From contig NZ_AAWL01000024.1 in the NCBI RefSeq assembly GCF_000169155.1, positions 1 through 34,495 on the forward strand: a DNA stretch of 34,495 bases. Reading direction: 5' to 3'. The translations under genes and the position numbers were made by a program. A model generated the notes under the pieces. That model ran no database searches. It was not told the origin of the DNA and saw only the letters and a list, made by a program, of their open reading frames with translations. The DNA comes from Thermosinus carboxydivorans Nor1. GTDB taxonomy: Bacteria; Bacillota; Negativicutes; Sporomusales; Thermosinaceae. This document shows, in pieces, positions 1 through 34,495 of the stretch. The stretch's first letter is position 1; each line of letters starts with the position of its first letter.

Positions 1-1
1 G

Positions 2-148
2 GCGTTGGCCTGGTGCCGCCGCCACGGCATGATAGTGACCGGTGGCTCCGATTGCCACGGCGATTTTATCCCGCATCGCCGCCTGGGCGAACCGGTGGTA
101 ACGACCGAAGACTTGTGGCTGGGGCCGCTGGTGGCAAAGATAGGCTGA
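2..148 (+). CDS. PHP-domain phosphoesterase, 3' end only
   Basis: Only the last 48 codons are in the window; the gene enters from the left edge and stops at 146-148. The visible peptide contains the segment VTGGSDCHGDF, which matches the C-terminal 'GSD.HG' metal-binding motif of PHP-domain phosphoesterases of the TrpH/RNase AM type, where the Asp and His bind catalytic metals. The frame is the second of the plus strand; the longer open frame starting at 13 is a shadow. The rest of the protein, and so the exact subfamily and substrate, cannot be seen. Confidence 0.6.
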   Translation, partial: ALAWCRRHGMIVTGGSDCHGDFIPHRRLGEPVVTTEDLWLGPLVAKIG

Positions 149-174
149 GCGGCGAAATTTTTTTGTTCAACCTA

Positions 175-203
175 TTGCATAGCGGGGAAGATGGCTTTAA
201 AAT
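175..203 (+). promoter_or_regulatory. sigma-A type promoter for the arginase gene
   Basis: TTGCAT at 175-180 and TAAAAT at 198-203 are separated by 17 bases, close to the vegetative consensus. The start codon of the arginase gene follows about 37 bases downstream of the -10 box, with the ribosome-binding site gggagagg at 232-239 in between. Confidence 0.6.
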
Positions 204-239
204 ATAGTCTCAGTTAGCAATTTTCGTTGGCGGGAGAGG

Positions 240-1213
240 ATGATGAAGAAAATGAGGAAGGGGATTTCCGTTATCGGCGTGCCGATGTGGCTAGGCCAGA
301 CGCGGTTTGGCGCCAACCTGGGGCCTGATGCCATGCGCGCGGCCGGTTTGGTGACGCGGTTGAAGGGGCTGGCGTACCGCGTCAGCGACGAAGGCATATC
401 GCGGTCGGTACGAAAGCGCCCTACAAGCGTCAGAACAAAATGCTGAAAAATTTGCAGCCAATCGTCGCGGCGAGTGAAAAAGTAGCGGCCAAGGTATCAC
501 GCACGGTGGCCGCCGGACGGTTTCCGCTCATCCTCGGCGGCGACCACAGCATCGCCATTGGCACGCTTGCCGGCATCTCCCGCCATTACGCCAACCTGGG
601 CGTAATCTGGTATGACGCTCATGGCGACCTGAACACTCCGGAAACTACTCCCAGCGGCAACATCCACGGCATGCCGCTGGCTGCCAGCATGGGCCTGGGC
701 CATCCGGCCTTAACCGGGATTGGCGGTTATGTAGGCAAAGTGAAAGCGGAAAATATCGTGATGATTGGCATTCGGGATTTAGACCCCGGCGAGCGCCTGC
801 TTATTGCCGAACGGAAAATCCGGGTATATACCGCCGATGATGTTAGTCGCTTAGGTATTGCGCGAGTAATAGCTGAAACGGTTGATTATCTGTCTGCCCG
901 ATGCGATGGCGTTCATCTCAGTTTTGACCTTGATGGCATTGATCCGCTGGAAGTTCCCGGCGTAGGTACGCCGGTGGCGGGTGGTATTAGCTATAGCGAC
1001 AGCCTTGCTGCGCTTGTCCTGCTGCACCAATCAGGCATCATAACGTCGGCCGAGTTTGTCGAAGTCAACCCGCTGCTTGACCGGGACGACCGCACCGTGA
1101 GCGCCGCTTTGGCTCTGGCCGGCGCGCTCTTTGGCGAGGAGGTTGACAGTGAGGGGACTTGCTGGCCGGCAGTGGCGACATCGTCGGTCACCGCCTCAGC
1201 GGCCAAACGCTAA
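240..1213 (+). pseudogene. rocF: arginase (frameshifted by one missing base)
   Basis: Arginase splits arginine into ornithine and urea in the cytoplasm with a two-manganese centre. The N-terminal part (240 onward) reads ISVIGVPMWLGQTRFGANLGPDAMRAA, typical of RocF. From codon 440 the second frame holds the manganese motifs GGDHSIAIG, DAHGDLNTPE, NIHGMPLA and SFDLDGIDP and the late EFVEVNP. The two parts join if one base is added between 395 and 396: 'GAA GGC (g)AT ATC GCG' then reads EGDIAVGTKAPYKRQNKMLKNL without interruption, exactly the expected arginase text. As written, the first frame stops at 444-446. The repaired protein would be about 324 residues, slightly longer than the usual ~300 because of about 20 unrelated C-terminal residues. 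Start is ATG 240 or 243, both just after a ribosome-binding site. It could be a true recent pseudogene or a base-call error; everything else in the gene is intact. Confidence 0.88.
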
Positions 1214-1227
1214 TATGATTATGTAGC

Positions 1228-1265
1228 AAAAGGGGAACCCTGTAAATGCAGGTTTCCCTTTTTGG
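1228..1265 (+). terminator. intrinsic terminator after arginase
   Basis: An inverted repeat AAAAGGGGAACCCTG / CAGGTTTCCCTTTT with a short loop ends in a run of T. One base bulges in the G tract. It lies 15 bases after the arginase stop codon. Confidence 0.75.
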
Positions 1266-1359
1266 TTATATTGGAAAGACAAATGGTGATGAAGTATAAA
1301 ATTTTTCTGATTTTCCTTTATAATAGAAGTATGGCAGTATTTACCCTAGGAGTGATCGT

Positions 1360-1749
1360 ATGCGCGAGTTTGAAATCAATACGCCGGCCGAAGGCTTTAT
1401 TGATATAACCGATTTGGTTGCCGCCGCGGTTGAAGCTGCTGCGGTGCAGCAGGGGCTCTGTCAAATTTTTGTGCCCCATACTACCGCGGCGGTTACAATT
1501 AACGAAAACGCTGACCCCGACGTTGTCCGCGACATGCTGGCGGCGCTGGCGGAAATGGCGCCGCGCCTGCCTTACCGCCATCGGGAGGGCAATTCGCTGG
1601 CTCATGTTAAGAGTTCACTTTTAGGGTGTTCCGTGACGGTGCCAATCGTGGCTGGCAGGCTTTGGCTGGGCAGGTGGCAGGGTATTTATTTTTGCGAGTT
1701 CGACGGTCCGCGCCGCCGTAAATTTGTTGTCAATATTGTGGGTGCTTAG
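1360..1749 (+). CDS. YjbQ-family protein (UPF0047)
   Basis: A 129-residue protein of the YjbQ/UPF0047 family, known as a small trimeric metal-binding enzyme with weak (secondary) thiamine-phosphate synthase activity. The family signature is clear: PHTTAAVTINENADPDV, then HREGNSLAHVKSSLLG and the C-terminal GRWQGIYFCEFDGPRRRK. The His of PHTT, the His of YRH.EGN and the His of AHVK are the conserved ones. Length is normal for the family (about 130-139). A ribosome-binding site taggag lies about 10 bases before ATG 1360, and a TATAAT box at 1319-1324 without a good -35 may be its promoter. The next gene starts one base after the stop codon, so the two form an operon. The physiological role of the family is not settled. 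Confidence 0.9.
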   Translation: MREFEINTPAEGFIDITDLVAAAVEAAAVQQGLCQIFVPHTTAAVTINENADPDVVRDMLAALAEMAPRLPYRHREGNSLAHVKSSLLGCSVTVPIVAGRLWLGRWQGIYFCEFDGPRRRKFVVNIVGA

Positions 1750-1750
1750 C

Positions 1751-2032
1751 ATGTTTGTCGCCGTGTGCATCATTGACCTTTTTCTGCCGGGCGCCGGGTC
1801 ATTGAAAGGCAAACGCCAAATTCTCAAAAGTATCATAGAGCGCATTAAGGCCCGTACCAATGCGTCGGTGGCCGAGACCGACGCCCAGGATCTTTGGCAG
1901 CGTGCCGTCATCGCCGTGGCGATGGTGAGTGGTGACAAGGCGCTATTAGAGCGGCAAATTAGCATTATCCGGCGGATTGTGGAAGACAACGCCGAAGTGG
2001 AACAAGTAGATTTTACTGTGGAATATCTATAA
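1751..2032 (+). CDS. DUF503 (YlxP-like) small protein
   Basis: A 93-residue protein of the DUF503 family, the group of B. subtilis YlxP. The diagnostic segments are the N-terminal hydrophobic strand, SLKGKRQILKSIIERIK with a Lys/Arg-rich helix, NASVAETD and DLWQRAVIAVAMVSGD. The start at ATG 1751 is preferred over an upstream in-frame ATG at 1724 because the family begins 'M.V.V..IDLFLP..GSLK'. It begins just after the yjbQ stop, so translation is probably coupled. In many Firmicutes this family sits in the nusA-infB-rbfA cluster; here it is with yjbQ instead. The family has a ferredoxin-like fold and no proven function. Confidence 0.85.
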   Translation: MFVAVCIIDLFLPGAGSLKGKRQILKSIIERIKARTNASVAETDAQDLWQRAVIAVAMVSGDKALLERQISIIRRIVEDNAEVEQVDFTVEYL

Positions 2033-2085
2033 CCGGGAGGGCAACAAGGGCGATAAGAAGCTGGTTGAAGCTGGTTGATGCCGAA

Positions 2086-2163
2086 ATGATATTCTTGCTG
2101 GTGGCGTCTTTCTGGGGGATAAATCCGCCAATTATGAAGGTAGGGCTGGCTTATCTCCGGTAA
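2086..2163 (+). pseudogene. remnant of a DMT/EamA-family permease (N-terminal helix only)
   Basis: ATG 2086 opens a 25-codon frame reading MIFLLVASFWGINPPIMKV then GLAYLR and a stop. The 'FWG.NP..MK.GL.Y' text is the hallmark of the first transmembrane helix of EamA/DMT-superfamily transporters, which are normally near 300 residues with ten helices. In another frame the sequence goes on for about 15 codons with PVSVAIINAAMG, which could be the frameshifted continuation, but nothing of the other helices is left before the next promoter at 2203. I take it as a decayed gene start; the match is short, so confidence is limited. Confidence 0.42.
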
Positions 2164-2202
2164 GCGTGGCGATTATAAACGCGGCTATGGGAAAAATTAC
2201 AT

Positions 2203-2231
2203 TTGACGGCTCGCGTTTACTATGTTATAGT
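2203..2231 (+). promoter_or_regulatory. sigma-A type promoter for the 69-aa protein
   Basis: TTGACG at 2203-2208 and TATAGT at 2226-2231 with the ideal 17-base spacer. Transcription would start near 2238 and give a leader of about 125 bases before ATG 2364. Confidence 0.7.
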
Positions 2232-2237
2232 AGAGCA

Positions 2238-2350
2238 AGTTCAGTTTGCCGCCACAGGCATTTGCCTTCGCATTCCAGTCCTTTCTCTGCACTGGCATTG
2301 GTAATTTTGTGGCTAATTCTGAGATCAGTAATTGCCAATACAGTTTAGGG
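2238..2350 (+). promoter_or_regulatory. structured 5' leader, possible cis-regulatory RNA
   Basis: The leader between the promoter and the small gene holds two adjoining stems. CCAGT (2275-2279) pairs with ACTGG (2291-2295). ATTGGTAATT (2297-2306) pairs with AATTGCCAAT (2330-2339), ten pairs including one G-U, enclosing a 23-base loop. The second stem ends about 9 bases before the gggggagg ribosome-binding site, so it could control translation. I do not recognise a known riboswitch class, and no terminator is seen inside the leader. Confidence 0.4.
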
Positions 2351-2363
2351 GGGAGGCAACAAA

Positions 2364-2573
2364 ATGATGAGTGTTGAAAAACAGGTGAGAAAGCTGTGCA
2401 AGCAGCTCATTCGCCTTGGTTATTACCCGTTCCAGATTCGCAGCATGATGCAGGAGGCCATCGGCACCGTTATCATGGATGACATGGATGAACAACAGCA
2501 AAAGCGACTAGTGAACGTATTGCAAAAATATGTGGAACTGGGTAATGACTTTCTGTTAAGCTACAGCAAATAA
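2364..2573 (+). CDS. small helical protein of unknown function (69 aa)
   Basis: A soluble, mostly helical 69-residue protein with no signal peptide or membrane segment. It starts CKQLIRLGYYPFQIRSMMQ in its first third and has an acidic centre, MDDMDEQQQK. I do not recognise the family. That it is real is supported by a consensus promoter at 2203-2231, a very strong ribosome-binding site (gggggagg) 7 bases before ATG 2364, and a strong terminator that begins at its own stop codon. ATG 2367 directly follows and is an equal start candidate. It is a single-gene transcription unit. Confidence 0.75.
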   Translation: MMSVEKQVRKLCKQLIRLGYYPFQIRSMMQEAIGTVIMDDMDEQQQKRLVNVLQKYVELGNDFLLSYSK

Positions 2574-2612
2574 AAACTCCCTTCTGCTTTGGGCAGAAGG
2601 GAGTTTTTATTT
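2572..2612 (+). terminator. strong intrinsic terminator overlapping the stop codon
   Basis: AAAAACTCCCTTCTGC and GCAGAAGGGAGTTTTT form a 16-bp perfect stem (2572-2587 with 2593-2608) closed by a 5-base loop. The A-rich start and T-rich end allow it to act in both directions. Confidence 0.9.
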
Positions 2613-2665
2613 GCTACCCGTTGCGTACTACCCTGAAAAATCAGTGACTTCAAGTTGGAAAATAT

Positions 2666-2793
2666 AGGGAACCACAGAGGACGCGGAGAAATTTAAATTA
2701 TTATATTCTTCGCGTGATAGATATCACGCGCTCTGTGTCCTCTGTGGTTAAACTTCAATGTTTTCATGCTTTGTGATGCCAATTATTGGCATG
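2666..2793. repeat. mosaic palindromic repeat, cluster A
   Basis: An outer inverted repeat ACCACAGAGGACGCGGAGAA (2671-2690) against CTCTGTGTCCTCTGTGGT (2731-2748) encloses an inner palindrome CGCGTGATA / TATCACGCG (2711-2730). It is followed by the second module, here in inverted orientation: TTTTCATGCTTTGTGATG (from 2761) running into the hairpin TGCCAATTATTGGCA (2777-2791). The same modules recur near 18.5, 22.1, 23.1 and 33.7 kb. No coding frame of note. Confidence 0.8.
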
Positions 2794-2860
2794 GATATCT
2801 TTGCGTCTTTGGCAGTTTCAACATTTCTTTAAATTTATGATGGAAATATTTTATGAACAA

Positions 2861-2869
2861 TGATATAAT
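2861..2869 (+). promoter_or_regulatory. extended -10 promoter element for the aminotransferase operon
   Basis: TGATATAAT (the extended -10 form TGnTATAAT) lies 36 bases before ATG 2905. No good -35 box is seen at the matching distance, as is common for extended -10 promoters. Confidence 0.5.
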
Positions 2870-2904
2870 GAAGGAAAAGTTTCATAATGCAAGGAGGGAG
2901 TGAA

Positions 2905-4242
2905 ATGGATAACGTTTTTTACCGCAATTTGACCAAAACGTATCTGGAAGTCGATTATGGCGAAGGCATTTACCTGTACGACAAGGACGGCAACCGTTAC
3001 ATGGACGCCTGTTCAGGGGCGGCGGTGTCCAACCTCGGCCATGCTCATCCCCGCGTGATTAGGGCTATGACCGAGCAAGCCCAAAAGGTGGCTTTTAGTC
3101 ATTTATCACGCTGGACCTCCGGACCGATCAAGGAGCTGGCTGACCTCGTGGCCAGCCTCGCACCTGGTTCGCTCAATAAGCTCTATTTAGTATCCGGCGG
3201 TTCGGAGGCCACTGAGGCCGCGCTTAAGATGGCTCGCCAGTATTACCTGGAACGGGACGGCAAAACGGGGAAGTACCGGGTGATTTCTCGCTGGAAGAGT
3301 TTCCATGGCAATACGATCGGGGCCTTGTCCATGACCGGTGACAAACGCCGCAAAAAATACACACCACTATTATTGAACTTTCCCCATGTTGCTCCGGCGT
3401 ACTGCTACCGCTGTCCTTTCGGCAAAGAGCAGGAGACATGCGCCGTGGAATGTGCCCTGGATCTTGAACGCGTCATCAAGCTGGAAGGCGCCGACACCAT
3501 TGCTGCCTTTATCGCCGAGCCGGTAGGCGGAGCGGCCTGCGGCGCCATTGTGCCCCATAAGGATTATTTTAAAATCGTCCGTGAAATTTGCGACCACTAC
3601 GACATTCTGCTGATCGCCGACGAAGTCATGACCGGGTTCGGACGGACCGGCGCAATGTTCGCCATCGAGGATTACGGTGTCATACCCGACATGATTTGTG
3701 CGGCCAAAGGCATGAGCGCCGGTTACTCGCCTCTCGGCGCCGTCATTGTCAAAGATGAAATTTACGAGACTTTCAAACAGGGTTCGGGCATTTTCGTTCA
3801 CGGGCACACTTACGGCGGCAATCCCCTCTCGGCAGCGGTAGCCGTAGCGGTCATCAGAACTTTAATCGAAGATAAGCTTGTCGAAAACTCGCGGGTTGTT
3901 GGCAGTTATCTTCTGGAGAAGCTGCGGGAAAAGCTGCAGCCATTCTGGTTTGTCGGCGATGTCCGCGGCAAGGGTTTGATGCAGGGCGTAGAAATCGTCA
4001 AAAACAAAGCGACGAAAGAACCGTTTCCTGCTGCTTTGGGGTTGGCCGAAAAATTAACGGTCACCCTGATGAAGCATGGCGTTGTCGTTTATCCCGGCAG
4101 CGGCAATGCCGACGGGGAAAACGGCGATCAATTCCTTTTGGCGCCGCCGCTTATCATCACCAAAGAACAGGCGGACGAATTAGTTGAGGCTATGGTGGCC
4201 GGCTTTGCCGAATTTGACAAGTCAATTTCCCAGTATAAATAA
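2905..4242 (+). CDS. class III PLP aminotransferase
   Basis: A 445-residue fold-type I aminotransferase of class III (the group of ornithine, GABA, beta-alanine and other omega- or beta-amino donors). Visible landmarks are the N-terminal GNRYMDACSGAAVSNLGHAHP, the cofactor-phosphate region VSGGSEATEAALKMARQ, SFHGNTIGALSMTG, the cofactor-binding Asp in LLIADEVMTGFGRTG, and the Schiff-base Lys at about residue 268 in AAKGMSAGYSPLGA. A cluster CYRCPFGKEQETCAVEC holds four Cys around residues 173-190. ATG 2905 is chosen over 2887 because aaggaggg ends 7 bases before it. The next gene, a beta-keto acid cleavage enzyme, begins 15 bases after the stop, and a convergent RpiR regulator follows. An aminotransferase making a beta-keto acid for the second enzyme would fit, but the substrate cannot be read from the sequence. 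Confidence 0.92.
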   Translation: MDNVFYRNLTKTYLEVDYGEGIYLYDKDGNRYMDACSGAAVSNLGHAHPRVIRAMTEQAQKVAFSHLSRWTSGPIKELADLVASLAPGSLNKLYLVSGGSEATEAALKMARQYYLERDGKTGKYRVISRWKSFHGNTIGALSMTGDKRRKKYTPLLLNFPHVAPAYCYRCPFGKEQETCAVECALDLERVIKLEGADTIAAFIAEPVGGAACGAIVPHKDYFKIVREICDHYDILLIADEVMTGFGRTGAMFAIEDYGVIPDMICAAKGMSAGYSPLGAVIVKDEIYETFKQGSGIFVHGHTYGGNPLSAAVAVAVIRTLIEDKLVENSRVVGSYLLEKLREKLQPFWFVGDVRGKGLMQGVEIVKNKATKEPFPAALGLAEKLTVTLMKHGVVVYPGSGNADGENGDQFLLAPPLIITKEQADELVEAMVAGFAEFDKSISQYK

Positions 4243-4257
4243 AGGAGAATAGCCGAC

Positions 4258-5070
4258 ATGGAAAAGCTGATTGTTACCGTTGCTCCTACCGGCAATGTGC
4301 CAACAAAAGCAATGACGCCTTTCGTTCCGGTTACGCCGGAGGAAATCGCTGAAGATATTGCGGCTTGCTATGAAAAGGGAGCAGCCGTAGCACATATTCA
4401 TGCCCGTAACGAAGAGGGCAGACCAACTCACGAAATCAAGTTTTTTGCCGAAATTCTCCGCCGCCTGGACGAAAAGGGCTGTCCCATTATTCGGCAAATT
4501 TCCACGGGGGCCCGGGCCGGCAAAACCGCCCAGGATCGGGCCGAAGCCCTGGCGCTTAATCCGGCGTCTGCGAGCCTCGCGACAGGGTCGTCCAACTTTC
4601 CCACATCCGCCAATGTTAATGATCCCGCGTTGATTGAGTACCTGGCGAAAATCATGCTGGAGCGAAATATCAAGCCGGAGCTGGAGATATTTGATACCGC
4701 CATGATTAATAATGCCGTCCAGCTGCACAAGGCCGGTCTTCTTAAGGAACCGCTGCTGTTTAATCTGGTGCTGGGGGTAAAGGGGTCGCTGCCGGCCACG
4801 CCGAAAAACCTCTTTTTCCTGGTGGAAAGCCTGCCGCCCAATTCCGTCTGGAGTGTGTCGGTGATTGGCCCGCAGCATGTGCCGCTTTCCATGATCGCCA
4901 TGGCTTTAGGCGGACATGTTCGCGTCGGGGTTGAGGACAATATTTATTACAGCAAAGGCGTACTGGCTACCAATGTCACCCTTGTCGAGCGGATTGTGAA
5001 TATTGCCAAGGCAATGGGCAGGGAAATCGCCACACCGGACGATGTCAAGCGAATATGGGGAGTGAATTAA
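4258..5070 (+). CDS. beta-keto acid cleavage enzyme (BKACE, DUF849)
   Basis: A 270-residue TIM-barrel enzyme of the BKACE/DUF849 family. Members are zinc enzymes that cleave a beta-keto acid with acetyl-CoA to give acetoacetate and a new acyl-CoA; the first known one is the lysine-fermentation enzyme Kce. The zinc ligands are present: His46 and His48 in AHIHARNEEGRPTHE and Glu226 in VGVEDNIYYSKG, with the neighbouring Asp227 and Arg222 that in Kce take part in catalysis. Around residues 11-14 this protein reads TGNV, whereas Kce as I remember it carries a Glu there that contacts the substrate amino group, so the substrate is probably not the Kce one. Ribosome-binding site aaaggag precedes ATG 4258. 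It forms an operon with the upstream aminotransferase, and no other lysine-fermentation genes are near. Confidence 0.9.
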   Translation: MEKLIVTVAPTGNVPTKAMTPFVPVTPEEIAEDIAACYEKGAAVAHIHARNEEGRPTHEIKFFAEILRRLDEKGCPIIRQISTGARAGKTAQDRAEALALNPASASLATGSSNFPTSANVNDPALIEYLAKIMLERNIKPELEIFDTAMINNAVQLHKAGLLKEPLLFNLVLGVKGSLPATPKNLFFLVESLPPNSVWSVSVIGPQHVPLSMIAMALGGHVRVGVEDNIYYSKGVLATNVTLVERIVNIAKAMGREIATPDDVKRIWGVN

Positions 5071-5074
5071 GAGC

Positions 5075-5106
5075 AAAGCAGCCCAAGGGTAATCCTGGGC
5101 TGCTTT
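5075..5106. terminator. bidirectional terminator between convergent genes
   Basis: AAAGCAGCCCA (5075-5085) pairs perfectly with TGGGCTGCTTT (5096-5106) over a 10-base loop. It lies between the cleavage enzyme gene (stop 5070) and the convergent regulator (stop 5109) and can serve both. Confidence 0.8.
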
Positions 5107-5108
5107 AG

Positions 5109-5957
5109 TCATTCGGAATGGTATACCCGGTAGCTTTCCCATACGGCCTCCATCTGGCGCAGTACGTCCGCTGTCTTGGCGCTGTCGCGAGCGCCTACGG
5201 CCAGAATTAAGGCGTTAATGAGGCTGAGTGGCGCGGCAAAGGAATCGATAAATGAGATTTGCTGGCTGCGGGCGGTCAGGACATGATGGCTATACGGTGC
5301 CAGCGGCGAAGTAAGCGAATCGGTTATGGCAAGGACGCGTGCCCCATTTTCCCGGGCATATTTTAAGCCTTCAACTGTCTGTCTGGTATAGCGGGGAAAC
5401 GAAATGCCGATCACCAAATCACCCGGGCCGGCCGGCCTGATCTCCTCAAAAAAGGTTCCCACGCCGTGGATGAGGCGGCTGTTTTGTAAAAGGAGCTGCA
5501 GGTAAAAATGGAGGAAATAGCCTAACGCTGTGGCGCTGCGTAAACTAACGATGTAAATATTGCGGGCCTGGATGATTTCATTGACGGCTTTTTCAAAGTC
5601 GGCGCTGGTAACTTCCTCCATGGTTAATTGAATATTGCTGATGTCGGTGCTTAACGCTTTATGCGGCAGATTGGTTTGCCCGTCCAGCAACGCCAGCCGC
5701 AGCCGCTCCACTGTCGTAATTTTATTTTTAACCATGTCCTGCAAAGCCTGTTGGAGTTCGGGGTACCCTTTGTAGTTTAGCGCTACGGCAAAACGGATGA
5801 CGGTTGCTTCACTAACGCCGAGTGTTTGGCCGAGCTCTTTGGCGGTGAGAAAAACGGCTTTGTCGTAGTGATCCAGGAGATATTCGGCGATTTTTTTATG
5901 ACTGGCGCTCATGCCATGGTAATGTTCCTGTATGTTTTTGACCAAGGAATGTTTCAT
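5109..5957 (-). CDS. MurR/RpiR-family transcriptional regulator
   Basis: A 282-residue regulator of the RpiR/MurR family: an N-terminal helix-turn-helix domain (about residues 1-77, with SHKKIAEYLLDHYDKAVFLT and the recognition part TLGVSEATVIRFAVALNYKGYPEL) and a C-terminal SIS domain (about 110-260, with IYIVSLRSATALGYFLHFYL and GDLVIGISFPRYTRQT). SIS domains bind phosphosugars in most members, but RpiR proteins next to amino-acid catabolism genes are also known. It converges on the aminotransferase-BKACE operon, so it is the obvious candidate regulator of that operon. On the minus strand a TATAAT (5992-5997) with a weak -35 lies upstream. The ribosome-binding site is gaggtg before ATG at 5957. 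Confidence 0.9.
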   Translation of the reverse strand: MKHSLVKNIQEHYHGMSASHKKIAEYLLDHYDKAVFLTAKELGQTLGVSEATVIRFAVALNYKGYPELQQALQDMVKNKITTVERLRLALLDGQTNLPHKALSTDISNIQLTMEEVTSADFEKAVNEIIQARNIYIVSLRSATALGYFLHFYLQLLLQNSRLIHGVGTFFEEIRPAGPGDLVIGISFPRYTRQTVEGLKYARENGARVLAITDSLTSPLAPYSHHVLTARSQQISFIDSFAAPLSLINALILAVGARDSAKTADVLRQMEAVWESYRVYHSE

Positions 5958-6077
5958 GTGTTATTCACCTCAGACAAGCGTTTATCGTTATCATTATACC
6001 GGATATAGGGAAAACAATGAACAACTGAAACAGCCAGGTGTCGGCTATATTGGCAACCGATATTTTGAAAAATTTTT

Positions 6078-6110
6078 TCTAAAAATAATCTAAAAAAAAT
6101 GCGCGATAAT
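6078..6110 (+). promoter_or_regulatory. tandem 11-bp direct repeats and -10 box (probable response-regulator site)
   Basis: TCTAAAAATAA (6078-6088) is followed directly by TCTAAAAAAAA (6089-6099) and then by a -10 box GATAAT at 6105-6110. The second repeat begins 16 bases before the -10 box. No -35 box is present, as expected for an activator-dependent promoter. The same arrangement recurs at 9147-9179. An 11-bp period is what OmpR/PhoB-type regulators recognise, and such a regulator is encoded at 7127-7801. Confidence 0.65.
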
Positions 6111-6163
6111 ACAACCATAGCCCCCATAAAAATATCAAACAGGGAAAGGATGGTTGGATTTCA

Positions 6164-6931
6164 ATGAACAAACCCCAAAAATGGCTGCTAGCAGCCAGTG
6201 TTGCTACGGTGTTTGCGGCAAATGGCCTAGTTCTGGCTGCCATACCGGCAGAGCGCCAAGACGCTGCAGGCGGTGCCCAATATGCTTTTGTAAACAAAGA
6301 GGGTTTTGAGCACCAACGGGAGATGGGACATTTCTGGCGCAACAACACTGCCCTGCTTGAATTGCTGAATATAGACGCAGCAACCTTAAAGAGCGAGCTC
6401 AAAGCCGGCAAATCACTGGCGACTATCGCCGGGGAGCACGGTGTTTCCGAGCAAACGCTTAAAAATTTTTTAGTCAACCAAATAAGCCAACGCCTTGACG
6501 AAGCAGTAAAGGCCGGCCGCCTGGATGCCGACAAGGCCGCGAAGATGAAAGCTGGGCTTGAGCCGCGCGTGACGACCATGATCCACCGTGAAGGACTATT
6601 GCATAATGGCCATGGCCCGATGCATCGGCTCGGCATGTTCCAAAATCCCGAGTTGTTGGCACTGCTAAAAATTGATGCGGAAACATTGCGTGCCGAGCTG
6701 AAGGCCGGTAAGACGTTGGCCGCGATTGCCGAGGAACATGGCGTTACCGCCCAGGAACTTAAAGACTTTTTGGTGAGTGAAATGTCCAAGAAAATTGATG
6801 AAGGCGTAAACGCCGGCCGCATTTCGGCCGAGAAAGCGGAAAAAATAAAGGCTAATCTGCCTAGCCGGGTTGCTGACCTGATTAACGGCCAGTATCCCAA
6901 GCACGGCCATAAGTTTGGCGGCGATAAATAA
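6164..6931 (+). CDS. secreted protein with two 100-residue-spaced repeats
   Basis: A 255-residue exported protein. Residues 1-26 form a signal peptide (KPQKWLL, then a hydrophobic core ending near VLAA). Two homologous modules, about residues 62-141 and 162-241, are exactly 100 residues apart: each has a 'LLxLLxIDAxTLxxELKAGK' segment, then 'LAxIAxEHGV' and a helical 'DEaVxAGRl.A.KA.K.KA.L..RV..LI' segment. A His-rich linker (HREGLLHNGHGPMHRLG) separates them, and another His-rich tail follows. Similar repeats are common in exported Firmicute proteins of unknown function. A tandem response-regulator-like site precedes the gene, and the two-component genes follow it, so it is probably part of that envelope-stress regulon. 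The start ATG 6164 has only a distant ribosome-binding site, ggaaagga. Confidence 0.8.
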   Translation: MNKPQKWLLAASVATVFAANGLVLAAIPAERQDAAGGAQYAFVNKEGFEHQREMGHFWRNNTALLELLNIDAATLKSELKAGKSLATIAGEHGVSEQTLKNFLVNQISQRLDEAVKAGRLDADKAAKMKAGLEPRVTTMIHREGLLHNGHGPMHRLGMFQNPELLALLKIDAETLRAELKAGKTLAAIAEEHGVTAQELKDFLVSEMSKKIDEGVNAGRISAEKAEKIKANLPSRVADLINGQYPKHGHKFGGDK

Positions 6932-6944
6932 TCGGCAAGGGTGA

Positions 6945-6979
6945 GGCAACAGGTGCTTGCTCGGCAAGCGCCTGTTGCC
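6945..6979 (+). terminator. hairpin after the secreted protein
   Basis: GGCAACAGGTGCTTGC (6945-6960) pairs with GCAAGCGCCTGTTGCC (6964-6979), 16 positions with one mismatch and a 3-base loop. The following T content is modest (gttgtttct), so termination may be partial, letting some transcripts reach the response regulator. Confidence 0.65.
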
Positions 6980-7126
6980 GTTGTTTCTACTAAGGCTTTT
7001 TGCCTATCACGCTGGTAATCTTTTGACCGGTGGCACCTAATCAAGAAAGCTAACTTGAGCATGATTTTGCTAAGGATTGGTTGAATATACCTAACCAAGA
7101 TATTTGCGTCAGGGATGGTGGTTCAG

Positions 7127-7801
7127 GTGAGAATTCTCGTGGTTGAAGACGATCATGCGCTGCGCGAAGCCGTCGTTGCGCTCTTAACCGAAGAAAACTA
7201 CCTTGTCGATGAAGCAGCAACCGGGGACGAGGGGTTATATTTAGCCGAACAGGGAATTCATGATCTGCTGGTGCTGGACATTATGCTGCCGGAAATTAGC
7301 GGTTTGGAAATCATCAAAAGGGTACGTGCGACCGGGCACACCATGCCGATTTTGCTATTAACCGCGCGGGATAGTGTGGCTGACCGCGTCAACGGCCTTG
7401 AGACCGGCGCCGATGACTATTTAACAAAGCCCTTTGCCATCCCGGAACTTTTAGCCAGGATAAAGGCTTTGCTGCGGCGCAGCGGCAACCTAGGGAAAGA
7501 CGGGAAAATAAGTTATGGCGGCGTGGTGATCGATGGCAAGCTGCGGGACGGTTTTGTCGAAGGCCAGGCATTGGGGTTAACTGCCAAGGAATATGAACTG
7601 TTAGAGTTTCTAATGTTAAATAAGGAACAGATTTTAACCAGAGAGCAAATTTTTGACCGGGTATGGGGATTTGCTTCGGAAACCACGATCAGCGTGGTTG
7701 ATCTATATATCCATTACCTGCGCAAAAAGTTAGCCTCTTTCGACCGGGACAACCTAATCCAAACCATCCGCGGCGCAGGATTTATGCTTAAGGAGAAATA
7801 A
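7127..7801 (+). CDS. OmpR/PhoB-family response regulator
   Basis: A two-domain response regulator of about 224 residues. The receiver domain (about 1-115) has the acidic pair Asp8-Asp9, the phospho-acceptor Asp51 in LLVLDIMLPE and the conserved Lys in YLTKPF. The C-terminal winged helix (about 125-222) has the OmpR-type TAKEYELLEFLMLNKEQILTRE and the trans-activation/recognition region VVDLYIHYLRKKL. GTG 7127 is preferred because it gives the family start (M)RILVVEDD; an ATG at 7115 would add four residues. The sensor kinase begins 3 bases after the stop. The likely targets are the tandem 11-bp sites at 6078 and 9147. Confidence 0.93.
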   Translation: MRILVVEDDHALREAVVALLTEENYLVDEAATGDEGLYLAEQGIHDLLVLDIMLPEISGLEIIKRVRATGHTMPILLLTARDSVADRVNGLETGADDYLTKPFAIPELLARIKALLRRSGNLGKDGKISYGGVVIDGKLRDGFVEGQALGLTAKEYELLEFLMLNKEQILTREQIFDRVWGFASETTISVVDLYIHYLRKKLASFDRDNLIQTIRGAGFMLKEK

Positions 7802-7804
7802 GTT

Positions 7805-9082
7805 ATGTTTCAGCGGACGCTACGCCGGTTGTCAATAATCAACTCGGTGGTATTTTTGCTGATCTTTTTGACCTTTGGTGCCGTGCTGTACGGGTATGTG
7901 GCTTACCGGCTTTTTGATAAAGTTGATGATGCAATGCGGTTTAAAGCGGAAAACTTTAAAATCGTAAATGGGCGTGCCATTCTGCCAGGACGGGTCCGGT
8001 TTTTATTTGATCCGCGCATCATTATTTTGGTGCGCGACAGCCAGGGGCGGGTTACCAGTTCTTTTCCCAGCGAGGTTGCCGAGCTGGAGCGTCTTGCTGC
8101 GTTGGCTTCACAGGTCGATGCGGGGAAAGTCCACATTAGCGAAGTTGACAGCCATGCTTACCGACTTATTAGCCTGCCATACCGGTATGAGGAAAATGTC
8201 CTGCAGACCGAGCGCGGGCCAATTGTCGTAAAAGACGTCATTGCCGTGAGTATCGTCGATTCCGAGGTCGCCTTACTCCGCAACCTTTTTATGATTATTG
8301 TCAGCGGACTGGTTATCGGGATGCTTATTATTATCATGGCAGGATATTACTTAGCCAGGCGGGCGATGGTTCCCATTCAGGCGGCCTGGGAGAAGCAGCA
8401 GCAGTTTGTGGCCGATGCTTCTCATGAATTGCGCACACCGCTAGCCGTAATAAAAAGCAATGCTGAACTTATGCTGAGACACCCTGACCATACCATCGAA
8501 GATGAAAGTATCCGGGTTACCAACATCGTCAGGGAAGTCAGGCGGATGACAAGGTTGGTTGCCGATTTGCTCACTTTAGCCAGGGCCGATGCTAATCAGT
8601 CTGAGCTGCAACTGGGTGCGGTCAGCTTAAGCGAGCTGGTCGATGCTGTTAGCGAACAGTTTAAACCGCTGGCCCAGTTGGAAGGACATACCCTGACCGT
8701 GGCGGTGTATGAACAACTAGAACTAGTGGGCGACCGGGAACGGCTATATCAGTTGCTGGTCATTTTATTGGACAATGCCGTAAAATACACGCCGCCTCCC
8801 GGGCATATCTTAATCACCGGGGTCAGGCAGGGCAGCCATATTCTGCTAACGGTCGAAGACTCCGGGCAGGGGATACCGCCGGAGGATTTGCCGCGTGTTT
8901 TCGACCGGTTTTATCGGGGCGATAAAGCCCGGTCACGGGAAAAAGGCGGAACCGGTTTAGGACTGGCGATTGCCAAGTGGATTGTCGAAAAGCATGGAGG
9001 CAAAATATGGGTGGAGAGCAAGGTCGGCGTAGGGACAAAGTTCAGTGTGCTTTTGCCGGTAAAATTTATTAAAAGAGTTTGA
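7805..9082 (+). CDS. membrane sensor histidine kinase
   Basis: A 425-residue sensor kinase. Two transmembrane helices (about residues 11-33 and 160-184) enclose an extracytoplasmic sensor segment of about 125 residues. Next come the dimerisation and phospho-transfer domain with His207 in DASHELRTPLA and the catalytic domain with the N box LLDNAVKYTPP, G1 box VEDSGQGIP, F box VFDRFYRG and G2 box GGTGLGLAIAK. No clear separate HAMP domain stands out between the second helix and the H box; the link is short. It lies 3 bases after its response regulator. Its signal is unknown, but the linked export operon suggests envelope damage or a toxic compound. Confidence 0.93.
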   Translation: MFQRTLRRLSIINSVVFLLIFLTFGAVLYGYVAYRLFDKVDDAMRFKAENFKIVNGRAILPGRVRFLFDPRIIILVRDSQGRVTSSFPSEVAELERLAALASQVDAGKVHISEVDSHAYRLISLPYRYEENVLQTERGPIVVKDVIAVSIVDSEVALLRNLFMIIVSGLVIGMLIIIMAGYYLARRAMVPIQAAWEKQQQFVADASHELRTPLAVIKSNAELMLRHPDHTIEDESIRVTNIVREVRRMTRLVADLLTLARADANQSELQLGAVSLSELVDAVSEQFKPLAQLEGHTLTVAVYEQLELVGDRERLYQLLVILLDNAVKYTPPPGHILITGVRQGSHILLTVEDSGQGIPPEDLPRVFDRFYRGDKARSREKGGTGLGLAIAKWIVEKHGGKIWVESKVGVGTKFSVLLPVKFIKRV

Positions 9083-9097
9083 GCAAGGTTAATTTCG

Positions 9098-9130
9098 GCC
9101 ATCGGTTTTGGTACCGGTGGCTTTTGTTTT
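9098..9130 (+). terminator. intrinsic terminator after the kinase
   Basis: GCCATCGGT (9098-9106) pairs with ACCGGTGGC (9113-9121) with one G-U pair, followed by TTTTGTTTT. Confidence 0.75.
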
Positions 9131-9146
9131 AATAGGTGAGCCGTTT

Positions 9147-9179
9147 TCTAAAAAAAATCTAAAACTTATCCCGCATAAT
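9147..9179 (+). promoter_or_regulatory. tandem 11-bp direct repeats and -10 box for the export operon
   Basis: TCTAAAAAAAA (9147-9157) and TCTAAAACTTA (9158-9168) are followed by CATAAT at 9174-9179. The distance from the second repeat to the -10 box, 16 bases, equals that of the site at 6078-6110. Three features agree between the two sites: repeat sequence, 11-bp period and spacing. Confidence 0.65.
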
Positions 9180-9297
9180 AAAGTCAATCCAAGCGACCAG
9201 GGCGGTTGGATTGGCCGTATGTAGACCAGTATTAGACAACCAGGGGTAAGCACCAATAAAACTTAGCCGAACTGAAAGAAGGAGGCTGCTAACGATA

Positions 9298-9771
9298 ATG
9301 CGGCTAAAAAATAAGGCAGCTGTTATCACTGCCGGTCTAATTATTTTGCAACAGTCATTCTTGTTCGCCGCGCCGATCAAGCTGTCGCTGGCCGAAAGTA
9401 TTGATTTGGCTTTAAAAAATAACCCGGCGCTCCAAATAGCGCAAGAAGACAAAGAGCGGTCGCTGTGGGGGGGTTAGTGAAGCCAAAGCAGGAAAGCTGC
9501 CGAGCATTTCACTTGGCAGTAGTTACAGTTTTCAGGACCGGGGCGCTGATGCACCTGGCCAAGACGCCTAAATAGCAGCTTAAGAATGAGCTGGCAACTT
9601 TACACCGGTGGTCGGACCAAAGCGCAGATTAAGCAGGCTGAGCTTGGCGTTACCACCGCATTGGCGCTCACTCAGGCCAAGACCAATCATGTTCAAGCCC
9701 TCTACGATTACAATGTTAATAAAGCCAGATTGGATAAAGCGATAGGCTTAGCAACAGAGTTGAGAAAATGA
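9298..9771 (+). pseudogene. TolC-type outer-membrane efflux protein, decayed
   Basis: TolC-type channels carry substrates of MacAB and related pumps across the outer membrane and are usually 400-480 residues. Here ATG 9298 starts a signal peptide and the typical first helix LSLAESIDLALKNNPALQIAQEDKE, but the frame ends at a TAG (9475-9477) after a run of seven G (9467-9473). With six G the reading continues as VSEAKAGKLPSISLGSSYSFQ, the normal next segment, then stops again near 9570. A third frame (from 9586) reads SWQLYTGGRTKAQIKQAELGV, which belongs to the middle of the family, and runs straight into LTQAKTNHVQALYDYNVNKARLDKA, the family's C-terminal end. So most of both coiled-coil halves is deleted. 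The total of about 470 bases is a third of a normal gene. It is first in the operon, ahead of an intact adaptor, ATPase and permease. Confidence 0.85.
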
Positions 9772-9785
9772 CGGAGGTAAATATT

Positions 9786-10904
9786 ATGCGAGAAGTGTGG
9801 CTGAAAACTAAGCAGCATAAAAAGTGGCTGCTCCTCGGGCTGGGCGGTCTGGCCGCAGTTATCGCCGGTTTATTCTTCGCGCAAGGCGCCGGCAAGATGT
9901 CGGCGGCTGCGCCGCAACAAGTTATCCAGGTGGAACGCGGCGACATTGTTGCTACCGTGGCGGCAACCGGCACAATCAAACCGGTAAATATGGTTGATAT
10001 AAGTTCAAAGATAACGGCGCAAATCAAAGAGGTAAAAGTGAAGGAGAACGACCAAGTAAAGGCTGGCCAGGTTCTCGTCATATTAGAAGACAGCGGGCTG
10101 CAGGCCCAGGTAACTCAGGCCAAAGAGCGGCTTGATAATGCCGCGGTCAAATATGAGCGAATCGCCAGGCTGACCGCCATCGGCGGCGCATCAAAAGAAC
10201 AGCTCGATACTGCCCGCATGGACTACAATATTGCCAAGGCAAGCTACGACGAAGTTATGTCAAAACTAAGCGAGGCCGTGATAGTTTCGCCCATTGACGG
10301 CACGGTGATCGGCAAACCGCTTTCCGCCGGAGAAATGGTGACCCAGGGTGTTAACAACCCGACCGTAATTTTGACGGTGGCCGATATGTCGAAAATGCAG
10401 ATCGAAGCGCAGGTGGACCAAACCGATATTGGTAAAGTAGCGCTTGGCCAAAAAGTCACCTTTACCGTTGATGCTTATCCCGGTAAAGAGTTTACGGGTA
10501 CGGTGGCTACCATTTCCAAAAAACCGGTCGTCCAGCAGAATGTCACCTACTATCCGGTGACTATCGACGTTAATAATGCGGAAAACTTGCTAAATCCCGG
10601 GATGGTTGCCAGGGTGTCCATCACGGTCAGCGAAAGGAAAGGCGTGGTGACATTGCCGCTTTCGGCGATACGGACAGATAAAACAGGTAAGTATGTTATC
10701 GTTATCGGTGATAACGGCCAGACCCAAAATGTGCCCGTCACCACCGGCAGTGTTGGCGATGACCGGGTAGAAATTACCAGTGGGCTCAAGGAGGGTGATA
10801 AGGTCGTCGTATCGCTGCCGAAGACGCAGGCACAAGGGCAAACCGGCGGCGGTCAACAAGGACGGCCTTCCTCCAATCCGCTTAACATGATGCGCCGCAT
10901 GTAA
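9786..10904 (+). CDS. periplasmic adaptor (MacA/RND membrane-fusion type)
   Basis: A 372-residue membrane-fusion protein that would bridge the inner-membrane MacB-like permease and an outer-membrane channel. A single N-terminal membrane anchor (about residues 13-36) follows a Lys-rich start. Then come the lipoyl-like half-motifs (ITAQIKEVKVKENDQVKAGQVLVILED and VIVSPIDGTVIGKPLSAGEMV), a short helical hairpin (about 105-165, QAKERLDNAAVKYERIARL) and the beta-barrel and membrane-proximal domains. The C-terminal tail is Gln/Gly-rich. ATG 9786 is preferred over 9768 because ggaggt lies 8 bases upstream. The coding sequence of the TolC remnant ends just before, and the ATPase follows after 12 bases. 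Confidence 0.92.
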   Translation: MREVWLKTKQHKKWLLLGLGGLAAVIAGLFFAQGAGKMSAAAPQQVIQVERGDIVATVAATGTIKPVNMVDISSKITAQIKEVKVKENDQVKAGQVLVILEDSGLQAQVTQAKERLDNAAVKYERIARLTAIGGASKEQLDTARMDYNIAKASYDEVMSKLSEAVIVSPIDGTVIGKPLSAGEMVTQGVNNPTVILTVADMSKMQIEAQVDQTDIGKVALGQKVTFTVDAYPGKEFTGTVATISKKPVVQQNVTYYPVTIDVNNAENLLNPGMVARVSITVSERKGVVTLPLSAIRTDKTGKYVIVIGDNGQTQNVPVTTGSVGDDRVEITSGLKEGDKVVVSLPKTQAQGQTGGGQQGRPSSNPLNMMRRM

Positions 10905-10916
10905 GGAGGCCGGGAA

Positions 10917-11600
10917 ATGGGGATTGAGTTATCTGATATAACCAAGATCTACCAAATGGGCGACACACCGGTCGCCGCCCTGGCCGGCGTGACCTTAAAG
11001 ATTCGGGAAGGCGAGTTTACTGCCATCATGGGGCCGTCGGGTTCAGGTAAATCGACATTAATGAATATCTTGGGCTGCCTGGACCGGCCGACAAGCGGGT
11101 CGTATTTGCTCGATGGCCAAGAAGTATCGTCGCTGACTGACGATGAACTGGCGCTGACCCGGAATAAAAAGATTGGGTTTGTCTTTCAGAACTTCAACCT
11201 ATTGCCGCGGATGTCGGCTATCGACAACGTAGCCTTGCCGCTTGTTTATGCCGGTGTCGGTGTTAAAGAACGACAGAAACGAGCAGCGGCGGCATTGGCT
11301 GCCGTTGGGCTGGAACACAGGATGAACCACTTACCGAATGAGTTGTCAGGTGGTCAGCGCCAGCGGGTTGCCATCGCGCGGGCGCTGGTAAACGAGCCGT
11401 CTATTATTATGGCCGACGAGCCTACCGGTGCCCTTGATACCAAGTCAGGCAATGAGGTAATGGAAATCTTTCAAAGCCTCAACTCCTGCGGACGGACGAT
11501 TATCCTGGTAACCCACGAGCCCGATATTGCCGCCTACGCCAGAAGGGTGATCCACGTCCGGGACGGGCGCATCGTCCGGGATACAGAAAGGGATGATTGA
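10917..11600 (+). CDS. ABC transporter ATPase, MacB/LolD type
   Basis: A 227-residue ATPase with a complete set of motifs: Walker [11 protein letters not shown] loop VFQNFNLLP, signature [15 protein letters not shown], Walker [13 protein letters not shown] and the H-loop His in ILVTHEP. Length and sequence match the MacB/LolD/FtsE-like group that works with long-loop permeases rather than channel-forming importers. Ribosome-binding site aaggagg precedes ATG 10917. The permease gene overlaps it by 8 bases, so the two are translated together. It is expected to power substrate extrusion by the neighbouring permease and adaptor. Confidence 0.95.
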
Positions 11601-12816
11601 TGTGTTGTGGGAAAGCGTAAAGATCGCCTTAAATGCATTGGTCGCCAACAAATTGCGCTCGGTCCTTACCATGCTCGGCATTATCATCGGGGTAGGCGCG
11701 GTCATCGCCATGGTTTCCATCGGCCTGGGCGTGCGGGATAAGGTGCAAAACTCGATTGCCAGCCTCGGGAGCAATCTTATCATTGTTACTCCGGGGGCGG
11801 CTTCGTCTTCCGGTGTCCGGCAAGCGGCGGGGACGAATACTACGCTGACGCTGAAAGATGCGCAGGCCATTGCCCGTGAGGTTCCCGGCGTAAGTGCGGT
11901 CGCTCCCAGCGTCGGCCGGCAGTATCAGGTTGTTGCGGGCAACCAGAACTGGACTACCAACGTCCAGGGAACAACCCCGGAATATATGGATGTCCGCAAT
12001 TTAAGCGTCCAGAGCGGCAGCTTTATCACCCCTGAAGATGTGGCAGCAAGAAATCGCGTTGCCGTTATTGGCTCGACGGTTGCCGGCAACTTGTTCGGCA
12101 ACGGAAATCCGGTCGGCCAGAATATTCGTATCAATAACGCCCCGTTTAAGGTGATCGGGGTCTTGGAAAGTAAAGGCCAGTCGGCCGGGGGCCAAGACCA
12201 GGACGATATTGTTATCATTCCCCTTACCACTGCCCAAGAGCGGCTGATGGGGATTACGTATATCCAGACCATCAGTGTACAGGCGGCCAGCGCCGATGTT
12301 ATCGACCAGGTTCAGGACAGTATCACCGGCCTGTTGCGGTCGCGTCACCGCATTACGCCTGACAAACCGGACGACTTTACGGTGCGCAACCTCGCCAGCG
12401 TAATGGCCACAGCCCAGGAAACGACTGCTACGATCACCATGCTGCTAGGCAGTATAGCGGCGATTTCCCTCGTGGTCGGCGGTATTGGCATTATGAACAT
12501 CATGTTGGTATCTGTCACCGAACGGACGCGGGAAATTGGCATCCGTAAGGCGTTAGGGGCAAAATATTCTAATATCCTTATGCAATTTCTGATTGAGGCG
12601 GTCGTTATCGGCGTAATCGGCGGCGTTATCGGCATCGCGCTGGGTATAGGCGGTTCTTACGCAATTTCCTCCTTTGCCGGCTGGAATACCGTTATCACTC
12701 CGTTGCCTATTTTCGTGTCTTTTGGTTTTTCCGTCGGCATCGGTCTGTTCTTTGGGCTGTACCCGGCCCGCAAGGCGGCACTATTGAATCCCATTGACGC
12801 GCTAAGGTACGAATAG
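11593..12816 (+). CDS. MacB-type ABC permease (FtsX fold)
   Basis: A 407-residue permease with the four-helix MacB layout: helix 1 near residues 20-43 ([22 protein letters not shown]), a long periplasmic domain (about 45-280, starting [11 protein letters not shown]), then three helices in the last 130 residues, with the conserved cytoplasmic turn [16 protein letters not shown] and the ending [20 protein letters not shown]. It lacks its own ATPase domain, which is the separate upstream gene, as in many Gram-positive and Negativicute MacAB systems. Start ATG 11593 overlaps the ATPase gene; GTG 11602 is possible. With the TolC gene destroyed, the complex must use another channel or release substrate into the periplasm. 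Confidence 0.94.
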
Positions 12817-12868
12817 AAAAGAAACAAAACCCCTGCCATAGTGATGTTGTCTAAACCTTTAGAAGTGG

Positions 12869-12903
12869 AACTCCCCGGTAGCGATCGACGCAACCGGGGA
12901 GTT
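12869..12903. terminator. terminator between convergent genes
   Basis: AACTCCCCGGT (12869-12879) pairs perfectly with ACCGGGGAGTT (12893-12903). It lies between the permease gene (stop 12816) and the convergent aminotransferase (stop 12907). T-runs are short on both strands. Confidence 0.7.
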
Positions 12904-12906
12904 GTC

Positions 12907-14076
12907 TTAGCTAAGGCGTTTTCTGACAAAGCGGCCGATGCGTTCGAGGGCTTCGGCAAGATTGGCGGCCGAGGTGGCGTATGAGCAGCGTACATAGCCT
13001 TCGCCGCTGTCGCCGAAGGCGTTGCCGGGTACCAGCGCAACTTTCTCTTCCTTTAAAAGCGTTTCGGCGAAGGAGAGGGAGTCCATACCGGTTTCTTTGA
13101 TGGATGGGAAAATATAGAAGGCGCCTTTTGGTTCAAAGCAGGTCAGGCCCATCTCCCGGAAACCGTTAAGCATTAGGCGGCGGCGCCGGTTGTATTCGGT
13201 CACCATCTTGTCTACGCTTGCCTCGCCGTTTTTCAGCGCCTCGATGGCGGCCACCTGGGCGGTGATGGGCGCGCACAGCATGGTGTACTGGTGGATTTTT
13301 GTCATGGCGGCAATGAAGTCAGGGTTGGAACAAGCGTAGCCCAGCCGCCAGCCGGTCATGGCATAGGCTTTGGAAAAACCGTTGAGCAAAATGGTTCGGT
13401 CCCGCATATCCGGCAGGCTGGCGAAACAAGTGTGCGTGCCTTCGTAAGTCAATCGGCCGTAAATCTCGTCGGAAATGACGATGAGGTCGTGTTTTTTGAC
13501 AAAGGCGGCAATCTGCGCCAGTTCCTCCCGGGTCATAACCGCGCCCGTGGGATTGTTGGGGTAGCCGATGACCAACACTTTGGTGCGCGGGGTGATGTAG
13601 GCTTCAAGCTCAGCTGGCGTCAGGCGGAACTCGTTTTCGATGGTGGTAGGCACCGGGATGGGTTTGCCGCCGGCAAGGGTGACGCAGGCCTTATACGAAA
13701 CATAGCAGGGCTCGGGGACAAGCACTTCGTCGCCGGGGCTGAGGACAGCCCGCATCGCTAAATCGAAGGCTTCGCTCACGCCGACGGTGACGAGCACTTC
13801 TTTCCGCGGATCGTAGGTCACCTGGTAGTCGCGCGCGAGCAGCCGGACGATTTCTTCCCGCAGCTCCAGCAGGCCCAAGTTGGATGTATAGGCCGTATAA
13901 CCGCGGTGGAGACCGTGGATGCAGCTTTCGCGGATATGCCAGGGGGTGATGAAGTCCGGTTCGCCCACCCCCAGCGAGATGACGCCCTTCATTTCGGCCA
14001 CAATGTCGAAAAAGCGGCGGATGCCTGACGGCGGGATAGATTTGACGAGCGGAGAGACGCGGTCAGCCCAGGTCAT
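12907..14076 (-). CDS. class I aminotransferase, probably alanine-forming (AlaT/PatA-like)
   Basis: A 389-residue fold-type I aminotransferase. The motifs are GVGEPDFITPWHIRES at the N-terminus, the Asn-Pro turn VIGYPNNPTGAVMTREE, ISDEIYGRLTYEG with the ring-binding Asp and Tyr, the Schiff-base Lys in GFSKAYAMTGWRLGYA, and the late Arg in GEGYVRCSYATS that binds the substrate carboxylate. Its gene overlaps the Lrp-type regulator by four bases (ATGA), and both follow a T-box leader whose specifier candidates are Ala codons. The same regulator-aminotransferase pair exists in Bacillus (YugG-YugH, named AlaR-AlaT), so pyruvate to alanine is the most likely reaction. Substrate preference for aspartate or aromatic amino acids cannot be excluded from sequence alone. 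Confidence 0.9.
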   Translation of the reverse strand: MTWADRVSPLVKSIPPSGIRRFFDIVAEMKGVISLGVGEPDFITPWHIRESCIHGLHRGYTAYTSNLGLLELREEIVRLLARDYQVTYDPRKEVLVTVGVSEAFDLAMRAVLSPGDEVLVPEPCYVSYKACVTLAGGKPIPVPTTIENEFRLTPAELEAYITPRTKVLVIGYPNNPTGAVMTREELAQIAAFVKKHDLIVISDEIYGRLTYEGTHTCFASLPDMRDRTILLNGFSKAYAMTGWRLGYACSNPDFIAAMTKIHQYTMLCAPITAQVAAIEALKNGEASVDKMVTEYNRRRRLMLNGFREMGLTCFEPKGAFYIFPSIKETGMDSLSFAETLLKEEKVALVPGNAFGDSGEGYVRCSYATSAANLAEALERIGRFVRKRLS

Positions 14077-14552
14077 GGCGTCACCGCCAATCTCCGGTCT
14101 TCTTCCCGGTCTTCCAGGATAACTCCGGCTTCCTTGTACTGCTTGAGGATGAAATGGGTGGTGGTACTCACAACGCCTTCCATCGTGGCCAGTTTGGTGG
14201 CGACAAAGCGGGCCACTTCCTTCATGTTTTTCCCTTCGACGATGACGGCCAGATCATAGGCGCCGGACATGAGGTACAAGCTGCGCACTTCCGGGAACCG
14301 GCAAATGCGTTCGGCAATCGCGTCAAAGCCAACTTCCCGCTGCGGTGTGATACGGACGTCAATCAAAGCGGTAACGGTGTCTACGCCGGCCTTTTCCCAA
14401 TTGATAAAGGTGTGGTATTTAAGAATGACCTTTTTCGCTTCCAGATCCTTAAGCGCCGCCGCAATTTCCCCGACCGGCCGGTCCAGCATGGCGGCCAGCT
14501 GCTCGACCGTTAGCCGGTGGTCTTTTTCCAGCAGTTCTAATAGTTCTTTCAT
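14073..14552 (-). CDS. Lrp/AsnC-family regulator (AlaR-like)
   Basis: A 159-residue regulator. The N-terminal winged helix (about 1-55) reads KELLELLEKDHRLTVEQLA then LDRPVGEIAAALKDLEAKKVI. The C-terminal ligand-binding domain (about 65-145) has the RAM-fold text EVRSLYLMSGAYDLAVIVEGK, which matches the usual 'V....vtG.yDl...v' pattern. The start is taken at 14552, not at the frame's first ATG at 14630, because gaggagg lies 8 bases before it and the upstream part belongs to the T-box terminator. It shares an ATGA overlap with the aminotransferase. It may respond to alanine or another amino acid and act on its own operon or on the divergent transporter. Confidence 0.9.
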   Translation of the reverse strand: MKELLELLEKDHRLTVEQLAAMLDRPVGEIAAALKDLEAKKVILKYHTFINWEKAGVDTVTALIDVRITPQREVGFDAIAERICRFPEVRSLYLMSGAYDLAVIVEGKNMKEVARFVATKLATMEGVVSTTTHFILKQYKEAGVILEDREEDRRLAVTP

Positions 14553-14573
14553 TAGCAAAACCTCCTCTTTACC

Positions 14574-14820
14574 AAAAATAAAAAGTTCCCGTCCCTTCAA
14601 GGACGAGAACTTTGGTTCCCGCGGTACCACCTATATTAGCCGGCAAGCGTCCGGCTCCCTTTGATCCTGTTAACGCCAGGATACGGTCAGGCTTACTTTG
14701 TCCGTTCGGCCCGACGGCTCCAGGGTGGCTTTCTGGCTGCGGCCTTTCGCCGGTTTCCACCAAGCCCGGCTCTCTGTCGAAAGAAGCGGCGGCCATACTC
14801 TCCCCATCATCGCCTGCTAT
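14574..14820 (-). promoter_or_regulatory. T-box leader, probably tRNA-Ala specific
   Basis: On the minus strand the T-box core AGGTGGTACCGCG lies at 14632-14620. It is followed by an intrinsic terminator whose arms AAAGTTCTCGTCC and GGGACGGGAACTTTT span 14613-14581 and end in a T-rich stretch to 14574. The core can pair with the 5' arm (GGGAACC) to form the antiterminator. Further upstream the Stem I landmarks are present in order: GAGAGTATGG (AGTA motif, 14802-14793), GGTGGAAACCGG (14761-14750) and CCTGGAGC. Just before the GAA that opens the 3' side of the specifier loop, the triplets read GCC-GCA-GCC-A-GAA. By position GCC at 14737-14735, followed by a purine, is the likely specifier; GCA next to it also codes for alanine. 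So the leader should read uncharged tRNA-Ala and switch on the regulator-aminotransferase operon when alanine is short. Confidence 0.85.
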
Positions 14821-14901
14821 GTCATTTTTGCTTATATGGTACCACAGGCGGCACCGGGTATGCAAGAGAGGACTTTTGTCTTTTTTCATGGGGAAAAAGT
14901 G

Positions 14902-14919
14902 AAGTTTAAATGTAAACTT
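14902..14919. promoter_or_regulatory. palindromic operator candidate between divergent units
   Basis: AAGTTTA-AATG-TAAACTT is a perfect 7-bp inverted repeat with a 4-base spacer. It lies upstream of both the T-box operon and the symporter gene, whose promoter is at 15002-15030. The neighbouring Lrp-type regulator is one candidate to bind it. Confidence 0.4.
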
Positions 14920-15001
14920 GTAAACAGAAGGGCCGGTGGTGAAAAATGCCTTATACGCGGGCTAAGCGGTGTATACAGTATTTTGTCGCCCGCCGGCAGC
15001 G

Positions 15002-15030
15002 TTGACAGACGGGTGACTGTTTAGTACAAT
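15002..15030 (+). promoter_or_regulatory. sigma-A promoter of the symporter gene
   Basis: TTGACA at 15002-15007 and TACAAT at 15025-15030 with a 17-base spacer. ATG 15061 follows 30 bases later with gggag as ribosome-binding site. Confidence 0.75.
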
Positions 15031-15060
15031 TTCACAAATTATGCAAAAGGGAGTAGTGAT

Positions 15061-16441
15061 ATGCAAACAGTACAAGGGCAGACAAAAATAAAGCGCGACG
15101 GCTTTTCCTCCGGGCTGGCCGTGTTTTTCGCCACGTTGGGTTCGGCCGTTGGGCTTGGCAACATCTGGAAGTTTCCCTATTTGACCGGGCAATACGGCGG
15201 CGGCGCCTTTCTCATGGTTTACCTGGTATGTATTCTCCTGGTTGGCCTGCCCGTCATGCTGGGCGAGTTTTATATCGGCCGTAAGGCACGCCGCAATGCG
15301 GTGGGCGCCTTTGCAAAGCTGGCGCCGCGAACGGCGTGGAAGCATACCGGAACCTTAGCTGTGCTGGCGGTGTACCTCATTATGTTCTTCTATAGTTGTG
15401 TGGCTGGCTGGGTGTATTTTTACCTCTTCAAGGCGCTCCGCGGCGAGTTCGCGCAAGTATCGCTCGAGACGGCCAAAGCGCAGTTCGGCAATGTCGTTAT
15501 CGGTCCGTGGTCGCCCATAATCTGGCAGGTTATCGTCATGGTCGTTGTCTCCGCCATCCTGATGCTGGGTGTGCAGAAGGGCATTGAAAAGATTACGAAA
15601 ACACTAATGCCGCTCTTATTCATCCTCATTTTGATTTGTGATATCCGTGCGCTGACTTTACCCGGCGCAGCCGAGGGCCTCAATTTCCTCTTTCAAGTCG
15701 ATTTTAGCAAACTGACGCCGACCGTTATCCTTACCGCGTTGGGGCTGGCGTTTTTTAAGCTATCGCTCGGCATGGGGGTTATGATTACCTATAGCAGCTA
15801 TTTTACGGCCGATACCAACTTTTTGCACTGCTACGAAAGTAGCTCTTTCCGATACGCTGGTTTCCATGCTGGCCGGTATCGCCATTTTCCCCACGGTGTT
15901 TTCCTTTGGCATGGAACCGGGCGCCGGGCCGGGACTGCTGTTCATGACCATTCCGCTGGTGTTTTCCAAGATGCCCTTCGGCAATGTATTGCTCGTAGCC
16001 TTCTTTTTCCTGACCTCAATCGCCGCGACGACAGCCATGCTGTCGCTGGTTGAGGTGCTGGTGGCCTATCTTGCCGAGGAGCACGGCCTATCGCGGCGGA
16101 TGTCCGTACTGGTAAACGCGGTCATCATCGTGGCCTTTGGGGCCTTAGCCGCCTTGTCGGTGGACAAAGCCAGCCTGCTCGGCCATATCACGATTTTCGG
16201 CAAAGGGTTCTTCGACCTCTTTGACTATATTTCTTCCAATATCCTGCTGCCGGTAGGCGGCCTGCTGGTTGCCCTGTTTGTCGGCTATGCAGCCGACCGG
16301 GAAGATGTAAGGCGGGAACTGACCAACCGGGGCGCCCTCCGGGTAGCCGGACTGGTCGACCTATTCTTCTTTGTTATCCGCTATGTAACCCCGGCGGCGC
16401 TGATAGTGGTCTTCTTAAACTCGGTCGGGGTAATCGGGTAA
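15061..16441 (+). pseudogene. sodium:neurotransmitter-symporter-family (NSS) transporter, frameshifted
   Basis: NSS (SNF) transporters import amino acids with sodium through 11-12 helices with the LeuT fold. The N-terminal part has the sodium-site helix 1, SAVGLGNIWKFPYLTGQYGGGAF, and later helix 6-7 text LGMGVMITYSSYFTADTN. After a run of five T (15820-15824) the frame is lost, and the protein continues in another frame as ATKVALSDTLVSMLAGIAIFPTVFSFG, the normal helix 7 region, to a stop at 16439-16441. Removing one base (or adding two) at 15820-15826 joins the parts into a protein of about 459 residues, a normal length for bacterial 11- or 12-helix members. It is a recent pseudogene or a base-call error. 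Its divergence from the alanine-type operon suggests an alanine or other amino-acid substrate. Confidence 0.88.
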
Positions 16442-16463
16442 AAATTTTACAAGGCGTAACCAT

Positions 16464-16491
16464 AAGCAAGGGGGATGCCCTTGCTTTTTTT
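16464..16491 (+). terminator. intrinsic terminator after the symporter
   Basis: AGCAAGGG and CCCTTGCT pair over a short GGATG loop and are followed by seven T. Confidence 0.88.
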
Positions 16492-16597
16492 GTCGGCAGA
16501 ATGTGGTAAAATAAGCGTGAAATGATTAAAGCCCGCTTACGCCGGTTGGCGCCGGTGGGCATACTATAATCACTGGTAAAGAGAAAGGAGAATAGCT

Positions 16598-17236
16598 ATG
16601 GGCAAACTGGACTTTATTTACAAGCGCCGCAGTGTGCGCAATTTTCTGGACGCCGACGTTCCCGCCGATGACCTGCGGGAAATCCTCAAGGCGGCCATCT
16701 ATGCCCCGTCAGGGAAGAATTTGCAGAACTGGCATTTTGTCGTGGTGAAGAATAAGGCAAAAATTGCCGAAATGGCACAGATCGTCGAGCGGAAAAACGC
16801 CGAGTTGGCCGAGCTCTTGCCTAGCGAGGAAAAGCGCAAAGCTTTCCGCGGCATGGTGGCTTATCATACCGTCTTTAAGAAGGCGCCTGTTGTTATCCTC
16901 GTCTATGCCGGGCCCTATCCCACTTTGGCTACTGACCTGGCCGAGGCCAAGGCAGCGCCGCTCGATCTCATCCATGCGCTAGCCCGGCCCAATCCCGGCG
17001 TGCAAAACATCGCCGCCGCCATGGAAAACTTACTGCTGGCCGCCGCCAACCTGGGTTACGGTACCTGCTGGATGACGGGACCGACCTACGCCGCCGAGGA
17101 AATTTCTAAGCTTGTCGGCTTTACCAAGCCTGGCTACTATTTGGCGGCCATGACGCCGCTCGGCGTTCCGGCCGATGACAAGGGGACCAACCCGCCACGT
17201 AAACCACTTGATGAAGTTGTGACATTTATCGAGTAA
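16598..17236 (+). CDS. nitroreductase-family flavoprotein
   Basis: A 212-residue FMN-binding protein of the nitroreductase superfamily. The N-terminus has the family FMN-phosphate motif YKRRSVRNFLDADV, then ILKAAIYAPSGKNLQNWHFVVVKN, and in the last third AAMENLLLAAANLGYGTCWMTGP and the C-terminal AMTPLGVPADDKGTNPPRKPLDEV. Such enzymes form homodimers and reduce nitroaromatics, quinones or other electron acceptors with NAD(P)H; the natural substrate is not visible. Ribosome-binding site aaaggag lies 9 bases before ATG 16598. It is a single-gene unit with a long hairpin after it. Confidence 0.92.
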   Translation: MGKLDFIYKRRSVRNFLDADVPADDLREILKAAIYAPSGKNLQNWHFVVVKNKAKIAEMAQIVERKNAELAELLPSEEKRKAFRGMVAYHTVFKKAPVVILVYAGPYPTLATDLAEAKAAPLDLIHALARPNPGVQNIAAAMENLLLAAANLGYGTCWMTGPTYAAEEISKLVGFTKPGYYLAAMTPLGVPADDKGTNPPRKPLDEVVTFIE

Positions 17237-17241
17237 ATAGT

Positions 17242-17270
17242 GAAGGCACAGAGCAGCGCTCTGTGCCTTC
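17242..17270 (+). terminator. perfect hairpin after the nitroreductase gene
   Basis: GAAGGCACAGAGC (17242-17254) and GCTCTGTGCCTTC (17258-17270) form a perfect 13-bp stem with a 3-base loop, 5 bases after the stop. There is no T-run, so it may protect the mRNA end or work with Rho. The next 170 bases up to the operator at 17446 show nothing recognisable. Confidence 0.6.
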
Positions 17271-17445
17271 ACCGTCGTTCCTCCTTTGGCAATTTTGGGT
17301 ACTGCCTTCACAGCATAGACGGTTTGCCCGGGTTTATTACTCGAAAAATACTTTTTACCGGCTTTTGTATAAAAAGGAAAGAGCGGGGCAAACTAGCGGT
17401 AATTGCCAACGGCCTTGACGCCGGCGGTATTTTTATTTAGTATTA

Positions 17446-17463
17446 AATAAGAACATTCTTATT
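17446..17463. promoter_or_regulatory. perfect palindrome upstream of the ZnuA-type gene
   Basis: AATAAGAA-CA-TTCTTATT is a perfect 18-bp palindrome, 31 bases before ATG 17495. Metal-uptake genes are commonly controlled by Zur, MntR or Fur/PerR, all of which bind AT-rich palindromes. The sequence does not match the published consensus of any of these closely, so the regulator is open. Confidence 0.5.
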
Positions 17464-17494
17464 AAGACAAAAGACTGATGCGAGGAGAAGAATT

Positions 17495-18442
17495 ATGCGT
17501 AAGATTGCCCATATGTTGCTTGCTTTGGTACTGGCAGCGGCCATGCTTGCGGCCGGGGGGTGCGGCGGTCAAGCCAAGACCGAGCAGGCCAGCGGCGTTG
17601 CCAAAATCAAGGTGGTCGCAACCGTTTACCCTGTTTACGAGTTTACCCGCCAGGTAGGAGGCGACAAAGTGGAGGTGGCGCTCTTGGTTCCGCCCGGCGC
17701 CGAACCGCACGACTGGGAACCGAAAGCCAAGGATGTGGCGCTGATCAAGGGCGCCAAACTGTTACTCTATCACGGCGCCGGCCTGGAGCCGGCGGCTAAG
17801 CTGCTGTCCAAAGAGATACTCGGCGATGTGTCGGCCGTGGCCGTCAGTAAAGGCATACCTTTGCTGGAAGGTCATGACGAAGACGCCTATGCCAAGAACG
17901 GCCATGCCCATAGCCACGGCGGCGACCCTCATGTCTGGCTTGATCCCGTCTTGGCCCAACAGGAGGTGGACAATATCGTTCAGGCTTTGGCGGCCATCGA
18001 TCCGGCCAATGCCGACTACTACCGCCAAAACGGCACCCGCTTTAAGGACGAACTTGGCAAGTTGGATGAGGAGTACCGTCAGGCTTTGGCAAAATTGCCG
18101 GGCCGCGATATTGTCACCAGTCATGCCGCCTTTGGCTATCTTGCCAAGCGTTATGGGCTGCGGGAAATAGCGATTATGGGACTTGCACCAGACATCGAAC
18201 CGACACCGGACCGCATGGCTTCCATTGTGCGCTTTTGCCGCGAAAATAAAGTAAGGTACATTTTCTTTGAAACGGTCGTCAGCCCGAAATTGGCCGAGAC
18301 AATTGCCCGGGAAACAGGGGCAGGGCTGCTCATACTCAATCCGCTCGAATCACTGACCGAGGAAGAGCTAAAGCAGGGTAAAAATTATCTTTCGGTTATG
18401 CGCGACAACCTGGCCAATTTGCAGAAAGCCTTGGCCCAATAA
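17495..18442 (+). CDS. zinc-type metal-binding lipoprotein (ZnuA/TroA family)
   Basis: A 315-residue cluster A-I substrate-binding protein. The signal peptide ends at a lipobox-like AAGGC, with the acceptor Cys near residue 24, so it is a lipoprotein. The body starts IKVVATVYPVYEFTRQVGGDKVEV with PPGAEPHDWEPKAKDVALIKGA (metal-binding His). Between the helices lies a His/Asp-rich loop, GHDEDAYAKNGHAHSHGGDPH, typical of zinc- rather than manganese-specific members, then HVWLDP and SHAAFGYLAKRYGL with further ligands. The partner ATPase and permease genes (znuC, znuB) are not adjacent: a terminator and a repeat cluster follow. It either serves a transporter encoded elsewhere or is an orphan. Confidence 0.92.
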   Translation: MRKIAHMLLALVLAAAMLAAGGCGGQAKTEQASGVAKIKVVATVYPVYEFTRQVGGDKVEVALLVPPGAEPHDWEPKAKDVALIKGAKLLLYHGAGLEPAAKLLSKEILGDVSAVAVSKGIPLLEGHDEDAYAKNGHAHSHGGDPHVWLDPVLAQQEVDNIVQALAAIDPANADYYRQNGTRFKDELGKLDEEYRQALAKLPGRDIVTSHAAFGYLAKRYGLREIAIMGLAPDIEPTPDRMASIVRFCRENKVRYIFFETVVSPKLAETIARETGAGLLILNPLESLTEEELKQGKNYLSVMRDNLANLQKALAQ

Positions 18443-18473
18443 GGCAAAGCAACCGGGATTGCTACCGGCAGGC

Positions 18474-18502
18474 GCTGTATCAGGCGGCATGCCGGTTTTT
18501 TA
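18474..18502 (+). terminator. intrinsic terminator after the ZnuA-type gene
   Basis: ACCGGCA (18474-18480) pairs with TGCCGGT (18490-18496) and is followed by six T. Confidence 0.75.
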
Positions 18503-18515
18503 TGTAAGTATATTT

Positions 18516-18714
18516 TTTAACCACGAAGGACGCAAAGATTAATCATGCCAATAAATTGGCACCACAAAAGCATGAAAATAGTTATTCAACCGCGGAGAGC
18601 GCGATTTCATCGCGCTAAAGTAAAAAATATTCTCCGCGGTTCTATAATATAAATTCAAGCGCGACAACCGTCACGCGCGTAGCCCGTTGCGGCCTTAGCG
18701 GCCTTTGCGGTTTT
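18516..18714. repeat. mosaic palindromic repeat, cluster B
   Basis: Contains all modules in order: AACCACGAAGGACGCAAAG (from 18519), the hairpin module CATGCCAATAAATTGGCACC with the tail CACAAAAGCATGAAAA (18544-18578), a nested palindrome with outer arms AACCGCGGAGA and TCTCCGCGGTT (18588-18641) around inner arms GCGCGAT and ATCGCGC, and GCGCGACAACCGTCACGCGC followed by GTAGCCC and 9-base units ending TTTGCGGTT (18659-18714). The remaining bases to 18841 hold one hairpin, TTTCGCC / GGCGAAA (18757-18778), and the ribosome-binding site of the next gene. Confidence 0.8.
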
Positions 18715-18841
18715 GCCCAAAAGGCGTACTTACACTTTTGCGGGAAGATAGCAGGGTTTCGCCCCGGCAGCGGCGAAAGTTGGCGGAGACGAGGTCTGCT
18801 GGCAGAAAAGCAGGGCAACTTGACCAGAAAGGAGTATAAAG

Positions 18842-19831
18842 ATGGAATTTTTGTGCGCTAAGTGCCAAAAAACTTATCCAATCGGTGGCCTTCAGTATAA
18901 GTGCGAGTGCGGCGGCCTATTTTCCCTGAAGAAAGCGCCTGGGGAACGCGTGCCAATCACCGTGTCGCTCGGCGAAGTTGTAACCCCGATTATCAAGCGC
19001 TGCTTCGGTGGGGTCGAAGTTAACCTGAAACTGGACTACTTTATGCCGACCGGCTCATTCAAGGACCGCGGCGCCTTTATCCTCATCAACGCCATTAAAG
19101 CGGCCGGCATCACCGAAGTAGTCGAAGACTCTTCCGGCAATGCCGGTGCGTCCATTGCCGGTTACTGCGCCGCTGCCGGCATCAAGTGCAACATTTACAT
19201 CCCGGAAAGTACGTCGCCGGGCAAAATAAAACAGCTCAGCGCCTATCAAGCCAATGTGGTGAAGGTGCCGGGCTCGCGTGACGACACGGCCCGCGCCATC
19301 CTTGCCGCCGCGGAAACCACTTATTACGCTTCCCATGTCTACAATCCTTTGTTCTTCGAGGGGACAAAGTCGATCGCCTACGAAATCTACGAACAGGTGG
19401 GGATACCTGACTATGTCGTCGCGCCGGTTGGCAACGGCACGATGTTGCTCGGGCTTTATCTTGGCTTTAAGGAGCTTGGCAGGCTGCCGCGCCTGCTCGC
19501 CGTCCAGAGCGTGAGCTGCGCGCCTGTCTACCGCAAGTTCCACGGCTTGGCGCCGGCGCCGGCGAGTAGCACGGTTGCCGAGGGCATTGCCGTACCCACG
19601 CCCATGCGCATAGACGAAATTATCGCCGCGATCCGGGAAGCGGACGGTGATATCATAACTGTTACCGATGACGAAGTTGTCGCCGCTCACGAACAACTGG
19701 GGGCCATGGGCATATATGCGGAAGCGACGGCCAGTGCGGTGGTGGTCGGTGTGCAGCGGTATTTTAAGCCAGAAGAGGCGCACGGCCTGAACATCGTCGT
19801 ACCGCTGACCGGGACGGGACTGAAGAAGTAA
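18842..19831 (+). CDS. threonine-synthase-like PLP enzyme
   Basis: A 329-residue fold-type II PLP enzyme. It begins with a small zinc-ribbon-like segment with Cys5, Cys8, Cys21 and Cys23, as in archaeal-type and some bacterial threonine synthases. The cofactor Lys is residue 74 in GSFKDRGAFI, the phosphate- and ring-binding text is EDSSGNAGASIAGYCAAAG, and a Gly-rich loop APVGNGTMLLGLYLG follows near two thirds. Threonine synthase (phosphohomoserine to threonine) is the nearest family, but the protein is shorter than typical ThrC and there are no other threonine genes here, so a different beta-elimination or replacement activity is possible. The stop codon overlaps the start of gluQ by one base (TAATG). 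Ribosome-binding site aaaggag before ATG 18842. Confidence 0.82.
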   Translation: MEFLCAKCQKTYPIGGLQYKCECGGLFSLKKAPGERVPITVSLGEVVTPIIKRCFGGVEVNLKLDYFMPTGSFKDRGAFILINAIKAAGITEVVEDSSGNAGASIAGYCAAAGIKCNIYIPESTSPGKIKQLSAYQANVVKVPGSRDDTARAILAAAETTYYASHVYNPLFFEGTKSIAYEIYEQVGIPDYVVAPVGNGTMLLGLYLGFKELGRLPRLLAVQSVSCAPVYRKFHGLAPAPASSTVAEGIAVPTPMRIDEIIAAIREADGDIITVTDDEVVAAHEQLGAMGIYAEATASAVVVGVQRYFKPEEAHGLNIVVPLTGTGLKK

Positions 19832-20814
19832 TGGACCAGGTACGCGGACGGTTTGCTCCCAGCCCGACCGGCGAAATGCATTTAGGCAATGCCTGGACAG
19901 CGCTTTTGGCATGGTTGCAAGTGCGCCGGCGAGGCGGCGTGATGGTGCTGCGGATCGAAGACCTAGACCCTGACCGGTCCCGGCCAATCTTTACGGCGAA
20001 GCTTTTAGACGATATGCGCTGGCTGGGCCTTGACTGGGACGAAGGGCCAGATGTGGGTGGCCCCTATGGACCCTACCGGCAAGATGAGCGGCGGGACCGC
20101 TATGAAGCGGCTGTTGCCAAACTGACCGCCGCCGGGCTGGTTTATCCCTGCTACTGCAGCCGGGCGGAACTCCACTCTGCCGCCAGCGCTCCTCATGCCG
20201 GCGAACACGAATTTGTCTACCCCGGCACCTGCCGGCACCTCAGCGATGATCGGGCCGAGGCGCTCCGCCAGGCCGGCCGGCGTCCTGCGCTGCGCCTGCG
20301 CGTGCCGGACATGAGTATTTCTTTTATTGACGGTGTCCATGGAACGGTTACGCAGAAATTGGCGGTCGCCTGCGGCGATTTTATCATCCGCCGCTCGGAC
20401 GGGGTTCATGCCTATCAACTGGCGGTGGTCGTAGACGATGGGGCCATGGGCATCACCCATGTGCTGCGCGGCGACGACCTGCTAGCCTCCACTCCCCGGC
20501 AGCTACTGCTGTATCATCTGCTAGGCCTGACGGCGCCGGCGTTTACCCATGTGCCGCTGCTCTACGGGATGGACGGACACCGCTTGTCCAAACGGCAAAA
20601 GGATTTGTCGCTGGCGGCGCTCAGAGCGCGCGGCGTAAGCCCCCGTGCCATCGTCGGTTATTTGGCTTGGAAGGCATGTCTTTTGCCTGAGTACCGGCCA
20701 GCGTCGCCGGCCGAACTGATTGCCGCTTTTGACGAAAAGGCTTTGCCGGCCGGACCGATTTTCGTTTCCGATGATTTAGCCGACTTTTTGCTGAGGGAGA
20801 GCAAGGATGAATGA
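19831..20814 (+). CDS. gluQ: glutamyl-queuosine tRNA(Asp) synthetase (GluQRS)
   Basis: A 327-residue truncated glutamyl-tRNA synthetase that lacks the anticodon-binding domain. GluQRS attaches glutamate to the queuosine at position 34 of tRNA-Asp. The HIGH-like motif is HLGN (residues 17-20) after RGRFAPSPTGEM, the Glu/AMP site is LRIEDLDPDRSR, and the KMSKS-like motif is HRLSKRQKD. The family zinc site is present: CYCSRAEL and, after about 30 residues, YPGTCR. Full GltX is about 480 residues, so the length excludes it. It overlaps the preceding PLP-enzyme gene by one base and is probably translated by re-initiation. The pairing with a threonine-synthase-like gene is unusual to my knowledge. 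Confidence 0.93.
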   Translation: MDQVRGRFAPSPTGEMHLGNAWTALLAWLQVRRRGGVMVLRIEDLDPDRSRPIFTAKLLDDMRWLGLDWDEGPDVGGPYGPYRQDERRDRYEAAVAKLTAAGLVYPCYCSRAELHSAASAPHAGEHEFVYPGTCRHLSDDRAEALRQAGRRPALRLRVPDMSISFIDGVHGTVTQKLAVACGDFIIRRSDGVHAYQLAVVVDDGAMGITHVLRGDDLLASTPRQLLLYHLLGLTAPAFTHVPLLYGMDGHRLSKRQKDLSLAALRARGVSPRAIVGYLAWKACLLPEYRPASPAELIAAFDEKALPAGPIFVSDDLADFLLRESKDE

Positions 20815-20890
20815 TTTGCCGGCGTTCAGGGCAGTCCATGTCCTGCGCGACACTATTGAACGCATGTATGACGATGCGGCCAAGCAATAG
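20807..20890 (+). CDS. possible 27-residue ORF overlapping the gluQ end
   Basis: ATG 20807 overlaps the last 8 bases of gluQ and runs for 27 codons (MNDLPAFRAVHVLRDTIERM and a further seven residues) to a TAG at 20888. A purine-rich stretch gggagagcaagg precedes it and an intrinsic terminator follows. It could be a small coupled protein or the remnant of a longer gene; I recognise no family. Confidence 0.3.
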   Translation: MNDLPAFRAVHVLRDTIERMYDDAAKQ

Positions 20891-20902
20891 CTGTTTTTTG
20901 CA

Positions 20903-20944
20903 GAAGAGACCTCAAGACTGTCACAGTCGTCGGGGCTCTTTTTG
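20903..20944 (+). terminator. intrinsic terminator after gluQ
   Basis: An imperfect stem from AGAGACCTCAAGACTG to CAGTCGTCGGGGCTCT around a TCA loop, ending in five T. Several internal positions are mismatched. Confidence 0.65.
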
Positions 20945-21025
20945 CCATGATAATAAAGTCCGGCAGAGCAAGACTTATGCGCGTCAGCGGCGGCTTGTTT
21001 CAACTTATTTTGACAAAAGTATGAC

Positions 21026-21040
21026 CTGCATCACATGCAG
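21026..21040. promoter_or_regulatory. palindrome near a -35-like box upstream of 21094
   Basis: CTGCAT-CAC-ATGCAG is a perfect 6-bp inverted repeat about 15 bases after a TTGACA (21010-21015). No -10 box at a standard distance is convincing. It could be an operator overlapping the promoter of the next gene. Confidence 0.3.
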
Positions 21041-21093
21041 AGACGAGGGAAGCGGGTATGATAAAAGTAAAGCAAAGATTAGGAGGGGTATCC

Positions 21094-21762
21094 ATGAGCG
21101 CTTTTTTAGGATGGATTCATTATTGGCTCTACAAGAAAATCCGCTTCGTTGTTGAGCGGGAGCAACTTCTTTACGAGAGGGCGGAAGAACTGTGCGGTCC
21201 CATGGCCGAAGAAATCCGGGCAACGGTATGGGAAAGCTACGGTGAGCCGCTGCCGGATGTGGACTTGGCTGAAGTTATCGACCACACCAATATTCACGGC
21301 TGGCTGCAGCGCCAGATTACTCTCGCGGAAACCCGCGAGGCGGCGGTTGTCAAAGCCCTTGTTGACCACTGCGGTGATGCCGGCCTTAACGCGGCGGGTG
21401 AAGTGTTTGCCGCCCATGGTGAGCAGTGTGGCCACGACGCCCAGGCTAGCGGCAAGTATGACCTAACCGGCGCGGACGGCATTTACCGGGCTCTTAATGA
21501 CTACTTTCTCAACGGCATGCCTTGTGACCAGGCTGACATGCTGGTCATCAACACGCCGGAGCAAGTGGCGTGGGAAAACACCGTGTGTCTTAAAGGCCGC
21601 CACTGGAACATCGCCAACATTGACGCCGCCGTTATGCGCGGTCTTTATCAGAAATGGTTGACCGGCTTTGTTCAGGCCGCCAACCCGGCGTTTTACTTTG
21701 CGCAAACGGTGGTTGACAAAAACGGCACCCCGGCCGTCCGTAACGAAATCCGGCGGAAATAA
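21094..21762 (+). CDS. conserved-looking protein of unknown function (222 aa)
   Basis: A soluble 222-residue protein, acidic and mostly helical. It begins SAFLGWIHYWLYKKIRFVVE and has five Cys in separate contexts: LCGPMAEE, DHCGDAG, EQCGHDA, MPCDQAD and NTVCLKGRHWN. The last fifth reads LYQKWLTGFVQAANPAFYFAQ. I have a faint impression of similar 'FLG.IHYWLY.KI' proteins in anaerobic Clostridia but cannot name a family or function. The start at ATG 21094 is chosen because taggagggg lies 8 bases upstream, although an in-frame ATG exists at 21058. A terminator follows, so it is a single-gene unit. Confidence 0.78.
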   Translation: MSAFLGWIHYWLYKKIRFVVEREQLLYERAEELCGPMAEEIRATVWESYGEPLPDVDLAEVIDHTNIHGWLQRQITLAETREAAVVKALVDHCGDAGLNAAGEVFAAHGEQCGHDAQASGKYDLTGADGIYRALNDYFLNGMPCDQADMLVINTPEQVAWENTVCLKGRHWNIANIDAAVMRGLYQKWLTGFVQAANPAFYFAQTVVDKNGTPAVRNEIRRK

Positions 21763-21767
21763 TAACG

Positions 21768-21797
21768 TCCCCTGCGCCGGTTTGCGGCAGCAGGGGA
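21768..21797 (+). terminator. hairpin after the unknown protein
   Basis: TCCCCTGC (21768-21775) pairs with GCAGGGGA (21790-21797), extended inside by GCCG / CGGC. Only a weak T-run follows (atttgctta). Confidence 0.6.
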
Positions 21798-21868
21798 ATT
21801 TGCTTAATCCATTAAAGCGCGCATAGGCGGGGGCGAACGGGCTACACTATCACCGAGGAGATGAAGCT

Positions 21869-22000
21869 GTGGCTGAAGATAAAGTCCCAAGCAGCGTCAG
21901 TGAAGGGGTAAAAGCCTGCCGCAGCCAATATGATAGCAGCTTCACTGATAGCGACCTCTGCGCGCAATGCAGTTTCAAATGCATCCAGGGGTGCGTGTGA
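21869..22000 (+). CDS. Cys-rich mini-protein (43 aa)
   Basis: GTG 21869 opens a 43-codon frame preceded by gaggag with an 8-base gap. The N-terminal half is acidic and polar (VAEDKVPSSVSEGVKACRSQ). The C-terminal end is LCAQCSFKCIQGCV, giving five Cys at residues 17, 31, 34, 38 and 42, in the spacing CX2CX3CX3C, and ending one residue after the last Cys. Such a cluster could bind a metal or an iron-sulfur centre or be the substrate of a maturation enzyme. A perfect terminator starts at its stop codon, which supports a real transcription unit. It has no signal peptide. I do not recognise the family; it is not SCIFF, which has six Cys in another pattern. Confidence 0.65.
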   Translation: MAEDKVPSSVSEGVKACRSQYDSSFTDSDLCAQCSFKCIQGCV

Positions 22001-22030
22001 AAGGCCGGAATTAAGTTCCGGCCTTTATTA
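22000..22030 (+). terminator. terminator at the stop of the Cys-rich mini-gene
   Basis: AAAGGCCGGAA and TTCCGGCCTTT form a perfect 11-bp stem with a 5-base loop, followed by ATTATTT. Confidence 0.8.
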
Positions 22031-22048
22031 TTTCAGAAAGTATAAATT

Positions 22049-22264
22049 TTTTAACCGCAAAGATAATCGTGCCAATATATGGCGCTACCAATAATGAAAA
22101 ATTATTTTTAACCTCGGAGAACACGCCAGGCGCGATATTCATCGCGCGGAAAATTAAAGTAAAAAATATTCCTCCGCGTCCTCTGTGGTTCCATTATATA
22201 GTTCATGCGCGACAACTGTCGCGCGCGTAGCCCTTCGTGTTCTTTGTGTACTTCGCGGTTTTGC
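22049..22264. repeat. mosaic palindromic repeat, cluster C
   Basis: Order as in cluster B: TTAACCGCAAAGA, the hairpin module with arms GCCA / TGGC and tail ACCAATAATGAAAA (to 22100), the nested palindrome starting AACCTCGGAGAA (22110) with inner arms GCGCGAT and ATCGCGC and the end TCCGCGTCCTCTGTGGTT (to 22190), then GCGCGACAACTGTCGCGC followed by GCGTAGCCC and three 9-base units CTTCGTGTT, CTTTGTGTA, CTTCGCGGT (22207-22260). A short extra fragment, ACCAAGAACGCGAAG, follows at 22286-22300; the rest to 22397 shows only the ribosome-binding site of the next gene. Confidence 0.8.
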
Positions 22265-22397
22265 CACTTTCTAGGGTAGTGCACACCAAGAACGCGAAGT
22301 TGCGCAAGGAATTATACTGGTACCGCGAGGCGTGCATGAAGCAGGGCTGGCGGGGATATTTTATGTTTGTCACCATAACCTAACGGGAGGCGCTTTT

Positions 22398-22997
22398 ATG
22401 AAACTGCTTCTTCACCCGCTGCCGGTGCGCATCTTTCACTGGACGATGTTTGCCAGTGTCATTACGCTGCTCTTTACCGGGTTGTATCTTCATTATCCCT
22501 TTGACGTAGTGCGGTTGCCTGTCAGCATAATGCGCAAGGTGCATCTTGTTTTTGGCTTTATCCTTTCCGTTAACCTGCTGGGGCAGATATACTACTATGT
22601 TTATACCGGCAAGTACACGGAAGTGCTGGTCAGCCGCCATGACCTTCCCCACTTGCGCAGTTTTTTTCGCTACTATCTCTTTATTACCGAGCATCATCCC
22701 AATTTTGGACGGTATAACCCTGGACAAAAACTTCTGTTTACCGCCTGGGGCTTGGCGGTGCTGACTGGCGCCATTACCGGTATGGGACTGTTTGTTCCCG
22801 ACCACTCCCAGTGGCTACAGAAACTGCTCGGCGGTTTGCATGTTATGCGGCTCATCCAGTTCTTCATTGCTATGTTTTTTGTCGCGACCATTCCGTTGCA
22901 TTTGTACCTGGTCTTTACGGAAGAACCGGCCAAACTGCAAGCGATGTTTACCGGTTTTCTCAATAAGGAGCCAAAACTACCGCCACTACAGAAATAA
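22398..22997 (+). CDS. cytochrome b561-like membrane protein
   Basis: A 199-residue protein with four transmembrane helices, of the prokaryotic cytochrome b561 / hydrogenase- and formate-dehydrogenase-type b-subunit group. Candidate haem ligands are in RIFHWTMFASVITLLFTG, LYLHYPFDV, RKVHLVFG and, in the last helix, ATIPLHLYLVFTEEP. Members pass electrons between a membrane quinone pool and a partner oxidoreductase. No partner catalytic subunit is adjacent; the gene stands alone between repeat clusters C and D. ATG 22398 is chosen because gggagg lies 8 bases upstream, although the frame is open from 22332. Confidence 0.85.
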   Translation: MKLLLHPLPVRIFHWTMFASVITLLFTGLYLHYPFDVVRLPVSIMRKVHLVFGFILSVNLLGQIYYYVYTGKYTEVLVSRHDLPHLRSFFRYYLFITEHHPNFGRYNPGQKLLFTAWGLAVLTGAITGMGLFVPDHSQWLQKLLGGLHVMRLIQFFIAMFFVATIPLHLYLVFTEEPAKLQAMFTGFLNKEPKLPPLQK

Positions 22998-23250
22998 TCA
23001 TGCCATAAATTGGCACCACAAATAATGAAAACCCTTATTTAACCGCTGAGGACACGGAGACGCGATTTCATCGCGCAGGTTAAAATAAAATTCCCTCTGC
23101 GTTCTACCATAAAAAGTGACGAAACCGCAAAGGACGCAAAGAACGCGAAGGGCTACGCGCGCGACAGTTGTCGCGCTTGATTAGCTCGATTGCTTACTTT
23201 TCATGTTTTGTGGTGCCGCTTCATCGGCATAATTATCTCTGCGGTTCCTA
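22998..23250. repeat. mosaic palindromic repeat, cluster D
   Basis: Starts one base after the cytochrome gene's stop codon: hairpin module CATGCCATAAATTGGCACC with tail ACAAATAATGAAAA (22999-23031), then AACCGCTGAGGACACGGAGA with inner arms GCGAT / ATCGC (23041-23076). The second half is inverted relative to cluster C: ACCGCAAAGGACGCAAAGAA (from 23124) to GGGCTAC and GCGCGACAGTTGTCGCGC (23159-23176). It ends with an inverted hairpin module, TTTTCATGTTTTGTGGTGCC, whose palindrome TGCCGCTTCATCGGCA (23213-23228) has a changed base in both arms. From 23251 to 23383 I see nothing beyond a weak TACCA / TGGTA stem. Confidence 0.8.
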
Positions 23251-23383
23251 TATTCCCCATTTTGAAGTTGCCGGTTTTAAGGCTAGATAATTATACCATT
23301 ACCTTGGTACCACGAGTACTGGAATTTAAAAGCGTTCTACCACTTTCGACTTTCCGCTTGCTACTTTCCAAGGTAGTTAACTA

Positions 23384-24898
23384 TTACGGGTGAGCACCAA
23401 TGGCCAAATCGGCCGTCAGGTGCGGCTGGACATTAATATTGAGCTGTTCCTGCAATACTTGGCGGCCGGTGTCCATGCCCTGGGCGCCGAGCAGTACGAG
23501 CAAGTCGCCGTCATACAGGCGCTGGAGGGCGGACTGAATGGCAGTCTGTAGGTCGAGGTAAAAGGAAAAGGCGGCGCCGGTGCGGCTTAACTCGCCGAGA
23601 AAGGCTTGGCGCTCCTCGGCAGTTACGGTGTCGGCAGGTCCAACTTGATCGGCGCTAGCGGTGACAATGAGTTCAAATGGCAGAGCGGCCTGCCAGCGGG
23701 CCATGGTGATTGCATTGAGGGCATTGATGGCGGCGCCGCGCCCGCCGCGGATGGCATTGACAACCACCAGGCGGCGATAGCGGAAAGTAGTGATGGTGGC
23801 AAAGACGGCGTCAATGCTGCCTGGGTTAAGCGCCGTATCGTCAATGACGGTAAAGCCGCCGCAGCGGTAGATTTCCAGGCGGCGCTCCACCCCTTGAAAG
23901 GAACTGAAGGCAGCAGCGATCTCGTCCGGTGATATGCCATGCAGCAAGCCGGCTGCAGCGGCGAGCAGGGCATTTTCGACGTTATGCCGGCCCGCTAGGG
24001 GCAGGCTGACGGTGATTTGGCCGGCGGGGATGTTCTGACGGCCGGGGAGCGTGCTCCAGGTCAGCCGGAACTTGCTGCCATAGGCCGGGGTATGCAGTAT
24101 CTGGGCGGTTACGTCGGCAGGACCGGTGAGCGATACCGCTATGACTGGGCCGCCGGCCAGGGCGGCCATGCGCCGGCAATGATCGTCGTCTCGGTTGACG
24201 ACTAGGGGCGACGGTCCGAGCAGGGTGAGAAAGCGCTCTTTGGCCGCCAGATAGTCGGCAAAAGTGTGGTGAAAGTCCAGGTGGTCGGCGCAGATATTGG
24301 TCAAAATGCCGCAGGAAAAAGTAACATGGTCGACCCGGCTCATTTCTACGCCCTGGGCCGACACTTCCATGGCGGCATGGGTGACGCCGCTGTCGCGCAT
24401 CAGGGCCAGGTAACGCTGAAGGCTCGCCGCATCGGGGGTGGTGAGCCGGCTGGGGAAGGAGATTTTTCCCACATTGACGCGGACGGTGCCAATTAGGCCC
24501 GGGAGGTGGCCGGCGGTACGGAAAATATGTTCCAGCATAAGGGCGACGGTCGTTTTGCCGTTGCTGCCGGTGACGCCCACAAGGTTTAGGCTGCGGGAGG
24601 GGTGGTTGTAAAAGTGGGCGGCCAAGGCGGCCAACGCCTGGCGGGCGTCCGGCACAACGGCAACCGGAATGGCAAGGGGCGGCAGCCGGTCAGGCGCATC
24701 GGTGACCACCGCCTTCGCGCCATGGCGGACGGCTTCGGCGGCATAGGCGTTTCCGTCAGCGGCGCGTCCCCGGATGGCGACAAATACCCAGCCTGGTTTG
24801 ATTTCGCCCGAATGGCAGCTGATGCCGGCGGCGCCGTCGAGCAAACGGAGTATAGCGTCCACTCTTTCACCTTCTTTAGCACAAAATACCTCTATCAT
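23384..24898 (-). CDS. MurE-like Mur ligase with altered C-terminal domain
   Basis: A 504-residue Mur-ligase-fold protein. The N-terminal domain has the MurE-type uridine-site text IKPGWVFVAIRGRAADGNAYAAEAV. The central domain has the ATP loop GVTGSNGKTT, TTPDAASLQRYLALM, AAMEVSAQGVEMSRVDH, ILTNICADHLDFHHTFADYLAAKERF (including the Lys that is carbamylated in MurE) and the Asn-rich LAGRHNVENALLAAAA. The C-terminal domain departs from MurE: the usual YAHTPD region reads DDTALNPGSID, the GCGGDRD stretch is NAIRGGRGAA, the DNPR or equivalent amino-acid recognition motif is absent, and GKGHE is replaced by LGAQGMDTG. So it probably does not add diaminopimelate or lysine to UDP-MurNAc-dipeptide, and a true murE should exist elsewhere. 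It is a single gene, without the mur/mra cluster, divergent from the VanW gene. Confidence 0.85.
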   Translation of the reverse strand: MIEVFCAKEGERVDAILRLLDGAAGISCHSGEIKPGWVFVAIRGRAADGNAYAAEAVRHGAKAVVTDAPDRLPPLAIPVAVVPDARQALAALAAHFYNHPSRSLNLVGVTGSNGKTTVALMLEHIFRTAGHLPGLIGTVRVNVGKISFPSRLTTPDAASLQRYLALMRDSGVTHAAMEVSAQGVEMSRVDHVTFSCGILTNICADHLDFHHTFADYLAAKERFLTLLGPSPLVVNRDDDHCRRMAALAGGPVIAVSLTGPADVTAQILHTPAYGSKFRLTWSTLPGRQNIPAGQITVSLPLAGRHNVENALLAAAAGLLHGISPDEIAAAFSSFQGVERRLEIYRCGGFTVIDDTALNPGSIDAVFATITTFRYRRLVVVNAIRGGRGAAINALNAITMARWQAALPFELIVTASADQVGPADTVTAEERQAFLGELSRTGAAFSFYLDLQTAIQSALQRLYDGDLLVLLGAQGMDTGRQVLQEQLNINVQPHLTADLAIGAHP

Positions 24899-24998
24899 AG
24901 TATTAAGAAAGCGGCATGAAGGTGAGTAACGCGGCGTCGGCTGCGCAAAATATTAAGGCTGGTTTACCAGGATGCAAAAACAAGGGAGGAAATTCGGC

Positions 24999-25829
24999 GT
25001 GAAATTTTGGGAGAAAGCAGTGGCCATGGTCACCATTATTGCCTTGCCCGGCTGTGGTTGGCTGCAGTCGCCGGCACCCAAACATATATCGGATTTCGTG
25101 GCGCCGGGGGTGACCGTGGAAGGGATGGCGGTAGGCGGGCTGACCAGGGCGGAACTGGATAATGTGCTTAAGTCGCTGGCCCAGCAGCATTACCGGCCTC
25201 CTAAAGATGCCCGTTTTGACGATGAAACCGGCAAGGTTACGGACGGCGAACCGGGACGCCGGCTAGACATCACCGCTACCGCCGAGCGGGTGATGGCGGC
25301 GCTGCCGAATAGTAATATTACAGGAATATACCAGGATATTCAGCCGGCCATTAGTGCAGCCCAGCTTGAACAGGCCCGCCGTCTGGGCAGTTATACTACC
25401 GAAATCCTTGATGCCAGCCCCGGCCGTCTCCACAACATCCGGTTGACGGCCAAACTCATCAACAACGCCGTTGTTGAACCTGGCGCCGAGTTTTCCTTTA
25501 ATCGCCAAACCGGTGAACCAACTGCCGAACGGGGCTTTAAGGAAGCGCCGGTCATCGGCAGGGATGGGCAAATGGAACCCGGCCTGGGAGGTGGCATGTG
25601 CCAGGTTTCGTCCACTTTATACAACGCCGTGCTGGCCGTCGGCTGGCCGGTAACCGAGCGGCATCCCCACTCGCAGCCGGTGGCCTATGTGCCAAAAGGG
25701 CGTGATGCTACTACCTATACCGACAAGGATCTCCGCTTTGTCAACGCTACGCGGCAGAGGGTCGTTATCCGCGCCGTTGTGCACAGCAACCGACTTACCG
25801 TCGACCTGTGGGGATTATCCAAAGAATAG
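24999..25829 (+). CDS. VanW-family lipoprotein
   Basis: A 276-residue exported protein of the VanW/YoaR type. A signal peptide ends at the lipobox ALPGC, so it should be anchored in the cytoplasmic membrane. Residues about 30-125 resemble the peptidoglycan-binding-like domain found before VanW (VTVEGMAVGGLTRAELDNVL). The VanW domain follows (about 130-270) with NIRLTAKLINNAVVEPGAEFSFN, GRDGQMEPGLGGGMCQVSSTLYNAVL and ERHPHSQPVAYVPKGRDATTY. GTG 24999 is chosen over ATG 24972 because gggagga lies 8 bases before it. Function of VanW proteins is unknown; they occur with cell-wall and sporulation genes. It precedes a SpoIID-domain gene in the same direction. Confidence 0.9.
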   Translation: MKFWEKAVAMVTIIALPGCGWLQSPAPKHISDFVAPGVTVEGMAVGGLTRAELDNVLKSLAQQHYRPPKDARFDDETGKVTDGEPGRRLDITATAERVMAALPNSNITGIYQDIQPAISAAQLEQARRLGSYTTEILDASPGRLHNIRLTAKLINNAVVEPGAEFSFNRQTGEPTAERGFKEAPVIGRDGQMEPGLGGGMCQVSSTLYNAVLAVGWPVTERHPHSQPVAYVPKGRDATTYTDKDLRFVNATRQRVVIRAVVHSNRLTVDLWGLSKE

Positions 25830-25898
25830 CCCCTGATTGCCGTGGACAGGAATAAAAGAACCAAGCACCGTCCATACTAAGACCGGAGGTGGGAGTGA

Positions 25899-26921
25899 AT
25901 GCGCAATAACCGGTACTCAGTATTCGCAATAGTCGCAATCTTCGTCGTGATAGCCGTCGCGGGAGCATTTGCCCTACTGCGCCCTCCCGCCCAAAAGCCA
26001 GCACCGCTGCCAACGCCTCCGCCGGCGCCAGCGCAGCCGGCGCCGCCACCGCCACAGCCCATTCCCGGCATGCCGCCATTTGATGCGGACAAGTACAAGG
26101 CCGAACCGACCGTGGCGGTGTGGATGGCGGATAAAGGCCAGGTGGAACATATGCCGCTGGAAAAATATCTGGAAGGGGTTATCGCCCAGGAAATGGAGCC
26201 TGACTGGCCGCTGGAGGCCCTCAAGGCCCAGGCGATCGCTTCCCGGACGCTGACAATCAGCGCGATTGAAGCGGGAACCATCCGCCGGCTCCATAACGCC
26301 GATGTCAGCACATCCAAGGACGAACTTCAGGCCTACGCGCCGCAAAAGGTCAACGCTGCGGTGCGCGACGCCGTCGAGGCTACGCGGGGACAGGTGCTAT
26401 TGTATGCCGGCAGCCTAATTTATGCGATTTACCATTCCAGCAACGGTCAAATTAACGCGACCAAGGAAGAGAGTTTTCCCAAAGAAATACCCCAGCCCAC
26501 GCCTTACTTTCAGCCGGTAACCGACGATAGTTTCCGTTATACGCCAGCTAACATCCAGGCCTGGGAGGTCAAAATTCCCGCCGGTGAAGTGGCCGCCGCC
26601 GTGGGCTACAGCGGCAACCCCGGCGATATCACCATTCTGGAGAAAGGACCGTCGGGCCGCATCCTTTTTATCGGCGCCGGTGACAAGAAAGTGTACGGCG
26701 CCGAATTCCGCAAGGCGGTGGGTTATGACCGGCTTAAGTCCACCCTTATCACAGAGATGACCTTTGACGGCAGTCATTTTATCTTTAAGGGCAAAGGCTG
26801 GGGCAACGGTGTCGGCCTCTGTCAATGGGGAGCCTATACTTTTGCTAAGGACGGACGCAGCGCCGAGGAAATTCTCAAACACTACTACGTCGGCGCTGAA
26901 ATCCGCAAACTTTGGGACTAA
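25899..26921 (+). CDS. SpoIID/LytB-domain protein
   Basis: A 340-residue membrane-anchored protein: an N-terminal helix (about residues 8-29), a Pro-rich linker (about 29-60, many PPPAP-like repeats), then a SpoIID/LytB domain. The domain shows MPLEKYLEGVIAQEMEPDWPLEALKAQAIASRTL, YHSSNGQ where SpoIID has the YFHST.GG-type catalytic region, and the C-terminal GKGWGNGVGLCQWGAYTFAKDG close to SpoIID's GRGWGHGVGMSQWGA. SpoIID is a lytic transglycosylase acting on denuded glycan in engulfment; this paralog, with a Pro-rich spacer, could act in vegetative or spore wall turnover. The GHG to GNG and MSQ to LCQ changes are worth noting. Ribosome-binding site ggaggtgg precedes ATG 25899. Confidence 0.9.
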   Translation: MRNNRYSVFAIVAIFVVIAVAGAFALLRPPAQKPAPLPTPPPAPAQPAPPPPQPIPGMPPFDADKYKAEPTVAVWMADKGQVEHMPLEKYLEGVIAQEMEPDWPLEALKAQAIASRTLTISAIEAGTIRRLHNADVSTSKDELQAYAPQKVNAAVRDAVEATRGQVLLYAGSLIYAIYHSSNGQINATKEESFPKEIPQPTPYFQPVTDDSFRYTPANIQAWEVKIPAGEVAAAVGYSGNPGDITILEKGPSGRILFIGAGDKKVYGAEFRKAVGYDRLKSTLITEMTFDGSHFIFKGKGWGNGVGLCQWGAYTFAKDGRSAEEILKHYYVGAEIRKLWD

Positions 26922-26944
26922 ACGGTAAACGCCAGGAGGCTCGC

Positions 26945-27448
26945 ATGCCCGACCACGAGTGGTTTGGGCGATACCCGCCCAGCCAGTATCTGTATGTCGC
27001 CAAGGCTAATCCCGTAGTGGACCGTCTTACCGAAATCATCAACAAAAACCGGCAAGAGCTGGCGGCAATTCGCAATACCCCCTTTCGCAAAAGCATTGAA
27101 GCGGAAAAAATTATTGCTGCTGATATGCAAGCGCTAGGGTTCCTTCATTCGGTGACCAACCGCCAATATGCACCGCTGTTTAAAAAAGGCCTCAATTTTG
27201 AAGTGGACTTTTATCATCCCGGTTGGCAGATTGCCGTTGAAGTGGAAAAAGGCGAAATCAACAATGTTTGGAAGAATATTTGCAAATTTGCCGAATCCAG
27301 TGTTATCCGCCATGGCGTGCTGCTGGTGCCGGTCGTGCGGCAAGGCCAGCAGGCAAGCAGTGAATTTTACCAAAATACGGTTAAGCGGCTTTGTCATATC
27401 GAACGTATTTACACTTTAATGGAAAGTCTGCTAATCATCGGTTATTGA
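26945..27448 (+). CDS. PD-(D/E)XK nuclease-like protein
   Basis: A 167-residue protein with a helical N-terminal half (KSIEAEKIIAADMQALGF) and a core that reads FEVDFYHPGWQIAVEVEKGE followed by NNVWKNICKFAES and HGVLLVPVVR. The spacing Asp - about ten residues - Glu-x-Glu-Lys followed by helix and a hydrophobic strand matches a PD-(D/E)XK active site as in many restriction endonucleases and related DNA-processing enzymes. ATG 26945 is chosen because aggagg ends 7 bases earlier; the frame is open from 26912. It begins 23 bases after the SpoIID-type gene, so they may share a transcript, but no methyltransferase or other restriction partner is near. Function unknown. Confidence 0.65.
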   Translation: MPDHEWFGRYPPSQYLYVAKANPVVDRLTEIINKNRQELAAIRNTPFRKSIEAEKIIAADMQALGFLHSVTNRQYAPLFKKGLNFEVDFYHPGWQIAVEVEKGEINNVWKNICKFAESSVIRHGVLLVPVVRQGQQASSEFYQNTVKRLCHIERIYTLMESLLIIGY

Positions 27449-27487
27449 TCGCAATATTTTCACCCTAGCTGCATATATTAATAGCGG

Positions 27488-27580
27488 AGAGGCAGCCTCT
27501 ATAGTGGCGCCTCATCCGGCAAGGCGCCGCAAGGTCTGGTACGCACGGGCCGTCGCGGCGCTCCGTTATACTTATGACTT
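27488..27580 (+). other. hairpin-rich intergenic segment
   Basis: In the 348-base gap after the nuclease-like gene, AGAGG-CAG-CCTCT (about 27488-27500) and GGCGCCT / AGGCGCC (27506-27512 with 27522-27528, 9-base loop) stand next to a GC-rich stretch up to 27575. A terminator follows at 27589. It could be a small RNA or a long 3' untranslated region. I find no known RNA family and no clear promoter in front. Confidence 0.3.
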
Positions 27581-27588
27581 TTTATGCA

Positions 27589-27621
27589 ATACCCGCTAAT
27601 AATGGTCGGCGGGTATTTTTC
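27589..27621 (+). terminator. intrinsic terminator
   Basis: ATACCCGC (27589-27596) pairs with GCGGGTAT (27609-27616) and is followed by TTTTTC. It is 141 bases after the nuclease-like gene. Between it and ATG 27797 a TAATAT-like -10 (about 27700) may start the next operon. Confidence 0.8.
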
Positions 27622-27796
27622 TTTGCAAAGATAGTTTAGCCGGTAAAGCGGGGGTAAAGCCGGTGACAGTGCTCTGGAATTTAGCGATCATTTATGGTAA
27701 TATATAGGTAATTTGTGTACAACCTCCGGTTAGTTTGGCTACCGCCGGCAAACACTAGTTACACCGGTGGTCAGGCATCAAGGAGGAGCGGGTGGT

Positions 27797-28234
27797 ATGA
27801 AACAAGTAGTCGTGACCGTCGTTGGCACCCAGCGCGACGCGGACGGGGAAGAAAACCGGATTGAATTAGTGACGGTAGGCAAGTATTATACCAAGAATAA
27901 CATCCATTATATTACTTACCAGGAGAGTACTGTCTCCGGGATGGAGGGAACGACTACCCTTATTAAACTCTATCCCTCCCATGCCGCTGTTGTCCGTATG
28001 GGCCATATTGAACAGAAACAGGAATTCCGCGAAGGTCAGCGCAGCCGCAGCACCTATGTCACGCCCTTCGGGGCGATGCGCATGAGTGTATATACCAGCC
28101 GCTTGGCTGTTGATATTGCCGGTACAACCGTCAATATCGAAATCGAATATGATTTGGAAATTGAGGGACAGTGGCAGAGCGCCAACAAGCTGTCCGTAAA
28201 AATACGGGAGGATGAAAGGCAAAATGGATATTAA
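27797..28234 (+). CDS. DUF1934 protein (YwiB-like)
   Basis: A 145-residue beta-barrel-like protein of the DUF1934 family, to which B. subtilis YwiB belongs. Typical segments are VVVTVVGTQRD, GKYYTKNNIHYITYQES, TTLIKLYPSHAAVVRMG and YVTPFGAMRMSVYTSRL, with alternating hydrophobic strands consistent with a small calycin-like barrel. ATG 27797 is preceded by aaggagg at a slightly long distance; GTG 27792 is not in frame. It overlaps the argS start by about 11 bases, the same order (ywiB-argS) as in Bacillus. Function unknown; the overlap suggests co-translation with argS. Confidence 0.88.
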   Translation: MKQVVVTVVGTQRDADGEENRIELVTVGKYYTKNNIHYITYQESTVSGMEGTTTLIKLYPSHAAVVRMGHIEQKQEFREGQRSRSTYVTPFGAMRMSVYTSRLAVDIAGTTVNIEIEYDLEIEGQWQSANKLSVKIREDERQNGY

Positions 28235-29894
28235 ACAGCTGCTAACGGAAACGATAGCCAAAGCCGCACGCGAGGCTATGGCCGCGGGCGCTTTCCGGGC
28301 CGACGAATTGCCGCCGGTTATGCTGGAGGTGCCGCCCCAAAAGGAGTTTGGCGACTATGCCACCAACTTTGCCATGCAGGCGGCGCGGGCGGCGAAGACC
28401 AATCCACGCGTTATTGCACAGGCCATTGTCGACCGCATCCAGGCGCCGTGGCTCGAGAAGGCGGTCATTGCCGGGCCGGGGTTTATTAATTTTTATCTCA
28501 AGCCAGGATGGCTGTACGATCTGCTTCAGCGCATCCTTGCGGCCGGCGAAAACTATGGCAATACTGACTATGGGCGCGGCCGGCGCGTCCAGGTAGAATT
28601 TGTCAGTGCCAATCCGACCGGGCCGTTGCATGTGGGGCATGGCCGCGGCGCCGCCGTGGGCAGTGCGCTTGTCAACCTGCTGCGGGCTGCTGGCTATGAT
28701 GTTGAGGCCGAGTTTTATATTAATGATGCCGGCAGTCAGATTGACCATCTGGCGGCCTCGGTCAATGCCCGTTACCTGGAGCTTTTGGGTCAGCCGGTAG
28801 AGTTCCCGGAAGACGGTTATCGCGGCCGCGATATCATTGACACCGCCCAGCGGATTATTGACCGCGAAGGGGCGCGCTATCTGCTAGTTTCCCCGGCCGA
28901 GCGGCTGGCCGTTTTCAAAGAACTGGCCCTGTCGGAAAAACTGGCCGCCTTGCGCGAAGACCTCGAAGCTTTTGGCGTTACCTTTGACGTTTGGTTCAGC
29001 GAACGCACCCTGCATCAGACAGGGGCCATTGCCGCTACCTGTGAACTGCTGAAAAAAAGCGGCGACATCTATGAACAGGACGGCGCCTTGTGGCTCCGCT
29101 CCACCGCTTACGGTGATGATAAAGACCGGGTGGTCATCCGCGATAACGGCGTGCCGACTTACCTGGCGGCCGATATCGCCTACCACCGCAACAAGTTCGA
29201 GCGCGGCTTCGATACCGTCATCAACATTTGGGGGGCTGACCACCACGGCTATATTGCGCGGGTCAAGGCCGCCATCGCCGCGCTGGGGTACGACCCGGCG
29301 CGCCTGGAAGTGCTGATTTTACAGATGGTCAGCCTGTACCAAAACGGTGAGCTGGTCAAAATGTCCAAGCGCACTGGCCAAGGCGTCACGCTGGCCGAGC
29401 TTATTGAAGAAGTAGGCCGTGACGCGGCGCGGTTCTTCTTTATTATGCGCTCCGCCGACAGCCAGCTTGATTTCGATCTTGATTTGGCCAAGTCACGCAC
29501 CAATGAAAATCCCGTCTACTATATCCAATATGCCCATGCCCGTATTGCTAGCATATTCCGGCAGGCGGAGGAGGCCGGCATTGCCGTCCGCCCTGAGGAG
29601 TGGACGGAAGATAAGCTCGCCTGCCTTACGGCGGAAACAGAAATCGACCTTATTAAAAAACTGGGCGAATATCCGGATGAAATTACGGCCGCAGCCCGGG
29701 AACGGGCGCCGCACCGCATTGCCCGCTATGTTCATGATTTAGCCGGCTTGTTCCATGCCTTCTATAACCAGTGCCGCATTATTGGTGTTGAGCCGGCCTT
29801 GCAAAATGCCCGGCTTGGCCTGGTAACGGCGGTGCAGCGCGTCCTGCGCCACGCGCTTAGTATTCTGGGCGTTACGGCGCCGGAAAAAATGTAA
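28224..29894 (+). CDS. argS: arginyl-tRNA synthetase
   Basis: A 556-residue class I synthetase charging tRNA-Arg. Domain order: the N-terminal Add-1 domain (about 1-110, tRNA D-loop contact), the catalytic Rossmann domain with HIGH motif as HVGH in SANPTGPLHVGHGRGAAVGS, the adenylate region IWGADHHGYIARVKAAI, the KMSKS-like KMSKRTGQG, and the C-terminal anticodon-binding helical domain (DALR type, ending HALSILGVTAPEKM). ATG 28224 (MDIKQLL) is preferred over 28212 as the family usually starts there. It overlaps the DUF1934 gene, and rpoE and pyrG follow, the conserved Firmicute order. Confidence 0.97.
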   Translation: MDIKQLLTETIAKAAREAMAAGAFRADELPPVMLEVPPQKEFGDYATNFAMQAARAAKTNPRVIAQAIVDRIQAPWLEKAVIAGPGFINFYLKPGWLYDLLQRILAAGENYGNTDYGRGRRVQVEFVSANPTGPLHVGHGRGAAVGSALVNLLRAAGYDVEAEFYINDAGSQIDHLAASVNARYLELLGQPVEFPEDGYRGRDIIDTAQRIIDREGARYLLVSPAERLAVFKELALSEKLAALREDLEAFGVTFDVWFSERTLHQTGAIAATCELLKKSGDIYEQDGALWLRSTAYGDDKDRVVIRDNGVPTYLAADIAYHRNKFERGFDTVINIWGADHHGYIARVKAAIAALGYDPARLEVLILQMVSLYQNGELVKMSKRTGQGVTLAELIEEVGRDAARFFFIMRSADSQLDFDLDLAKSRTNENPVYYIQYAHARIASIFRQAEEAGIAVRPEEWTEDKLACLTAETEIDLIKKLGEYPDEITAAARERAPHRIARYVHDLAGLFHAFYNQCRIIGVEPALQNARLGLVTAVQRVLRHALSILGVTAPEKM

Positions 29895-29967
29895 AAAGAG
29901 GAATTTCCTGCCGGACGGTGAATATACACACCCTAATGACCAATGACCAGTGCAGGAGGGAAAGACA

Positions 29968-30333
29968 ATGGTGCATTCGGAAAACCAGCTGTCGGAAGTA
30001 GAAATAGCTTATAGCATCCTGCGCCAGGTAGGAAGCGCTATGTATTTTCGCGATTTGATCACCGAGGTGCTCAAGATAAAGGGCCGGAAAACGCAGTCCC
30101 CCGCCCAGGCGCTGGCCGAAGTGCATACCCAGATTAATATGGACAGCCGCTTTGTTCATATGGGCAAAGGCATGTGGGGACTGGCCGAATGGATGCCGCA
30201 GCGCGGCGGCAGCTACCAGGCGGAGGAGACGGCGGCGACTGTTTCCGACGCTAGCTTACGGCGGCAACAACTGCTCGCTGAAATCCAGCAAGATTATACG
30301 GATCCCATGGTTGAGCCGGCCGATAACGAATAA
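29968..30333 (+). CDS. rpoE: RNA polymerase delta subunit (short form)
   Basis: A 121-residue delta subunit. Residues about 8-85 form the HARE-HTH domain: EIAYSILRQVGSAMYFRDLITEVLKIKG, then QALAEVHTQINMDSRFVHMGKGMWGLAEW. Delta helps RNA polymerase release nucleic acids and recycle in Firmicutes. In Bacillus it has a long, almost purely acidic tail; here only about 35 residues follow the domain, with moderate acidity, so the tail function is reduced or missing. ATG 29968 is chosen because gcaggaggg lies 9 bases upstream. Its position directly before pyrG is the conserved one. Confidence 0.88.
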   Translation: MVHSENQLSEVEIAYSILRQVGSAMYFRDLITEVLKIKGRKTQSPAQALAEVHTQINMDSRFVHMGKGMWGLAEWMPQRGGSYQAEETAATVSDASLRRQQLLAEIQQDYTDPMVEPADNE

Positions 30334-30338
30334 CTTGC

Positions 30339-30366
30339 TTGACAACATACAAAAATAAGGTATACA
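30339..30366 (+). promoter_or_regulatory. consensus promoter of pyrG
   Basis: TTGACA (30339-30344), a 16-base spacer and TATACA (30361-30366). The predicted start falls at or next to the G run at 30374-30376, eight bases past the -10 box. Confidence 0.85.
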
Positions 30367-30373
30367 ATTTTTA

Positions 30374-32042
<1,669 letters not shown>

Positions 32043-32060
32043 TCGTCGCACCAAGAGTTC

Positions 32061-32090
32061 ACTGTTGGGTTAACCAACAGTTCTTTTTTT
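32061..32090 (+). terminator. intrinsic terminator after pyrG
   Basis: ACTGTTGG (32061-32068) and CCAACAGT (32074-32081) pair over a 5-base loop and are followed by TTCTTTTTTT-type sequence. Confidence 0.88.
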
Positions 32091-32133
32091 AATACTAACT
32101 TTGTATGCTAAAAACTGACCGAGGAGGATGCCA

Positions 32134-33060
32134 ATGTTCAAACGGACAGTCATGTATGTTATCGCCGCTGTCGTGCTTGTCTCGCTCGTTGGGGCGGCCT
32201 TTATTATTCCGGGGCTGAAAACTAAAGGCGCTGCTGCACAGGGTAAAGTTGCCGTTATCTATATCGACGGCGTTATCATCGGGGGACGGGGCCAAAGCGC
32301 CTTGCTGGCCGAGTACGGGGGCACTGACGATATTATGCGCCAGCTGCACGAAGCGCGGGATGATGCCGCCGTGCGCGCCGTGGTACTACGCATCAACAGC
32401 CCAGGCGGCAGTGCGCCTGCATCGCAGGAAGTGGGCGAGGAAGTAAAAAAGCTGCGGGCGGCCGGCAAGATTGTCGTAACCTCGATGGGGGACGTGGCGG
32501 CCTCGGGCGGCTACTGGATCGCCGCCCTGACCGACAAAATTTATGCCAATCCGGCCACGATGACCGGCAGCATCGGCGTCTATATCCCCTATGCCAACTG
32601 GGAAGAACTTTATCGTAAAATCGGCATCCGCCAGGAAAAAATCAAAAGCGGCCCGCATAAAGATATTTTGTCGCCGGAACGGTCCATGACTGGGGAAGAG
32701 CGGGCCATCATTCAGGCGATGGTCGATGACATGTATAATCAGTTTGTGGCCGTTGTGGCCGAAGGACGGAAAATGGACCCGGCCCGCGTGCGGCAGTTGG
32801 CCGATGGGCGCATTTACACCGGCAATCAGGCCAAAGAACTGGGGCTGGTAGATGAGCTGGGCAACTTGTACGACGCTATTGATGGCGCCGCCCGGCTGGC
32901 CGGCATCAAAGGCAAACCGCAGGTCATTGAATATGGCAAGCATTCTCCCTGGGATTATCTCTTGAGTCTGCGGGCGCCCACCCTGCTGGAAAAAGTGCTG
33001 CAGCAGCCGCACAACCAGCTGCCGCTCACGGCGCCGCTGGCGCTGCCGGAAAAATGGTAG
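32134..33060 (+). CDS. sppA: signal peptide peptidase SppA (S49 family, 36K type)
   Basis: A 308-residue membrane serine protease that degrades cleaved signal peptides. One N-terminal transmembrane helix (about residues 6-27) is followed by a single S49 domain, as in the Gram-positive 36K form rather than the double-domain E. coli form. Landmarks are AVVLRINSPGGSAPASQEVGEEV, the nucleophile Ser124 in GDVAASGGYWIA, ATMTGSIGVY and the general-base Lys171 in EKIKSGPHKDILSPERSMT. ATG 32134 is preferred over 32128 because gaggagg then lies 6 bases upstream. The next gene starts 9 bases after the stop and is probably co-transcribed. Confidence 0.93.
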   Translation: MFKRTVMYVIAAVVLVSLVGAAFIIPGLKTKGAAAQGKVAVIYIDGVIIGGRGQSALLAEYGGTDDIMRQLHEARDDAAVRAVVLRINSPGGSAPASQEVGEEVKKLRAAGKIVVTSMGDVAASGGYWIAALTDKIYANPATMTGSIGVYIPYANWEELYRKIGIRQEKIKSGPHKDILSPERSMTGEERAIIQAMVDDMYNQFVAVVAEGRKMDPARVRQLADGRIYTGNQAKELGLVDELGNLYDAIDGAARLAGIKGKPQVIEYGKHSPWDYLLSLRAPTLLEKVLQQPHNQLPLTAPLALPEKW

Positions 33061-33069
33061 GAGGCGACA

Positions 33070-33654
33070 ATGATGGGCCAGTTGTTGGAACTGCTTTATG
33101 ACGTGCTCTTTCATCCGACAGCGGCGATGCGCCGGGTAGCCGGCGAAAAGCGCGTTGGCCAGGCCGTCCTCGTTTTTCTTGTCAGCGTGCTGCTGCCGGT
33201 GTGGGGACTTTATTTCGGCCTTAAAGCGGCCGGCATGCCACAGACCATCAGCGTTGTGGTGCTTTTTCAGCTCTTGGGCAGCTTGCTCTTATGGGTTATG
33301 GGCGCTGGCCTGTTGCACCTCATCGCCGAATTTTTGGGCGGCCGCGGCTCGGCGCGTGGCCTGTTCGCCGCCTTAGGCTTTGCCCAGTTTCCCCGCATCT
33401 TTATTGTTCCCCTCTGGGTGTTGGCGGCGCTGTTGCCGGAGGGAGCGCGCCCGCTGGCAATGGCTGCGTCGGCCCTCTTCGTCCTCTTTTGGGTCCTTGC
33501 CCTCCATGTGGCGGCGATTAAAGGCGCCCATGACCTGGGCGTGGCCAAAGCCACGCTTGTGCTGGCCATTCCTTTTCTAGTCGCCATGGCGGTTATGGCC
33601 GTGATTGTCATCTTTGTCAGTGCTGCGGTTATGCGTTGGCCGCTTTTTTATTGA
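33070..33654 (+). CDS. Yip1-domain-type membrane protein
   Basis: A 194-residue protein with five predicted helices (about residues 28-50, 60-85, 100-122, 127-150 and 160-185). The N-terminus LLELLYDVLFHPTAAMRRVA, with 'hP...m..v', and the central FLGGRGSARGLFAALGFAQFPRIFI match the bacterial Yip1 (PF04893) pattern. Such proteins are of unknown function in bacteria. It follows sppA after 9 bases, which suggests a role in the membrane linked to that protease, though this is only context. ATG 33070 and 33073 are equal start options after ggaggcg. Confidence 0.75.
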   Translation: MMGQLLELLYDVLFHPTAAMRRVAGEKRVGQAVLVFLVSVLLPVWGLYFGLKAAGMPQTISVVVLFQLLGSLLLWVMGAGLLHLIAEFLGGRGSARGLFAALGFAQFPRIFIVPLWVLAALLPEGARPLAMAASALFVLFWVLALHVAAIKGAHDLGVAKATLVLAIPFLVAMAVMAVIVIFVSAAVMRWPLFY

Positions 33655-33663
33655 AAAACTTTT

Positions 33664-33816
33664 CTAACCGCGGAGAGCGCAGAGGCGCGATATTTATCGC
33701 GCGAAGAATATCATACTTCTCCGTGTCCTACGCTGAAAACAGGGAACATCACACGGTGAGTATTGGAACCGCAGAGATATTCATGCCAATAATTGGCACC
33801 ACAAAGCATGAAAACG
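33664..33816. repeat. mosaic palindromic repeat, cluster E
   Basis: Starts ten bases after the stop of the Yip1-type gene: TAACCGCGGAGAGCGCAGAG with inner palindrome GCGCGATATTTATCGCGC (33686-33703), then a diverged right arm ACTTCTCCGTGTCC, and the hairpin module CATGCCAATAATTGGCACC with tail ACAAAGCATGAAAA (33782-33815). The 200 bases between this cluster and the transposase start at 34020 show no gene; they include the unmarked left end of the insertion sequence. Confidence 0.78.
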
Positions 33817-34019
33817 GATAGTCTGCGGCGAATATTTAGCTTGCGGCTGGGCGACCAAAGGACGTCGCGTACTAGCGCTTCGAGCCTGACGCAAAGATTG
33901 TCCTCAATCATTCGGTGCATCACTAACTGTCACCTCCTATTGGAGAGTACGCAGGGTAGAATACATCCCTAGAGATGATTGCACCAGTCGCAAAATAAGG
34001 CCGCAGAAGGAGAATTAGA

Positions 34020-34495
34020 ATGAGTAACAATGTCCAGGTAGTTTATGAGCGGTGTTGCGGGTTAGACATTCACAAACGCAAAATTGAAGCCTGTGCCCTG
34101 GTAGGCGAAAAAATGCGGCGCAACAGTTTCGGCACTACGTCAGAACAGTTGCACAAACTTGCCGATTGGTTAAAAAAACATGAGGTTGAAATCGTAGCAA
34201 TGGAAAGCACCGGTGTTTACTGGAAGCCGGTTATCAACGTTCTGGAAGCCGAAGGAATAAAAGCGATAATAGTCAATGCTCAGCACATTAAAAACGTACC
34301 TGGACGAAAAACCGATGTTAAAGATGCCGAGTGGATAGCTTCGCTTCTTCGCCATGGACTACTAAAACCAAGCTTCATTCCCGAGCGCAGGCAACGGGAA
34401 ATGCGGGAAATCACAAGATTACGCACCTCTAAAATTCAAGAACGCGCCCGTGAAATCCAACCCGGCTGCAAAAATTCTTGGAAGGCTGCAACATA
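34020..34495 (+). mobile_element. IS110-family transposase, 5' part (cut by window end, frameshifted near it)
   Basis: The first 145 codons of a DEDD transposase of the IS110 family: GLDIHKRKIEACALVG with the first Asp, VAMESTGVYWKPVINVLE with Glu, and [27 protein letters not shown] with the two late Asp, then [21 protein letters not shown]. After ATC 34455-34457 two extra C appear relative to the expected text (in 34457-34463); skipping them restores NRLQKFLEGCNI. The full gene would be about 400 codons. IS110 elements have no or poor terminal repeats, so the left end is not defined; it lies between cluster E and 34020. Ribosome-binding site gaaggag. The frame break is very near the window end and may be a consensus fault. 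Confidence 0.85.

Follow-up and report, generated by a model that had tools for sequence, protein, structure and literature searches.

Background

Direct repeats with an 11-bp period stand in for the -35 element in promoters of the PhoB/pho-box kind. In streptococci, promoters of the CiaR regulon carry the motif TTTAAG-N5-TTTAAG, followed after 10 bases by the -10 box (PMC3091779). Pumps of the MacAB type are also known to be governed by two-component systems: in Salmonella and E. coli, PhoPQ controls macAB (PMC5985334), and in Acinetobacter, BaeSR controls MacAB-TolC (PMC4498774). In Firmicutes, BceAB-type transporters and their two-component systems form antimicrobial-peptide modules (PMC5985334).

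The locus studied here lies in a stretch of 34,495 nucleotides of Thermosinus carboxydivorans Nor1, called the window in what follows. An OmpR-family regulator and a sensor kinase are encoded between two promoters of like design, one upstream of the gene of a secreted repeat protein, P1, the other upstream of a MacAB-like pump (Table 1). The system resembles CiaRH in its family of regulator, in its hexamer-N5-hexamer repeat and in the 10 bases that lead to the -10 box: the geometry matches that of the published CiaR promoters, whereas the half-site (TCWAAA instead of TTTAAG), the genes and the bacteria (diderm Negativicutes instead of streptococci) differ. The recognition helices are of similar form, VVEVYVSKVRKKL in CiaR and VVDLYIHYLRKKL in the Nor1 regulator, but differ at several positions, and the helix pattern VVEVYV/ISKV/IRKKL of CiaR is not that of Nor1.

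Compared with the pho-box promoters, half-site sequence, genes and presumably signal are different. As with PhoPQ and BaeSR, a two-component system governs a pump of the MacAB-TolC kind; those two are broader systems, whereas the Nor1-type system is often encoded in the locus of the pump and has its site in common with a secreted repeat protein. The BceAB modules also tie a two-component system to a MacB-like transporter, but here there is a MacA adaptor, a TolC-type channel (in relatives) and a permease of MacB layout, with MacB_PCD and one FtsX domain. In the literature covered, by titles and the beginnings of abstracts and with subscription journals mostly outside coverage, no regulon or motif of this sort was found in Negativicutes.

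Taken together, the observations below make it very probable that the two sites are operators and class II-type promoters of the one OmpR/PhoB two-component system encoded between them.

Table 1. Features of the locus, in positions of the window
Feature	Position	Strand	Remarks
Promoter site 1	6078..6110	+	TCTAAA 6078-6083, TCTAAA 6089-6094, 11-bp period, -10 GATAAT 6105-6110; without -35 box
P1, secreted two-repeat protein, 255 aa	6164..6931	+	N terminus like a signal peptide by reading; close to DUF2680
Terminator-like hairpin 3' of P1 gene	6945..6979	+	16-pair stem
OmpR/PhoB-family response regulator	7115..7801	+	Response_reg and Trans_reg_C; 30-sequence alignment
Sensor histidine kinase	7805..9082	+	HisKA, HATPase_c; membrane-bound by reading
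Terminator-like hairpin 3' of kinase gene	9097..9122	+	
Promoter site 2	9147..9179	+	TCTAAA 9147-9152, TCTAAA 9158-9163, -10 CATAAT 9174-9179
tolC-type outer-membrane channel gene, remnant	9298..9771	+	against the sister species, an internal deletion and changes of frame
MacA-like adaptor	9768..10904	+	TIGR01730 205.6 bits, cut-off 94.9
MacB-like ATPase, separate polypeptide	10917..11600	+	ABC_tran
MacB-like permease	11593..12816	+	MacB_PCD and FtsX

Two promoters with the same layout

Both sites follow the pattern TCTAAA-N5-TCTAAA-N10-(G/C)ATAAT, the -10 box beginning 16 bases past the first base of the second repeat. This is exactly what an earlier, sequence-only reading of the window had described, and its remark that both promoters are without a -35 box holds as well. 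With a spacer of 17 bases, the -35 position is occupied by AAAATA at site 1 and AAAAAA at site 2, neither of which is TTGACA-like, and none of the six promoter-like matches returned by a consensus promoter scan falls at the -35 position of either site. Both sites are retained in place in the sister species; at site 2, a core of 26 bases is identical while the flanking sequence has diverged.

The repeats might be nothing more than AT-rich promoter decoration, such as an A-tract bend or an UP element (UP elements are A/T-rich), or a product of chance, in either case with no specific operator. The sites are A-rich, and the bare repeat TCTAAAN5TCTAAA, taken without a -10 box, has as many exact matches in the 2.89 Mb genome as its reversed control (2 and 2), and 12 against 16 when one mismatch is allowed. 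By neither count is the bare repeat the rarer of the two, so specificity resides in the full arrangement of repeat and -10 box. The 18-mer double repeat, with at most two mismatches, is found twice in the window where shuffles predict 0.01 matches; genome-wide, it has two exact matches and its reversed pattern has none. The pattern TCWAAAN5TCWAAAN10SATAAT, with up to three mismatches, matches the genome 17 times and its reversed control 26 times, but at most one mismatch leaves sites 1 and 2 alone in the genome, both with none. Random abundance of the motif, which the earlier reading had named as evidence against itself, is thus a property of the bare repeat and not of the repeat with its -10 box.

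The next best match, with two mismatches, lies on contig C10 between reading frames whose translations are regulator-like and transporter-like. It was rejected as a member of the regulon and is probably due to chance. The source genome is 96.6% complete, so that a further site could be missing.

P1 and its promoters in Negativicutes

Counted from the vicinity of the start point, the leader of P1 runs for about 36-60 bases up to the start codon. The AlphaFold model of the protein has two helical repeats with a block pLDDT of about 82-92, for a mean pLDDT of 68.6. Compared with the PDB, the model has no match with an E-value below 0.7, and the sole match of a profile search is ribosomal S20 (E 0.03-0.04). 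Nor1 P1 scores 24.6 bits against DUF2680, where the Pfam gathering cut-off is 25, and all 20 sequences of the P1 alignment A1, Nor1 included, match DUF2680 at E <= 0.01.

A gene for P1 is present at E <= 1e-15 in 24 of the 380 genomes of the class, and 23 of these 24, carrying 9 family labels, have the repeat and the -10 box at constant spacing upstream. Eighteen of the 23 promoters have no mismatch, four have one and one has two. The half-site TCWAAA occurs at both places in 21 of 23 aligned promoters (the exceptions being L051 and L068), unlike the TTTAAG with its essential G of the CiaR regulon. The C at position 2 is present in 23/23 first half-sites and in 22/23 second half-sites, and the columns at -35 bear no resemblance to TTGACA. 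The class II-type layout of OmpR/PhoB promoters, defined as two direct half-sites that repeat every 11 bp, a gap of about 10 bases to the -10 box and the absence of a -35 box, is thus found in Nor1 and in the 23 aligned promoters. No such site was found at the weak P1 matches of three genomes (G046, G061 and G073; E 1e-9 to 3e-12). The class-wide search of 380 genomes returned no P1 genes besides those already found, and consequently offers no further independent test set.

The pump and its promoters

The tolC gene, a remnant in Nor1, is intact in the sister species; the Nor1 operon therefore has no intact TolC channel, and two further genes of the OEP family in the genome have open frames of 437 aa and 448 aa. 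The adaptor, whose start is probably the ATG at 9786 by comparison, is of the MacA type, yet with a score of 135.7 it falls short of the MacA equivalog cut-off of 342. MacB is represented by an ATPase and by a permease with a periplasmic core; these two separate chains score 288 and 292 bits, neither attaining the cut-off of 966 for the fused MacB equivalog.

A matrix was built from 20 unique P1 promoters, the Nor1 stretch being excluded from training, and applied to the promoters of pump operons. Site 2 scores 37.2 with this matrix, which was trained solely on P1 promoters of other genomes. Promoters of TolC-MacAB operons score at least 8 in 33 of 40 cases (11 family labels, Nor1 and sister species included), in genomes that are largely those of the training set, though at a different operon, and that, being related, are not independent. 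With the same threshold, which was chosen after the scores had been seen, 0 of 20 control MacAB operons are retained, the top control reaching 7.4 (Mann-Whitney p = 7e-8 against the pump set); the control genomes were classed as regulator-free from the scoring of at most 29 candidates per genome. Among the seven pump operons below 8, the repeat is nonetheless visible by eye in L249 and L250. With random 300-base windows of the loci, the top scores are contaminated by real sites, and for this reason the control pumps and column-shuffled matrices were taken as nulls. Shuffled matrices, identical in composition, match on average 0.13 of the 40 pump promoters, with a maximum of 5 in 60 trials, and the opposite strand yields 0/40.

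Together with the genome-wide counts and the reversed-pattern control, these nulls disfavour chance or AT-richness as the origin of the full arrangement. The nearly constant C of the half-sites, the fixed 11-bp period and the fixed distance to the -10 box also argue against it, and we regard decoration without an operator as very improbable. The earlier reading had predicted a small regulon, made of the secreted repeat protein and the pump with the regulator between them, and had proposed looking for the double repeat with its -10 box in related genomes: the counts at P1 genes and at pumps, set against those of the controls, support it.

The probable regulator of the sites

The regulator, whose start, as a comparison with its relatives suggests, is probably the GTG at 7127, belongs to the OmpR/PhoB family: PF00072 (101.4 bits) and PF00486 (82.2 bits) are both above cut-off, and its best PDB matches include PrrA, BasR, PhoP and RegX3, which we take to be regulators of that family. 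The recognition-helix residues D-L-Y-x-H-Y-L-R-x-K are invariant in Nor1 and 29 aligned orthologues. That this regulator binds both sites is suggested by the gene neighbourhood and by the geometry. An orthologue of it shares the locus of 31 of the 40 pump operons, and, by hand count, the site is present at 29 of the 31 pumps that lie behind the regulator-kinase pair in one locus, against 4 of the 9 others.

However, the main binder of TCWAAA sites could be a paralogue of the same family, or several with overlapping specificity. Among the candidates scored, a second close regulator (66-68% identical) is present in several Sporomusa genomes, and in Sporomusa the motif also occurs at other genes, with extra sites at unrelated ones. 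In Sporomusa malonica the pump adjoins a different regulator, 46% identical, and has kept its site, so that in this species the site could be bound by another regulator. Against this stand the association of site and regulator within pump loci and the Nor1 genome itself, in which a single match to the regulator was found at E <= 1e-60 among the candidates scored, with exactly two full sites flanking it. A paralogue as main binder seems unlikely to us, and we retain the regulator of the locus.

Self-regulation is common in two-component systems. Within the window, the Nor1 regulator and kinase genes lack a site of their own. Upstream of the regulator genes, a site is seen in three relatives only, each time with one mismatch; its distance is about 445 bases in G031 and G067 but about 250 in G008. 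When the 330 bases upstream of regulator genes are scanned with the matrix, the maximum is 7.5 (L178), followed by 2.4 (L244), all others being under 2. Self-regulation of the operon was therefore set aside.

Proposed mechanism

In the mechanism that we propose, the stimulated kinase would phosphorylate the regulator, a dimer of which would bind head-to-tail to the pair of TCWAAA half-sites, which are separated by one helical turn. For a transcription start 7 bases past the -10 box, these half-sites would occupy roughly -39 to -34 and -28 to -23, where the bound regulator could substitute for the missing -35 contact and recruit RNA polymerase. P1 and the (TolC)-MacA-MacB pump would then be switched on together, as an envelope-defence response. 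The pump need not be the exporter of P1, since P1 has a signal-peptide-like start of its own.

The identity of the binder, activation, the need for phosphorylation and the role in defence are the parts of this proposal that we infer. The same regulator could bind the repeats and repress, or act mainly when unphosphorylated, kinase signalling then releasing pump and P1; the overlap of the sites with the -35 position would allow a repressor to act as well. But a promoter without a -35 box is expected to need an activator, and such are both Nor1 promoters as well as, judging by their -35 columns, the 23 P1 promoters. The spacing is moreover the same as in CiaR-activated promoters (PMC3091779). 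Repression appears improbable, even more so than a paralogous binder, and activation is the preferred reading. A promoter for an alternative sigma factor was also considered, but seems less likely: a direct repeat of 11 bp that overlaps -35 before a TATAAT-like -10 box is the OmpR-family layout.

Significance

One may speculate that regulation through TCWAAA sites is a circuit for envelope defence, ancestral in diderm Firmicutes (Negativicutes), and that operator and recognition helix co-diverged between its regulator branches. VDLYIHYLRKK regulators would pair with TCWAAA sites, diverged VDVYIHHLRKK or V(D/E)VYIHFLRKK regulators with repeats of identical period that read TTCTTAAA or TTAAG, and in Sporomusa the circuit would have expanded to signalling, mechanosensing and secreted-protein genes. 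We hold this reading, as a whole, to be a tentative one with the odds somewhat against it; if true, it would offer a series, supplied by nature, from which the specificity code of the OmpR family could be read.

The sites give a Negativicutes two-component system an operator and a promoter layout with sharp definition, and the specificity of the full site suffices for the prediction of targets genome by genome. They also link the MacAB efflux pump with P1, a secreted repeat protein so far unexplained, whose function thereby becomes testable.

Two sites in one window

The sequence-only reading had claimed that a tandem 11-bp repeat with a -10 box occurs at two sites of the window, and both are exactly as it described: TCTAAA-N5-TCTAAA-N10 is followed by GATAAT at 6105-6110 in site 1, before the gene of the secreted protein P1, and by CATAAT at 9174-9179 in site 2, before the tolC-macAB pump operon. 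The -35 box is indeed missing, since by reading there is no TTGACA-like hexamer 16-18 bases before either -10; a generic promoter scan of the window has no entry at the -35 position of either site.

Order of the elements around the two sites
Feature	Position	Strand
Site 1 (window sequence)	first element in order	+
Secreted two-repeat protein gene (P1)	6164-6931	+
Strong terminator-like hairpin behind P1 gene	6945-6979	+
OmpR/PhoB-family regulator gene	7115-7801	+
Kinase gene	7805-9082	+
Weaker terminator-like hairpin after kinase gene	9097-9122	+
Site 2	between kinase-side hairpin and tolC remnant	+
tolC remnant	9298-9771	+
MacA-like adaptor, then MacB-like ATPase, then MacB-like permease	behind tolC remnant	+

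In the sister species the elements follow one another in this order too, and tolC is intact (L105:9570-10829); compared to that gene, the tolC of the window lacks a large internal segment and shows a change of frame. Elsewhere the genome has two more members of the tolC family, both with long open frames. The promoter at site 2 is kept although the tolC behind it is a remnant. A hairpin similar in sequence to the strong one behind the P1 gene (AACAGGC-CTTGC / GCAAG-GCCTGTT type) is found at the same place in loci L048, L049 and L067 of relatives, just before 1501.

The reading had itself raised the case against its claim, namely that the motif is randomly common, and the answer depends on which motif is meant. 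The genome of 2,889,774 bases has two copies of the 18-mer, versus 0 for a reversed control. With the -10 included, the full degenerate pattern with at most 3 mismatches has 17 matches versus 26, so that no match beyond sites 1 and 2 stands out. When the -10 is left off, the bare repeat is no rarer than its reversed control (2 versus 2, and 12 versus 16 with at most one mismatch).

The site at the secreted-protein gene

Looking for the double repeat plus -10 in related genomes, the check that the reading had proposed, bore out the claim at both kinds of promoter. Searches for the P1 gene gave 27 genomes at E <= 0.001 among 100 relatives, and 24 genomes at E <= 1e-15 among 380 of the class. The site lies upstream of the gene in 23 of these 24, with no mismatch to TCWAAAN5TCWAAAN10CATAAT in 18, one in 4 and two in 1; the first repeat is 73-97 bases from the start of the protein match in 22 cases, G008 excepted. 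Both half-sites and the -10 are near absolutely conserved, and columns between and outside them less so. TCWAAA was not found upstream of P1 in the 24th genome, G093, whose P1 is 38% identical: by eye, a TTAAG-type repeat with a period of 11 bases can be made out ahead of CATAAT in its locus L066, and a diverged regulator, 56% identical, lies close by. The weaker P1 matches of the first search, in G046, G061 and G073, have no site upstream.

A further site just behind the P1 gene is seen in G018 (L196:9314), G002 (L191:10753), G009 (L193:7249) and G021 (L168:7027), where it precedes an 80-residue secreted-looking frame. In several Sporomusa-group genomes (L056, L059, L060, L061) a small hairpin would form the very start of the P1 transcript, TAGCCTCCAGGCTA being an example. 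Some genomes encode a longer P1 with a larger number of repeat matches. His and Met abound in the linkers that separate the repeats, as in GHGPMHRLGM (window protein and alignment A1 of P1 proteins); judging from sequence, a metal-binding role is a possibility. Distant relatives occur in Brevibacillus, Paenibacillus and actinobacterial assemblies (L222, L226, L227, L231, L234, L210), some with a regulator-kinase pair within a few kb; in Brevibacillus fortis a weak match to the motif, with a score of 12.2, lies upstream (L210:9373).

Summed over all 100 relatives, the pattern with at most one mismatch has 70 matches in 34 genomes versus 13 for the control. Within the genus label holding Sporomusa, counts run from 0 to 10 per genome (10 in G023), versus 0-1 for the reversed control; on reading of the translations, the sites precede frames resembling a CheY-like protein, a 661-residue membrane sensor, an AbrB-like protein and an MscS-like channel, and small secreted proteins. 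Further candidate sites, reading TTCTAAANAAATTCTAAAAATNG..TATAAT, occur in this group at L158-L165, L170-L176, L302 and L303, some of them 240-430 bases before frames for signalling, channel or secreted proteins. Several genomes with extra sites also encode another close regulator-kinase pair; in three of them the identities are 66-67% and 48%.

A held-out test on pump promoters

A weight matrix of 37 columns was derived from 20 unique promoters of P1 genes, excluding that of the window and including that of the sister species. It was used to score 350 bases spanning the beginning of the first pump gene, tolC or macA. Of 48 pump loci, 8 were dropped for want of a pump start; the 40 that remain include the window and sister and come largely from the genomes used in training. 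With a threshold of 8, set after the first scores were seen, 33 of the 40 operons have a site, the window having the top score (37.2). None of 20 control MacAB operons reaches it, the best scoring 7.4: four are the second pump of a genome with the regulator, one belongs to a genome whose regulator is 53% identical, and for 15 the genome has no regulator match at E <= 1e-60 (at most 29 candidates scored per genome). Column-shuffled matrices find a mean of 0.13 and a maximum of 5 out of 40 (60 trials), and the opposite strand of the pump regions gives 0/40. The difference from controls has p = 7e-8 (Mann-Whitney) and p = 2e-10 (Fisher); related genomes being non-independent, the spread over 11 family labels is a fairer measure. 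Among the seven misses, the repeat is still visible by eye in L249 and L250. By hand count, the site is present in 29 of 31 pumps behind the regulator-kinase pair at the same locus, not always directly, and in 4 of 9 others.

The candidate binder

The recognition-helix core D-L-Y-x-H-Y-L-R-x-K is invariant in an alignment of the window regulator and 29 orthologues, 68-88% identical; outside the alignment, further matches reach down to 63% identity. CiaR, an OmpR-family regulator of streptococci, has published sites in which N5 separates two hexamers and the second stands 10 bases before the -10 (PMC3091779): the geometry is that of sites 1 and 2, but the half-site differs from TCWAAA. Given the invariant core and this likeness, it is a natural inference that the window regulator binds both sites.

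Diverged regulators (53-55% identical) carry helices VDVYIHHLRKK or V(D/E)VYIHFLRKK, and inspection by eye of L314 and L316 shows TTCTTAAA or TTAAG repeated with an 11-base period upstream of the regulator's own gene, L315 having a single copy within the stretch looked at. Since these helices go with such repeats, comparison of the sequences suggests that recognition helix and operator may change together. Counting L313 and L066 as well, repeats of these two types with an 11-bp period lie near diverged regulators of 53-56% identity.

A proposed circuit

In the mechanism we propose, a signal to the kinase would lead to phosphorylated regulator, a dimer of which would sit head-to-tail on the DNA at about -39 to -23 and activate both promoters by replacing the -35 contact. 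Because of the hairpin behind it, the P1 gene is probably its own transcription unit. The regulator and kinase genes have no recognisable site of their own in the window, and may be expressed by read-through or from a weak promoter.

A two-component system with a tandem 11-bp operator and an efflux operon is a kind already known; in open-licence literature, by titles and abstract starts, we found no description of this motif or regulon in Negativicutes. Control of MacAB by PhoPQ and by BaeSR is on record (PMC5985334 and PMC4498774 respectively) and, because such two-component control is known elsewhere, our default guess, by analogy, is that the system would serve in envelope stress or against antimicrobial peptides.
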